Notes under the pieces: model-generated | Seen by the model: only the letters and a program-made list of their open reading frames with translations | The model's database searches: none | What the model was told of the DNA's origin: nothing | Shown here: positions 1 through 64,000 of the stretch, piece after piece | Position numbering within the stretch: the stretch's first letter is position 1 | Layout of the letters: every line of letters begins with the position of its first letter | Program-made: the position numbers and the translations under genes | Source: Semisulcospira habei | Lineage: Eukaryota > Mollusca > Gastropoda > Semisulcospiridae | Assembly: GCA_036245525.1 (NCBI GenBank) | Contig: BTPG01000003.1 | Span: forward strand, 158,441,897 to 158,505,896 | Direction: 5' to 3' | Length of the DNA: 64,000 bases

Positions 1-430
1 GTCCATTCTGTGTGGAGCAACTGGCCGCGGCGAGAGAGCGAGTCCGCCAACACATTCAAGTGGCCAGGAATGTGTCGTGCGAGGAGTGTAATGTCGCGTT
101 CCTCGGCCCAGCGCATCAAACGGAAGAGGAGCATACAGAGGTCGGGAGATCGGGTGCCCCCCTGTCTCTGGATGTAGGCCACCACCGTCGAGTTGTCGGA
201 GAGGACGAGAAGCCGCTGGTTCCTGAGCTGGTTCTCCCAAACGAAGAGGGCTTGCCAGACTGCCTGCAGCTCTAACCAATTGCTGTGCTTGTCCGCAAAC
301 TCCGGGGGCCAGAGGCCGGAAGCCGAGGAGAATTGAGGAAGCAGGTGGGCTCCCCACCCCGAGAGGCTCGCGTCGACACACAGGGAGAGGTGCGGGGGGG
401 GGGGGAGGACAAAGGGACTCCCGAAGCCAA
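1..430 (-). pseudogene. RNase H segment of DIRS element E1
   Basis: Minus-strand translation gives the RNase H part that follows RT in DIRS polyproteins: a LVLSDNSTVVAYIQ-type strand with its aspartate, then an HIPGHLNVLADSLSR-type end with the last acidic residue. It is out of frame with the upstream RT ORF. The break lies close to the G-run at about 393-405, so a slippage-type indel is likely. The reading continues left of the window, where the recombinase is expected. Confidence 0.75.
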
Positions 431-1783
431 CCAAGCCGTGTCGGTCCAGCGTAGAAGGTGAGGGCGAACCAGGGGGGAAACCGGGACCAGGTGGGTAAGG
501 TCGCCAGAAGAGGGTCTCCAGAGAAGCAGGAGGTGCAGCTGAAGGGGGCGGGCGTAGAGGCGACCCAGGGGGAGAAGGTCCGCCGCTGCGTTGATCAGTC
601 CGAGGAGTTGAAGCCAAACTCGGGCAGGAGCTGCTTCCTGCTGAGCTAGCTGGTTGGCGAAGGTGGCCAACTTCCGAATCCGGGGATCCGGGAGGCGAAC
701 AACGTTGAGATCGGTGGCAAAATCCATTCCGAGATGAATGAAGCGGCGCGAGGGCGTGAGATCTGACTTCCCGACGTTGAGGAGGAACCCCAGTCGCGAC
801 AGCAGACGCACCAGAGTATCCCTGTCCTCTTCCAAGACGGACTCGACGTGGTTTCTCAGGAAGAGATCGTCGAGGTAGTTGGACATAGGGCTGAGAGACG
901 ACTGCCGTGCCTTGGCCATAACTGCATCCATCAAGCGGGTGAAGACCCAGGGGCTGAGGTTGAGGCCGAAGGGTAGGGCTCGAAACTGGTAAACGGTTCC
1001 ATCGAACGCGAAGCGCAGATACCTCTGGGCGGCCGGATGTAAGGGTACGTGTAGGTAAGCGTCGGAGAGATCCAGGCTGACGGCGTAATCCATGGGTCGC
1101 ACCGCGGTACGCAGGGCTCGGGCCGTCTCCATGTGGAAGGAAGGAGCCACGATGAAGCGATTTAGGGCTGAGAGGTCGATCACTGGGCGCCACTTGCCGC
1201 CAGGCTTGGGGACGACGAAAAGTCTGCTGTAAAATCCCAGCGAGTCTGCGCGGCGCACAACCTCTGTGGCATCCTTCCTCAAGAGAGAGTCGACTTCCCC
1301 CCGTAGGGCGCACTCCTTGAGCGGGTCTGCGGGGATCTCGGTCCACAGCGGAGTCGTACGCAGAGGAGGAGGGGAACGAAAGGAGATCCGTAGGCCGCCG
1401 GAAACAGTGTCTAAAATCCACGGGTCTTCTGGAATCAGTAATCGCCACTCGTCGCTGAAGAGGGCGAGCCTGCCGCCGACTGGAGGACCCGAGACGGCCG
1501 GCGGAGGCGGAGGAGGGGAGGAGTCACTGAGCCCGCCCGCGCCCAGGGCGACGGGCGGGACGGGGCCAAGCGGGGGCGGGGGCGTTAGCTTGGCCGGGGC
1601 GACCGAAGGCGGGGCGACGGCGACGCAGGGACTGCAGCTGGGTTGTTGACGTCGGGGCGACGGGTCTGGAGATCCGCAGGGGGCGACCCACGGCCTTGCG
1701 GGCTGACTGAAAGCGCCGAGGAACAGACTTGGGAGGCCACCTGTCCGCATTGGAATCCTTGACGGCTTGCCAGGTGTCACCAA
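272..1783 (-). CDS. Reverse transcriptase ORF of DIRS element E1
   Basis: The ORF is 503 codons. The N-terminal third is proline-rich and probably linker. RT motifs follow in order: a LFVVPKPGGKWRPVIDLSAL block, a YAVSLDLSDAYLHVPLH block carrying the first catalytic aspartate, a YQFRALPFGLNLSPWVF block, and the YLDD catalytic box at about 865-878. These blocks are typical of the DIRS/Ngaro branch. The first 260 bp overlap the end of the gag ORF in another frame, so the first ATG is probably not the true start; frameshifting or re-initiation is possible. The C-terminus after about base 400 is a frameshifted, non-homologous tail. Confidence 0.88.
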   Translation of the reverse strand: MVTPGKPSRIPMRTGGLPSLFLGAFSQPARPWVAPCGSPDPSPRRQQPSCSPCVAVAPPSVAPAKLTPPPPLGPVPPVALGAGGLSDSSPPPPPPAVSGPPVGGRLALFSDEWRLLIPEDPWILDTVSGGLRISFRSPPPLRTTPLWTEIPADPLKECALRGEVDSLLRKDATEVVRRADSLGFYSRLFVVPKPGGKWRPVIDLSALNRFIVAPSFHMETARALRTAVRPMDYAVSLDLSDAYLHVPLHPAAQRYLRFAFDGTVYQFRALPFGLNLSPWVFTRLMDAVMAKARQSSLSPMSNYLDDLFLRNHVESVLEEDRDTLVRLLSRLGFLLNVGKSDLTPSRRFIHLGMDFATDLNVVRLPDPRIRKLATFANQLAQQEAAPARVWLQLLGLINAAADLLPLGRLYARPLQLHLLLLWRPSSGDLTHLVPVSPLVRPHLLRWTDTAWLASGVPLSSPPPRTSPCVSTRASRGGEPTCFLNSPRLPASGPRSLRTSTAIG

Positions 1784-3620
1784 AGAGAAGGGGTCCCCCG
1801 AGGGGGGCCCGACGCAGCTGGGTCTTCAGGTCGGCAGGCATTCCCCGGCAGGCCTGCAGGACAGCGTCGCGGCGGAGTAAATCACAATTGGCGGCTGCAG
1901 CCATAGCGTTGACCGAAGAGTGATACGCGGCGCGGCTGGCCGCTTCAGCGAGGACGAGGAGGTCGCCAAGAAGGGGGGTCAGGGACGGGTGCCACGAATC
2001 TTCCACGCGCCGGAGGAAGGCTTGCGTAAGGAGCTCCATGAAGCCGGCGCAGGCCAAGGAATTCCTGACAAGCGAAGCCGTCTTGTCCAAACCCGCGGGG
2101 AGCGCGCGTCTGAGTGCAGAGGCCCCACCCGCCTGAACCACGGCGGCTGGATCCACCGGAGGGAGAGGGCAGAGGAAGGCCTGGGAATGGCCGGCGTACC
2201 ACTGCTGGCGGAAGTACATATCGAGGTCCGGAGGCCATCTGTGGTCCGAGAAGAAATTACTGTCTCTTGAGTCAGACAACAGGTGGGCCGAGAACACATC
2301 CCGAAGCTCACGAAAGGAGGGGGGCTGAGGGAGAGTCTTGAACTTCTTTACCTGTCTACCCGCGTCGACGAAGGCAGAAGGCTTCCTCTTCAGGGGGGGG
2401 GATGGAGGGCAGTCCGCTGCCGGAAGCGTGGCGGAGATGAGGCGAGCGACCTCGTCGAGGGCCAGAAGAACCTCTGTGCGGGAGGAGGCCGGTAACCCGT
2501 GGGCTGTCGACGCATCCGAAGGAGAGAGCGGCGAAGGAGAGCGGCTGAGACCTCCGAGGAGAACTGAGATGGAATCATCAGGGAGAAGACTCAACGAATC
2601 GTCGTCCACGCCGCCGAGAGCCGTCGAAGGGGGACGGCGACCGTGACTCCGAGAGCGAGCAGCTCGATGAGGACGAGGGGAGCCATAAGGCGCCGAAGCA
2701 CGCAGGGGAGAGCGACGTCCGCGACGGCGACGCGACGCACTAGAGGAGCGGGAACGGCGGCGGCGACCAGACGAGCGACTACGAGCTGGAGACCGTGATC
2801 CCCGGGAACGAGGAGGAAGGAAAGAGGCTGGGCGAGGGGAAGGGGAACGGGCGGGACGAGGCAGACGGCGGGGAACGTGGGACGAACGCCGCGAAGAGGT
2901 AGAGCGCGAAGGTCCATGGTCCAGATGACGAGAAGAATCCCGAACTGTACGAGGCTCACACGAAGGAGCGCGAGAGTGGTGGTCAGACTTCGATCGCAAG
3001 GAGGAACTGGACACAGGTAGTGGTGTGGTGAGTGTGCGCGAATGTCTCCGCGAGCCGGACTCTGTGGCGAGGCGGGCTCGCAGCGGCCGAGGGGGATCCA
3101 AGGCCTTCATAGGAGACGAGTGGGGACCGGTTGACCATGGACGGCGCGAGGCACGTCTCTCCGAACTGACCTCTGTCTCGAGATGGGTTCTCTGCCTGTC
3201 GTAAGGCTTGGTCCAAGCGCGTTCCCTCCTGGGAATCCGCGCCTCGAACTCCCGACTCCGCACACTACCTTGCTGTGTCCGCTGTGGAGATCTTTCCAGA
3301 CTGGGGCCATCGGGGGCAAGAGCGGTCGGTGTGTCTGAGATGACAGCCGGCACTTCCGCAGGTCTTGCAACAGGCACAAGTGTCGGGCGTTCACGTCGGT
3401 AGAAGCTCCAAAGTTGGACCCAGCGGAGCTCCGGCCAGACGGCGCAAACGTCACAAGAACGCTCAGATGTACAGCCGACACACGGCAGGCAGACCTTGTG
3501 CGAATCCGAGGGCCACTGGAAACCTCCACACTGCGTGCAGGTCATCAGGAGGGCACTGCAACACACCAAACAAACAACGTGCCGGTACGTGGTCGAGACC
3601 AACAGGGCTCGTCCTACCAT
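1524..3620 (-). CDS. Gag-like ORF1 of DIRS element E1
   Basis: The ORF is 698 codons from an ATG at 3620. The N-terminus is cysteine-rich with several CxxC pairs in the first 65 residues (a putative zinc-binding module), followed by a WVQLWSFYRR box. The middle is strongly Arg/Ser-rich, like SR proteins. The C-terminal third is a globular domain with WYAGHSQAF, PPVDPAAVVQAGG and NAMAAAANCDLLRRDA blocks that recur in the other DIRS copies here. By position it is the structural nucleic-acid-binding protein of the element. Function is inferred from position and composition only. Confidence 0.75.
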   Translation of the reverse strand: MVGRALLVSTTYRHVVCLVCCSALLMTCTQCGGFQWPSDSHKVCLPCVGCTSERSCDVCAVWPELRWVQLWSFYRRERPTLVPVARPAEVPAVISDTPTALAPDGPSLERSPQRTQQGSVRSREFEARIPRRERAWTKPYDRQRTHLETEVSSERRASRRPWSTGPHSSPMKALDPPRPLRARLATESGSRRHSRTLTTPLPVSSSSLRSKSDHHSRAPSCEPRTVRDSSRHLDHGPSRSTSSRRSSHVPRRLPRPARSPSPRPASFLPPRSRGSRSPARSRSSGRRRRSRSSSASRRRRGRRSPLRASAPYGSPRPHRAARSRSHGRRPPSTALGGVDDDSLSLLPDDSISVLLGGLSRSPSPLSPSDASTAHGLPASSRTEVLLALDEVARLISATLPAADCPPSPPLKRKPSAFVDAGRQVKKFKTLPQPPSFRELRDVFSAHLLSDSRDSNFFSDHRWPPDLDMYFRQQWYAGHSQAFLCPLPPVDPAAVVQAGGASALRRALPAGLDKTASLVRNSLACAGFMELLTQAFLRRVEDSWHPSLTPLLGDLLVLAEAASRAAYHSSVNAMAAAANCDLLRRDAVLQACRGMPADLKTQLRRAPLGGPLLFGDTWQAVKDSNADRWPPKSVPRRFQSARKAVGRPLRISRPVAPTSTTQLQSLRRRRPAFGRPGQANAPAPAWPRPARRPGRGRAQ

Positions 3621-3746
3621 GGGGAACCGTACCGAACGATATGGACAAACGGGCTGTGCCCCCAGGCTACACTGTTATAGCGCCCGAAGCTAAGCTTGCG
3701 TCTTTAGAACAAAGCCTACCCCAGCCAGGCTGGAGAGGAATGTGCG

Positions 3747-3840
3747 CCAAACGACAATAGGTTTAGTTTAGTTTAGTTATATGGGTTTAACGCCGCGCAG
3801 GCGACTAAGGCCATCACACGGCGGGCCAAACGACAATAGG
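3747..3840 (-). mobile_element. 64-bp SINE/LINE tail insertion with 15-bp target duplication
   Basis: The sequence CCAAACGACAATAGG occurs at 3747-3761 and again at 3826-3840. The 64 bp between them end in TTTAG repeats, and on the minus strand carry a GGCGTTAAACCC-type 3' end. A related end with TTAG-like repeats occurs at about 48808-48870. This is a very short 5'-truncated retroposon inserted in the leader of DIRS element E1. Confidence 0.75.
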
Positions 3841-4436
3841 GACGAAAGGCCGTGCCCCCAGGCAATAATGCTGTAGCGCTCTAAGCTAAGAGTGCGCTCT
3901 CGAAACAAGCATACCCCAGCCAGGCCGGAGATGCAACATGAGCCACGCGCCGCAGCTGGTTTAAACAATGCTCCCCGAAGGCTACCAGGGGAAGCCAGTA
4001 ATTTCACCCCAAAAGGGGAAAGGCGAGGGCACCAGGGCCCCGCCGAGCTAAGAGTCCCCGCTCAACGAAACCCACACAACACGAACAAGGTAGAGTCCAA
4101 AGGCACAGGCCGGTACCCCGCCCGGGGACCGGCTCCGGGCCCAACTAACTATCCTACCTCTCTGCCGAAGCGGTAGCGGGAGAAGAGACGTCCATGTCGC
4201 CACCGGCGAAATGGCGGGAACCAGCAGGTCCGCCAAGCGAAGCCAACCAAGGAGGACGCCAAGCGAAGAAGCGCAAGCGAAGCTGCAGCGAAGCAAGAAG
4301 CGAAGCAGAAGCGAAGCAACAGGCAAAGCCAAGTCACGGCGAACTCGAGCACCAAGACCGACCGGTCGAAGGGAGCGCGAGGCTAGAACACGTCCGAAGG
4401 TCGTGAGCCTACGTAGCTGACTGGCGAGTCAGGTGA
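3841..4436 (-). other. Leader of DIRS element E1
   Basis: GC-rich sequence between the gag start and the right terminal repeat. Around 4200-4400 it has many AAGCGAAG-like short direct repeats. The open frames here are short and have no recognisable domain. The corresponding part of the 28-35.9 kb copy is also non-coding. Confidence 0.5.
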
Positions 4437-4600
4437 CTCGGAACCGGATAGGCAGGTCCGGGAGACAACTCTTGGCCCCTCTGGAGGGTTCCCCGAGTGC
4501 CTCCCGGGTTGTGTGTGCACACAACGGGTTCGTAGGCTAGAATTTGAGCACGTAGTAGACACTCCCATTTGTCATGTCATCGGTAATGTTTTTGATGAAA
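4437..4600 (-). repeat. Right inverted terminal repeat of DIRS E1
   Basis: Contains the CCTCCCGGGTTGTGTG...CACACAACGGGTTCGTAGGCTAGAA block and then GTCATGTCATCGGTAATGTTTTTGA. This is near-identical to the right terminal repeat at 35.7-35.89 kb and inverted relative to the left one at 28.0 kb. The exact outer end is uncertain to about 20 bp. Confidence 0.75.
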
Positions 4601-4839
4601 TAAATACATTTTTCAATCTAGCCCTGAAAATGGCCAAAGATGGTGCGTGGCGAATATCATGGGAAGACCATTCCACACTTTGGGAGCTTGGAAAGAAAAG
4701 GACCGCTGTCCAAAGGTTTTTAACCCTTTGAACCCTGAGTAAATAAGAAGTCTATATACCTTTCAGCCCTGACTTTATTTGAGAAATTTCTGTTGGAAAT
4801 GGGTGTGCACTGTAAAATATTTGTAAATAATATTTTAGC

Positions 4840-5015
4840 AAGATACCAATGGCGCCTAGGGCGCTGGGAGGGAGTGTTGCGCCGTCCCGATGTCCCCCAC
4901 CACGAAGGTTCTGGCGCTGGGTGGAGAGGCCCCTCAGGTAGAATCTTGCGAGGGAAGACTCCGCTCGCGAACACAGCTGCCACAAGTCTAGACAGCACAG
5001 TTGCAGTCGAATGCT
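4840..5015 (-). pseudogene. Tyrosine recombinase C-terminus remnant (E2)
   Basis: The plus-strand sequence follows the order seen at 28455-28570 (GGCGCCTRKGGCGC, GGGAGGGAGTGYTG, GATGTCCCCCACCA, then a GAGGTAGAA block). That corresponds on the minus strand to the end of the DIRS recombinase, just after its catalytic tyrosine. The frame is not preserved. Confidence 0.55.
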
Positions 5016-5329
5016 AGGCTTGCGGCCAAGTTCTGTTCTTGTGTGCCCTGAAATTCATGTTTGCTGAATCAGGAACGAGTTCCCGGCAGGAAGGTCATCA
5101 ATGACCGAGGCCAGGAGGAAATGTCTGTGCTGAGATGCCATTCTACCTGGGGAAGAGGGAAGGAGTAGGAGGGTGAGTCCCCTGCATAGCGGCTTTGTTC
5201 CGGCGCCTGTGCCCTCGTAACGCTCGTACTGGGTCCCGTAGCTGGACACACGGGTGGAGCTTGTATCTGTAATGGTTGTACGTACTGTGGAAGCTGCCGG
5301 TGCAGGAGGACGTTCCTGTAACAACTCTC

Positions 5330-5790
5330 GAGCCGATAAGTACGGCGGAACTGGACAGCGTGCACTAGTCGGGTCTGTGCCTGCTGCCGGTGTAGTAGAA
5401 CGAGCAAGCGACCGAAGTCGTGATGATGAGCGTTCTAACGTCTGGCAAGCACCACTAGTCAGGTCTGTGGTGATTACCAGAGTGTCTTTATGTTCAGAGA
5501 AGCGGGTCTGACTGAACCTCAGGTCTAGTCTCTGTGACCGGACAGCGCGCACTAGTCGGGTCTGTGTTCGCTGCCGGCCCAGGAGGACGGGCTCGCGGCC
5601 TAAGCTGCGGTGTTGACTGTCCTCACACCAGGTAATACCCACTAGTCGGGTTTGTGGTTCTTACCGGTGTTTGACCCTGTATCGTGCCGGTGTCAGAAGT
5701 CCACGACGGTAAAAACCCCACAGCTGAGTCCATTGCTCTTCCAGCCCGGGGGCGCAGACCAGGCACGGATGCGACGTTGGGAGTCCCGTC
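5330..5790. repeat. First block of CACTAGTCGGGTCTGTG repeats
   Basis: The 17-base core or a one-base variant occurs near 5365, 5452, 5550 and 5641. The context alternates between a GTGCACTAG...CTGCCGG form and an ACCACTAG...GGTGATTACC form. The block ends in sequence related to the DIRS gag start (GCTGAGTCCA, then CCAG...GGGGCGCAGACC). The same order recurs at 9600-10035. Confidence 0.7.
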
Positions 5791-6742
5791 ACCAGGTAAT
5801 AGCCACTACAGGTCTCGCCGGTGAAATAACGTTAACTGTGTATGTGGTGACCAAAAGAGAAGCAGTCAAGAGGATCTGGTCTTTGCTAGGAAGGTCGGGT
5901 AGGGTAGCAGGTGAACAGAACCGACCGTCCGTGACTGCCACCAGGCGGAACGCGCCGAAGGGCGCGCACTCGCTGACCGTGGAGGCTGAGGTGAGGGCCA
6001 AAGAAGCAAGTCTTCCTAGTCACGTCCTGTAGTCTCGCCAGCTGGATCGGCTCGAAGCGGGTCGAGTAGAGCCAGGTGAGGGCAAGTCCATCCGCTCCGA
6101 TCAGGTGCCGCAGAATGCCGGAATTCCAAGTCGACAGCACCCAGGCAAGCGAGAGCTTCCGCTAGGTCCCGAAACTGTCGTCTTAGAAGAGGACAACAGT
6201 GCTTGGTCGCCGCTGACCAAGGCCAGGTCAATGCGAAGTGGGGGGTAGCACCCCGCCGGGAGAAGGATGCGACGAGCCGAGAACTACTCTCAGGAGGAGC
6301 TTAAACTGAACTGTGCGCGTTATCCCCGATGTAGACCGAAGGAGGTAGACTGCTACTTGCTAGTCATCAACGCACGCCTGCCATTGACGTTCCCGGGACT
6401 GTGCCATCGGCGTCACAAACGTCGCCTCCGTCCCTCGGATGTAAGCCACCATCCCGGTGCAGCAGAAGAACTGCGCCTCCGCGGAAGAGTGGTCCCTGCC
6501 AATCCCGTCCAACAGTCTGCGATGACCGCACGCCTGTCCTGCCTCAGTGTTCCTGGAAGACTGCCACATCCAGCTGTGCAAACAGCGTGAATCAGCTGTG
6601 CCACAGTCCTTGTTAGCCTCCTTGTGGGTCTGCCAGGGGGGCCAAGGAAGTTCTCCACCGCGCGGAGCCCTGCGTGGCCGGCTCTCCCACTCGGTCGGCC
6701 GCGAGAAAGCATGCACGACGGTATCTCGAATCATCAGATCGC

Positions 6743-6983
6743 AGACTGTAGCCGCAGTGAAGCGTTGGTAGCGGAATAGAAGTAGGATCACAAGTTGAAG
6801 GCCACCAGTGCCTCCCAGCGCCCTGAAGCGGAGACAGAAGCCGGCGACCAGTACCCGAACGGATGAGGAAGAGACTTGAACTGCTTGACACGATGAGGGG
6901 ACCTGCTTCGTCCAAGGCCCGAGGAGAATCCCTCCTCTATCTACTTCTATTCCGCTACCAACGCTTCACTGCGGCTACAGTCT
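6743..6983. repeat. Perfect 43-bp inverted repeat with 155-bp spacer
   Basis: Bases 6743-6785 and 6941-6983 are exact reverse complements over 43 bases (arm starts AGACTGTAGCCGCAGTGAAG). The arms are GC-balanced, not simple sequence. No ORF or known transposon end was recognised between them. Confidence 0.85.
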
Positions 6984-7636
6984 ATCTCCAGGCAGTTGGC
7001 GGCGAATCCAAGACCTCTCGTAACTGCGAGCGTAGCGACGTGGAGTAGCTATCATCGCCCAGCCATGGTGAACGATGTCCTCTGGATTCAAGCGGAATAA
7101 GCCGTCTGTCCTGGACGCAGGAGAACGGATGTCTAAATGCTCCGAAGCCCGGGGAAACCTGGGCGGCGGCGATCCAATGAAGGTAGACCCAGCACTTGGA
7201 AGGAACAGCGTAGTCTCCGAGGGCCGGTCCCACGAACTCGAACGGCGACGAAGAACTTCGGAGCGCCCGACTTCCCATTCGTAGCGACCCAATGGAACTG
7301 GGACGGCGTCTCCTGTTCCACGTATCCCTGGTCTCTGTGTAGTGAGCACTGCTTCCGAAGTCAGGCGAACTGTAAGATCGTGACCGATTGCCGGGAAAGG
7401 GTCCCATCGTGGGGTCGTCTCTCTGCACTGCAACTAGAGCGGGTTCTCGTCTGCACGGTCGGGGCGAGGGCGTGGCCCAACATCACTGAGCCGGGATCTT
7501 GTCGTGTGAAGTGCAGCGGTCCTGTAGCCCTTGCTGAAGCCGCAAGCCGTAGAAGTGCCAGTGTAGCCCGCGACGGGAGATGGCGCCAACGCGAGTACAG
7601 CCCGGGCGAGGGCGCCCAAATAATCATAATCATAAT

Positions 7637-7794
7637 AATAAATTAATTACTTACTTACTTACGCCTGTCACCCCTACCCGGGTATAGGCCGTCGACGAGA
7701 GACCTCCAGCAACTCCTGTCCTGTGCTTCTCCTTCGATTCTACTCCAGGTGGTTCCCAGTCTCTTGATGTCTGCTTGGAGGAATAAATTAATTA
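7637..7794 (-). mobile_element. 5'-truncated LINE copy (132 bp) with 13-bp target duplication
   Basis: AATAAATTAATTA occurs at 7637-7649 and 7782-7794. Between them is the last 132 bp of the LINE found in fuller form at 29.2-31.2 kb and 44.1-45.3 kb, including the GTCGACGAGAGACCTCC block and the terminal TTAC repeats (TAAG on the element strand). It encodes only the final residues of the RT C-terminus. Confidence 0.85.
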
Positions 7795-8184
7795 ATCAAT
7801 ACTTATTTTTTGAAAGAGTCAGAATACCACCCTGTTTTCTCATCTCCATTTTCTCAAGGCTGAAGTAAACGGTTCAGGGGTTCCAGGATTATAGCCTTTT
7901 AAGGATAAGAGGTGTTGTGCCCCAGCGGTCTGGCGAACCGCCGCGCTGCTGGGAACGCAACATTTTAACACCTGTGGCAAAAGGGTTAAAACGCCTAGCT
8001 GGAACGAAAAGCTCTAGTTGCCGTACCACAACAAACTAACATACCCAAAACGTGCACGCTACCGCGCGAGTCATGCTCTCACCTAGACAAGCGTCACTGA
8101 CCTGAGCCCGAGAAGCCGAGCAGTGGCTTCTGCATGTCCTATGATTTGTCGCCTGGACCGGGACTGGAAGCGTTGTAGGTTCGG

Positions 8185-8860
8185 TTGCCGACGCCAGCCT
8201 GGCAGAATTAATTGGTCTTAGCCATCCGAAGAAGGGGGGTTGCCAGCTATCACTCCGGCTGGCAAGTGCTCAAGATATGGTATCTTGGTCGCCACGGTAA
8301 GGGAACCTTAGGAGGGCCCTCCGCGAAAAGCGACTACAAGCTTACTGGACCGGGACGTCTAGGTCACTCCGCTGACTTGGGTCCCACCTTGTTACTCTAG
8401 CCGGCTCTGTCGAACTGTCGCTTGGCCACTCTGGCCTGCGGACGGACAGTGGAGCGGTCATCTCTCGAGGCCGGGTCCCGTGAGTGTAAGGGTCTCGCTG
8501 TCATGTCAATGATCCGCCGACTGAGCCAGGCCTGGGAGCGAGGTCTGGTCGGAAGCCGACGCCAGGCCGGCAGAAGAAACATTGGTTTTAGGCCTCTAAG
8601 CAGAGTTTTGTCAGCTAATCCTCCCGCTGACAAGCGCCCAGGAAAGGTGTCTTATGCTTTACTGGACCGGGACAACAAGTCACTGACACTGACTCGGGTC
8701 CCACCTCGTTACTCTTGGGCGTCTCTGTCCGGTGATCTCGTCTCCGCCAGGCGATCTCTGATAGGCGAAGTGCGCTCTGTGTGGGGCAACCAGCCATTGC
8801 TCCCGACTTGGGTCCCACCTTGTTATCCTTGGTCGCCTCGTGATGGGTGCGCCTAACTCC
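8185..8860. repeat. Duplicated block inside DIRS E2
   Basis: Two diverged direct copies begin GCCGACGCCAGSC at about 8185 and 8555, each running through a CTGGACCGGGAC block. A GACTTGGGTCCCACCT(T/C)GTTA motif occurs near 8377, 8692 and 8808. No coding capacity was recognised. It is probably part of the expanded repeat region of a DIRS gag gene. Confidence 0.6.
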
Positions 8861-9599
8861 CCGATCTAACGAGTGGAAGTCAAATGGTCTCGAAGACTCA
8901 TCTGTTCGGGGTACTTGTCTCAACCTGGCCATAGGAAGTCCCCACCAGCGTGCCGGCGCAGACTTGTATGGCGGCAAATAACGAAGAACCGCTCCGCACG
9001 ACTCCAAGTCCCAACTGCACGCAGCGCGTCTACTACCACTCCCTGAAGAGAGGAAGTGTGTCCGGCAAGTGCGCTCGACTGAGTGAGGAACCGGAACCGG
9101 ACTGTAGAGCTGCGTTCTTGCCATAGGAGTGTAGCCCGAGCCGTCCTCTGAGGTCTGAACCTGCTACCAGCGAAGGAGTTCTTTCTTCTCTCGTAGAAAT
9201 CTATCGCCACAGCACTGCCCTTGGACCGGAACCCGTCAGGGAGATCCTGCCTGAAGCGCTGACCTCTTGCGTTAAGAGCGACGAGGACGAGGCTCCATAT
9301 TTTGTAAGCAGCAACGTATGTGTGAACCAGATAACGGTGTTGAACCTGTTCCCGCGCCGAAACTTGCCGCTGAAGACGGCGGAACCGGGAAGAGTCCAGA
9401 GGCGGGTCTGTAGAACTGCCATGATGTACTTGTAAGATATCCCGTGTCGACGAAACGTCCGCACCGGAACGTCCCCTAGTCTGTCTGCGGTAGCTACCGG
9501 TGTAGGAGAACGGGAACGCGACCGAAGTCGCGGCGTTGACTGTAGTGTCGCCTGCCAGAACCACCAGTCGCCTGTGATACTGTAAGGTATCTCGCGTCG

Positions 9600-10035
9600 A
9601 CGAAGTCGACCGAACCGGACAGCGTACACTAGTCGGGTCTGTGTAAGCTGCCGGTGTGGTAGAACTGCTCGCGACCGCCGTCGCAGCATAACTGTTCTAA
9701 CGTCTGGTAAGCACCACTAGTCGGGTCTGTGGTGATCACCAGCGTGTTATACTTTCTGAGAAGAGGGTTTGCTTCGAAGCTTAGCTCTTGTATCTGCGAC
9801 CGTACAGCGTGCACTAATCGGGTCTGTGCCTGCTGCCGGTGCAGGAGGACGGGCTCGCGGCCTAAGCTGCGGCGTAGACTGTCCTCACACCAGGTAATAC
9901 CCACTAGTCGGGTCTGTGGTTCTTACCGGTGTTTGACCCTTCGTCCGTGCTGGTGTCGGCCGATTATGTCGGTAAAGCTCCATAGCTGAGTCCACTCTCT
10001 ACCAGCCAGGGGCGTAGACCAGACACGGCAGCGCA
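9600..10035. repeat. Second block of CACTAGTCGGGTCTGTG repeats
   Basis: Cores occur near 9628, 9715, 9813 and 9902, in the same alternating context and order as the block at 5330-5790. It is followed by the same TTCTTACCGGTGTTTGACCC stretch. The two blocks are direct repeats about 4.3 kb apart. Confidence 0.7.
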
Positions 10036-10180
10036 GAAGTACAGGCGACCAGGCAGGCAACTCATGTCCGTCAATGGCCACTGGCATCCGCCACATCTGA
10101 ACAGGTGCATAAGTGCCAACTGCAAAACAAAGCATAGCATTGAAATGCAAGCGAACGTGCCCCTGCAGTCACGCAAAACG
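9930..10180 (-). pseudogene. Gag N-terminal remnant of DIRS E2
   Basis: Minus-strand translation shows a degraded cysteine-rich segment followed by a TQLWSF box, as in the intact gag ORF at 1524-3620. Frames are broken. Confidence 0.5.
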
Positions 10181-11099
10181 AAGTGTAACGAACGAAGAAG
10201 AGTTCACGGCGTATGCTGACGCACGGCGCTCTACCCTTCCCCTGAGCGCCGGACGGAAGCAGTGACCGAGATTTTACCTTGCCATAAGCAAAAGAAGAGG
10301 CATGAAAAAGGACAGGCACGCAGTGTAGCCCGGCGCCGTCCCACCAAAATGGCGACGAAGACCGGTTCCGTCAGGCCAAGGGCTGCGAACGGGGTAGGAC
10401 GCAGAGACGACCGTCAACTGGTACGGCGAAGTAGGAACAGAACCGCGAGACACAGGCAGTGACCAGGTTGCATCCGAGACTACGAACCTAGCCAAGGGCG
10501 AAGCCAAAAGGCACAAGCCTAGGAGGACACAAGCCGACCGGCCAACCAGTGAGTCAAGTTCACAAGGCGTCGTCTGAGAACCGGCACGTCGAAGTTCGTA
10601 ACCACACGAAAGCGTCCAAGCCCAAAGGCCACAAAACTCTTCTCTTCCTTCCTAGGAAATCCTCGAAACACCAGTCTTCCATCGAAGACAAAAAAAACAA
10701 CGTCAGAACGTAGAGAGCCAAAGGCGTACACAACCTACTACTGACTAGCAAGAAACTGACTGGAGGGGTAAGTGCTGAGCGCATGCGTGGTTGAACCGGA
10801 AGGGAGGCTACCGCCTTAGCTATGGCGCCCCTCACATGCCATCATGACCATACTCGTACACAGCAATTTTGGGCTAAAATTAGACTAGCAAGGAACCTTT
10901 TCCTAAAAGTAATACCATCGGTAATGTGTTTTGAGAAAACAACATATTTTTTCAATCTGGCCATTGAAAGGGATTGATCAACCCTACGTTTTCCCATCAA
11001 CATGTATAATATCTGATCAGGCTCGTGACATGTTATGTTTATTATTTTAGTATTGTCAGTGTGCATGAATGATTGTGTTTTCGTACATTGTCAGTACTT

Positions 11100-11191
11100 T
11101 AGTTAGTTAATTTCAATTAGTTAGATTATCTAGATGTAAAGCGCTCTGAGCCTTTCTTTGTGGGGATATTGCGCTAGAGAAGAGTTATATA

Positions 11192-11220
<29 letters not shown>
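11100..11220 (+). repeat. LINE/SINE 3' end with ATT tail
   Basis: TAAAGCGCTCTGAGCC...GGGGATATTGCGCTAGAGAAGAGTT followed by an ATT array. The reverse complement of the same end lies at about 36630-36705. The ATT array reaches to within 20 bp of the splice donor of ALDH5A1 exon 8. Confidence 0.6.
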
Positions 11221-11222
<2 letters not shown>

Positions 11223-11238
11223 TATTAACACAACTCAC

Positions 11239-11397
11239 CTTAACCACAGCTGCCTTGTTGATGAGTGGTCCTTGGGTGGTGGCTGGGTCCAGTCCGTCAC
11301 CCACCTTGAGCTCTGCACTCATGACCTCTCCCAGACGCTTGACAAAGCGATCATAGATGCCCTCCTGCACCAGGAAACGGTTGGCACACACGCATGT
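11239..11397 (-). CDS. ALDH5A1: ALDH5A1 exon 8 (catalytic cysteine exon)
   Basis: Encodes 53 codons from TCVCANRF to the end of the [11 protein letters not shown] segment, phase 0 at both ends. The acceptor is TTGTTGCAG and the donor GTGAGT. The catalytic nucleophile is the first Cys of TCVC. The second Cys is the partner of the regulatory disulfide known in mammalian SSADH. This is the last exon found; about 140 residues of the family remain unaccounted for. Confidence 0.95.
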
Positions 11398-11517
11398 CTG
11401 CAACAAACAGAACTCATTAGCGCCAAACTATGCCTGTCCAAGCTTTGCAAAGGAGCCGATAGACTGTACAATACTATGGAAAATGGATCTGGCATGATAG
11501 TTCAAGGTTAGTGCCAG

Positions 11518-12060
11518 ATTAATAATAATAATAATGATTATTTGTATAGCGCTTAATCTTACTCAAAAACTCTAAGCGCTTTACAATCTGTACACAAAAC
11601 TAAAAATACAATGACATATGCACATAACAAACAAAACACAATGCCCGAACACACCACTTTTACAATAAACTAAACAACAATACATACATAATCACTTATA
11701 TTCTAATTAACATTCAGTCTAAACAAGGAGGATTGCAGAACTACATCTAAGGCATCAAACACTGGCAGTTATTCAAAGTAAAGCTTGAAGAGGTGAGTTT
11801 TCAACGACCTCTTGAAGTCAGAGACAGACTCACTGTTTCTGACCTCAAGAGGAAGTGTATTCCATAACACTGGGGCTTGATAAAAAAAAGTGCGCTGACC
11901 AAATGTTTTAGTTTGGACAGAAGGTACACACAACTTCCGTTTATCAGAATAGGAGCGGAGCTCACAAGAGGGTGTATATACATGCAGCAAAGAGGACAAG
12001 TATTCTGGGCTGGTGCCTAAAAGGCAGTTAAAACAGATTGACATAACTTTGTATTGAATA
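11518..12060 (-). mobile_element. 3' end of a CR1/L2-like LINE
   Basis: On the minus strand, 11769-12044 encodes a conserved LINE RT C-terminus: a YTPSCELRS block, KTFGQRTFFYQAPVLWNTLP, then FKRSLKTHLFKLYF. A 3' UTR follows with an AAGCGC...GCGCTATACAAATAA stem and an ATT-rich tail at 11520. It is 5' truncated, with the rest of RT absent. It lies in the intron between ALDH5A1 exons 7 and 8. Confidence 0.75.
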
Positions 12061-12714
12061 CGTGATTACAATGGTGATGAAAGCTTAACCCTTTTATCCT
12101 GATACACTATTGCTTAAATTGAAGACAAAATTCAGTCGCCCATCAAACAAAATGTTTTTGTGAGCTTCAAATTATGAGGCCACCAGCTGCTACCATGTAT
12201 GGAATTTCAAGTCGCTTATAGCGTTTTCGAGTTGCAACGGGTGACCAGACAACCCTTTTTCAGCAGCCCATTCATTGTAATTGACATTAGAACAGAACAA
12301 AATAAATGTGGTTTTTTTTGGGGGGAACCAGACACTGCTAATAATTAAATCGTTTGTGTTCATAAGCTAAATACTCCCTGGGTCCTTAGTGTCAAGGTTT
12401 AAGGATAACATGTGTCACTGCTTTTTAATTACACCACCATACAGGTGGCAAAAAACTCTCACTCCAGAGGTTTTTACCTTTTTGTGTCCTCTGAAGGATA
12501 GCTGTCAATGATTTTTCTTGTCTTGTCTCACCGAGCATTTGCAATCCAAGGGAGACAAGCCAATGCAACGTCACAACATACAAATTATCTCTGATCATGT
12601 GCAATTTGTGCGCACGTTATCCGCTTCACTGGCAAATTGTGTTTCTGAAATCTTTGTTATTCAAATCCAGCGAGTCCCAGGCATGAAAAGAACATGGATA
12701 CACAGTGGTGTCAA
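12061..12714. other. Intron 7 sequence, no gene seen
   Basis: AT-rich intronic DNA with several AACCCTTT-type stretches like those that flank hairpin repeats elsewhere in the gene. I see no coding exon or clear element. Confidence 0.5.
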
Positions 12715-12778
12715 CAAGAGGCACAGATCCTTATGAGCCCCTGCAATTGCAGGGACTCATGAGAACTTATGCCTCTTG
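12715..12778. repeat. Hairpin family H2 copy (CAAGAGGCATAGATC type)
   Basis: A 64-bp near-perfect palindrome from CAAGAGGCACAG to TTATGCCTCTTG with an inner CCCCTGCAATTGCAGGG core. Related copies lie at 38222-38285, 41851-41914 and 53039-53132. Confidence 0.85.
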
Positions 12779-12884
12779 CAGTCGGATTATGTTTACTTTT
12801 TCCTGGCAGTCATGATCGACTGAGCCTCCAACCATAACAGTTACCCCTCCCTTGTGACCCGTACAATGTTTCCCTCTGGCTCAC

Positions 12885-13028
12885 CTGCCCACTACAGCGA
12901 AATTTGCAGCCCATGGCACCCGTAACTGCTGCCTCCAGATTGGCCGAGTCAAACACGATGAACGGTGCGTTACCTCCCAGTTCCAAGGACATTTTTTTCA
13001 CCGTTGATGCCGACTGTTGTAGAAGAAT
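12885..13028 (-). CDS. ALDH5A1: ALDH5A1 exon 7
   Basis: Encodes 48 codons, phase 0, starting [12 protein letters not shown] and ending [10 protein letters not shown]. It holds the LELGG box whose Glu is the general base of ALDH enzymes. The acceptor is TCTGTCAG and the donor GTGAGC. Confidence 0.95.
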
Positions 13029-13554
13029 CTGACAGACAAAGTAAACACATGTGGTCATCATGGCACCCCAATCTCTGTGACTGATACCTCTCTTTGTTGT
13101 TTAAAATGCTTGGCCAAAATTAACCCTTTAGCTATCGGCAGGAGCTTTCGTCATGATGATTCCTGCAGGAAACATCGCGACAATAACTGCTACCGACAAC
13201 CAAATGGTTAAGCAAATAACAACAGTGAGCAAAAGTTCCTCATACTGATGTCACCCATAATTCTGCATTAGGAAGGCAAAAGATGGTAAGTCTATATTTG
13301 TGAAAATCAAGATTTTTATTCTAATACAAAGGGCAAAGCTACTGCTGTGTCCACACCAGCTACAGCTGACTTTCGTTCACTGAAAAACAACTAGCACTGT
13401 AGCCAAGATTTGAACATAACTTTAACTTAAACTGAACAAAAATGATAAAGTCATCAGTTAGACATGTGTGGCTTGCGTAGTGCCTGACATGAGCTTACTT
13501 TGTATTTGAGCAAACTCTGTCTAGGCTGTTTGTGACTGAAGCACATGAACTTAC
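13029..13554. other. ALDH5A1 intron 6
   Basis: Unique-looking intronic sequence. It contains a TTAACCCTTTAGCTATCGGCAGGAG...CTACCGACAACCAAATGGTTAA inverted pair near 13122-13210, a decayed hairpin repeat also seen at 14235-14315 and 40919-41009. No exon was recognised. Confidence 0.5.
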
Positions 13555-13698
13555 CTTTCCTACATTAGTGGAGCCGGTGAAGGATATTTTTTTGATGATA
13601 GGGTTCTCACACAGCTCTTTGCCCACAGCCCCTGCATTGGATCGTGATGACGTTACGATGTTCAATACACCAGAGGGCAGGCCTGCCTGGCTGGCCAG
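13555..13698 (-). CDS. ALDH5A1: ALDH5A1 exon 6
   Basis: Encodes 48 codons, phase 0, from LASQAGLPSGVLN to FTGSTNVGK. The FTGS box is the nucleotide-binding turn conserved in ALDHs. The acceptor is TTTTTGCAG and the donor GTAAGT. Confidence 0.95.
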
Positions 13699-13785
13699 CT
13701 GCAAAAACATCAACATTACCTCACTCAGCCCCATGGCCGTATTTTCCAAATTTTGGAGGCGTCATCTAATGACTATGCACCAGTT

Positions 13786-13901
13786 GCAGGAGATGGATCG
13801 ACCATGATAATTCAAGAGTAGTGTCAGATTAGCTTGGTGCCGACAGGCGCCAAGCTAATCTGACACTACCCTTGAATTATCATGGTCGACCCATCTCCTG
13901 C
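13786..13901. repeat. Hairpin family H1 copy (TTCAAGGGTAGTGCCAGAT type)
   Basis: A long palindrome. Arms run from GCAGGAGATGG through TGATAATTCAAG and GTGTCAGATTAGCTTGG to the centre and back. Sister copies lie at 36219-36290, 37614-37732 and 38480-38551, with decayed or half copies near 11495, 14490, 25590 and 27425. Confidence 0.85.
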
Positions 13902-14780
13902 TGTAGGGCGTCAGGGCTGAATGGGTTAAGTCAAGCGAGTAGTGGAAAACAAAGAGCTGGCAAAAGCCAGAGCAGTGATTAACATCCTCTGTCTGAAGGG
14001 GCAGAGCAATAGGATCCTTAACCCCTTCACTGCCAGTGGTTGTAAAACTATGTCTTTGAAAGTAGGGCAAATTAGACACCAAATAATCACATCAATCCGA
14101 GAAACATGGATATAAACTGCGTCAGCAAGAGGAAAACAACAACAATATGCAGATGTGTGGGCTCATGAGGTTCTTTGCCTCTTGTAGTTATTCTCATTTT
14201 TCTCTTTTTTGGGGCACTGAAGAGGTAAACCATCCGGCCTTTGGTAGCACTTTTTGTTGCAATGATCCCTGCAGGAATCATCGCAAAAAAAGCACTACCG
14301 ACAGCCAAAGGGTTAATATTTCTCGCCTGCTGAACGTTCTTGTTATAAGGGAGACAACCACAACTCAACCCTATACTGGAGCATTAATTTATGGACATTA
14401 TATTGGTTTTTCTCCAGCCATTTTTTTTAAACTAAAAAAAATTGGGAGTTGTACTGCCTACAAATTCAGGAGATAGAACAACCGTGGTAGTTTTAGGGGA
14501 GGTGCCAGGGTTGCATCCTGATGCCAGCTATTCCAGCACCACCTTTGAACTCTCACGATGGAATCCATCCTCTGCTGAAGCGTTTCATGGTTAAAAAGTT
14601 TACAGTTGATATACCAACAAGAAACGCAAAGCCATTATGGCTCATGTGTATGACCTATTTACATGTGTGACCTTTGTGACAGTAAGTAAAGGCTTCTGCA
14701 CCAGCAAAATCCACATTTTCTCAAAATGCAAGCATTTTTCACACATCTGTCAACCCCCCCCCACACACACACACACACAC
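13902..14780. other. ALDH5A1 intron 5, decayed hairpins
   Basis: Intronic DNA with a decayed H2 hairpin (14127-14190), an AACCATCCGGCC...CAGCCAAAGGGTTAA inverted pair at 14228-14315, a decayed H1 copy near 14490-14565 and an AC repeat at 14761-14780. No exon was seen. Confidence 0.5.
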
Positions 14781-14900
14781 ACCCGTGACCCTTGACCTTT
14801 GCGATGAGTCGACTAAATTAGTATGCATAGGAGGGTCTTGTCATCAGTTACGTTTGTGCCAAATTTGATTGAAAAATTTGCAAAAATGTTGATAATACCT
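14781..14900 (+). repeat. Single unit of the DR1-bearing repeat family
   Basis: Contains TGACCCTTGACCT at 14786-14798, then GTATGCATAGGAGGGTCTTG and a TGTGCCAAATTTGATTG block, in the same order as the tandem arrays at 25.0 and 45.5 kb. Confidence 0.75.
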
Positions 14901-15386
14901 ACAATCGTATCAAAAATGAATTTTTTCCTAAAATGTATTTTTTTGAAAAATACTTACCGATGGCATTACTATATGGAATACACTCTATAGCCTAACGATT
15001 TCAGCCCAAAGTTGTGTCCCCTACACAACTAGGGAGGAGACACCGGGGATCCCAGAATAGGAGCCCGGGTGGCCTCCCCTTACCAACCTATACGGGCAAG
15101 CGTGTGGAGAACTCCACCTCAGTTTCACGCTTAGCCAAAACACTTAGCCAAGGAGGCAAGCGGGGCAGGTGGGAGGGCCATCCGAGTAATGCCATCGGTA
15201 AGTATTTTTCAAAAAAATACATTTTAGAAAAAAAATTCATTTGTTTTTTTTTCAAAATACATTACCGATGGCATTACTATATGGAAGAATCGCAAAGAGG
15301 AGGAGGGTGCCGACACCCAACCCCCTGTACCTAAACCCTCCGCCGCCCCGCAAGGAGCACTCCCGACGATTTCAGTTAAGAAGTGC

Positions 15387-16614
15387 CTATGGCGCCTGCG
15401 GCGCGCGGAGGGAGTGCTGGGCCGTGGAGCAGTCGCCCACCGTGGCCAGGGAGTCACGCTGGCTGGATAGGTCGCAGAGGTAGAAGAGGGCGAAGGTGGA
15501 GTCTGCACGCCCGCCTACCGCCGTCACTATGACTTTAACTGAGCCGTAGCGGTCAAGGCCACTCTGATAGCTACTGCTCATACTTCATGCGCCCGGAACT
15601 GTAACCATCTATCCCCGTCTGGGGAGAGATCTTGGAAGGCCAACGAGTCGCCTACCCCAGTCAGGGCGACCTGTCTAGGCCGAGACCCGGCCTGCCTGGA
15701 GAAGGTGGTAGGAAGAGGCGGGGACGCCTCCGACGGCGTGGTTGTGAGCAACGCAGGAATTCTGCAGTGCCCAGACTGGGTCCTGTGGATGCGACCCAAG
15801 GGGTCGGTCGACCTCTGAAACGGACGTAAGGTCAGCGTCTGGAGCTCAGCCAAGGAAGGCCGGCTCTTGGCCTGAAGGACGGGCCGGTGAGAAGAAGCGC
15901 TGAGCCAAAGGCTCGACTGCCCACCTGTGGGGCGTACCGAGAGTGCAAGCAGCTCGCTCACGCGGAAGCCATGGCGAGTGCCAGGAAGCAACGTGTCCGG
16001 GCCAGATCGGTGAACCGTGCCAAATGCAGGGGTTCGAAACGGGCTGTCTCTAGCCACGTCAGTGCCCAAGTGAGGTCCCACCGAGGTAGAGAAAACAGGA
16101 GGGAGGACATCTGAGTTCAATAGAGCCAACAGGTCCGAAGGTCTTCCAAGGGCCGGATCCGACAGGTCCAGGAGGCGGTAAGTGTGTGTGATCTCGGAAA
16201 CGGATCCCTTGACGGTAAAAGGGTGCTAATCCTTGGTTGTCGAGGAGCCAATGAAGTATTCCGCCGGTAGGGGAAGTGAGACTCGTGGGGGCGGGAGCCA
16301 TTGGGCGGCGCCCCACGACTGAGAGATCCTCCACTTGCCTTCGCACACATTCCCGGTAGAAAGTCTGCGGGCTGCGGCCAAGGCCGCCACTGCTGCCTCC
16401 AACAATCTCTAGCGGCGAGGACTAGTTTGGCAACTTCCAGGCGAGAAGGAGGAGGAGCTCCAGGCATGGGTGGAACAGAGCCGGGCGGAGCTGCTCGAGC
16501 GTCGTGGAAGGGGTGGGGCTCTCGGGCCGGGTCCGTTGCTAGAACGAGCCGATCCATGGTCCAGCTCTTGGTCCAATTGAAGGGGTGGTCACCAGGAAGA
16601 TAATCGCGGAGCAA
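15387..16614 (-). pseudogene. Tyrosine recombinase pseudogene of E3
   Basis: Fragments in different frames: a RVSELLALS block with the first catalytic Arg around 15950, a RAHEV-type box near 15580, and an N-terminal domain at 16117-16614 (RLEVAKLVLAARDC, then an intron-free SAM-like stretch). Several frameshifts separate them, so no active protein is possible. Confidence 0.65.
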
Positions 16615-16671
16615 CCAGCAGATTCCGCAGGATCTTCGGCACCAGCACCGACGGAGGGAATGTAAATGAGA

Positions 16672-17916
16672 TCAGTCCGTACCCAGGAGGAGAGCGTGTC
16701 TACCGCCCAGGTGAGAGGGTCCGGGACTAGAGAGGCAAACAGCGAAAGCTGGATGTTCCATCTGGCGGCAAAGGTCGACTAGCGGCGTCTCCCATCTCGA
16801 GCGGATCAGACGGAGACGTCTGGGCGCAGGGACCACTCCGGGAAGTGGCGGGCTCGAAAGCAATGTCTGGGTCCTACCACCAGAGTAGGAAGGAAAGGAG
16901 GAAGCACCGTGAGGGCCAGCGAGTGCCTCCTGGTTCTGTATCAAGGCCGCCACTGTCGAGTTGTCTGGCAGACGAGGACGTCCTGGTTGGTCAGAGTCTC
17001 TGGCCAGGTGTTGAGGGCCATCCCAACTGCTATAACTCCCAGTTGATGTGACTGTCTGCGAAGTCCCCGGGTAACCGGTCCGAGGTAAGGTCCGGGAAGT
17101 AGAGCACCCCAACCGGACTGGCTCGCGTCAGTGGAGAGTGATCACCGGGTCGGAGGGGAGCACAAGGACACGCCCGACGCCCAGCACGCCAGATCCGCCC
17201 ACGTCCGAAGCGGGGGCAGGAAGTGGGTAACAGAACGGAACCGACAGGGTGTCAACGAAGGGGCGCCAGTGTAGGAGGAGGTGTAGTAGCCGCGGCGAGC
17301 CTTCACTCTTCGTATCCCTTAGCGCCGGTCGAAGGGAGACGAGTCTGCTGCCGCGCCGAGCAGTCCCAGGAGCTGAAGCCAGACCCAGTCCTAGAAGGAG
17401 AGAAAGTTGGGCGTCTCTGTCCTCTCTGAGAGTCACGGTGACTAGGTTGCGCAGCATCAAGAACGTCCAGGAAGAGAAGGACGGATTCAGCGACCGCTGG
17501 CAAAAGCTGGCCATCACCAAGTCGAGGATCCTCATGAAGACCCACGGACAGACGTTGAGGACGCCGGGGAGGGCTCGGAAACTGTTAGACGATCCCGCCA
17601 AGACTAGTAGATACCGGCGCGAAGACGGATGAATCAGCACGTGAACGTGCCAGAAGATCGAGGCTGACAGCGAGATCCATTGGCCGGACAGCTGAGTGAA
17701 GAGTCTGGCTGTCTCCATCTGAACGGGCGTTTCCCAAAGAAGACTTGTATAGCGCCGATGACTGGGTGCCATCTGCCCCAAGGAAGGGGACTTTAGGAGA
17801 CGGACGTAGAACGCCAGCGAGTCGTGTCGGGAGACCGCTACTGTCGCTGTTTTGTTGAGGCAGGCCTTCACCTTACTGTGCAGAGAAGAGATTGGTCGAC
17901 CATAGAGATGATCCAA
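16672..17916 (-). pseudogene. RT and RNase H pseudogene of E3
   Basis: RT blocks are recognisable (FRALPGVLNVCPWVFMRILDLVMA, EDRDAQLSLL), but the YLDD box around 17455-17485 has become an FLDV-like sequence and is out of frame. RNase H follows as RDSDQPGRPRLPDNSTVAALIQNQ. The element is autonomously dead. Confidence 0.7.
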
Positions 17917-18860
17917 AGGTCGGCTGGGAACAGCAATCTCCTAAGGTCGCTGTAGAAGGCCAATTGCCCGCCGACTGGAGACCCAAGAACTGTCGCTGGA
18001 GTTGGAGAAGGGGAAGGTCAGAGGGCCCGAGCGAGGAGACGCAGCGGGGGCAGAGTCTTCTATACAGTCTGCCACGTCTCACCAAGAGGGAACCACTGAG
18101 TGGAGCCTGGAGGATTTGCGTCTTCACTGTCTAGGGGAGATCCGTGCCGTGTCGTAGGAGTGACCACACGGCCAAAGGTCCCAGTAGGCGAACGCCGCCA
18201 CAGGGATGGTTGAGGAAGGTAGGCGGCCCTGTTAGCAGCAACCACGGAAAGTCACGGCGCGGAGACGAAGATTCCAGATCCCAAGAGTCCTCCAAGTAAA
18301 AGAAGCACCGCTTGCGTCTCCAATCCGAACTAAGGAAGCGAATCCGTCAAGAGGGCGAGGACAAGCAGTCTGGAGTAGCCGGAGCCCACCGCCAGGACGA
18401 CGGCTGCCGCATCCACCAAAGGAACAGGGACAGTGAAGGCTTGAGAGTGTCCAGCGTACCAAGCCTGGTGAACGCATAGCTGCGAAAGATTCCTCGTCGC
18501 CGACTGAGTCCTGGCGAAGCCGGGTCGAGAAGCGTCGACGAGATCCCATAACCATGTGGCTGAGGAAGAGACTTGCGACCTTAGCCCGCCACAAAGCAAC
18601 AACCTGGCGGAAGCCTGTCTCTTCAGAGGAGGCGAAGGTGGTCATAAGTCAGGAGGGAGGAAGTAGTCGAACAGACGGGGGCCTCTTCCAAGCACAAACC
18701 AACTGTGAGCTGAGCGAAGAGCCGAAATCCTAGACGAGCAGGAGGCCGACGAAACAGCTGTGAAGCGAGAGGAAGATCAGAGGGCGAAACCCGCAAGAAG
18801 ATGGCTGAAGCCGAATCCATTGTAAGCAGGCTTAGAATGTCAGGGTCTACCTCCACCTCC
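17917..18860 (-). pseudogene. Gag remnant of E3
   Basis: Pieces of the gag C-terminal domain in three frames, including a WYAGHSQAFTVPVPLVDAAAVV block near 18390-18470 that matches the intact E1 gag. Frameshifted throughout. Confidence 0.6.
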
Positions 18861-19184
18861 GCCTACCAAGCTAAGCCGCAATGAGGGCGACCGGCTCCGA
18901 GAGCGCGGGACCGCCACAGCGACTGGTGAGGGCGAGCCCAAAGGAAAGGAGGAGGCGACCGCGAAGCCCGTAAGTCGGGGCGTCGCGAAGGAGGAGGGAC
19001 CGCGGCCAAAGGCTAAATAGGCTCTGTAAGCCCCCGACTCATCGAAGTGCGAGGGAGGGAGGGCTACTAGTGACGGGAATAGCACGCAGAGGACGAGGGG
19101 AAAGCGAGAGCCAGAGACCACACTCCGAAGGTAAGAGGGGAGGCGGAAGGGGAAAAGCCGGCACCCCCAACCTGCTCGTCGTGA

Positions 19185-20035
19185 ATCCACACCTGTGAGT
19201 AAAAGTCTGAGTCACACCAGGCCCGCCTGGAAGGCTCGGGGCGGGGGTGGTGGGGACAGAAAGTGTCTCACCAAGCCCGCTCAGGAAAGGCAGAGCGGGG
19301 AGGGGACACCTGGGCGCGAAACCGCACCTGTGAGTAAATCTCTGAGTCCCCTGGGGCCCGCCTGGAAAGATCGGGGCGGTGGGGAGGGGACCGAGAAGTG
19401 TCACGTCAAGCTCGCTCAGGAAAAGCGTGGGGGGGGGGGGGGGGGTGGACGGAAAGGTGTCATGCCAGGCCCGCTCAGGAAAAGCGAAGCGGGCAGGGGA
19501 CCAATGGGCGCGCGAAACCGCACCTGAGAGCAAATGTCTGAGACACACCGGGCCCGCCTGGAAAGTTCGGGGCGGGGGGGACAGAAAGGTGTCATGCCAA
19601 GCCCGCTCAGGAATAGCGAAGCGGGGAGGGGACAATTGGGGCGAGCGAATCTGCACCTGTGAATAAATGTCGGAGTCACACCGAGCCCGCCTGGAAAGTT
19701 CGGGGCGGGGGGGGGGGGGGGGGGGGGGAGGGGGGGGGGGGGGGGGGGGGACAGAAGGTGTCACGCCAAGCCCGCTCAGGAAAAGCGAAGTGGGGAGGGG
19801 GCAAAAGGTGCGCACAAATCCGCACCTGTGCGTAAAAGTCTGAGTCACACCGGGCCCGCCTGAAAAGTTCGGGGTGGGGGGGGGGGGGGGCCAGAAAGGT
19901 GTCACGCCAAGCCCGCTCAGGAAAAGCGAAGCGGGGAGGGGACAAATGGTGCGCACGAATCCGCACCTGTGAGTAATTGTCTGAGTGACACCGGGCCCGC
20001 CTGGAAAATACGGGGTGGGAGGGGGGGGGGAACAG
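19185..20035. repeat. Minisatellite in the gag/leader part of E3
   Basis: About six tandem units begin CACCTGTGAGTAAAWGTCTGAG near 19190, 19326, 19521, 19656, 19823 and 19964. Each continues GGGCCCGCCTGGAAAG, a variable G-run, and AAGCCCGCTCAGGAAAAGCG. Spacing varies from about 135 to 195 bp because the G-runs expand and contract (up to about 50 G with few interruptions at 19706-19750). Confidence 0.85.
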
Positions 20036-20624
20036 AAACCGACATAGCGACGCCATCCTGCGGAGAAGTCTGGGGAGAACGTTGAGACCAGGAAGAAAGG
20101 ACACGTCTGTAGGATCCCACACCTGAGACCGCCAGTCCTCACTCCCGTCGGCACACACGTCACACATCCTGTCGGAAGAGCAGTCAGAGCACGACTGGCA
20201 GGCGACGAGGGCGTCTGAGGGCCACAGAAATCCTCACAAAAGGGGGCAAAACTTCAACAGAAGCCGCCATAGCATTCGTTGTACACTGTTCACAGGAAGG
20301 AACACACTCAAGCGCCGAACTCACACCGCGAGGCAAAAGCCACATGAGTAAAGTCACAAGCTGAAACCAAGGCTGCAGCCAAGGACGAAGTTCACTGAAA
20401 GTCAAACCGGTCGGCGCTAAGTCCACACACAGTAAAAACGTTGAAGTGTAGAACACACCAACGAAGTACACTGAGTCCAAGGAGAAGTCAAAAACAAGGC
20501 AAAAAGCCAAGTAGTAGTAACCACAGAAGAACCGGTCAAAAACCGTAGCAAGGCAAAAGCCCGACCGTCCACGGTCGAGCTAAGAGTGAAACTGAGGTGA
20601 GTTCTCCACACGCTTGCCGGTATA
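20036..20624 (-). other. Leader of DIRS E3
   Basis: Sequence between the minisatellite and the right terminal repeat. It contains a decayed gag N-terminal segment (CDVCADGSEDW-like near 20130-20165) and AAGTCACA-type short repeats. No intact ORF. Confidence 0.45.
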
Positions 20625-21340
20625 GGTTGCTAAGGGGAGGCCACCCGGGCTCCTATTCTGGGATCCCCGGTGTCTCCTCCCCAGTTGGGTAGGGGACACA
20701 ACTTTGGGCTGAAATCGTTAGGCTATAGAGTGTATTCCATATAGTAATGCCATCGGTAATGTATTTTGAAAAAACAAATGAATTTTTTTTCTAAAATGTA
20801 TTTTTTTGAAAAATACTTACCGATGGCATTACTATATGGAATACACTCTGTAGCCTAACAATTTCAGCCCAAAGTTGTGTCCCCTACACAACTGGGGAGG
20901 AGACACTGGGGATCCCTGTATAGGAGCCCCGGGTGGCCTCCCCTTACCACCCTATCCAGGCATGCGTGGGGCGAAACCTCACCACTTAGCCAAGGAGTTA
21001 TTCAGACCAAAAAGGTGACTGCCCAGCATGTGAAATGCAAAGAAGTACCCAACGGAGAAAGAAACACGCTTAGAAAAAACGGTACAACACAATTTATTAA
21101 TATTTTGGGTAAATACTCTTTGTCAAAATAGACAAACAAACAGAGACATTAGCCGCTACTTATCTTCATATGCAGAAGGAATATGGCAACTGAAGGTGAC
21201 GTAAAAAGAAAAAGAAAAGAAAGTGTGTGTAAGCGCGCGCAGGAGCGAGCAAAAGTAAATGCGCGTGTGTTGTTTTTTTTAAAAAACATTTTAGAAAAAA
21301 AATTCATTTGTTTTTTCAAAATACATTACCGATGGCATTA

Positions 21341-22790
21341 CTATATGGAAGAATAGCGAAGAGGAGGAGGGTGCCGACACCCAAACCCCCTGTACCTAAC
21401 ACCCTCCGCCGGCCCACAAGAAGCACTCCCGACGATTTCAGTTAAGAAGTGCCTATGGCGCCTGTGGCGTGCGGAGGGAGTGCTGGGCCGCGGAGATGTC
21501 GCCCACCATGGCCAGGGAGTCACGCTGGCAGATAGGTCGCGGAGGTAGAAAGGGGGCGAAGATGGAGTCTGCACGTCCCAATGTCTTTAACCGAGCAGTT
21601 GTGGTCAAAGGCCGCGCAGGGGGCTACTGCTCGTACTTCATGCGCCCGGATCTGCAACCATCTATCCCCATCCGGGGAGAGGTCTTGGTAGGCCAACGAG
21701 TCACCCACCGCTGCCAGGACAAACTGTCTGGGCCGAGATACCCTGCCTGCCTGGTGAAAGTGGTAGAAAGAGGCGGGTACGCCATAGACGGCGTGGCTTT
21801 GAGCGACGCAGGTAATTCTGCAGTGCCCAGACTGGGTCGGCCGTCCCTCTGAGCGGATGTACGGTCAGCATCTGGGGCACAGCCGAGGGAGGCCGGCTCT
21901 TGGCCAAAAGGACGGGTCGGTGAGAAGCTGCGCTGAGCCATCGGCTCGAACTGCAAACACTTGGGGCGTACCGAGAGCGTGTGAAGCTCGCTCACACGGG
22001 ACGCCATGGTTAGGGCCAGGAGAAAACATGTTTTCCGGGTCGTCAGAGAACCGTGCCAAAGGCAGGGGTTCGAAGCGATCCGAATTTAGCCACGTCAGTA
22101 CCCAGGCGAGGTCCCACCGAGGTATGAGGGAATGAGAGACTGGACGTCAAAGTTCAAAATGCGCCAACAGGTCCGAGAGATTTTTGCAAGCGCCCAGATC
22201 TGAGAGGCCCAAGTGGCAGTAAGTGTCCACCAGCATGGCGCGATAACCCTTGATGGTAATAGGCGCTAAGCCTTGGTCGTCAAAGAGCCACAGGAAGAAT
22301 TCCGCCATTTGGGGGGTAGTTAAATTCGTGGGGGGGAGCCGCTTGGTGGCACACCACGACTGGAAGACCCTCCACTTGCCTTCGTAGACCCTCCGGGTAG
22401 ACAGTTTGCAGGCTGCCGCAATCGCCGCCACTGCAGCATCCAAGAAACCTCTAGCGGTGAGGGCTTGCCAGACAACCTCCAGGCGTGTAGGAGGAGTCGC
22501 TCCGGGCACGGGTGGAAGAGCGCCTGCCGGGGCTGCTTGAGCATCGACAGCGGGGTGGGGAGCTCGAAGGGCAGGTCCGTAGCTACAGCGAGCAGGTCCG
22601 TGGTCCAGCTCTTGGTCCAGCTGAAGGGGGCCACCAACAGGACAATTGTGGAGCATCCCTGCAATTTCCGTAGGATCTTCGGCACCAGTACTGACGGAGG
22701 GTAGGCATATGCGATCAAGCCGTCTCAAGGGATGGAGAGCGCGTCCACTGCTCAGGCGGGCAGGTCCGGAACGGGAGAGACAAAAACCAA
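21341..22790 (-). pseudogene. Tyrosine recombinase pseudogene of E4
   Basis: The N-terminal SAM-like domain is open (from about 22650 to 22147: RLEVVWQALTARG, RRVYEGKWRVFQSWC, PITIKGYRAMLVDTY). The catalytic half is in other frames: SRVSELHTLSVRP with the first Arg near 21990, and a frameshifted FYLRD tyrosine box near 21540. At least two frame breaks separate the halves. Confidence 0.75.
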
Positions 22791-24590
22791 TAGCTGGTTG
22801 TTCCACCTGGTGGCAAACATGTCGACTAGGGGCGTCTCCCATCGCGAGCAGATCAGGCCAAAGATGTTGGGGTGCAGGGACCACTCCGTGTGGAGGAGCT
22901 GTCTGCGGCGGGACAGGGCATCTGCGACCACGTTCAGGTGACCCAGGATGTGGCGGGCTCGAAGAGTAATGCCCCGGTCCCTGCACCAGAGCAGGAGATG
23001 GTAAAAGAGGATGCACAGGGATGGCGAGCGAGTGCCCCCCTGGTTCTGTATGTAGGCCACCACTGTCGAGTTGTCCGAAAGTACAAGGACCTCCTGTTTG
23101 GACAGGGTCTCTTGCCAGATAGTGAGGGCCAACCACACCGCCTTCAACTCCAGCCAGTTAATGTTTGTCTGTGCAGGCCCGAGGCCAAAGGCCCGAGGCC
23201 GAGACAAAGTCTGGTGACAGGTGCGCGCCCCATCCCGACAGGCTCATGTCGGTGCAGAGGGACCAGCGGGGCAGAGGGGAGTGCAAGGGCATGACCGTCG
23301 AGAGCCAAGCTAGGTCCGCCCACCTCTGGAGGTGGGGCCGGGTCAGCAGAGTAACCGGAACCGGATCCATCAGGAGGCCAGTGGAGGGGCGCCAATGTAG
23401 GAGAAGGTGGAGCTGAAGCGGGCGAGAGTAGAGCCTGCCTAAGAGTAACAAGTCCGCTGTCGCGCTGCGCAGTCCCAGGAGCTGAAGCCAGACCCTGGCT
23501 GGGAAGGAGAACCCTAACTCCATTTGACGAGCAAGTTCGGCGATCTTCTGCCGCCGAGCCAACGGTAGACGAACCAGGTTGAGGTCGGTCAGGAATTCCA
23601 TTCCTAAGTGCAAGAAGCGGCACAAAGGGGTGAGATCCGACTTCCCCGGATAGACTAAGAACACGAGGCGGCACAAGGGAGTGAGTAGGGCATCTCTGTC
23701 CTCTTCGAGAGCCGTGGCGATCAGATTGCGCAGTAGCAAGTCATCCAGGTAGTTAGAGGATGGACTCAGGGATCGCTGACGAAAGCTGGCCATTACAGCG
23801 TCGAGGACCCTCGTGAAAACCCAAGGACTGATGTAGAGGCCGAAGGGGAGGGCTCGGAACTGGTAGACAATTCCGTCAAAGAAGAAACCGGCGAGAAGAC
23901 GGATGAATAGGTACATGTAGATAAGCGTCTGATAGATCGAGGCTGAAAGCGAAGTCCATCGGCTGGATTGCTGCGCAGAGAAACCTGGCTGTCTCCATCC
24001 AAAAGTGAGGCGCCGAAATGAACTTGTTTAGCGCCGACAGGTCGATGACTGGTCGTCACTTGCCGACTGGCTTGGGGACGATGAAGAGTCGGCTGTAGTA
24101 CGCCGGCGAGTTGTGTCGGGAGACTATTTCTGTCGCAGCCTTGCTGAGCAAGGCCGTCACTTCTCCGCGCAGAGCTTCTGGCTTGAGCCGTTCTTCTGGA
24201 GCCAAAGGGGGGACCTGCGTAACGGCGGAGGGGACTGGAATGACAGCTGCAGGCCTGTGGAAACCATCGAGATGATCCAAGGGTTGTCTGGGAAAGCGAT
24301 CTCCAATGGTCGCTGAAGAGGGCCAGCCGCCCGCCGACTGGAGACCAGAGAACTGTCGGTGGGGGCATAGGGGAGGGTAAGTCACCGGGCCCTACCACAC
24401 CCCGATTTGTGGGCGTCTCGGGACCAGGAGGGGTGGGAGGTGGGGACAGACTGCTGTGGGACTTGAAGGGGGTGGGCTCTACCGCGGGAGCCCCCGGGAC
24501 GAGCAAAGGATCTAGCCGACCGGAGGGCGCGACCCACTGCCGTGCGGGAAGCGCGACGAAGAGGTGCCGGTGGCAGGCCGGGGCCACCAA
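22752..24590 (-). pseudogene. RT-RNase H pseudogene of E4
   Basis: The RT N-terminus (LKPEALRGEVTALLSKAATE, RLFIVPKPVGK) lies at 24056-24280. The core lies in another frame at 23158-23916, with YQFRALPFGLYISPWVF and an intact YLDD box at 23738-23757. RNase H (LVLSDNSTVVAYIQNQGG, HLNVVADALSRR) lies at 22752-23207. The catalytic residues survive but at least two frameshifts split the protein. Confidence 0.8.
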
Positions 24591-25012
24591 TCCTTAGAAG
24601 CTTCCTTCACCGTCTGCCAAGTGTCCCCGAACAGCTTTGAACCTCCAAGAGGAGCCTGATGGAGCTGATTTTTCACAGTCTTGGAGAGATCCGAGCAGAG
24701 TGTGTCCCGACGCCAGAGGTCACAATTGGCAGCCGCCACCATGGCGTTAGTAGAAGAGTAGTAGGCAGCCCGGTTAGCAGCCACAAGAATGGATCGGACG
24801 TCGCGGAGTGGGGACGCGGACTCCAAGTCCCAAGTGTCCTCCAAACAGCGCATCACAGCTTGTGTAGCCAACTCCAAGAAGCTGGAACAAGCTAGCAAAT
24901 TCCGCACTAAAGACGCGATCCCGTCTAGTGGGTGAGGCCAAGCATTCTGGACCACCCTGCGACCGCCCGCCTGGTCGCTGGCTGCCGAGTCCACCGAAGG
25001 GTGCCAGCCTCT
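24512..25012 (-). pseudogene. Truncated gag C-terminal domain of E4
   Basis: The open frame continues beyond the element, but homology to the E1 gag (LLACSSFLELATQAV, NAMVAAANCDLWRRD, PLGGSKLFGDTWQTVK) stops near 25012. The Arg/Ser-rich part and the cysteine module are gone. Confidence 0.7.
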
Positions 25013-25550
25013 TGTGACCCTTGACCTTTCCGAGGGCTCAACCAAATTAGTATGCATAGATAGGTCTTACGATCAGGTATCTCTGTACCAAATTTGGTTT
25101 GAACTTGTGAATAGTAAATTAGAGAAAAACATCTTTTGTCAAAAATGGCTATTTTGCAACTATTTCCTGAGCTCTTGTGACCCTTGACCTTCCGAGGGAT
25201 CAACCAAATCAGTAGGCATCGAAAGGTCTTCCCATCAGGTATCTCTGTAGCAAGTCTGGGTTTGAAGTTGTGAATAGTATTTGAGAAAAAAATAAATAAT
25301 GTCAAAATATAGCTATTTTTTACCTATTTCCTGATCCCCTGTGACCTTGACCTTTGTGAGAGGTCACTCAAAGTGGTATGCTTAGAAAGGTCTTGCCACA
25401 AGGCATCCTTGGGCCAAGTTTGAAGAGTGTGGCTTGAACAATCTCCGAGAAAATGCGAAAATTAAAGTTTACCACGGACGGACGGACAGACGACCACTGG
25501 CCCAGAACATACTCACTTTTGCTTCGCACGTGAGCCAAAAAAGTATGTCA
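25013..25550 (+). repeat. Tandem DR1-bearing repeat array (3 units and end)
   Basis: Units begin TGACCCTTGACCT at 25015-25027 and 25178-25190, and TGACCTTGACCT at 25342-25353; spacing is about 163-165 bp. Each unit carries a GTATGCATAGA-like box, AAAGGTCTT and a CTCTGTACCAAATTTGG-like block. The array ends with AAAATTAAAGTTTACC and GGACGGACGGACAGACGACC, the same end seen near 46085-46165 and, inverted, near 43010. Confidence 0.85.
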
Positions 25551-25834
25551 CCTGACTAAGAACGTTTCTATGAGTCAAGTTCCTCTGGCACCACCCTTGA
25601 ACTATCTCAGTCAGTCAATTTTTTCCAGTAGTGTGACAGGGCTGAAATACACAGTTGATCGACACACAAGTATGTTGACTTGCGCCACCCTAGACCAACT
25701 ACCATGGTCCATTTTCTGTTCCAGTGTATCAGAGCTTCTTGGGTTCAACCCTTTGTCAGATACTGACAATACCACTCTGCGGAAAAGAACATAACTATGC
25801 GTCTGAATGGTATTCCAAAACTACAATATATTAC

Positions 25835-25951
25835 CTGACAGAGTGCCAAAGCAGAGTATGGTGTGTCTTCTGCTGGTTTCAGCACTACCGTACAGCCGGC
25901 AGCTATGGCTGCACACGCCTTGCGCGTTATCATGGCATTGGGGAAGTTCCA
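25835..25951 (-). CDS. ALDH5A1: ALDH5A1 exon 5
   Basis: Encodes 39 codons, phase 0, from [11 protein letters not shown] to SALALCQ. It contributes the WNFP box (catalytic Asn in the oxyanion hole) and KPAEDTP, whose Lys contacts the cofactor. The acceptor is GTTTCCAG and the donor GTAATA. Confidence 0.95.
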
Positions 25952-26034
25952 CTGGAAACAAACAAAACAGCATGAGACACAAGAAATATGACATGATATA
26001 TTGTTAAAGAAAGCATGTCCATTTTTGAGAAGTT

Positions 26035-26310
26035 CAGTTCAGTCCTCTCTGCGCCGTCTGGTGCTTGAGGCGACGGCAAGGGAGCGCCACTTTTGTCTGT
26101 CAGCTGCTATTTTGGGTGCTGTTTGCAGAGTAAGGCCTCTGTTCTTGAGCTCTCGCTCCACGGTTCGGCGCCACGTCTCCTTTGGTCGCCCACGGTTAAG
26201 TCCAGTTTCCTGGTCTGCTTCGCTCCCAGCGCCGGTTGTCGCTTTTTCCCTTGTTGTCGTTTCCGTAGCAAGTTTCTTTTTACAGGGTGGAGTCGCTAGC
26301 CCCACGCCTA
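26035..26310 (-). mobile_element. LINE RT C-terminal fragment
   Basis: Minus-strand translation shows GRPKETWRRTVERELKNRG followed by AADRQKWRSLAVA, a typical LINE C-terminal zinc-region ending. The rest of the element is absent. It lies in intron 4 of ALDH5A1. It is a different family from the LINE at 29.2 kb. Confidence 0.65.
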
Positions 26311-26825
26311 ACCCTCCTCCTTTATCCTGACTTGGGACAGGCAGTTAAGCCCCCAAAGGGGCCTCCCTGGTGGAGTTATTTTTGAGAAGAGTGAGATTTT
26401 ATTTGTATAACGATGAAAATCTTGTTTTCTCAAAAATGGACACACTGGCTTTTGGCACATAAAAGCAAAACTCAAATCATCACATGAGCTGATCTGTGAT
26501 TTTGAACCAAAGACCTCTAAGAAAAAGTCTACATATCACAGACCAGTACATATTTTACTGCCACATACAAAAATTTCTACAGGTAGATTTCTATATTGGA
26601 AAAAAATAAATACCACCAACATATCAGTTAACCCTTTTGTTCACGACTCCTGAAGAGATCATCATGATGAAATTCACTACTGACAGCCAAAGGGTTAATT
26701 GGTGAATAGGGCAGGGGGTGAGGGGGGAGGAGGGGGCAGTTGGGGATGAATCTGAGTGGGTGTGGGGAGTAATGGGTGGCTGGAGGTGCTTGAGACATGG
26801 CAATCAGGTTGTTCAATTTGAATTG
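26311..26825. other. ALDH5A1 intron 4, no gene seen
   Basis: AT-rich intronic DNA with a TTAACCCTTTTGTTCACGA...GACAGCCAAAGGGTTAA inverted pair at about 26629-26698 and a G-rich stretch at 26705-26770. No exon was recognised. Confidence 0.45.
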
Positions 26826-26827
26826 AT

Positions 26828-27118
26828 TGATTGATTGTACATTGCTTAACGTCCCGACAGCAACAAGACTTTCTCAGGACTTGCCTGCACTGCTTGGGAA
26901 AAAAAAACTAAACGGAATATTGAATGTATGTCGCCAGCCGGTCCAATACGATAAATAAACCTACGACATGGGGCCTAAATAAAGCCAAGACCATTTAGCA
27001 ACACACATCCAACATCAAGAGCTACAGGCAGTGCAGGCAGTAGGGAGAGTTTAAAAAAGAAAAATACAGGTGAATGGACCAAGGGTAGACAGAAACACAT
27101 GCCCCAGAATAGAGGAGA
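26828..27118 (+). repeat. Dispersed repeat R50, copy 1
   Basis: Begins GTACATTGCTTAACGTCCCGACAGCAAC and ends AGAAACACATGCCCCAGAATA. The same sequence recurs in the same orientation at 50653-50915 with small indels. No coding capacity; probably a short non-autonomous element. Confidence 0.75.
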
Positions 27119-27489
27119 AAACCCACCCTGTGGGGCTGAGGGGTGACCCTGGGAACTAAAAAGTAGTTAACCCCACCCAAGTCCCCCAGGGCAGACCCGG
27201 GTGGGGATGTCCAATTTGAAGATTATGAGGGGGTGTCCAGGAGTGCTCTCTCGGAAGGGGATGTAGATTTGACAACCTCAATCAGAAAACGAAACGTTAG
27301 ACAGTAGGGGGAGCTGGCATGGGAAACATCTCTAGATCCAAACATTAACTCATTCACTTTGGAAGGTGCCAATAATGACTGTACCACCTGTGGGAAATTA
27401 TGGATTGGAGGTCTGATCAGCCATGATTGTCCAAGGGTAGTGTCAGTTTAGTTGGCAAGGGACCAAGTTGATCTGGCACATCTACTGAT

Positions 27490-27492
<3 letters not shown>

Positions 27493-27550
<58 letters not shown>
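27493..27550 (+). repeat. (AC)n microsatellite
   Basis: About 29 CA dinucleotides without interruption. The sequence either side is non-coding intron; a half H1 hairpin copy lies just left (about 27425-27480). Confidence 0.95.
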
Positions 27551-27552
<2 letters not shown>

Positions 27553-27994
27553 TGTTCAAGAAACAGCTTCGTTGATATACAAGTTAAGACTAAATTCTTG
27601 GAAAACAAAATTCTCAAATGCGAGTGCTTAAGACCCATCTCTGTTAAACATATAATCTGTTAATGTCCTATTACAATGAATCTGTTGACACAAAATAGCA
27701 TAACAGTTGAATTATTAGCAGAAAATATGTATGACATCTTACAATCATAGTAATTTTGCAATTCAAATAGTTAATATCATAATTCATAGTCCGGTGGGTA
27801 GACTATTTTAATAAGTAATTTGTGTGTGGGTTTGGATGCTAATTATTTCTATTCTTTGATATAAACAAGTTGTGAGTTTGGTTGTTGTTTTTTTTGTTTT
27901 TGTTTTTTTTTGTTTTTTTTTGTTTTGTTTTTTTTTTTTGAGGGGGGGGGGGGGGGGGGTCTAATATCACCAATGTGTGAAAAGACGTTAAATA
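27551..27994. other. Intronic AT-rich sequence
   Basis: No gene seen. It ends in T-rich and then G-rich simple sequence (27885-27960) immediately before the left end of DIRS E5. Confidence 0.5.
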
Positions 27995-28252
27995 TTAATT
28001 TTTCTCTAAAAGGTATTTTTTCGAAAAATACTTACCGATGACATGACTTATTGGAAGTGTCTACTACTTGCTCAATTTTAGCCTAAGAACCTGTTGTGTT
28101 ACCACACAACCCGGGAGGCACTCGGGGAACCCCCAGAGGGGCCGAGAGTTGTCTCCCGTTCCTGCCCTACCGGTTCCTGGTCACATGGTAGACCAACCAG
28201 TCAGATACTTCGCTCGCCAGTGGCAAGCGCGGCAGGTGGGAGGGTCCTCCGA

Positions 28253-28345
28253 GTCATGTCATCGGTAAGTATTTTTCGAAAAAAATACCTTTCAGAGAAA
28301 AATGAATTTGTTTCCTCAAAAACATTACCGATGTCATGACTTATT
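28253..28345. repeat. Internal complementary region of DIRS E5
   Basis: GTCATCGGTAAGTATTTTTC complements the left terminus. TTTCCTCAAAAACATTACCG complements the right terminus. The fused arrangement templates completion of the terminal repeats in the DIRS model. Confidence 0.85.
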
Positions 28346-28454
28346 GGAAGAATTGCGATAAGGAGGCGGGTGCCACGTATGAAATTCCCCGAAGGGGCAA
28401 CCTAGAGCCGACCTCCCTGTCGCAAACTCCCGACAATTTTAGCGAAGTGCGTAC

Positions 28455-29235
28455 CTACGGCGCCTGTGGCGCCGGGAGGGAGTGCTGCGCAGCGACGATG
28501 TCCCCCACCAGTGCGAGATTGTCTCGCTGGCCTGCCAGATCCCGGAGGTAGAAGCGGGCGAAGGTCGATTCTGTCCTCCAGCCCACGGCTGCCACGATGT
28601 CTTTTACAGCGCAGTTCCGGTCGAATGCGACGCTCGTGGTCATGGCGCGTACCTCGAGTGCGCGTATTTTAAGCCTCTTTGCTCCCTGAGGGGAGAGGTC
28701 CTGATAGGCGGACCGTATGACCCAGCGAAGCCAGGAAGATATCGTCTGGGCTGTTATGTCATGTCTGCCGGGTCTCAAAGGCAGGAAGAGGCGTGAGCAT
28801 CCTCTCCGGACGGCTTTGGATCGGCACAGGTAAACACGAAGGGCGTGCATGGGATCTTGTTGCCTGGTCTCCCGGGGAAAAGCAATGTTTCTTAGCGGCC
28901 GTAAGGTGATCACCTGAGGCGCGGTCAGAGGAGACCTGTTCTTGGCAAGGAAGGCAGGGTCCGTTAGGAGTTGGACGGAACCATCTGCTCTGAACTGCAG
29001 GCAGGCCGGGCGCGCTGACAGCGCGTGTAGCTCGCTAACCCGGGCCGTGGTGGCATGGCCAACAGGAAGCAAGTCTTGCGAGTCACATCCGCGAAGTGGG
29101 CCAATGGTAACGGCTCGAACCGGGCTTAAGCCACGTCAGTACCCAGGGTAGGTCCCAGCGAGGAAGGAGCGAGCGGGGAACTGGACGCTGCAGGCCGAAG
29201 TGACCCATAAGGTCGGCGAGGTCTTTGCAGGTGCC
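28455..29235 (-). pseudogene. Tyrosine recombinase catalytic half of E5
   Basis: An open frame of about 205 codons ends at 28455. It contains ARVSELHALSARP (first catalytic Arg), RALEVRAMTTSVAF (second Arg, where many recombinases have HxxR) and GWRTESTFARFYLRD with the nucleophilic Tyr. This is the best preserved recombinase half in the window. Its N-terminal half lies beyond the LINE, at 31174 and above, so the gene is interrupted and dead. Confidence 0.85.
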
Positions 29236-31173
29236 AGGGTCCGGGCGGAAGAAAGCAGCGGTCAACAACAGTCGCACGAGAGCAGCCAAAGTAAGGGCAC
29301 AGGGGGAATACTCGGAAGCCAACCGCGAGGTGAAGAGGAGTATCAGGGCAGACAAGAGGGCCTACACAGACAGCCTGGCAGCAGAGGCAGAAAAGGCAGC
29401 AGGCAGCGGCAACATGAAACAGCTCTACGACATTACCAGAAGATTGTCGGGTAAGTATGGCCATACAGAAAGACCAGTAAAAGACAAAGAAGGCAAGCCT
29501 ATTGCAGACAGAGCAGACCAACTCGACAGATGGGCCGAGTATTTTGAAGAGTTACTGAACAGACCTAGCCCACCCGACCCCCCCGACATCCAGCCGGCAG
29601 AGACCGACCTACCCATCAGCTGTGACAGACCCAGCCGGGAAGAGATCAGAAAAGCAGTGGCATTTTTGAAGAATGGCAAAGCAGCAGGGCCAGATGGCAT
29701 CCCAGCGGAGTCTCTGAAAGCAGACCTAGAGACAACAGTTGAGATGCTGTACCCACTGTTTGGAAAGATCTGGGAAGAGGAGGTGATGCCAGCTGACTGG
29801 AAGGAGGGGTACCTAATCAAGCTTCCCAAGAAAGGCGACCTCAGCAAGTGTTCCAACTACAGAGGAATCACCTTGCTGTCAGTACCAGGAAAGGTCTTCA
29901 ACAGGATCATCCTAGAGAGAATGAAGAGCTCCGTTGACCCCCAGCTGGGAGACCAGCAAGCAGGATTCAGGAAGAACCGATCATGTACAGACCAGATCGC
30001 CACTCTCCGCATCATCGTGGAACAGTCTCTGGAGTGGAGCTCCCCGCTGTACGTCAACTTTGTGGATTATGAGAAAGCATTTGACAGCGTGGACCGAGAG
30101 ACTCTGTGGAAACTCCTACGACACTACGGTGTACCCACAAAGCTCGTCCGCCTGATCAAGAGCAGCTATGATGGCATGACATGTCGCATGATCCACGAAG
30201 GGCAGTTCACCAGAGAGCTCCAGGTCAGAACAGGTGTCAGGCAGGGGTGTCTGCTGTCTCCGTTCCTCTTCCTACTGGCCATAGACTGGGTCATGAAGAT
30301 GACCACAGAGCACAGACGAAGTGGAATACAGTGGACACTGTGGACACAGCTTGACGACCTCGATTTTGCAGACGACTTGACATTACTGTCCCACACTCAT
30401 CAACAAATGCAGGACAAGACCACGAGGCTTGCTGACATCTCGTCCCAAGTGGGCCTCACCATTCACAAACAGAAAACAAAGACAATGAGGCTGAACGCAA
30501 CCAGGGAAGAACCAGTCTTGCTTGCTGCACCCCGTTGGAGGAGGTGGAGTCCTTCACCTATCTTGGGAGCATCATAGACAAAAAAGGCGGCACTGATGCA
30601 GATGTCAGAGCACGAATCGGTAAAGCCAGAGCAGCCTTTCTCCAGTTGAAAAAAGTGTGGAGTTCCAGAGAGCTGTCACAACACACCAAAGTCCGGATTT
30701 TCAACTCCAATGTAAAAGCAATTCTCCTATATGGAGCAGAGACATGGAGATTGACAAAAACCACAGTCAACAGAGTACAGACCTTCATGAACAGTTGCCT
30801 TAGAAGAATTTTGAAAATCCACTGGCCAGAGAAGATCAGCAACGTCAGACTCTGGGAGAGAACAGAGCAGATAACAGCAGAGAATGAAATTGGGTGAAGA
30901 AGATGGGGATGGATCGGTCACAGTCTGAGAAAGCCAGCTTCCAGTATCACTAGGCAGGCATTGTCATGGAACCCCCAGGGAAAGAGGAAAAGAGGTAGGC
31001 CGAGAAACTCCTGGCGTCGAGACCTCCAAGCAGACATCAAGAGACTGGGAACCACCTGGAGTAAAATCGAAGGAGAAGCACAGGACAGGAGTTGCTGGAG
31101 GTCTCTCGTCGACGGCCTATACCCGGGTAGGGGTGACAGGCGTAAGTAAGTAAGTAAGTAAGGGTCCGGGCGG
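29236..31173 (+). mobile_element. 5'-truncated LINE inserted in DIRS E5, 13-bp TSD
   Basis: AGGGTCCGGGCGG is present at 29236-29248 and 31161-31173. The 1912 bp between them are a non-LTR retrotransposon on the plus strand: RT domain, C-terminal zinc-like region, then GACAGGCGTAAG and TAAG repeats as tail. The 5' end (endonuclease) is missing. It is inserted antisense to the recombinase gene of E5. Two further copies lie at 7650-7781 and 44149-45328. Confidence 0.93.
29249..31137 (+). pseudogene. LINE reverse transcriptase (frameshift and nonsense)
   Basis: Open from the insertion edge to 30577. It shows GKAAGPDGIPAE, LLSVPGKVFNRIIL, DQQAGFRKNRSCTDQI, VDYEKAFDSVDR, GVRQGCLLSPFLF and a FADD catalytic box near 30370. 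A frame change near 30527 moves the reading to 30535-30897 (TYLGSIIDK, LYGAETW). A TGA at 30895 replaces an Arg codon of the 44-kb copy. The rest (GKRKRGRPRNSWRRD to WRSLVDGL) is open to the tail. It is an inactive copy. Confidence 0.9.
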
Positions 31174-31916
31174 CTGAGATGCCGATACGTGTCGGCAATC
31201 ATGGACAGGTACCCCCTGATGGTGATGGGGGCTAACCCTAAGTCTCCAAAGAGCCAGAGGAAGAAGTCCGCGAGCTGGGGATTTGAAAGTTCAGTGGGGG
31301 AGAGGCGGTGGCCATTGCACCAGGAACACAGGACTCGCCACTTTCACTCGTAGACTCGTCTGGTCATGGGTCTGCGGGCAGAAGCGATCGCTTCCACTGC
31401 TGCACTCGAGAAGCCTCTAGCGGAGAGGGCTTGCCGCACAATCTCCAAGCGTGAAGGAGGAGCTGTTTCGGGCACGGGTGGAACAATGGCTGGCGGGGCT
31501 GCTTGAGCATGGTGCTCGGCGTAGGTAGCAGCAGGGGGGTTTTGGGGGGGGGGGGGGGGGAGCCCGTAGCGAGGCTGAGTAGGTCGGTGGTCCAGGATCG
31601 GTTCCAGGAGAACGGCGCGACCAACAGGACGACTGCATTGCATCCCGAAGCTGGAGGAGAGGACTTTGGGGACGAGCACTGTCGAGGGGTACGCGTACGC
31701 AATGAGACCGTCCCAGGAAATGGAGAGCACATCGACAGCCCAGGCAAGGGGGTCGTGAATCGGGGAGACGAAGAGGGGAAGCTGGTGATTCCACCTCGTG
31801 GCGAACAGATCGATCAGAGGGATCTCCCAATGGGCGCAGATCATCCGAAAGATGTCCTGGCGGAGAGTCCATTCCGTGTGCAAGAACTGGCCGCGCCGAG
31901 AGAGCGAGTCGGCCAA
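31174..31916 (-). pseudogene. E5 recombinase N-terminal half and RNase H end
   Basis: Right of the LINE, the minus strand resumes the recombinase N-terminal domain (PITIRGY-type, IADTYRHLSRPDP next to the insertion point). At 31344-31916 comes ADSLSRRGQFLHTEWTL, PLIDLFATRWNHQLPLFVS and RLEIVRQALSARG. Frames shift near the G-run at 31540-31560. Confidence 0.8.
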
Positions 31917-31946
31917 GATGTTCAGGTGTCCGGGAATGTGTCGGGC

Positions 31947-33571
31947 TCAAAGAGAGATGCTGCGGTCCTCGCACCAGCGCATCAGACTGTAGAGAAGCAT
32001 GCACAAGTCGGGGGAGCGCGTCCCACCTTGTTTCTGGATATAAGACACCACCGTCGTGTTGTCCGAGAGGACCAGCAGATCTTGGTGACAGAGGTGATCT
32101 TCCCAGGCCATGAGGGCTTGCCAGACTGCTTGCAGTTGATGTGAGTGTGCGCTAGATCCAGAGGCCAGGGGCCGGACGTCGAGAGGAACCTCGGCAGAAG
32201 GTGAGCACCCCACCCGGAGAGACTTGCATCGACACAGAGGGAGATTTACAGGGGAGGAGAGGCTAGGGGAACTCCCAAAGCGAGCCACGAGGTGTCGGCC
32301 CACCGTCGGAGATGGGGACACAGCATCCAAGTCACAGGAACCAGGGCCGCTATGTCGCCGGAGGACGGACGCCAATGCAGCAGGAGATGCAGCTGTAGCG
32401 GCCAGGAGTAAAGACGACTGAGGGGGATGAGGTTTGCGGCCGCAATCATTAAGTCAAGAAGCTGAAGCCAAACTCTGGCGGGGGCTGCATCCTCCCGGGC
32501 TAACTGGCCGGCTAGGGTGGCAATCTTCAGTATCCGAGGCTGCAGTAGGCGCACATGGTTGAGGTCGGTAGCAAACTCCATGCTGAGGTGCACGAAACGG
32601 TGCGAAGGAGCGAGGTCCGACTTGCCCGCATTGATCGGGAAGCCCAAGCGCGCTAGGAGACGCAGCAGAGCATCCCTGTCCGTCGTCAGTTCGGCCTCCA
32701 ACTGGTTGCGTAGGAGGAGGTCGTCTAAGTAGTTCGACGTCGGACTGGAGGACGACTGTCGGGCCTTGGCGACTACGGCGTCCATGAGGCAGGTGAACAC
32801 CAAAGGGCTGAGGTTGAGACCAAATGGGAGCACCCAAAACTGGTAGACCACGCCGTCGATAGCGAACCGGAGGTATCTCCTGGAGGCCTGGTGCATCGGT
32901 ACGTGAAGATATGCGTCGGACAGGTCCAGGCTGACCGCAAAGTCTTGAGGCTGTACAGCGGCTTTCACGGGCCTGGTGGTCTCCATCCAAAAGGTCGGGC
33001 CGAGATATACTGGTTCAGCGCCGAGAGATCGATGATGGGGCGCCATCTCCCTCCTGGCTTCGGGACGACAAAGAGGCGGCTGTAGAAGGCCGGGGAGTCT
33101 GAGCGTCGAACTATATCTGTGGCGGCTTTACGCGCAGGGCGGAGGCCTGGAGAGGGTCTCTCGGGATCTCGGACGTAGCGGCAGCGGCGAGCAAAAGACA
33201 ATCCGGAGACCGTCAGCGATGGTGGAGCAAATCCAGGGTTCGTCGGGAAACAGCGAGAGCCAACTCCCACAGTAAATGGCTAGCCTCCCACCGACAGGAG
33301 ACCCCAGAGCGGACGGCGGGGGCTGGGGCGGGGAGCAGTCAGGGGGCCCGCCCACGACCTGGTCAGCGAGTGGGTCGGGGCCAAGTGAGGGCACGGGACC
33401 GGAACGGTCTAGGGTGGCCGAAGGCGGGGGCCTGCCGGGGGGCCTGAGGGGGCGCAGGCGGGTCTTGAAGTCCTCAAGGCGCGACCCCCAGCCTGGCGGG
33501 CAGCTGGAAAGCGCTGGGGAGGAGCGTTGCGGGGCCAGCGGTCGGGGTTGGCGTCCTTCATGGAGATCCAC
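31947..33571 (-). pseudogene. RT-RNase H gene of DIRS E5
   Basis: RT core frame 32246-33046: YAVSLD-type AVSLDLSDAYLHVPMHQ, YQFWVLPFGLNLSPLVFTCL and the YLDD box at 32718-32741. The N-terminal part with SRLFVVPKPGGRWRPIIDLS is in another frame (32965-33270). RNase H (LLVLSDNTTVVSYIQKQGG) is at 31947-32375. Active-site residues are kept but at least three frame breaks make it non-functional. Confidence 0.85.
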
Positions 33572-34196
33572 GTGTCGCCGAAGAGGAGAGGACCTTCAAG
33601 GGGGGCACGATGCAGCTGAGAGCGCAGATCGGGAGGCATCCCACGGCAGGCTTGAAGCAAGGCGTCCCTACGCATTAAGTCGCAGTTGGCGGCGGCCGCC
33701 ATGGCGTTGACCGACGAATGGTACGCCGCCCGGTTGGCGACCTCCGCAAGCGCCAGCAGGTCTCCCAGGAGGGGCGTGATCGAAGGATGTCAAGCGTCCT
33801 TCACGCGAGGGACAAAGGATTGGGTAAGGAGTTCCAGGAACCCTGAGCAGGCTAAGGCATTCCGGACGAGGGTAGCCGTCCTATCCAAGCCACGGGGGAA
33901 GGAACGTCGGAACAGAGCAAGGCCACCCGCTTGCATCAAAGCCGAAGGATCCACCACAGGGAGAGGGACAGAGAACGCCTGGGAATGGCCCGCATACCAG
34001 TCTCGACGGAAGGTGATGTCAAGGCCGGCTGGCCACCGACGGTCGGAGAAGGAATCGGGATCACGGCGGGCGGCGAGGTGGAGATGGGCGGAGAAAGCAT
34101 CCCGCAGGTCCCTGAAGCTGGGTGGCTGGGGAAAAGACTTGAACCTCTTGACCTGACACTCGGAATCCACGAAGGCGGAAACCTTCCTCTTCAGGG

Positions 34197-34239
<43 letters not shown>

Positions 34240-35670
34240 ACGCGGGGCAGGCGTCAGCAGGCAGCGACGCCACGATGATCCTGGCGGCCTCGTCAAGAGC
34301 TAGGAGTGTCTCCACACACGAGGAGGACGGAAGTCTAGGGGGGGTCCACTTCATCGGAGACGTGGGGCAAGGGGGAGCGGGTGTCCACTTCAAACAAGGA
34401 TGAAACGGAGCCCTCGGGGAGCAGACTCAGAGCCTCCTCGTCCACAGGGTGGCCGGGCGCGAAGGGGGGTTCCGCGGAAGCAGGGGCCCGACGAGACGTC
34501 AGGGAGCCCTCGCGCAGATCACGCATCTCCAGGGAACGGACGGGTCGAGGACGGGGGAGGGACGAAGGCAGCGAAGAGCGACGAGGCGACCGGGGGCTGG
34601 CGCGTGGCGGGAGCCTGTCACAGGGGGAGCGACTTCAATGCTGAGGACGGGGAAGATGATCCTTTGCAGGCAAACCACAGGTGGGCCTCCCTCGAGGAGA
34701 AGAAGAAGACCGCTGACGAGAGCATCCAGGCAAGCGAGCCAAACGTCGGGAGGGAGAGCACGACGAAGCATGACGACCACGTGTGTAGGAGGGTCGGGAG
34801 GAGCGGCGACGATCCCGGTGGGAGGACCGGTCCTTCCGACGGCGCCCGGTGGGGGAGCGAGAGCGCCTAGAGCTGGTGGTGGAACGGGAAGAGTCGGGAG
34901 CATGGCTGGAACACGCACGCTGGGGCTGACATCTCTGCTGGCGGGACTCAATGAGGTGGGCGCTCTGCCGGCAACTAGACCCCTCCGAGGAGTCAGCAGG
35001 CTTATCGAGGAGAGACAGACGAGGATGGCCAGTCACTAAGGGACGGCTCGAGTCACGCTGCTGCAGGCCGGGCTCAGTGAGGCGGGCACTCTGCCGGCAT
35101 ACAGACCCTACGGAAGGATCAGTGGGCGTGGCAGCAGGGGCAGTCCTGTGGTCAGCAGTTTCAGTTTTCAGTGTGTACCCAACGAGAGGTCCGTTCCGTA
35201 AGGCCGGGATGGGAAGAGGCGGTTGCTACATGAGAGGTGGCAGGGGATGGCATAGGAGCCGGGCGCAAGGTCACTGGCTGTGGGCGCTCGCGCCGGTAAA
35301 AACTCCAAAGGTGAGACCACCGTAGTTCCGGCCAGGATGCGCAGACATCACAAAGGCGGTCCGAGGAGCAGCCACCACAGGGTAGTCAGACCACATGGTC
35401 ATCCGTCGGCCACTGGAAGTCGCCACAGCAGGAGCACGTAAGCACCTGGACGCTGCAACACATAAAAGGCATAACACCGTCACAGCACCAGGAGGGGAGC
35501 AGAGCAAGGCCGGCACCAGCAAGACGACAGTAGACCAGGTCCCGAGAACAGCCGGAAAACAGTCAGGAAGCACATCAGAAGAGGCCGAGGAGCACACGAT
35601 AGCGTACGGCAACGAGCGCAGGGTAAGAAGACCAGTCGAAGCAACAGGGCCGAGAGCAAGGCTAAACACG
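33409..35670 (-). pseudogene. Gag-like ORF1 of DIRS E5, broken
   Basis: The C-terminal domain is split between 33409-33702 (NCDLMRRDALLQACRGMPPDL) and 33790-34296 (WYAGHSQAFSVPLPVVDPSALMQAGG). The G-run at 34195-34240 breaks the frame. The Arg/Ser-rich middle is near 34500-34900, and the cysteine-rich start lies near 35300-35500 in yet another frame. Confidence 0.75.
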
Positions 35671-35963
35671 TCTTATCCACGCGAGCGAAGTAGAATGAAT
35701 GGCTGGTCTACCACGTGATCGGGAACCGGTAGGGCAGGAACGGGAGACAACTCTCGGCCCCTCTGGGGGTTCCCCGAGTGCCTCCCGGGTTGTGTGGTAA
35801 CACAACGGGTTCTTAGGCTAAAATTGAGCAAGTAGACACTTCCAATAAGTCATGTCATCAGTAATGTTTTTGAGGAAACAAAAAATCCTACACTCCGTAC
35901 ACACACATACACACACACAATATTACAATCCCCTCCCAAAAAATGCAAACATCTGACACTCAC

Positions 35964-36134
35964 TGGAGTGATCATACCGCACACACCAATGGGCTGTTTT
36001 AACACAATCATTCGCTTGTTCTTGAATGGTGAAGGGATGACGTCACCATATGCTCGCCTGGCTTCCTCTCCGAACCAGTCCACAAAGGATGTGCCATAGG
36101 CAATCTCTCCCTCCGCTTCACGCAGTGGCTTCCC
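35964..36134 (-). CDS. ALDH5A1: ALDH5A1 exon 4
   Basis: Encodes 57 codons, phase 0, from [14 protein letters not shown] to [14 protein letters not shown]. The acceptor is TTGCAG and the donor GTGAGT. The DIRS E5 right terminus lies about 75 bp beyond the donor. Confidence 0.95.
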
Positions 36135-36218
36135 CTGCAATCAGCAACACAAATAACACTCACAGTAGAAACATTAAATTAAATTCATTTATTTTTAAGA
36201 CACCACTGGACAGACTAT

Positions 36219-36290
36219 CAGTTCAAGGGTAGTGCCAGATTAGCTTGCCACTGACAAGTGCCAAGCTAATCTAGCACTAACTGTGAACTG
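36219..36290. repeat. Hairpin family H1 copy
   Basis: Palindrome CAGTTCAAGGGTAGTGCCAG...CTAGCACTAACTGTGAACTG with a few mismatches, in intron 3. Confidence 0.8.
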
Positions 36291-37121
36291 TCTCGACCAA
36301 TTTATCTGCCAAAGCTGGTGGTACAAAGAAACTGTTTTATACATGCCTCCATAAGTGTATAACGCTAAGTGTGCAACGTCTACCGAAAAAGTCGACGCCT
36401 AGCGTCAGAGCCGACGCGCATTTGAACAGGTATTTTCCAAAAGTACCGCACAAGCCAGATACACAGAAATCTTTCCCATAAAAGGGGGGGGGGGGGGGGG
36501 GGGGGGGGGAGCAAATGGCTGCATGAGATATGAGATGACAAAAGAAAAGGGTACCATTTTGTCTTTTTTCATGCACCTGCACAGATGTAACAAAGCAAAC
36601 AAAAAATCCTGCTCAACACCATTCTCATAATTATAATAATAATATACAACTCTTCTACAGCACAATATCCCCACAAAGAAAGGCTCAGAGTGCTTTGTCA
36701 GATAAACGAACCGTTACCACCCATTTACCTTTAAAATGGCGTTTCTCTTCACCTTCGATTTTTTTTGGGGGAAAAATCAAGCAGCCATGAATGACTGCAT
36801 TTGTCGCCATGTTGCATATTATCTGATTACATCACCTGGCCTAAGACAATGACATAGTGTCAGGAATTTCTACGCAACCTTCCAGCCAGCCTGATTTTTG
36901 TTCTTTGAAGTCACACTTATAGTAATAGACTTATGACGCCTCCAATAGTTACAATAGTCAATGTCAGATGTGAGTGAGTTTCATTCAGCTGTCACTGATG
37001 ATTTTTATCATAGCTTGGTGACTCTTTAGGTGCTGTGCACTACCCTTACACTGAAATGAGGCCAATCCATTTTTGTGAATTGGTGTTGTAAATAAGAAAG
37101 AAATAAAATACAAGTACTGAC
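36291..37121. other. ALDH5A1 intron 3, repeats only
   Basis: Contains a G-run of about 24 (36486-36509), an inverted copy of the 11.1-kb LINE end with ATT-type tail (36630-36705), and otherwise AT-rich unique DNA. No exon was seen. Confidence 0.55.
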
Positions 37122-37205
37122 CATCTCAGCAGTCAGGAGTCTGGCGAGTTCTCCCTTGTTCTCGACACACAAATCTGACCAGCGACGGAGGACAATGCTG
37201 CGCTC
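37122..37205 (-). CDS. ALDH5A1: ALDH5A1 exon 3
   Basis: Encodes 28 codons, phase 0: ERSIVLRRWSDLCVENKGEL to LLTAEM. The acceptor is TCCTTGCAG and the donor GTCAGT. The Met before the exon 4 GKP replaces the Ser usual at this ALDH position, a mild oddity next to a junction whose position is otherwise well supported. Confidence 0.95.
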
Positions 37206-37434
37206 CTGCAAGGAACAAAATGAACACACCGATGAATGACTCAGCAGTAGAAGGTCCACACAGTCATGCCTGGGACAGCTATGGCTGACGTCAGCCTGAT
37301 AAGCCATTGTTTATGTGACAGTCACTACTTGACAATTCCTCACCCCACCATAATAATGCACAATACTAAAAAATCAAGCACATCAAGAAAGTGCCGGTAG
37401 ATAGCGCACACATACCAACGGAAATTATTCAGCT

Positions 37435-37522
37435 CTGGACAAAACAAACAGTTAGATCCTCTGATCAGGGCGTCTAATTTAGATCCCCTGAGATCAGGGG
37501 ATCTCACTGTTTGTTTGTCCAG
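37435..37522. repeat. Hairpin H4 (CTGGACAAAACAAACAGT type)
   Basis: Imperfect palindrome from CTGGACAAAACAAACAGT to ACTGTTTGTTTGTCCAG, with GATC-rich inner arms. Only this one copy was noticed in the window. Confidence 0.75.
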
Positions 37523-37613
37523 TACTGTAAATGAGAGCAAGTTTCTTTTTTTACACCCCTGATTCATATCTACATGCCAATTAACCCTTTACCCTTTTAG
37601 CCCCGAGTCCCAA

Positions 37614-37732
37614 CAGGAGAAGATTGATTGACTATGATAATTCAAGGGTAGTGCCAGATTAGCTTGGCACCTTCAGGCACCAAGCTAATCTGGCACTACC
37701 CTTGAGTTATCATGGTCAATACACCTCCTGCA
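37614..37732. repeat. Hairpin family H1 copy
   Basis: The most regular H1 member: ATTGACTATGATAATTCAAG...CTTGAGTTATCATGGTCAAT around an AGCTTGGCACC core, flanked by CAGGAG/CTCCTG and by AACCCTTTTAGCCCC inverted pairs. Confidence 0.85.
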
Positions 37733-37878
37733 ACTGGTACATAGTCATTAAGTAACACTTCCAAAATATGGGAAATGGGATCTTGGGGCTAAAAGGGTTA
37801 ACCCATTCTATAACCCATATCAAAGTGTGCCAGGCTGAATAGGTTATAAACATGATGGTTTCTGCACTGTGTCCTAAC

Positions 37879-38000
37879 CTTGGCTGTGGTCTCTCTCCAT
37901 GTCTGAAAGGCCTTGTTGGCCACCTCAATCGCTTGACGGACATCTGTGGCATCCATGTCTGGTACTGTCCCCAGCACTTCTCCCGTTGATGGGTTTGTCA
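37879..38000 (-). CDS. ALDH5A1: ALDH5A1 exon 2
   Basis: 122 bp, entering in phase 1 and leaving in phase 0. It completes the Val split from exon 1 and encodes VTNPSTGEVLGTVPDMDATD to WRETTAK. The acceptor is GTTCCAG and the donor GTTAGG. Confidence 0.94.
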
Positions 38001-38221
38001 CTGGAACAGCAACAATCAAAATGACCAGTCTGAAGGGAATAGCACAAGATCTACGATATGGGCACTGCATGACTGTTAGACTGGCAACATGTAATCACAC
38101 CTTGCAGTAATCCAACGGTAGCTGACTTACTCATGCAGCCAGCGTTAATGCAAACAATACTGTTGACTGAATGCACAGGTAACATCTTCACTGCTGAGAT
38201 ACAGAGAACAAGATTCAACTG

Positions 38222-38285
38222 CAAGAGGCATAGATCCTCATGAGCCCCTGCAGTCGTGGGGGCTCATGAGGATCTATGCCTCTTG
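38222..38285. repeat. Hairpin family H2 copy
   Basis: Almost perfect 64-bp palindrome: CAAGAGGCATAGATCCTCAT to ATGAGGATCTATGCCTCTTG, centre CCCCTGCAGTCGTGGGGG. Confidence 0.9.
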
Positions 38286-38479
38286 TTTCCACCACTTTGC
38301 ATCCATATTTCTGGAGCTCTTTGGTGCTGAATTTACAAAGTTTGCAGAAACACAATCTGTGTCCAGTGGCAGCGAGGGGTTACATCTTTGCACTATGTGC
38401 CTCACAAGATCTTTGTAAAGAATGTATTTAAACCTTATCATTCGGAATACACCAGTGTGTAAAATAAGTTTGACTAAAA

Positions 38480-38551
38480 TAGTTCAAGGGTAGTGCCGGA
38501 ATAGCTTGGCGCCGACACGCGCCAAGCTATTCTGGCACCACCCTTGAACTA
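38480..38551. repeat. Hairpin family H1 copy
   Basis: Palindrome TAGTTCAAGGGTAGTGCC...GGCACCACCCTTGAACTA with a GCTTGGCGCCGACACGCGCCAAGC centre. Confidence 0.88.
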
Positions 38552-38682
38552 GAGCCATTGGTCTATATCCTTATCTGTAAGTACTGTAATGTAACCTTGC
38601 ATATGGCAATGTACAAATTTAAAGCTTTTAGCCTCAGCATGATATGGGCTAACTGTGAATGAGATGTAAACACTGCAATCAC

Positions 38683-38785
38683 CATCAAACGTTTTGCCAG
38701 ACTTGGCGCTGATCCACTGCCCGTCAACGAAAGCCTTTTCTCTCAGCAGCGAGCTGGCGAAGCGCGCCCCCTGTGTGGCAGCCAT
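38683..38785 (-). CDS. ALDH5A1: ALDH5A1 first coding exon (start uncertain)
   Basis: 103 bp from an ATG at 38785 (AAG ATG GCT context) encode MAATQGARFASSLLREKAFV and DGQWISAKSGKTFD plus one base. The donor is GTGATT. The same frame is open upstream to a possible acceptor TTGTTTCAG ending at 38870, so the exon may span 38683-38869 with 5' UTR or extra N-terminal residues. The N-terminus is shorter than that of vertebrate enzymes, which carry a longer mitochondrial presequence, so an upstream exon may exist. Confidence 0.85.
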
Positions 38786-38869
38786 CTTGAGCGATACAGA
38801 GACAAGCAATGGCTGAAACTTGATGACAACCCCTCTGGCCTGAAGTACCCGAGGCAACAGTTCTGAGAT

Positions 38870-40220
38870 CTGAAACAATTGGAAGAAAATATTCTACTTT
38901 GGTTTACTCTCCCAGTATGCTAAGATTATAGGGCTGATGTTAACCGCATTCAGAACGCGCACGGACTGACCGCAGCTAATGTTGGCCCAGTGACCTATTG
39001 TGTACTGAGTGTATAATGATGACATAAAACTGCAAAAGTCATAAGGTCCAAAATCACACACCAGCACACTTATAAGTGTGTACTTGAACACACATGAAAG
39101 ACATCTCAAAAACAGGGCTTAAAACAGTACAGCATAAAAAATTACACTTTTGTATAACTTAGACAGTCAGAGTGACAAATCGTAGATCTATGCATCTGAC
39201 CAGGGTCTCTGTATAAATGCATGTTGGTATCAGATGCAAATTATGTGATCTGGTGCATTTTGGGCACACCTTCAAGCAGTCTTTTTGAAACATGATTATA
39301 ATAGGCAAAGAAAATCTAGGGCTCAAAAGCGGAAAAAAACACATGCCCTGCAAACAATTCATCTTTGTAGAGTCCTGCACAAGTGTCAAGAAAGTTATCT
39401 TCAACTAAATTTCTTCTGTCAGATCTGTTTAACTTTCAAACATCTACACGATAATCGTGTGCACCATGACACCATCACTAATTAACAGAACAGCAAAAAT
39501 GCACACAGTGCACAGTATACATGTATGCAATGGACCTTTTCTTGTTGCAAGTAAACTTTATATAACAAAAATATGAATAAGCAAACATTGAACAGTATGA
39601 TGAAATTACCTGTGAGTTAAAAATTCAAAGCCCTCTAGTCCTACTGGAAAATTTGCTGGTGTGTCTCCTGAAGGTGAAGGCCAGGCAACCTTTAACCACT
39701 ATCCCATCAGTACAAAACTGGGGCACTGCTGATAACACACTGCTGTTGAACAAAGATGTACACCACTGGGACATGTTCTAATTTGAATGTTTTCTAATTT
39801 GCCACTTCGCAGTGGGACACAGTATACAAAACAAGACGGGCAAGAGGCATAGATGCGGGGGTTCATAAGGATCTTTGTTTTCATCCCTACATCACATTAC
39901 CAATCCCTTTAGCGCAAACTGTACCACATGACCGAGCTACAAAAACCCTTGTAGCGACAAATGGCAGACTTTTTGTAGCCCTCTTTGTGACGCATCTTGG
40001 ATGTGAGTTTTGTTCTATAAAAGATCACCAAAACGTCCTAAAGTAAAAAGTTACTTGGTGTTGTTTGAAACAACAGGCAACATTATGAAATATTTTAAAT
40101 TACGTCTAAGTCTATTATGTATAAATGTATATTGACTTCAGTCATGTCTGGCGTGATCCAGGTTGGAAGATTTCTTCTCGATTTCTTTTATGAAAATAGT
40201 GGAGGAATGAAAACAAATAC
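38870..40220. other. Upstream region of ALDH5A1, no gene seen
   Basis: AT-rich DNA without a supported ORF. It holds a half H2 hairpin (CAAGAGGCATAGATGCGGGG at about 39839). A promoter or 5' UTR exon of ALDH5A1 may lie here or further right, but I cannot place one. Confidence 0.45.
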
Positions 40221-40364
40221 GTTATTGGTAGCAGGGGCTTGTTACACGGACCCTTGTAGGCCTTTGGGAGGTCAAAGGAACCATTGTACCCCTCAGGCCA
40301 ATGGTTCCTTTGACCTCCCGAAGGCCTACAAGGGTCCTTGTAGCAAGCCCCTGCTACCAATAAC
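40221..40364. repeat. 144-bp palindrome H3
   Basis: Arms 40221-40286 (GTTATTGGTAGCAGGGGCTT...) and 40299-40364 are inverted repeats with about three mismatches around a 12-bp loop. No ORF. MITE-like foldback, a single copy in the window. Confidence 0.88.
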
Positions 40365-40419
40365 TAATAGTGTCTCTTGCCAGGGGCGGATCTGGGGGTG
40401 GGAGAATCCTAGAGGTTCC

Positions 40420-40552
40420 AGACCCCCCCCCCCCACCCCCTCCCAGACCCAAAATTGTTTAAAATGCTATAACAAAGTCCCTTTTTGAGGTGTTTGGACC
40501 CCCCCCCCCCCCCCCCAATACACACACACCCAAATTGATTTTTTGGGCGAGT

Positions 40553-40620
<68 letters not shown>
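40420..40620 (+). repeat. C-homopolymer tracts
   Basis: Three long C-runs (about 40424-40440, 40499-40516 and 40554-40618). They are likely to be assembly or polymerase problem sites. Confidence 0.9.
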
Positions 40621-40622
<2 letters not shown>

Positions 40623-42998
40623 GTTTGATTTTTCAGCCACTGGAAGAAGGTCTAGCGTCGGGAGGCCTTTCGTGTCAGGTTGAAGGTCCAAAACCAAAAG
40701 TTGGAACCGCCCCCCACCCCCCCTTCGAGGTAACTGATCCGCCCCTGCTTGCTTGCTCCAACCATATCTGTGTTTCTCACACTGGCATATTATTATTAAA
40801 CAAACTATCAATATGTGACAAGCTTCAAAAGAATAATTTTTCATCCACATACCGGGAAGGGGGTAATCTTTATTCTACCATTTCCACAAGTCGCATTAAT
40901 ACTTATGAACAGTTTCATTAACTCTTTTGGTGTCGGTATCAGTTTTTGTCAAGGCGATTCCTACAAGAATCACCTAGACAAAAAGTGCTACCGACAGCTA
41001 AAGGGTTGAGAGAATCAGGGTAAAAAACGGTGGACTACAGGGAGGAACAAAACCATTGGCTCTTTGTCAAATGCGAGATTGCCTATCAGGCTCGGCAAAG
41101 TCAAGTTTCTGACAGTTAATATGGCAATGCAATTTTCAAATTTCACAACAGAAACACTGATCAGGCTAATAGAAAAAAATTTTGTTCCCAGATTACACTT
41201 AGCTGGTAATCTGAAAGGCTGCTAAAGTACTAGAGTCCTGGATAATTTGGTCCACCCTGAGACTATGCATACTTCTGCCAGCTGGTGTACACACTGAGTG
41301 AAAACAATGGGTGAAACAACTACTGAACTAGAAAAGGATTTATATAAAAACGAAGGTGAAATTGTGCCACTGGAAGAAACCAGAAAATGTTCCACTTATG
41401 AAAGTAACAAAATGTTTCCTAAAGACATACTGTAATCTGATGTCGACAGTCAAACCAGGAGGACATAGTTTACCACAGAAACATTCATGAAAACAACTCC
41501 CACTGCCAATGCACACTCAACTCCACCAAGGCCTGATGTTATAATTCTGTCTTGACCAGCAGGGGACAGAAGTGGGTGTCTTGACACTTTTGTACAAGAC
41601 TTGACATAACTGCACACACTCGGTGTACTACTATACACTGTTCAAGGTTGATGCCATTCCCCACTTTGTAGTGCAAGAAAACAGGCTGGGTAAAACAGTT
41701 ATTTTACTGTAAGTGTAAGGAGTCAGCAATCTGAAATTTCCAGTTATAGGCAGAGAAGATAAATATGATGGTGATATTCTCAAGAAGTGTACGATGATTT
41801 TTTGAACGTTTGGTAAAACACAGATTAACCACCTGAACATCACCAAAGTGCAAGAGGCACAGATCCTCATGAGCCCCTGCAGCTGTGGGGTCTTATGAGG
41901 ATCTATGCCTCTTGCTGAAACCACTTTGTATCCATGTTTCTTTGATGGATGGGGATCTTGATGTTGATTTCACAATCATTTTTAAAACGCAATATGCGTC
42001 CATAGTGTATCACACCTTACTACTGTAATCAGTGGCAGCCTGTGCAAATACTGTTGTATTCGAGTGTGTACACAGCATTCAGTCGTGCATGTTTATTCCC
42101 ACAATAAAACTAACTGTAATGTCTCCATATACAAAAGTCAGCATATGCCCATATCTGATTCAGAAACTTTGCTTCTTTCTTAAATGTACCATAAACAAGA
42201 AAATAAATAATAAATTAAAATTAAAAAAACAAACAACAACTGACTGCTTTTCTGTAGTCTATGGGTAATAACCCCATAAATAATTATGCCTTTTATGTGC
42301 GTAGATGCTCCCCTTGTGATACAATACGTAATTTGTTCTCTTCTTCCTGGAATGCCCTCACACATACAGATGGCATTTTACCCCAGTCAGCATCCAGGTG
42401 CTAAAATCCAACACTACGATTTCTGTAAGCATGACAAATAACATCTCTCATAAATATGAATGCCAATTAAATTTTATCCCAGCTGCATAAACATAACAAA
42501 ATAGAGGCAACATTGGCAAGCAAGACACATCTATAGTATTTCAAGACCCCAGTGGTGTATAATCCAGAGGCGTGTGACCATGGGTAGTTCTCAAAAACAT
42601 GGTCCAGTTATGTGACATTTACCTCGAAAAAAAAAAAGTTTTGAGTAGAAAGCTGATGATTGGTCATTGTGAATCTGCAAAAGATTTGATATTTGTACAT
42701 TTCGTTTTCCTCTCAGAAGGACAGGTAGCACATGAACACCTAGCATCGGGCAGTCGAAACATGGACACCAAATTAAGGATTTTATTTTAAATTTTTGGAT
42801 GTTATGTACTTAAAGTTTACGATTTATGTTAATGTTTACGATTAATGTGGGGGAATTTTACTGGATGCAAAATTTCGCCATAAAACAATTGCATGGCGTT
42901 TTAGAAATAAAGCCTGATGTAAATAAAAAAATTAATGTAGTACATTATATACGATTTTCACGTTTTGGCTTATGTGCGATTGCAAAAGCTAGTCAATA
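40621..42998. other. Intergenic DNA, repeats only
   Basis: A hairpin of the CTTTTGGTGTCGGTATC...TACCGACAGCTAAAGGGTT type at 40921-41009 and an H2 hairpin at 41851-41914. The rest is AT-rich unique DNA with only short chance ORFs. Confidence 0.5.
41851..41914. repeat. Hairpin family H2 copy
   Basis: CAAGAGGCACAGATCCTCAT to ATGAGGATCTATGCCTCTTG, centre CCCCTGCAGCTGTGGGG, one or two mismatches. Confidence 0.88.
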
Positions 42999-42999
42999 T

Positions 43000-43945
43000 A
43001 ATGGGCCATTCGTCGTCTGTACGTCGTCCATGGTAAATTGTAATGTTGATTCTTTCTCGGAGACTATTCAAGCCTAAGACTTCAAACTTAGCCAAAGGAT
43101 ACTTTGTGGCAAAACCTTTCTAACATACCAATTTCAGTGATCTCTCTCAAAGGTCAAGTTCAAAAGGGGTCCAGAGAGGGATTAGAAATAGACAGATTTT
43201 GACACAAATTGTTTCTCCTCAAATACTATTCAAACTTCAAACCCAAACTTGGTGCAGAGATGACTGATGGTAAGACCTTTCTATGCATACTAGTTTGGAT
43301 GACCCTTCAGAAAGTTCAAGCATCACAAGAGGTCAACAAATGTGTGAAAACTGCCCGTTTTTGCTAGAATTGCAGTTTTATCAAAGTTTTTGGCAACTTT
43401 TCAGTCAGATTTGGCAGAAAGGTGATGATAAGACCTTTCAATGCATACTAATTTAGTGGTTTCCTCGCAAGGTCAAGGGTCTTGAGGGGTCTGGATATAG
43501 GTAAAAAAAAATTAAAAAGACATTTTGACAAAAACTGTTTTTTCCTCATATACCATTTTCAACTTCAAACCCAAACTTGGTATGGAGATACCTTAGGCCC
43601 GAGTTAAGGTAACGCCTTTCTATGCATACTATTTTGGATGACCCCTCAAAAAGGTCAAGGTCATGGGAGGCCAGCAAGTTAAAATTTATTCAAAAAAAAA
43701 AAAAGAAAGTTAAATCAAATTTGGCATAAAGGTAGCTGATAACACCTTTCTATGCATACTAATTTAGTCGATCCTCTAAAAAAGTCAAGGGTCATGGATG
43801 GTTGACAAATGTATGCATACAACTTGAGAAAACTCAGACTTTGCTGGTATAAAAGTTATGTTAAGACATTTGAACGCTTGCTCATTTCAGTGACCTGTTG
43901 GAAAGGTCAAGGTATCATCCACTTCTCTGGCAGTTTCTGATAATC
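43000..43945 (-). repeat. DR1-bearing tandem repeat array, inverted
   Basis: Starts with TCGTCGTCTGTACGTCGTCC (the array end in reverse). It holds about six diverged units with AAGGTCAAG-type sites near 43137, 43312, 43470, 43650, 43780 and 43903. Each unit is preceded by CTTTCTATGCATACTA-like boxes. Spacing is about 120-180 bp. Confidence 0.8.
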
Positions 43946-44148
43946 TACTTTATAACTCTACTGTTGCGTGGGGAAAGTTCCGATCGACCATTTGTTCCCA
44001 AAAGATGATAAACAATTTTATTTCACGAAGAATGCAAACGAAACATGCAATTGGCGAAAGACGTGCAGCAAACATTTTAAAATGTTTATAACTAAACCAA
44101 GAATTACAAACGAACAAGAATGACAAATTCATCTTGGGTCACGTGTAT

Positions 44149-45328
44149 TACTTACTTACTTACGCCTGTCACCCCTGATCCCCATGTATAGGCCGTCGAC
44201 GAGAGACCTCCATCGACTCCTGTCCTGTGCTTCTCCTTCGATTTTACTCCAGATGGTTCCCAGTCTCTTGATGTTTGCTTGGAGGTGTCGACGCCAGGTG
44301 TTTCTCGGCCTGCCTCTTTTCCTCTTTCCCTGGGGGTTCCATGACAATGCCTGCCTAGTGATACTGGAAGCTGGCTTTCTCAGACTGTGACCAATCCATC
44401 CCCATCTTCTTCGCCCAATTTCATTCTCTGCTGTTATCTGCTCTGTTCTCTCCCAGAGTCTGACGTTGCTGATCTTCTCTGGCCAGTGGATTTTCAAAAT
44501 TCTTCTAAGGCAACTGTTTATAAAGATCTGTACTCTGTTGATTGTGGTTTTTGTCAATCTCCAAGTCTCTGCTCCATATAGGAGAACTGCTTTTACGTTG
44601 GAGTTGAAAATCCGGACTTTGGTGTGTTGTGACAGCTCTCTAGAACTCCACACTTTTTTCAACTGGAGAAAGGCTGCTCTGGCTTTACTGATTCGTGCTT
44701 GGATATCTGCATCAGTGCCGCCTTTTTTTGTCTATGATGCTCCCAAAATAGGTGAAGGACTCCACCTCCTCCAAAGGGGTGCCAGCAAGCAAGACTGGTT
44801 CTTCCCTGGTTGCGTTCAGCCTCATTGTCTTAGTTTTCTGTTTGTGGATGGTGAGGCCCACTTGGGACGAGATGTCAGCAAGCCTCGTGGTCTTGTCCTG
44901 CATTTGTTGATGAGTGTGGGACAGTAAAGCCAAGTCGTCTGCAAAATCGAGGTCGTCAAGCTGTGTCCACAGTGTCCACTGTATTCCACTTCGCCTGTGC
45001 TCTGTGGTCCTCTTCATGACCCAGTCTATGGCCAGTAGGAAGAGGAATGAAGACAGCAAACACCCCTGCCTGACACCGGTTCTGACCTGGAGCTCCCTGG
45101 TGAACTGCCCTTTGTGGATCACGCGACATGTCATGCCATCGTAGCTGCTCTTGATCAGGCGGACGAGCTTTGTGGGTACACCGCAGTGTCGTAGGAGTTT
45201 CCACAGAGTCTCTCGGTCCACGCTGTCAAATGCTTTCTCGTAATCCACAAAGTTGACGTACAGCGGGGAGCTCCACTCCAGAGACTGTTCCACGATGATG
45301 CGGAGAATGGCGATCTGGTCTGTACATG
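44149..45328 (-). mobile_element. 5'-truncated LINE copy
   Basis: Same family as 29.2-31.2 kb, inserted in reverse, with TTAC repeats (tail) at 44149-44163. It is truncated inside RT at about 45328 (just after the DQIA block). It sits between two DR1 repeat arrays of opposite orientation. I could not define a target duplication. Confidence 0.9.
44160..45328 (-). pseudogene. LINE RT C-terminal two thirds
   Basis: Frames 44712-45293 (VDYEKAFDSVDRETLWK, GVRQGCLLSSFLF, LDFADDLALL) and 44156-44662 (LYGAETWRLTKTTINR, GRRRWGWIGHSLRKP, GKRKRGRPRNTWRR) are separated by a frame break near 44700. This copy keeps the Arg codon that is a stop in the 29-kb copy but lacks the RT N-terminus. Confidence 0.88.
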
Positions 45329-45339
45329 TATAGCAGGTA

Positions 45340-46170
45340 ATAAATTTGACCTTTTGTAACCTTGACCTATACAGCAGGTCACTGAAAGTGTTCAGGCATC
45401 TTAATACAAGAAGAGGGTTAGCGTTTGAACCAGCAAAATCTATATAATAACGGTATTATTATTATTATTATTATTATTTTCTCACAAAAAATGTTCATTT
45501 TCTCACGTTCGTTAAACCCCTTGTGACCCTTGACCTTTGCGATCGATCAGCCAGTTTGATACGCTTAGCAAAGCCTTATCATCAGCTACCTTTGTGCCAT
45601 ATTTGATGGATAAGTTTGCAAAAATGCAGATCAATATTATTAAAATAATACAAATTGGCATTTGACACTAATTTTCTCAGCTCCGGTGGCCTTGACCATG
45701 GGGGAAGGGTGGGGGGATAGGGGGTCGTCCAAATAAGTATGCGTAGGTATGTCTTAGTATTAACAGTTACACCTGTACCAAGTATTTGGGATAAAAAATT
45801 GCTACTTTTCACCTATTTCCTAAAATCTTGTGACCCTTGACCTTTCCATGCAGTCTGTCAGATTATGATTCATAAGAGGATATTACCGTCAGGCATTTTT
45901 GTACCAAGTTTAGGTTTTACGTGATGAACAGTATTTGAGGGTTTGTTGGGTTGTTGGGGGGGGGGGGGGGGGAGGAGGGGAGGAGGGGAGTTGAGTCAAA
46001 ATATGGCAATTTCTGACATGTGTCATGGTCCACACTGTCCTTAACCTTGAGAGAGGACAATGAAATTCTTATATAGTCTCCGAGAAAATGCCAACGTTAA
46101 AGTTTCCGTCGGACGCTGGACAACAGCAGACGGACAGTGGACAGAAGGACGACTATTGGCCCAACACTTC
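45340..46170 (+). repeat. DR1-bearing tandem repeat array, direct
   Basis: Units near 45354, 45524 (exact TGACCCTTGACCT), 45687, 45831 (exact) and 46031. It ends with GAGAAAATGCCAACGTTAAAG and a GACGGACAGTGGACAG block, as at 25.45-25.50 kb. A G-run (45957-45971) interrupts it. Confidence 0.82.
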
Positions 46171-48800
46171 AAATCTCTTTAGATATCGCAATTGTGCCAA
46201 TAATGTATTACTGATGATCAATCTTGTCTTGAACTCTACCAGTGCAATATATCTGGCCAGTCGAAGACAATGGTTGGCCCAGGACACGACACAAACCACG
46301 CTCTCCCAGCTAGCGATCAGCAGCCAGTTGACCACTAGCGATGGACTGTAAATTTCCGCCGTGCCCACGCACAGTTTGGCAGAAGCAAATAGTTTCAAAT
46401 TCTTTTGCGCAATTTTTTGGAAAATAAAACAACTGGTCAGTCAAAGCAATGAAATTTTGACACAAAGCTTAGTGACTTCACATTCTGCTTGAACTTGAAT
46501 GCGTAGTTCAGAGTCGTCAAAATACAAGTGCGTTGTGTACATTCATACCACATTTATTCCCTCAATGGCACATGTCTTAAAAAGCAGTCATGTAAACACG
46601 ATTTTATGTGTTACGGGGAGTTAATTCTTGGCACTGTTCGAGGAAACACAAAAATTCTTTGACTGTCACACAAATTCTGGCCGAGTTAATTCTGGGGAGT
46701 TAATTCTTGGCACTGTTCTAGGACATGAAACTCTTTGACTGTCACACAATTACTCAGTTCAGGGAACAGATTTGGAAAATGTGCTACAGTATGCACAAAA
46801 CTACTCCAATTTTCTCTTTATTCATTGATGATATATCCCAAGTTTGTTTGACTGCGCAAGACACGAGCTTGGGGCTTTTGCAGCAAGTGTTCCCATGTCA
46901 CAAAATGAAGGGATAAATTTGGGCATTTTTTTTAGCCTGTTTAACAACATTCAAGACAGATCAATTAATAATGATTAGTAATATTTTGTGAATATTTCTT
47001 TATTATGTCTCAAACAAACACAGCATTTCAAAACTGCATAATTATCTGAAAAGAAATGCATTTTTTTTTATTTTTTTTTTTTGGGGGTGGAGGGGAGGGG
47101 GGGGGGGGAAGTAGGTTACCCCCCGTTGGGCCATGTTTGGAATATGTGAATTACACCCACTCGGAATCTCAGACAAGTAATGCATGCTGGGGCACAGGTT
47201 ATACCAATCAGACTCAGAGGGCTTGTGTTTTCAAAATGCTTTTAGAAAACTCAAGCATTCAGCTTCACTACCTCCTGCATCATTCTCCAGTGCTGGTGAC
47301 ATTGCTGATTTCATCGCCTTTTTAAAGTTGCATTTATTGCTAATCCTGTGGAAATAAATTGATCAAAAATGATATTTACTAATTTAGCTCATTCTGTCTC
47401 AAGTTAGAAGCACTCCTGGGCTCAAAAGTTGGACTCGCCCATTTTTAGTCACCATAACAAGAGAGTGAAACACGATGCTGGTTTTGTTTATGGTTTTTCA
47501 TAAAAGACATGCTACACGCACATTTATCCCAGAATGTTTGTTTGGTACAATGATAGCACATGCGCAGTTGTAACTCTGAATCGGTGTATTAAATGCATAC
47601 CCCCTCTTACTAGTACAGACCAGTCTTTATTACATCCGCAGTTTGAGAGAATCATCCAGGTTAAGTAAATAACTGCACATATTCCACAGTAACATTCACA
47701 GCAAATGCAACAAACAGATGCTAGGCTTCCCAGCTGAAAAATGTCAAAAGGGAAATTAAACGGGGGCTAACCCAGTACACAAAGGGTCCTTAGGCCGATG
47801 TGAGTTGGTGCTGGCCTGCACACACCAATGCACTGGTCAGCAAAGACTGGCATCAGCCTGCAGACTATAGTTACTGGGAAGCAGCTGCTGCATGTATTTT
47901 TATTTGAATAACACGCAGCATGTTACCAGCCTACTGCTAGTATAATAAAGCCTTTTGTAAGGCAGCATGTGTGTGTGTGTCAAAACTCTCCACACACAAA
48001 AAGAAAAAGCGGGTGTGTGTGTTGTGTGTGTGTGTGGGGGGGGGGGGGGGAGGGAGGGGTCCAAATGGATTTTGTTATAGCGCTTTTTAAGATTTTTTTT
48101 TTTTAAATTATAATTTTTTACTTTTTTTTTTTTTTTTTTTTGAGGCGGTAACTCCTGGCACCTCCCCCCCCCCCTTTTCCCTCGAATCCAAACCTGTAAC
48201 GGCCATGAGTCTTGCTGAACGGGATCGTTTGTACCTGCAACTATGACCGCAAAAAAGCAACGAACACAGTGATAAGATCTTGAGCCCGTGCAGTCAACAC
48301 GCAACGCAAACATACTGCACGCGAAGGCCTAGAATATGAACACTTACCCGAACAGCGTTCATGATGCCAAGCTGCACAGAATACTATTAATTATGTATTT
48401 TGAGGTAGCCTTCCGATTGTGGTTCTCTAGTAGTTCGGTGCCCTCTTTCGATTTCGCCAAACACTTCTTCTCCCGAAGGGAGCATGCATTATGTTCAGGA
48501 GACGGGGAGTATTGATTATCCAAAACTACAAACAGCCGCTCAGAGCACTGACTTGACCCGACAATCGCAGACCATGCGAATAATCGTGAAAATCTATTTT
48601 CACATTCAAATACTAAATAAATAAATTAATTAACTTCGCTCAATAAAATAGTGAGTTATATACATAAGTTCCGCCAGTGCCTATCAAATGGAGTAGTCTA
48701 GCTGAGCCGCTTACGCCGTCAATCAGTCACACAGAGGTACTGAGAATTAGTTCGTCAAAAGAGTAACAATGGTTTGCAGGTACGAAACGAAAGTACTAAT
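46171..48800. other. Intergenic DNA, no gene seen
   Basis: AT-rich sequence. It includes a direct duplication of GAGTTAATTCTTGGCACTGTTC near 46619 and 46697, a T/G-rich run at 47060-47110, and GT, G and T runs at 47968-48145. No ORF with recognisable domains. Confidence 0.5.
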
Positions 48801-48807
48801 GCCATAT

Positions 48808-48933
48808 AGTTTAGTTAGTTAGTTCGTTCGGGTTTAACGGCGTCCACAGCACCGAGGTGATCATTCATGGACGGCCCTGACGCATATGGGGCGGGTTATG
48901 GGGGACAGGGAAATCCGATATTGCCTATGGGGA

Positions 48934-48935
<2 letters not shown>
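48808..48935 (-). mobile_element. SINE/LINE tail fragment with TTAG repeats
   Basis: On the minus strand GACGCCGTTAAACCCGAACG is followed by AACTAACTAACTAAAC, the same 3' end type as the 64-bp insertion at 3762-3825. It might be the tail of the tRNA-headed unit starting at 49381, but an ATT/AAT array at 48937-48970 lies between them. Confidence 0.55.
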
Positions 48936-48970
<35 letters not shown>

Positions 48971-49219
48971 GCGCATTAAATAGGCGCTTTATCCAATTGA
49001 AAATCGGCTCAAAGCGCCGCCGCGACTGAACTGAACCCCGCAACAAGCACGCTCACGTGAATCACGCGCATTCACTCACACACTGAACGTAACAGAACCT
49101 TTCACGTGGTGCTAAGGACAAGCTCAAGCGAGCTACTGTAGTTTTTGGAAATTCAAAATCGTTCAATTTGAAATTTGATTAAGTGGACTGAAACTGATAC
49201 CAAAGTGGAGGGGGAGGAA

Positions 49220-49381
49220 GAGCCGGACTGAGTACCCGGAGAAAGAACCCCCGCGACGCCGGGTCCGCCCGTAACGGTGACACTTACTAGAGGAGAAAAA
49301 TCCGACGCCGGAACCCGTAATCGAACCTCGCACCTTTAGATTGGTGGCAGGCGCCGCCTTAACCACTGCGCCACGGACCGC
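49220..49381 (-). mobile_element. tRNA-derived SINE head
   Basis: Minus strand from 49381: GTCCGTGGCGCAGTGGTTAA (A-box TGGCGCAGTGG) and, about 35 bases on, GAGGTTCGATTACGG (B-box GGTTCGATTAC). It looks like a tRNA(Leu)-type gene with a degenerate acceptor stem and no matching 3' half, so it is a SINE head and not a functional tRNA gene. Confidence 0.7.
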
Positions 49382-49499
49382 CCCTGTACGACCTGAACAC
49401 TGATCAACTCAGGCGCACTCCAACTGTGCTAATTTGATTTACCAGGACCTTTCAAAGGAAATGCTATTGAACACTGAAATCCGTTTTTCCACCCTGGAT

Positions 49500-49637
49500 C
49501 AGTTGTGAGTCCAGCTACCGGGACCGGGACCTGACTCACGGGATTCAGTCAGTCCGCGCGAACCGGCCACGCTGACCCGGCGATTCCCTTCGCTCTCCTG
49601 CTCCGACGTTTAACCGCCTGAGCTATTTCGGACTCTC
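49500..49637 (-). mobile_element. Second tRNA-like SINE head, decayed
   Basis: Minus strand from 49637: GAGTCCGAAATAGCTCAGGC (A-box TAGCTCAGGCGG) and later GGCCGGTTCGCGCGGAC (B-box-like). The long variable part and lack of a closing stem argue against a real tRNA. Confidence 0.5.
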
Positions 49638-50652
49638 CATATAGTTTATGCATGGCAACAATATTTGTCCTTAGGATGGAGACATTTTTGTAGAAGTGTT
49701 TTTCGAAAGCTATTTTTCGATGTGAGGGAACCAGTCCTCGTACACGGCCCGGATAAGGTGCAAGACATTTTTTGTGCATAACATTGACAATTTCAACTCA
49801 AGCCCACAAGTTACAAGTTTATTCCAGTGAGTAAATTAAATCATGAGCAAGTAAACATGCATACATATATATATACGATAAAATAAGTTTAAAAGTATTA
49901 TTTTTAATGCGGTAAGCACTGTACTCGCGTCGCTAGTCAGCGGTCAGCGAGATGCCTTTGAAAGAAGTCACTGAATTCTGAAGACTTTTTGTCCGGATAC
50001 AACATGCATGTTGTTTGTCTGTTTTTCAGCCTAGCGGCTCAAAGTGCAGACTGCTCTTTTTTTTATTAGTGGAGATGAGATTTTTAACAGGTCAAGCACA
50101 CTCGTATCCGACTGGTCTTAAGCACAAACCAGGCAGAGTGAAATCCATCTCCGAACCGTTTCCATCTAAATCACCATGTTCAGCTAAACACTTAAATATA
50201 AAAATTTTAGTTTTTGCAACCCATTCAACCAATCCGCACTCAAGTACTCACAAGGACTCTTATGATCAAGCTTTATCGGGACTGCCTGAGACACAATAAA
50301 GATAGTAGCCCTCTCCATTATATTACATGTTTTATTTATTTATTTATTATTGATTCATTTATGTATTCACTTACATATTTATTTATTATTTATCCTTTTA
50401 ATTGTGGATGGAAGGAATTCCTTGATGCACATGATCACTATAGTGGTATGGTAGTGGCCACCAAGGAGAGGAAATTTGTTTTCAATATGCATACATCTGT
50501 GCATGTTCATAATCTATCCTTTACTTAACATGCATATTCATAGGTCCCAGGTATCTCCAACTTATGTTATTTATTAATTTATTATTTTTTTAATTTTTAT
50601 TTGTTTGTTTGTGATGTATGTTTGCACATACACATCAGCATAAAATGATTCA
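49638..50652. other. Intergenic DNA, no gene seen
   Basis: AT-rich with TTTA repeats near 50330-50400. No supported gene. Confidence 0.5.
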
Positions 50653-50915
50653 TTGTACATTGCTTAACGTCCCGACAGCAACACGACTTTCTCAGGACGT
50701 GCCTGCACTGCTTGTAAAAAAACCCAAACTAAACAGAATATTTAATGTATTTTGCCAGCCGGTCTAATACACTAAATAAACCTAACCAGACCATTTAGCA
50801 ACACACATCCAATATAAAGAGCTACAGGCAGTGCAGACAGTAGGGAGAGTTTAAAAAAGGAAAATACAGGTGAATGTACCAAGGGTAGACAGAAACACAT
50901 GCCCCAGAATAAAGT
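50653..50915 (+). repeat. Dispersed repeat R50, copy 2
   Basis: Same orientation as 26828-27118, from GTACATTGCTTAACGTCCCG to AGAAACACATGCCCCAGAATA, with an internal deletion relative to copy 1. Confidence 0.78.
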
Positions 50916-51970
50916 ATGTGCCTCCACCCACCCACCCCCACCCCCCCCCCCTTAACTAGCTGTTCATCATAAAACATATATATCTCATTCATTTGATCAC
51001 TTGACTGATTTATTAAATCATCTCGGTGTCACCTTTCTCCGTTTTCTTTCTCGTTTTAATCCCAATATATATGTCAGTGCTAATGCCAGCTGCTAAGAAT
51101 CCTTGCAGCGAACTGCAAATGTCTATATGCAGACAAACTGCAAATAACACAGCAGCAAAATAAATTTCTCTTTTGTGCAGTAGACTACTGCTAGCAAGAT
51201 AGGGTTTAATTTTAAATAAAGCATTGCATGAACTTCCAAGCGTGTTCACATTGTGCTGTGGGGTTTTTTTTTCAGTGTGAAGTGTACTGTACCATCAGTG
51301 ATCACTGAGACTGCATAATTGGCACTGGCAGTGATCGATTGCACATCACAACATAGCTTGTCAGTGCAACTGATTAAAATAAATGTTACTGCATAAAATA
51401 ATTAATGAAGTTCCGAAACTTTGCTCAGCCATGACAGTTAAAACCAAGTGGTGTGGCACTCTTTTTCTTTTACAGCATGCAGCATATTGCACTCCGGACA
51501 TAGGTTTCGAAGATAGCGTTTGTGTTGTGGGTTGCGTTTTGTTTTGGTGCTGTGGTGTCAAAATGAAACGGGCAACGCGATGGTAAAGTGAATGGAAATA
51601 AACGCGACAAACCTTTATCAAGACGTAAAAATGCACACAGCACCTGTACACGTTTGCTTTTTTTGTTGGAAACAAACAAGCTTATGTAGAACAAATCAAA
51701 AAGAACCCGTCGGCACACCAAAATTCACAGCAACAAATCCGCGTGTAGGTTGTATCATGTTTTGATCACGTGATTTGGGATACCTTATTGTTGAGTAACG
51801 ATATTTGAGTTAAAGGCAAGCTTTTTCGTAATTGTTTCTTCTCTTAATAATTATATCTAAGTGTGAAAATATTACTTAAAAATAAATGAAATCCTTTTAA
51901 GTGACATATAGTACATACTACCACTGAATACAGGAACAATGAGGCCCGTGTAAACCACTGATCCCCTGTG
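50916..51970. other. Intergenic DNA, no gene seen
   Basis: C-run at 50945-50951, otherwise unique AT-rich sequence. No supported gene. Confidence 0.5.
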
Positions 51971-51973
51971 AAC

Positions 51974-52174
51974 ATGGCTGCGACGGTCCTGGTTTCGTCT
52001 GCTGGAAACAAAATGTGCTACAGAAAAATGTCTCCATCCTCCGGCGGTTTAAAACAAGTGCGCACTGCGTCTATTCATACTAGACTTCATTTTGATATAC
52101 CCAAACCTTTGTTACTCTCTAGAAAATCACTATCTCGTAAACGGCTGATCGTCCGAGGGCAGCTGCTAGACTAG
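51974..52174 (+). CDS. Orphan small ORF or 5' exon candidate
   Basis: The ATG at 51974 is in a strong initiation context (AACATGGCT), and 66 codons run to a TAG at 52172. The product is basic and Ser-rich in its second half (LLLSRKSLSRKRLIVRG), with no domain I recognise. A GT follows the stop (AGAGGTATGG), so this might be part of a 5' exon. Nothing else nearby supports a gene, and chance cannot be excluded. Confidence 0.2.
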   Translation: MAATVLVSSAGNKMCYRKMSPSSGGLKQVRTASIHTRLHFDIPKPLLLSRKSLSRKRLIVRGQLLD

Positions 52175-53038
52175 AGGTATGGCGGCCCAGTCAGTTTTGA
52201 CTTAGTATAGTGTCACTACTCCGAAAGGACGGCCGTCGGTGTGTGTGTGTGTGTTTATTTATTTATTTATTTATTTTGCGATGGTGGTGGTGGGGGGGGG
52301 GGAGGGGGGCACAGCCTGAATGACTGAGCTGGCTCGGCTGAGCCGGCCATTTCAGATAGGACGGCCGGCTCAGTGTCTGGGAGTGTCAATGGCCGGTCCT
52401 GGATCATGTCGGACTGACTGGGAACTGTTTTGAGGTTGCCCGGCGGTTGGTTGGTTCACTGAAACTGGTTGGTTCAGTATGTTGCGACCTTACTTCGAAA
52501 AAAAAAATCAACAACAACAACACCGTCACAGACAAACTCGGTCACATGGTACCGGCCGGCTGATCTAGCGGGCCTCGTGGTCAGTCAGTGAAACTCAGTA
52601 GTACCATACAGCACCATTTAGCCGCACACAAATAACTTGAATTCACGACGAAACCTTTGTGTCTTACTAACTCAGTCTTACGTCTTATTTGTATTTGTTA
52701 ACGGAACAAGCTTAGAAATACTGTAATTGTGCCAGAATCCCTTGCCGCCCGGCTGCCGAGAAAAAGTGAACACGATTCAAAGCGGCAGCTCATTAGGATC
52801 CGATGCCTCTTGCTGACACGCACCACACGTTCTTTGGACAGCTTGGAATCTTTGGCGTTGACTGATTAATGAAGATCGTAGAAATATAATCTGCGTCACC
52901 GGCTTGAACGGCTGCTGGGCAATGAAGGGCGGGCGGCTAACCCGTGCCCTGCCACTGTACATCCGACATTTTTTGTTCATTCAAAGACCAAAAACCAAAA
53001 CCGCCCAACTGAGAAACACGGATACAAGTTGATCTCAG
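52175..53038. other. Intergenic DNA, no gene seen
   Basis: Contains GT, TTTA and G-rich simple repeats at 52238-52310, a CCGGCTCAG-rich stretch at 52318-52375 and a half H2 hairpin near 52795-52815. Confidence 0.45.
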
Positions 53039-53132
53039 CAAGAGGCATAGATCCTCATAAGCGGCCTCCGCGGCCGGGGGCTCAGTCACTGATGAGGCAG
53101 TCGCGGGGGCTCATGGGGATCTATGTTGCTTG
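53039..53132. repeat. Hairpin family H2 copy, expanded centre
   Basis: CAAGAGGCATAGATCCTCAT at the left and a GGGGCTCATGGGGATCTATG, TTGCTTG end at the right. The GC-rich centre is about 40 bp longer than in the other copies. Confidence 0.7.
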
Positions 53133-53462
53133 CAGTCGCCGGGTGTTCAGGCTCAGTGTTTCTCGGCAGTGATCAAGGCCGGGTACCAAGCAGCAAGTAG
53201 GTGATCATGACTGAGTCAGTTACATTGACCAGCTGAAAACACTGCCCCCGGCCACATGCTCCTCTGGACGTACTGAGCATGACCAGGGCATCATTTTTGG
53301 CCGTCAGTAGTGGGTTCCGGGCCAGCCACGGTCCCGTCAGTCCCTCGGCTGGGCGGCTCGCAATCCAGGTCAAAAAGACGGGCTTGCCTCTACATACCCA
53401 GGAAAGCGGCCACACAGTTGCGGTAGCAGTGCCGGTGCCTACTATGAACTGAAGGTCAAGTT
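53133..53462. other. Host flank of the viral-like element
   Basis: GC-balanced host sequence without a recognisable gene. Base composition drops sharply to AT-rich at about 53461, which I take as the approximate left border of the integrated element. Confidence 0.45.
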
Positions 53463-53671
53463 AGAGATAGATAAATGGGGGATCCCAAACCAATACATTC
53501 AATAAAGCCGCATCCGTCGCTAATTTACGCTATTTTTAATAACAAAATTCAGTTATCCCATTACACTTTCGTTATTTCTGAATCAACCCTTTAATTTTTA
53601 AAAAATGATGAGCATGACGGATGCGACTCTATTGAATTTATTATTTTGGGATCCCCCATTTATCTATCTCT
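53463..53671. repeat. 56-bp inverted repeat at the left border of the element
   Basis: 53463-53518 (AGAGATAGATAAATGGGGGA...CGCATCCGTC) is repeated inverted at 53616-53671 with about five mismatches, around a 97-bp AT-rich spacer. The unit begins AG and ends CT, as Polinton termini do. It may be the element terminus with an inverted copy, or an unrelated foldback element that happens to lie here. Confidence 0.75.
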
Positions 53672-53689
53672 TTATCTCTATCAAGTGAT

Positions 53690-53870
53690 GTCAATCGAAA
53701 CTTAATACTTATTAACAAGTTGCAACTAACTTCTAGGAACCTACATAGGTAACCTTTAAGTGAGTTGCCATAAGAACTTATTAATTACTTACCCTAAGTT
53801 CTTACAACAACTTGACTTAAGTCACAACTTACTCGATCAGTTTTATCAAGATACAAGGACAATAAAAAAA
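53690..53870. other. AT-rich subterminal region
   Basis: Contains many ACTTA/TAAGT motifs in both orientations, including TAAGAACTTA and TAAGTTCTTA (about 53771-53803) and AACTTGACTTAAGTCACAACTT. No gene. It could be a terminal replication or transcription-end region. Confidence 0.4.
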
Positions 53871-53881
53871 CTTTTTTTTTC

Positions 53882-53938
53882 TCAGTAGTACTCTGGCGGT
53901 GGTGCAGATGGCGTCAAATGAGCAGGCATAAAAGGCAT
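53882..53938 (-). CDS. Micro-ORF with PPEY motif
   Basis: ATG at 53938 to TGA at 53882, 18 codons, product ending TPSAPPPEYY. The frame is open further upstream, into the end of the 53995-54606 gene, but without an ATG. PPxY motifs recruit host NEDD4-type ubiquitin ligases in several viruses. It could be the tail of a longer frameshifted protein or chance. Confidence 0.25.
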   Translation of the reverse strand: MPFMPAHLTPSAPPPEYY

Positions 53939-53994
53939 GACATCTCTTTGTGAAGAGTATTTCAGAATTAATGAATGATTACCAAAACTGATCT

Positions 53995-54606
53995 TTACTT
54001 GCCTAACAGTCCGTAAACTTTTTTCATAGTTTCTTCTACGCCTATTTTCTTTCCTTCCTCTAAAAAAGATTTCTTTAGCTCTTCAACATTTACAGCCTGA
54101 CTACGCATCTTATTCTGTATTTCAGATTTTTGTTGTTTATAGTTAGCCAAATCATCCTGGACTCTTTTAAATTCATTATCGTCAATTTCATTATTTTCCA
54201 AAGATTTACTAATAATAAGTTTCATACTCGTCAGCTTAGCTGCTGCGAGCGTACTTAATGCTTCATGCTTCTGCAACTTCATATAAAATCTTTTGTTAAT
54301 AGCTTCCATACCAAAGCATGCTAGACTTGTGACAAGACCAATACCTTCAACAGCAATTCCTACGACACTTCCCACCCCCGTTGCAAACAGAGTTATACCT
54401 CCTACAGATAATCCGGCCGAAACCACCCCCATGGTCATTGATGTGTTGTGTAAAGAATTGAAAACCGTTTTATATCGTCTTTTACATCGAGAGTATTTTG
54501 CTTGTTCTTCTTCCAAATATTTTAATGCTTCTGTAATATTTATTAAACGAAATGAATCTGCCTTTAATGTTTTATCAGATTGTATTTGAGGATACAATGG
54601 TGGCAT
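53995..54606 (-). CDS. Element protein with central membrane segment
   Basis: 203 residues, ATG at 54606 preceded by GCCATAAAAAATG. Residues about 58-101 form one long Gly/Val/Ala-rich hydrophobic stretch (GVVSAGLSVGGITLFATGVG onward), enough for two membrane passes. They are flanked by an N-terminal Lys/Arg/Glu helix and a C-terminal charged helical tail that looks like coiled coil (residues 120-200). No enzymatic motif. Last gene on the left of the element, 19 bp from its neighbour and read in the same direction as the next two. A virion membrane or membrane-active structural protein is a guess. Confidence 0.75.
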   Translation of the reverse strand: MPPLYPQIQSDKTLKADSFRLINITEALKYLEEEQAKYSRCKRRYKTVFNSLHNTSMTMGVVSAGLSVGGITLFATGVGSVVGIAVEGIGLVTSLACFGMEAINKRFYMKLQKHEALSTLAAAKLTSMKLIISKSLENNEIDDNEFKRVQDDLANYKQQKSEIQNKMRSQAVNVEELKKSFLEEGKKIGVEETMKKVYGLLGK

Positions 54607-54625
54607 TTTTTATGGCAAATATTTT

Positions 54626-55492
54626 TTAATCTTCTATTTTATTTTGCAACTCTTCAAATGTATACAATTTGCTAGCGTAATAAAACGAAACAAGATCTAT
54701 GTGTTCCAGGTTTATGAAATTTAGATAAACTAGAGTTGTTTTATCAATCATTACTTTAACGGCAGGGACACTACTCGAAACTTCAAAATCTGTATTGATT
54801 TTTCTAATAGCAATAACAACCTTTGTTGACTCTGCTACTGTGGTATCCCATGTAAGTTTGATTCCCTGGGCGATATCTGCTTCTTTCGCAGCTTCCACAG
54901 ATCTCATGAGAATTTCAAAAACTATTGTCGCTTCTCTATCTATGGTAAAATTTGCTGGTACGAACGAAATAGAAGTATCTGTTCTACCCTTTCTATTTGT
55001 TAGAAGATACCTTCGTTTCCCATACTCTTGAAGTTTTAGTTTTTCTCTGCTATTGGTTTCTGCGGAATAGCTTGGCACAAGACTTACAAACGTTGGCTCA
55101 GAGTTAACAACTTTTTTAAATACTAGGGCACCTTCATCAGTAAAATAAACATAAGGACTGATAAAAACAAACTTTATGTCCCATACAATGGGAACAGGAG
55201 CAAGCGAAACAGGGGTAGGAATAATTACCCATTTATTACCAACATATTTTAAACTGTATAACACATTACTTACTGGAGTAGGAACAGTAACATCACGAAG
55301 TTGACTAAGTTTAGGAAACTGTCTCTCATCTTCAATTGCCTTTCGTTTGTACAACCCAACGGACACAAGTTCAAGGCCATACACTTCTCCTACCTCACCT
55401 TCTTTTTCGAAATCTTGCACGTCAGCTAAATCTTTTAACTCTACTGACGGACATGAAACTGGAATAATTTTTGTCTTCGGGCCGCCACTCAT
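54626..55492 (-). CDS. Unassigned element protein, 288 aa
   Basis: ATG at 55492 (TTGATAAAAAAATGAGTGG). No signal peptide or membrane segment. The middle is rich in Val/Ser/Pro and beta-prone (VIIPTPVSLAPVPIVWDIKF, VFISPYVYFTD). The C-terminus has alternating charged and hydrophobic residues and ends in a Glu-rich helix. I do not recognise the family. Its place between a membrane protein and a possible minor capsid protein suggests a structural role. Confidence 0.75.
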   Translation of the reverse strand: MSGGPKTKIIPVSCPSVELKDLADVQDFEKEGEVGEVYGLELVSVGLYKRKAIEDERQFPKLSQLRDVTVPTPVSNVLYSLKYVGNKWVIIPTPVSLAPVPIVWDIKFVFISPYVYFTDEGALVFKKVVNSEPTFVSLVPSYSAETNSREKLKLQEYGKRRYLLTNRKGRTDTSISFVPANFTIDREATIVFEILMRSVEAAKEADIAQGIKLTWDTTVAESTKVVIAIRKINTDFEVSSSVPAVKVMIDKTTLVYLNFINLEHIDLVSFYYASKLYTFEELQNKIED

Positions 55493-55511
55493 TTTTTTAT
55501 CAAAAATAAAA

Positions 55512-56252
55512 CTATTTAACTTCTAAAACAACAGTAAAATCATGCATTACAACTGGTTTTTCATCTTGATTAGTTACATATAAGCTCAGTGACTCAAAGA
55601 AACTGGAACCTAATTTTTTAAACTGTAAATTAGGAAATCTAATAACTTCAATTTCACAATACGGAGCAGTTCCAGTTGGTAAACATCTCAACAAATCTGA
55701 AGGCTTTCCATTATATATATTTTCAGTCGTGTTTAGTTCTTTTAAATAAACATTTAGCACTGTGTGTACTGACAAATGAACAGGATATATTCCAGTTATT
55801 TTAGTTACATCTTCTGTATAATACCATCCACTAGTACCATTATCTGCAAAACTCATTACCCAATTTATGGGCATTGTATTTCTATCTATTAAACCAAGCA
55901 AATATGCAAGTTCACTTGAAAATACTGGTATACTACCTGTAGGAACTTCTAATTCAACAAGTAAGTTAGCCTGATTTAAAGTTGCTTTAATTTTAAATAT
56001 ATTTTGAAACCAGTTAGCTAACGTACAAAAGTCATAATACCCAGATGGTATAAAGTGTGTATTTTTGTCTACACCACTATTACCAGAATTTGCATAAACA
56101 GCATAAAAACTTGTATCATCAGTTACATTAAACCACTTTACTGTATAAAACATTTCATGGATAGCCACAGCCTTGTTACCATCACGATTATCAATCCCAT
56201 TAGTTAACCACACTGGTTTGCTTGTGTCAATATTTGTTAAGGTAATAAACAT
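55512..56252 (-). CDS. Candidate minor capsid (penton-like) protein
   Basis: 246 residues from ATG 56252, which follows TGATAATAAAA; a longer open frame to 56279 lacks this motif and would overlap the divergent gene. The sequence is beta-rich with few charged runs (HFIPSGYYDFCTLANWFQNI, VHLSVHTVLNVYLKEL, IEVIRFPNLQFKKLGSSFFE, VVMHDFTVVLEV). Length and texture fit a single jelly-roll penton protein as in Polintons and related viruses, but no motif proves it. A structure comparison would decide. Confidence 0.7.
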   Translation of the reverse strand: MFITLTNIDTSKPVWLTNGIDNRDGNKAVAIHEMFYTVKWFNVTDDTSFYAVYANSGNSGVDKNTHFIPSGYYDFCTLANWFQNIFKIKATLNQANLLVELEVPTGSIPVFSSELAYLLGLIDRNTMPINWVMSFADNGTSGWYYTEDVTKITGIYPVHLSVHTVLNVYLKELNTTENIYNGKPSDLLRCLPTGTAPYCEIEVIRFPNLQFKKLGSSFFESLSLYVTNQDEKPVVMHDFTVVLEVK

Positions 56253-56278
56253 TTTTATTATCACATAAAAAAAGCACA
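56253..56278. promoter_or_regulatory. 26-bp divergent intergenic promoter
   Basis: The only sequence between the oppositely oriented ATGs at 56252 (minus) and 56279 (plus). It reads TATTATCACATAAAAAAAGC then ACA. The minus side shows TGTGATAATAAAA before its ATG and the plus side CACATAAAAAAAGCACA, so both A-rich start motifs overlap a shared TGTG/CACA. Confidence 0.55.
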
Positions 56279-57556
56279 ATGGAATTTAAATCACCAACAA
56301 TTGCCATTGTAAACGCGTTTCAATTTAACGTGGATGCCAAATACAATGTCGCACCAACATATGAACAGAAAATAATTCAACTAAATCAGCTTGATATTGC
56401 TGTAAGCGAACAAGATTTATTTCAAGTCAAAGTACCCAACCCTTTTGATCGTTACCTAAACCCTCCAATAACAGACGATGCTACAGCAAGAAAGTGGTCC
56501 TCAAGTCCACTACAGATGTTTCAAAACCAACTTAACTTTGCCATACTGTGTTCAACTACAGGCTGTGGTGTTTCATTCACAGACCATTTGAATCACTCAA
56601 ACAAACTGATTAGGTCTGTCTACCGTTTCCATGTTTATTACCAGCTTAGACGTATTCTGTCAGAACTTCATACACCACTGCCAACTGAATCCAGTTTCAA
56701 CAGATATAACAACCCCATGGATATGAAAGCATTTGAACGCATATGTAATGAATTTAACATCAGCACTAAGTATGACTTCACACAAAAACTTGATGATCAC
56801 AAAGGCATGGGTACATTGTATTACGCTATGAGTCACAGACAATACCCTCAAGATTACTACCCTGGGTACACTTCATTCTCATCAAAATCACAAGTCTGGT
56901 TAGGATCAATAGAGCAGAAACAGTCTAATGCGTGGACCACATTTATTTTAGATAAATCTGACGGGTTTACTCAATCAGGAGTCGAGCGCGTAAATGAGTC
57001 TATCAGAACATATGTCTGGTGTATACTAGGTGCACAATCACTAACAAAATCGAATATTTTGAATGGAAGTGGAAAATTTGAATCACAAAAACAGTTTCTT
57101 GCAAATCTAGAAGATTCAGTAAATTCAGTAGTTGATCTCCCATCAAGCATACAACGCTACCAAGACGTACTCAGATATGCTAGATCAAAAGTTGACTTTG
57201 TAGTTGGCGTCGGGTTATACATGTTACCATCTGATCTTCAACTACAAATTGGAGTAATAACAAATTATAATAATGAAATAGTTGTTGCAGGGAGTAATCA
57301 GAAATTAGGACTTAATCAATCTGTAAACTTGAGTCCAACAACAACCTCTCACATACAACCAGTAACACCACCAGTAACATCAGTAACACAAATATCAACA
57401 CCACCACCTGAACAGATAGTAAAACCAGTAATGTCAATAACAGCCCAAGCATCGGCACAGACACCTGAACCGGCACCAGTACAGTCAGTAACAGGCCAAG
57501 AAAACACACATGAGTCAGAGAGAACTGCATTGGTAATAGGCCTTACTGGATTATGA
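56279..57556 (+). CDS. Unassigned element protein with Pro/Thr tail, 425 aa
   Basis: ATG at 56279. Residues 1-340 look globular: an aromatic- and Gln/Asn-rich alpha/beta sequence with CSTTGCGVSF, NKLIRSVYRFHVYYQLRRIL and VDFVVGVGLYMLPSDLQLQI stretches. Residues about 350-412 are a low-complexity Pro/Thr/Val/Gln tail with repeated PVT and TPEP motifs, like a linker or exposed stalk. No catalytic motif was recognised. It converges on the next gene with only 3 bp between the stop codons. Function unknown; possibly a virion or attachment-related structural protein. Confidence 0.75.
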   Translation: MEFKSPTIAIVNAFQFNVDAKYNVAPTYEQKIIQLNQLDIAVSEQDLFQVKVPNPFDRYLNPPITDDATARKWSSSPLQMFQNQLNFAILCSTTGCGVSFTDHLNHSNKLIRSVYRFHVYYQLRRILSELHTPLPTESSFNRYNNPMDMKAFERICNEFNISTKYDFTQKLDDHKGMGTLYYAMSHRQYPQDYYPGYTSFSSKSQVWLGSIEQKQSNAWTTFILDKSDGFTQSGVERVNESIRTYVWCILGAQSLTKSNILNGSGKFESQKQFLANLEDSVNSVVDLPSSIQRYQDVLRYARSKVDFVVGVGLYMLPSDLQLQIGVITNYNNEIVVAGSNQKLGLNQSVNLSPTTTSHIQPVTPPVTSVTQISTPPPEQIVKPVMSITAQASAQTPEPAPVQSVTGQENTHESERTALVIGLTGL

Positions 57557-57559
57557 ATA

Positions 57560-58768
57560 TTACTTCTTTACCTGTTTCATTAAGTATCCTATAATTAACC
57601 CTCCTACTGTTACCAAAAATATCCATACATGCTCTGCCATAAACCCTACTACCTTTGCTGTAGTACTAATAAGCCAACTGACAACACTACCTATAATACC
57701 TGGTAAAGCATCTGCTGCTTTTACAGCTAATTTTTTAAGCAAGTCTGATATGTGAGACAACTGTTTTTTTACCCACGTCTGTAAATCTTTTGGGTCTGAT
57801 GGAGTTGGAGGAGCTGGAGGTGCTGGACTACTACCACCACCTGTTACAGCTAACACTACAGTACTAATAATAAACCCCAGAGCTGTAATTAAACTGGCAA
57901 TTGTGATACCCTGTTCTCTGAAAAGTGTTTTTAATCTCTCAGTCAAAGTTGTATCCTCATTAAGTATTTTCTGAATAGTTTCTCTAATTCTGTTGACCTG
58001 TGTTTTCAGTTTTTCTTTTCCATTTTCAATCACTTCTAGTCGCGCTGATCTTTCTGTATACAAATCTTTTAATCTGTGTTGTATTCTTTCTTTCATTTCT
58101 ATGTCATAATTCCCATTATCTGCTGTAGCCAGTTTCTCTTTTTCTCTTTCAATATGATTATCAAGTTCACCCAGTTTAGCTACATTATTCAAAAGCTCAC
58201 CTCTTATTGTCTGCAGTGTTTTATCCAACGCAGCTAACTCCCTCTTTGTCAAAGGAGAGTCACCAATTGTTTTTAATTCCTCATTTATTTGTCCTTCTGT
58301 AAATGATGTTTCTTGTATTACTGTGTTTGCTATTTCTGGTAGGCTTGTTACTGGTGCCACATCAATTTCTTGTCCTGTTGGCAACCTTGTTTGCGCATCA
58401 TGAAGAGCACTAACAACTCGAGGTGGCAACCTTTTATCACCAACACCAAGTTGACGCAAGGCACCAACACCACCTTCTTTTTTGATTGTACCTAAAGCTC
58501 TAAACTTAGTAGGGTCTTTTTTGTTAGTCAATTGTATTTTTCCTTTGTCAATAGTTTTTAAATATAAATGTCCTTTTTCATATTCAAACTGATTAGGATC
58601 TATTTGATATGGACGCTCATTAACACTATCATAAAACGAGTTAACTTTACTTTGTAAAAGTTCCTGTTGTAAAAAAGAAGTATTACTCGACATATCTGTT
58701 ACACTATTATCAGAGACATTTATGTCATCCATTTTAAAATCTTCATGATTAAATCCTCCCGCTGCCAT
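57560..58768 (-). CDS. Coiled-coil and membrane-anchored element protein, 402 aa
   Basis: ATG at 58768 (TTAATAAAACAATGG). Layout: acidic/polar N-terminus (1-60); a small domain with RALGTIKKEGGVGALRQLG near 90-115; a long coiled coil (about 170-285) rich in Glu/Lys/Leu; a hydrophobic segment ASLITALGFIISTVVLAV near 290-310; a Pro linker (PAPPAPPTP); an amphipathic helix; and a second hydrophobic pair ending in VWIFLVTVGGLIIGYLM (about 380-397). From memory, proteins with this unusual C-terminal plan recur as uncharacterised proteins in cnidarian and other invertebrate genomes. A virion membrane or membrane-penetration role is only inferred. Confidence 0.8.
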   Translation of the reverse strand: MAAGGFNHEDFKMDDINVSDNSVTDMSSNTSFLQQELLQSKVNSFYDSVNERPYQIDPNQFEYEKGHLYLKTIDKGKIQLTNKKDPTKFRALGTIKKEGGVGALRQLGVGDKRLPPRVVSALHDAQTRLPTGQEIDVAPVTSLPEIANTVIQETSFTEGQINEELKTIGDSPLTKRELAALDKTLQTIRGELLNNVAKLGELDNHIEREKEKLATADNGNYDIEMKERIQHRLKDLYTERSARLEVIENGKEKLKTQVNRIRETIQKILNEDTTLTERLKTLFREQGITIASLITALGFIISTVVLAVTGGGSSPAPPAPPTPSDPKDLQTWVKKQLSHISDLLKKLAVKAADALPGIIGSVVSWLISTTAKVVGFMAEHVWIFLVTVGGLIIGYLMKQVKK

Positions 58769-58809
58769 TGTTTTATTAATTTATTATTTTTTTATTGTGC
58801 ATAATAAAA
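58769..58809. promoter_or_regulatory. 41-bp divergent intergenic promoter
   Basis: Between the coiled-coil protein (minus) and the probable major capsid gene (plus). Entirely A/T apart from a TGTGC near the plus side. On the plus side TTGTGCATAATAAAA runs directly into ATG; on the minus side TTAATAAAACA runs into ATG. Confidence 0.6.
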
Positions 58810-60096
58810 ATGACACAGTCTTACGGATCAAAGTTAGACCCATACAGAAAACTACGTGAGCCCCTGGGTGTTAAGGGCATAAGACAATCAATCGTCATCA
58901 CAAACAATCCTAGTACCATAGACCAGAATCAAACACTTACAGTCAAGTTTCCAAACCTAGGTCCCAGTGACGTTATTGTTCCTGGCACTGCACGCCTAGC
59001 ATTTAATATTGAACTATCATCAGAGGCAGATGTAAACAGAACACTGGTTGACAATCTTGGCAGAGCAATTGTTAGAACTATTAAAGTAAAACTTGAAGGA
59101 CAGGAAGTGTTTAGTCTTGATGACTCAGATGTATTCTACTGTTACAAAGACCTTTGGCTAACAAGAGAAGAACGAGAGGATCGTATTTACCAAGGCATAC
59201 AGTCTGATAATGTTGGTAAACTTCGAATCAATGCTGGAGATAAAGTAACTACTGGGGTACCAAAGGAAGTTATAATGGCTGAAACATATGGATCCAGATT
59301 CTACATTCCACTTGAGTTTGAAATTCTAACAGCTCATTTGCCTTATTATCAAGGGGCACTGAATGACCGTCTGAGCTTTGAACTAACTTTCAATGACTAC
59401 TCCAAAGTTATTAAATCATCTGCCACAGATGCAACATATAAGATCTCTAACATTTCCTTGGAATATGAAATTGTCACACATACTGAACTAGCCAGACTCA
59501 TTCAAAATCAGTATCAGTCAAGACTTCCAATTTATTATGACCGGGTGATTAGACATAGTTTAATACCCAAAGACAAGAGTGACCCAATGTGGAACATAAA
59601 CTTGAACACGCCTGCCAGGTCACTGAAAGGTATTCTTATGTTGTTTGTTGAACCAGCGGCTCCATACAAACGGGATTCAGAAAAATTCTACAATCCTAAG
59701 ATTACACATTTGTCCTGTACAATCGAAGGCCGCCCTAATCAAGTGTACGCTTCAGGAATGTTACCTTATCAACACTACGATGAGATCACAAAGTATTTTG
59801 CAGGTGGAAGGATTAGAGAAAAACCAGCAAACACAGCATCTAAAGATCTGCATCTGTATGACGTTAGGATCGGACAATACCTTACAAACAAGTATGCACT
59901 GTGGCTAGACCTGCGTAGTACAGATGATGACTATCTTCATGGGTCAGGACGAACTGTTGAGAATGGTAGTGATGGAATAACAATTCAGATACAAAAAAAG
60001 GTTGAAACTGCTGCAGCCATAAACATATATTTGTATCTAATTTATGACGCACAACTCAATATTGCAGAAAGCAGACTGAGTGGACACATATATTAA
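58810..60096 (+). CDS. Probable major capsid protein (double jelly roll)
   Basis: 428 residues from the ATG at 58810, chosen because it follows TTGTGCATAATAAAA; an upstream in-frame TTG is unlikely. The protein is beta-rich and has no membrane segment or enzyme motif. An N-terminal block DQNQTLTVKFPNLGPSDVIV and PGTARLAFNIEL is followed by RTIKVKLEGQEVFSLDDSDV and YKDLWLTREEREDR. A second half has a similar strand-rich texture (HLSCTIEGRPNQVYASGML, VETAAAINIYLYLIYD). Size, beta content and position directly before the packaging ATPase fit the double jelly-roll capsid proteins of Polinton-type elements. Identification is by context and texture, not by a signature motif. Confidence 0.72.
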   Translation: MTQSYGSKLDPYRKLREPLGVKGIRQSIVITNNPSTIDQNQTLTVKFPNLGPSDVIVPGTARLAFNIELSSEADVNRTLVDNLGRAIVRTIKVKLEGQEVFSLDDSDVFYCYKDLWLTREEREDRIYQGIQSDNVGKLRINAGDKVTTGVPKEVIMAETYGSRFYIPLEFEILTAHLPYYQGALNDRLSFELTFNDYSKVIKSSATDATYKISNISLEYEIVTHTELARLIQNQYQSRLPIYYDRVIRHSLIPKDKSDPMWNINLNTPARSLKGILMLFVEPAAPYKRDSEKFYNPKITHLSCTIEGRPNQVYASGMLPYQHYDEITKYFAGGRIREKPANTASKDLHLYDVRIGQYLTNKYALWLDLRSTDDDYLHGSGRTVENGSDGITIQIQKKVETAAAINIYLYLIYDAQLNIAESRLSGHIY

Positions 60097-60115
60097 AATT
60101 ATATTGTGTATTAAA

Positions 60116-60718
60116 ATGAACCTAATGACACTCGACCCACACTGTGGATTGTTTTGTGGTGCCACAGGGTGTGGGAAAACTGAATTTGTACTTAACCTCT
60201 TACAAACAAGATACATCCACCATTTTGAAAACATTGTAATATTTTGTCCAACAATAAAACACAACAAAGCTTATCACAACCGTTTATTCATTTGGACTGA
60301 CAGTAATATCTATTTAGTCGACCCTGAGAAAAAACTGAATGACTACCTACAATATTTTTACAAGCAATTTGAAGGACAGCCAACATTGTTTATTGTTGAT
60401 GACTGTTCTGCAGAGAAAGATATTGTCAAAAAGAGAAATACTTTAGCAGAACTTGCCTTCAGTGGCAGACACGCAAACATCAGTGTTTGGATTCTCACTC
60501 AGAAATATAATGCTGTACTAAAAGATTTTCGAGAACAGTTAAAGTTTATCTGTTTGTTTTACTGTAAGGATCGTGACAGCTTCGAAGACTGTCTCAGAGA
60601 AAACGATGTCATCCCCAACAAACACGAACGAGTCATTGTGAAAAACAAACTGAAATCAACTAAGCATCTAAAGCTTATCTTAAAGACAGATCAGCCCACT
60701 GGGTATGGGTTAATTTAG
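60116..60718 (+). CDS. Packaging-type P-loop ATPase (A32/FtsK-HerA-like)
   Basis: 200 residues from the ATG at 60116 (TTGTGTATTAAAATG), 19 bp after the capsid gene. Walker A GATGCGKT is at residues 15-22. Walker B TLFIVDD is at 90-96 with two Asp and a following acidic residue. A sensor-type WILTQKY with Gln129 follows a SGRHANIS segment. The compact length and motif spacing match the genome-packaging ATPases of Polintons, adintoviruses and large DNA viruses, which drive DNA into the capsid. This is one of the two firm hallmark genes of the element. Confidence 0.9.
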   Translation: MNLMTLDPHCGLFCGATGCGKTEFVLNLLQTRYIHHFENIVIFCPTIKHNKAYHNRLFIWTDSNIYLVDPEKKLNDYLQYFYKQFEGQPTLFIVDDCSAEKDIVKKRNTLAELAFSGRHANISVWILTQKYNAVLKDFREQLKFICLFYCKDRDSFEDCLRENDVIPNKHERVIVKNKLKSTKHLKLILKTDQPTGYGLI

Positions 60719-60739
60719 CCTTTTGTTTTGTCCATAAAA

Positions 60740-61141
60740 ATGATGGACAGACAAAGCGGGCAAGCATTTGATATCACACAGAGCTTCAGAGGTGTTGTGC
60801 GTTTTAATGACTTAAAAAAACAAGTTAAACACCCTTTGATAAAACTCTCAACACCAACGAAAATATACATGATATATAATGTAACTTTTATATATTCTAA
60901 TAGACCACCACGTTATAATTACAAGACTGTTGATCTTAAGACACAAGATTTTATAGTTTATGATGCTAACTGTGACTGGTTTGAGAGTATGTGTTTACAC
61001 ATATTTTACCAAATAAGTAAACAACATGATTATATTGAATTTGTTACTGTCAATAAAGTGATATTACACCTGCAGCATGAGCACAAGACCTTAAGACACA
61101 TACCAGGAAAGTGGATGATTTGTTGGGATTACAGTCAATAA
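60740..61141 (+). CDS. Small unassigned element protein, 133 aa
   Basis: ATG at 60740 in GTCCATAAAAATGATGG; a second ATG follows directly. The protein mixes Lys, Tyr and hydrophobic residues (KIYMIYNVTFIYSNRPPRYN, YDANCDWFESMCLHIFYQIS, GKWMICWDYSQ end). No motif was recognised. It lies between the ATPase (21 bp) and the polymerase (58 bp) on the same strand, so it is probably co-expressed with them. Confidence 0.7.
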   Translation: MMDRQSGQAFDITQSFRGVVRFNDLKKQVKHPLIKLSTPTKIYMIYNVTFIYSNRPPRYNYKTVDLKTQDFIVYDANCDWFESMCLHIFYQISKQHDYIEFVTVNKVILHLQHEHKTLRHIPGKWMICWDYSQ

Positions 61142-61199
61142 AGTGCCATTTTACACTATATAATTTTCTATTTATTTTTTTGTCGGACAAATAAAAAAG
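61142..61199 (+). promoter_or_regulatory. Polymerase gene leader
   Basis: 58 bp, AT-rich, with TATATAATTTTCTATTTATT and then TTGTCGGACAAATAAAAAAG directly before the ATG. GTCGGACAAATAAA resembles the GTCCATAAA before the 133-aa gene. An early-type promoter is possible. Confidence 0.4.
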
Positions 61200-64000
61200 A
61201 TGGACAACCGTCAAAGATTAAGAAACGTGTTTCACACAACTGACTTACCTATATCTAATATTTACAATGTCTATGAATCAATAGAAAGATCTTTTTTAGT
61301 TATACAAAATAACCTTCTTTCTGATAGTGTAAAGATTCAGATTGTTGCAAAAATAGAATTTGTCAGAGATGTTGGTGAAGTTATTGTAACGTATATCTCG
61401 ACAAGGCAGCACACAGTTAATTCGAGAAGAGAACTAGAGAAAGTGTTTAGAGAAAGATTGTTACCAGACTTCCATGAAGCAATTGACAGAGCAGAAATGC
61501 AAGGGTCTGGCTGGCATGAAGGCCTTGTACATGAACTACAACTAAAGCAGTCAAGATATCATCCTATTTTAGGCAAATCATGGATACCACTACCAAAAGA
61601 GGTTGTAGACAAAAAGGGTGTGGTCAATATTCAGAACAATGATAATTTCTGTTTTATGTGGTGTGTACTTGCCAAACTGCATTTTGTAAAAACAAAACCT
61701 GAACGTGTATCTAACTATACCAATTTTATAAATGAACTCAACTTCAGTGGCATTGAGTTCCCTGTTAAAATAGAGGACATAGACTTGTTTGAAAAACTAA
61801 ATCCTGGTATATCTGTGAATGTGTTTGTGTGGGAAAATGAATCTGAGAATAAGTTACAGCCAATTAGAGTATCTCCAATTGCCCCAACCTATGGGCAGTC
61901 AGAAGATAAACATGTTGATATGTTACTAATAAGCTCTGGTGATAACTTTCACTACACAATTATTAGGAGTATGTCACGTCTATTTCACAATCATGTAACA
62001 AAACACAAGTGTAAACAGGAAGTTTGTAAAAAATGTTTACAGAGGTTTTCTTCTATTGCAGTAGCACACAAACATGTTTTAAATTGTAGGTCAGCTGATG
62101 ACGTACAAACAGTACTTAAGTATCCAGATCCTGGTAGTCAAGTGTATTTTAAGAACTATGGGAATCAGCAAAAGCTGCCGTTTGTAGTGTATGCAGATTT
62201 TGAATCACTCGTTGTTCCGTATGACGGTCCAATTCCAGAGTCATTACCAAAGACTATAAAATTGAGTGACCAAGTGGTGTGTTCTTTTGGATACATTCTT
62301 GTTAGGTCAGATGGTCAGCATACAGAACCTGTTATCTATAGGGGTGAAAATGCAGCAGCTGAGTTTTTAACAGAAATGAGACATCTGTATATTCAGGTAG
62401 TAAAGTATTTGGAAAACTGTCAGATGCCTTTGGTAATGACAGAAGAAGACAAACAGAATTTTGATGCAGCAGTGATGTGTTGGATTTGTGAACAACCTTT
62501 AGGAGGTGATAAAGTTCATGACCATGATCACATAACTGGACGTTACAGAGGTGCCGCACATAACAAATGTAACTTGTTTTTAAAAATAGATCCAAAAAAA
62601 TATAAACTACCTATCTTTTTCCACAATCTCAAAGGATATGATTCACATATTATCATGCAGGCTGTGGATGAGTCTTACAAAAAAATTAGTTGCATTGCCC
62701 AGACAACAGAGAAATACTTGACTTTTAGATTAGATAAATTAGCATTTTATGACTCTATGCAACATCTGTCTTTAGGTCTTGCTAGTCTGGCAGAAGGACT
62801 GACTGAGTATCCAATAACAAGTAAATATTTTGAGCCGGACTTGATTAAAAAAGGTGTTTATCCATATGAGTACATCAGTGACTGGGTTGTGTTTGAAGAA
62901 ACAAGACTGCCACCAAAAGAGAAATTTTATTCTACACTAACTGGCAAAGGTATTTCTGACTCTGAATATCAACACGCACTTGATGCATGGGGGAAGTTAG
63001 GATGTCAAACAATTGGTGACTATCACGACCAGTACTTGAAAGCTGATGTTTGCTTGCTAGCAGATGTATTTGAAAGTTACCGTGAGAAGGGTTTGTTACA
63101 TTACAGTCTTGACCCAGCTTGCTACATCACTAGTCCTGGCATGACATGGGATGCATTTTTGAAATCCAGTAAGATATTTATAGACCTGTTGTCTGATCGT
63201 ACGATGGGTGAAATGGTGGAACGTGGATTGAGGGGAGGCATTAGTTTAGCAGCAAATAATTATGCCAAGGCAAATAATAAATATCTTGATGACTTTGACC
63301 CCTCAAAGCCAAGGTCATTTATTACGTACGTGGACGCTAACAATTTGTACGGATTCGCGATGTGTGAATTGTTGCCATTAAAAAACTTTTGTTTGTATGA
63401 TTTGTCACAGTATGGCATAAAAAAATTAACAAAATATATTATGGATCGAGGTCAAAATGATGAAAAGGGTTGGATCTTTGAAGTAGACCTGGAGTACCCA
63501 CACCGCCTACATGATTACCATAATGATTATCCATTAGCAGTTGAGAAACTGAGTTTAACGGGGAAAAAAGAAGACACCAAACTTGTACCCAATCTGAATG
63601 ACAAATTTAATTACGTTTGCCACTATCGTTTGTTACAGTTTTACATCAGACATGGTTTAGTACTAAAAAAAGTTCATAGAGGAATTCAATTTGACCAAAG
63701 TGCTTTTATGAAAGATTACATAATGAAGAACACAACATTGCGTGCAAGAGATGGTAACACTGCATTTGACAAAGACTTCTTTAAGCTTATGAACAATGCC
63801 TGTTTTGGTAAGACGATGGAAAATCCTCATCACCGCAAAGATGTGAGACTGGTCACAACTGAATCGGGCGCAATTAAACTTACAAGTAAGCCTCAGTACA
63901 CAGGGTATAAAGAATTTCATCCATCATTGTATGCAGTGTCACTCAAAAAAAAGATTGTTAAACTGGATAAGCCAGTATTTATAGGTATGGCTATTCTGGA
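61200..64000 (+). CDS. polB: Protein-primed family B DNA polymerase (3' end outside window)
   Basis: ATG at 61200; 933 codons are open to the window edge. Residues 1-130 are unassigned. A INIQNNDNFCFMWCVLAKL block near 140-160 is typical of invertebrate Polinton-type polymerases. A C2HC zinc-like motif spans C276, C279, H292 and C296. Exonuclease motifs are YADFES (D333, E335), FFHNLKGYD (N476, D481) and YHDQYLKAD (Y608, D616). Between Exo I and II is an insert with C427, C430, DHDHITG (441-447) and C457, resembling endonuclease VII-type zinc/HNH modules. Polymerase motif A is YVDANNLYG (D712) and motif B is KLMNNACFGKTMEN (from K862). Motif C (DTDS) must lie past 64000. It copies the element genome using a protein primer. 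Confidence 0.95.
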   Translation, partial: MDNRQRLRNVFHTTDLPISNIYNVYESIERSFLVIQNNLLSDSVKIQIVAKIEFVRDVGEVIVTYISTRQHTVNSRRELEKVFRERLLPDFHEAIDRAEMQGSGWHEGLVHELQLKQSRYHPILGKSWIPLPKEVVDKKGVVNIQNNDNFCFMWCVLAKLHFVKTKPERVSNYTNFINELNFSGIEFPVKIEDIDLFEKLNPGISVNVFVWENESENKLQPIRVSPIAPTYGQSEDKHVDMLLISSGDNFHYTIIRSMSRLFHNHVTKHKCKQEVCKKCLQRFSSIAVAHKHVLNCRSADDVQTVLKYPDPGSQVYFKNYGNQQKLPFVVYADFESLVVPYDGPIPESLPKTIKLSDQVVCSFGYILVRSDGQHTEPVIYRGENAAAEFLTEMRHLYIQVVKYLENCQMPLVMTEEDKQNFDAAVMCWICEQPLGGDKVHDHDHITGRYRGAAHNKCNLFLKIDPKKYKLPIFFHNLKGYDSHIIMQAVDESYKKISCIAQTTEKYLTFRLDKLAFYDSMQHLSLGLASLAEGLTEYPITSKYFEPDLIKKGVYPYEYISDWVVFEETRLPPKEKFYSTLTGKGISDSEYQHALDAWGKLGCQTIGDYHDQYLKADVCLLADVFESYREKGLLHYSLDPACYITSPGMTWDAFLKSSKIFIDLLSDRTMGEMVERGLRGGISLAANNYAKANNKYLDDFDPSKPRSFITYVDANNLYGFAMCELLPLKNFCLYDLSQYGIKKLTKYIMDRGQNDEKGWIFEVDLEYPHRLHDYHNDYPLAVEKLSLTGKKEDTKLVPNLNDKFNYVCHYRLLQFYIRHGLVLKKVHRGIQFDQSAFMKDYIMKNTTLRARDGNTAFDKDFFKLMNNACFGKTMENPHHRKDVRLVTTESGAIKLTSKPQYTGYKEFHPSLYAVSLKKKIVKLDKPVFIGMAIL

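Follow-up and report, generated by a model that had tools for sequence, protein, structure and literature searches.

What kind of genetic element underlies the compact, AT-rich run of open reading frames (ORFs) at the right-hand end of a 64,000-nt stretch of the genome of the gastropod Semisulcospira habei (contig BTPG01000003.1; from here: the window)? An earlier note on this DNA had proposed an intact and young Polinton/adintovirus-like element, possibly of a distinct lineage. Here we report that the element is one copy in a large family of endogenous integrating dsDNA viruses of the Polinton/adintovirus ("meldvirus") kind, known here from genome sequence alone. We assign this reading a probability of about 0.83, and the results support the proposal of a young, virus-like element of this type.

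Extent and ends of the element

The element is complete and 14 kb long in total, with nine open frames within 53463..64000 and the remainder beyond the window end. All nine frames are uninterrupted over this range, as had been claimed, and the GC content of 0.33-0.38 over 54-64 kb agrees with an AT-rich block. Position 53463 is the exact left edge, the first base of an unstranded 214 bp terminal inverted repeat (TIR, 53463..53676) that is itself an imperfect palindrome with arms at 53463-53518 and 53616-53671. The earlier note had pointed to the DNA right of the window for an integrase, a protease and the second terminus. The right TIR was located 3,219-3,432 bp past the window end, inverted and 100% identical to the left 214 bp. 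An unrelated inserted foldback element at 53463-53671 was considered and rejected, because the identical inverted partner at the opposite end of the element identifies this block as a terminus. A 6 bp target-site duplication (53457..53462, unstranded) flanks the left end, with its second copy directly after the right end. Among eight copies with both flanks readable, including the window copy, the duplication measured 5 bp in six (one of them in a run of C) and 6 bp in two, the window copy and one other.

The left repeat gave a DNA fold of -51.7 kcal/mol (z -12.2). The hairpin arms co-vary: double-sided changes were found in 11 of the 12 variable pairs, and the twelfth pair is mismatched through a change on one side in a single copy. 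We read these changes as at least about five separate events, in a sample of 8 distinct sequences of few types and for a counted structure that omits five mismatch columns, which persist and some of which vary on one side. Inverted repeats can convert one another, and the covariation might hence be ordinary gene conversion between nearby chromosomal inverted repeats instead of a viral replication step. The few sequence types and the persisting mismatch columns are in line with such an origin, whereas changes on both sides in nearly all variable pairs argue against it, as does the 97-100% agreement between the left and right repeat of the same copy in 8 copies; we consider gene conversion possible but rather unlikely.

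Capsid, packaging, replication and integration genes

ORF6 (58810..60096, plus strand), which had been called a probable capsid protein, is a double jelly-roll major capsid protein (MCP), contrary to the alternative, named in the earlier note as a refuting outcome, that it has no jelly-roll structure. With regard to adintovirus hexons, the comparison covered structure matches in BFVD. The packaging ATPase recognised earlier is A32-like and encoded by ORF7 (60116..60718, plus strand; 200 aa from the first ATG), with matches to Pfam Pox_A32 (8.5e-15) and to the terminase phrog_2666 (1e-9). It is followed by ORF8 (60740..61141, plus strand), a small hypervariable cassette gene with a pooled dN/dS of 0.82 and identities of 99%, 47-52% or 32-33% over 7 loci in 6 copies.

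The PolB gene (ORF9, 61200..64000, plus strand) is open through 933 codons inside the window and stays open until its stop codon, which adds 213 aa at 2-643 past the window. It carries exonuclease and polymerase motifs, in agreement with the earlier call of a PolB, and additionally an endonuclease-VII/HNH insert at residues 425-460. An OTU-like motif consists of DNxC at 148-151 plus H251. C151 and D148 were invariant and H251 was present in at least 90% of 32 aligned rows. No OTU family was among the 25 Pfam matches that these rows gave most often. Relatives made up 6,898 of 7,990 scored sequences, and a midpoint-rooted tree of the top hits placed this PolB in a clade of 23 among 127 PolBs with a support of 0.991. 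From its motifs and relatives, the polymerase is of the protein-primed type, with priming itself predicted.

The integrase is encoded beyond the window (Pfam rve, 8.7e-11). In the window copy it stops about 32 residues sooner than in three of four other copies compared, and the short frame (289-296) occurs in 31 of 136 scored integrase copies. A scan of this short form returned rve alone and no chromodomain. Searching 14 frames of 13 genes for Pfam peptidases at E<=1 gave no maturation protease, the third item sought to the right; a divergent one is possible.

Minus-strand genes and ORF4

ORF1 (53995..54606, minus strand; 203 aa) contains a glycine-rich hydrophobic segment, had no Pfam match above the Pfam cut-off and showed a pooled dN/dS of 0.20; it is a candidate membrane-active core protein. 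ORF2 (54626..55492, minus strand; 288 aa) is 67-69% identical to all five copies compared and had no family match in Pfam or PHROGs at E<=1. We regard it as a candidate vertex fibre or attachment protein that diverges among copies. ORF3 (55512..56252, minus strand; 246 aa counted from the first ATG; pooled dN/dS 0.33) is presumably penton-like, judged by position and residue pattern, and comparison with solved structures returned a single weak row (E 1.6). ORF5 (57560..58768, minus strand; 402 aa) combines a coiled coil with hydrophobic segments at its C-terminus. Its identity was 96-99% or 81% in six copies, and 56-73% over N-terminal pieces in some places chosen by their integrase.

ORF4 (56279..57556, plus strand; 425 aa) comprises a helical domain, a Pro/Thr linker and a hydrophobic C-terminal anchor, and 573 relatives were found among 3,767 candidates. 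The predicted model had a pLDDT of 85.9, and fold comparison gave no convincing match. ORF4 is a conserved protein without recognised fold and a hallmark of the lineage. In the window copy its frame closes inside the hydrophobic tail, which is 9 residues longer in all seven other copies read. The description of the element as intact therefore holds for the full-length MCP and for PolB, open to its stop, but a wholly intact window copy was rejected, since the ORF4 tail and the integrase C-terminus are both shortened.

Copies in the host genome

The layout had been described as unrecognised. This view, with the suggested distinct lineage, holds in part, and the layout is not private to the window copy: the same gene set was present in four of five further copies read in pieces, while the fifth was rearranged and its right piece lacked the integrase and ORF11-13. 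Stop-free genes were found in 98 of 98 scored MCP copies (best of 10,995 first-look candidates), 97 of 99 for ORF4 (best of 11,028) and 136 of 136 for the integrase (best of 12,341); these lists hold the best-scoring rows only and so favour intact copies. Combined, they yield at least 295 distinct places, not all of them intact. The 24-base hairpin tip had 306 exact matches, versus 0 for the reversed control. The MCP and ORF4 lists share 26 places, corresponding to a capture-recapture estimate of 373, and the smaller overlaps with the integrase list (9 for MCP, 5 for ORF4) would give far higher values. Since these lists were not drawn independently of one another, we treat 295 alone as the observed count; as a guess from the overlaps, the copies may be of the order of a thousand.

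Many copies are decayed. Among the five read in pieces, three had PolB alignments that were split, which we interpret as broken frames, one had a stop in ORF1, one had a stop in ORF11, and one was rearranged as described above. At 20 integrase-chosen places a full-length MCP alignment was obtained in 12 (9 without and 3 with a stop), and the other 8 had no full-length MCP within the piece fetched. No MCP relatives were found in viral_contigs. Relatives of MCP, ORF4 and PolB were also found on metagenome contigs that agree in length and are probably the same ones.

Selection and recombination

The genes are under purifying selection and mosaic among copies. Pooled dN/dS of the MCP was 0.109 over the 12 full-length alignments from the integrase-chosen places. 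A value of 0.02-0.03 was rejected as an unbiased estimate, since it came from the copies with the best MCP matches. For the other core genes, dN/dS was 0.05 (ATPase), 0.11-0.13 (polymerase) and 0.11 (integrase). Pooled dS differed from 0.08 to 0.79 between genes of the same copies, which points to recombination.

The element could alternatively be a transposon spreading within the genome only, with capsid genes that are kept for action in cis, or that came from a viral ancestor and are no longer needed. Hundreds of integrated places, broken genes in several copies, the lack of MCP relatives in viral_contigs and a family known from its genes alone are all compatible with this view. A virion-free transposon should, however, lose its capsid genes first, and the MCP, in the less biased sample, and the ATPase are constrained like the polymerase and integrase, which makes such a transposon distinctly improbable.

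Comparison with known systems

The element shares PolB, RVE integrase, ATPase, a double jelly-roll capsid, purifying selection and a TIR starting with AGAG with the Polintons/Mavericks as published. It might therefore be a standard member of that group, unusual in its high copy number only. Its size lies inside the 12.7-24.6 kb reported for intact vertebrate Mavericks (Barreat 2021, PMC8097293), and the missing protease need not be decisive, as the adenovirus/Ulp1-like cysteine protease is reported for 74% of Polintons and is unidentifiable in about a quarter (Krupovic 2014, PMC4028283). Nevertheless, the absence of a Pfam-detectable protease is a difference, target-site duplications, 6 bp by the Polinton criterion, are mostly 5 bp in this family, and the ORF4 hallmark and hairpin repeat ends set it further apart. 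The at least 295 places, not all intact, compare with at most 38 intact Mavericks reported per vertebrate genome (PMC8097293). We thus hold standard membership to be a tentative, less probable assignment.

Adintoviruses, by the definition in PMC11071296, likewise have an rve integrase and an OTU-like motif ahead of the PolB core, but their integrase carries a C-terminal chromodomain, a domain that the scan of the short integrase did not detect. Polinton-like viruses are described as mostly devoid of PolB and RVE integrase (PMC11071308), both of which are present in this element. The meldviruses combine an adintovirus-like PolB and integrase with virion proteins like those of larger viruses (Buck et al. 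2024, PMC11071296). Here, too, PolB and rve integrase are joined to a capsid protein resembling those of giant viruses and poxviruses and to candidate membrane-active and coiled-coil virion proteins. In a comparison by description, ORF4, co-varying terminal hairpins and hundreds of places in one genome did not appear in the passages on meldviruses considered. A 17.4 kb IMG/VR contig (L001) encodes a PolB 35% identical and an ATPase 24% identical (E 2e-7), with the integrase after PolB on the opposite strand, but tblastn at E<=1 gave no match to the MCP or the remaining genes.

Discussion

Hundreds of copies, selection of the virus type, gene swapping and co-changing hairpin arms make the family look like a recently active virus lineage and not like junk DNA. 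In the cycle that we propose, the integrase would insert linear viral DNA at 5-6 bp staggered cuts, and the polymerase, whose long N-terminal part and OTU-like motif resemble protein-primed enzymes, would copy the genome starting from its ends. The repeat ends may fold to hairpins, with the outer arms copied from each other at some replication step. The ATPase would pack the genome into the ORF6 capsid with a putative ORF3 penton; ORF1, ORF4 and ORF5 would serve in the virion as membrane-linked or coiled-coil components, ORF2 would probably mediate attachment, and ORF8 would act as a fast-changing accessory factor. New copies would be acquired as germ cells are repeatedly infected or reinfected, and not solely through naked-DNA transposition.

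More speculatively, and with doubts prevailing, these integrating animal viruses could form a lineage of family rank that still infects its host. It would combine a polymerase of the protein-primed type with hairpin ends, both arms of which are rewritten jointly as the genome replicates (compare hairpin-telomere viruses), a giant-virus-like capsid, ORF4 as a virion membrane protein with a novel fold and no maturation protease, and its recombining copies in one genome would be of the order of a thousand.

The co-varying hairpin ends raise the question of how viruses with such a polymerase keep their ends. With hundreds of Polinton-type virus copies in one genome, many of them with open frames, selection, recombination and end structure become measurable per gene, and the long-standing question of Polinton particle formation becomes testable in a living host, given the high copy number and the constraint on the capsid.

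Extent and right-hand part of the element

The window lies at positions 158441897-158505896 of contig C3 in an assembly (G000) of 1.98 Gb and 507 contigs, eight of which (C1-C8) measure 178 to 344 Mb each. The nine ORFs and the AT-rich block described in the earlier note were found again in the ORF listing and the composition of the window. In the 5 kb to its right (L019), the end of PolB (L019:2-643) is followed on the minus strand by an rve integrase (L019:702-1565; Pfam 8.7e-11) and three small ORFs, ORF11-13, of 143, 140 and 182 aa. Inverted, window sequence 53463-53676 matches the right terminal repeat (L019:3219-3432) with 100% identity, and the same 6 bp stand on either flank of the element, which totals 13,970 bp. 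Because of this inverted partner and the flanking 6-bp duplication, the left edge drawn previously is the true terminus. The flanking host repeats include two inverted-repeat pairs (96%, ~550 nt; window 29982-31127 and 44181-45328) and a G-rich tandem array (19437-20038).

Ends and target-site duplications

Ends were surveyed in 14 copies, the window copy included. Both ends had readable flanks in eight, with target-site duplications of 5 bp in six (one an uninformative run of C) and 6 bp in two; left and right repeats of these eight were 97-100% identical over 210 bp. One further copy each had a truncated left repeat, an N at the right end or a piece lacking the left end; in three the terminal repeat was not found in the fetched pieces. 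Pieces of 601 bp at 20 copies held both repeats in only two, one truncated, because many copies are displaced or diverged at their ends. At the left end of the copy at C1:178.4 Mb (L063), ~1.4 kb of extra sequence containing an ORF13 fragment in opposite orientation separates the left repeat from ORF1, and left ends are similarly displaced in several further copies.

A long hairpin is predicted for the 214-nt repeat, with a z of -12.2 relative to 200 shuffled versions. In nine repeats, eight of them distinct, covariation was counted over 51 base pairs formed by the outer 56-nt arms. Pairing was kept in 99.8% of cells; 39 pairs were invariant, 11 had changed on both sides and one carried a single one-sided mismatch, with no one-sided change between standard pairs. 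The covariation score of 0.164 was reached by 0 of 500 shuffles (slid controls 0.007-0.055) and the number of further pair types by 128 of 500, with shuffles that ignore relatedness and a structure taken from one of the counted sequences. By our reading, at least about five double-sided changes are separate. Five mismatched columns within the arms, excluded from the structure, persist in most rows, some varying one-sidedly, so that arm copying, if it caused the covariation, would act mainly in the outer 27 nt; the manner in which a virus with such a polymerase would copy its arms we infer.

Abundance and decay of copies

Copy lists were restricted to the best-scoring matches. For the capsid protein MCP, the 98 copies scored (best of 10,995 first-look candidates) were 98-100% identical and free of stops; for ORF4, 99 copies (best of 11,028) were 94-100% identical, 97 without a stop; for the integrase, 136 copies (best of 12,341) were 96-100% identical, none with a stop. 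The integrase frame reached at least 313 in 105 of these 136 and was short (289-296) in 31, as in the window copy (294). Merging the three lists gave at least 295 distinct places, found by integrase only (126), ORF4 only (70), MCP only (67) or two or three lists (32); some integrase-found places may be related elements with different left parts.

The exact 24-base hairpin tip of the window copy occurs 306 times in the genome, its reversed control not once. Among the 100 tip matches listed, both arms were present at 46 of 54 ends, 20 end pairs were spaced 11.3 to 16.0 kb, and for 14 ends no mate lay less than 25 kb away; one of these is the left end in the window, the mate of which is not included in these 100. 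The ends of two elements (C1:64042358-64056732 and C1:159613004-159627378) are exactly the same distance apart, 14,374 bp, which may reflect duplication of a single inserted form. ORF4 copies in opposed orientation 5-7 kb apart (C182:23326/28730; C2:295492993/295499463) suggest inverted or nested elements.

Copies with open frames are present in the genome. The ORF4 tail of the window copy is shortened, being longer in all seven other copies read, and its short-form integrase recurs in one of four others compared. Five other copies were read piecewise: in three the PolB alignment was split, which reads as frame breaks; one copy was rearranged, and ORF1 and ORF11 each had a stop in one.

Selection on the genes

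Window genes were compared with other copies chosen by MCP score. Pooled dN/dS was 0.05 for the ATPase, 0.09 for ORF11, 0.11 for integrase and ORF4, 0.11-0.13 for PolB, 0.14 for ORF13, 0.20 for ORF1, 0.24 for ORF2, 0.32 for ORF5, 0.33 for ORF3, 0.50 for ORF12 and 0.82 for ORF8. The MCP values (0.03 pooled; mean 0.023 over 28 pairs of eight copies) are biased by that choice, and therefore the stretch where MCP should lie was read at 20 minus-strand integrase places, hand-picked from the upper part of the 136-row list. Nineteen of them matched MCP or the ATPase there; 12 gave full-length MCP alignments, nine stop-free, with pooled dS 0.218, dN 0.024 and a ratio of 0.109.

Mosaicism between copies

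Synonymous divergence was very unequal among genes of the same copies (pooled dS 0.09 for integrase versus 0.79 for ORF2). In four copies ORF4 had dS 0.34-0.39 over its first 339-344 codons and 0.03 over the last 76-81; in a fifth, dS was 0.30 across the whole gene. Recombination between lineages would lead to such unevenness between and within genes. In a further copy (L012) the ORF4 linker is just 64% identical (dN/dS 1.65 over 75 codons). ORF8 (window 60740-61141; loci L012-L018 and L067) falls into three identity classes, 99%, 47-52% and 32-33% (seven loci, six copies), having been swapped or diversified between copies; its dN/dS is near 0.8, and it is a possible host-interaction factor.

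Relation to known viruses and elements

ORF4 relatives numbered 573 of 3,767 candidates. In most of 26 rows listed from an alignment of 51, the C-terminal end consists of a linker, variable and often Pro-rich, plus a hydrophobic anchor. The predicted ORF4 structure is confident (pLDDT 85.9, with 90 or above at 301 of 425 residues), and a structure search with it gave no convincing match. Relatives of ORF4, MCP and PolB lie on contigs all 13,209 long (P0241, P0004, P0125) or all 12,593 long (P0326, P0027, P0203), presumably, from equal length, the same contigs.

PolB of the same eukaryotic-virus kind (31-47% identical) occurs on nine MAG contigs binned as bacteria or archaea (L002-L010), likely mis-binned viral or host DNA; by eye, ATPase-, protease- and capsid-like ORFs accompany PolB in L010, and in L008 an integrase follows PolB. 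A related 17.4-kb IMG/VR contig (L001) carries PolB, an opposite-strand integrase, an ATPase and, by eye, capsid-like, penton-like, lipase-like, GIY-YIG-like, tail-fibre-like and RING-like ORFs. One PolB relative within the clade of the element's PolB (P0150) bears a EukProt transcript name, which suggests transcription of at least one clade member in a eukaryote sample.

Vertebrate Mavericks, in the available part of their description, evolve under purifying selection, carry duplications of 6 bp and reach no more than 38 intact copies in a genome (PMC8097293), whereas duplications here are mostly 5 bp. The element works like a standard Polinton, yet is not classed as one because of these 5-bp duplications and because no protease was found in it. 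Compared by description, its nearest known kind is the meldviruses, which, in the portion of the account available, combine an adintovirus-like PolB and integrase with giant-virus- or poxvirus-like virion proteins (Buck et al., PMC11071296).
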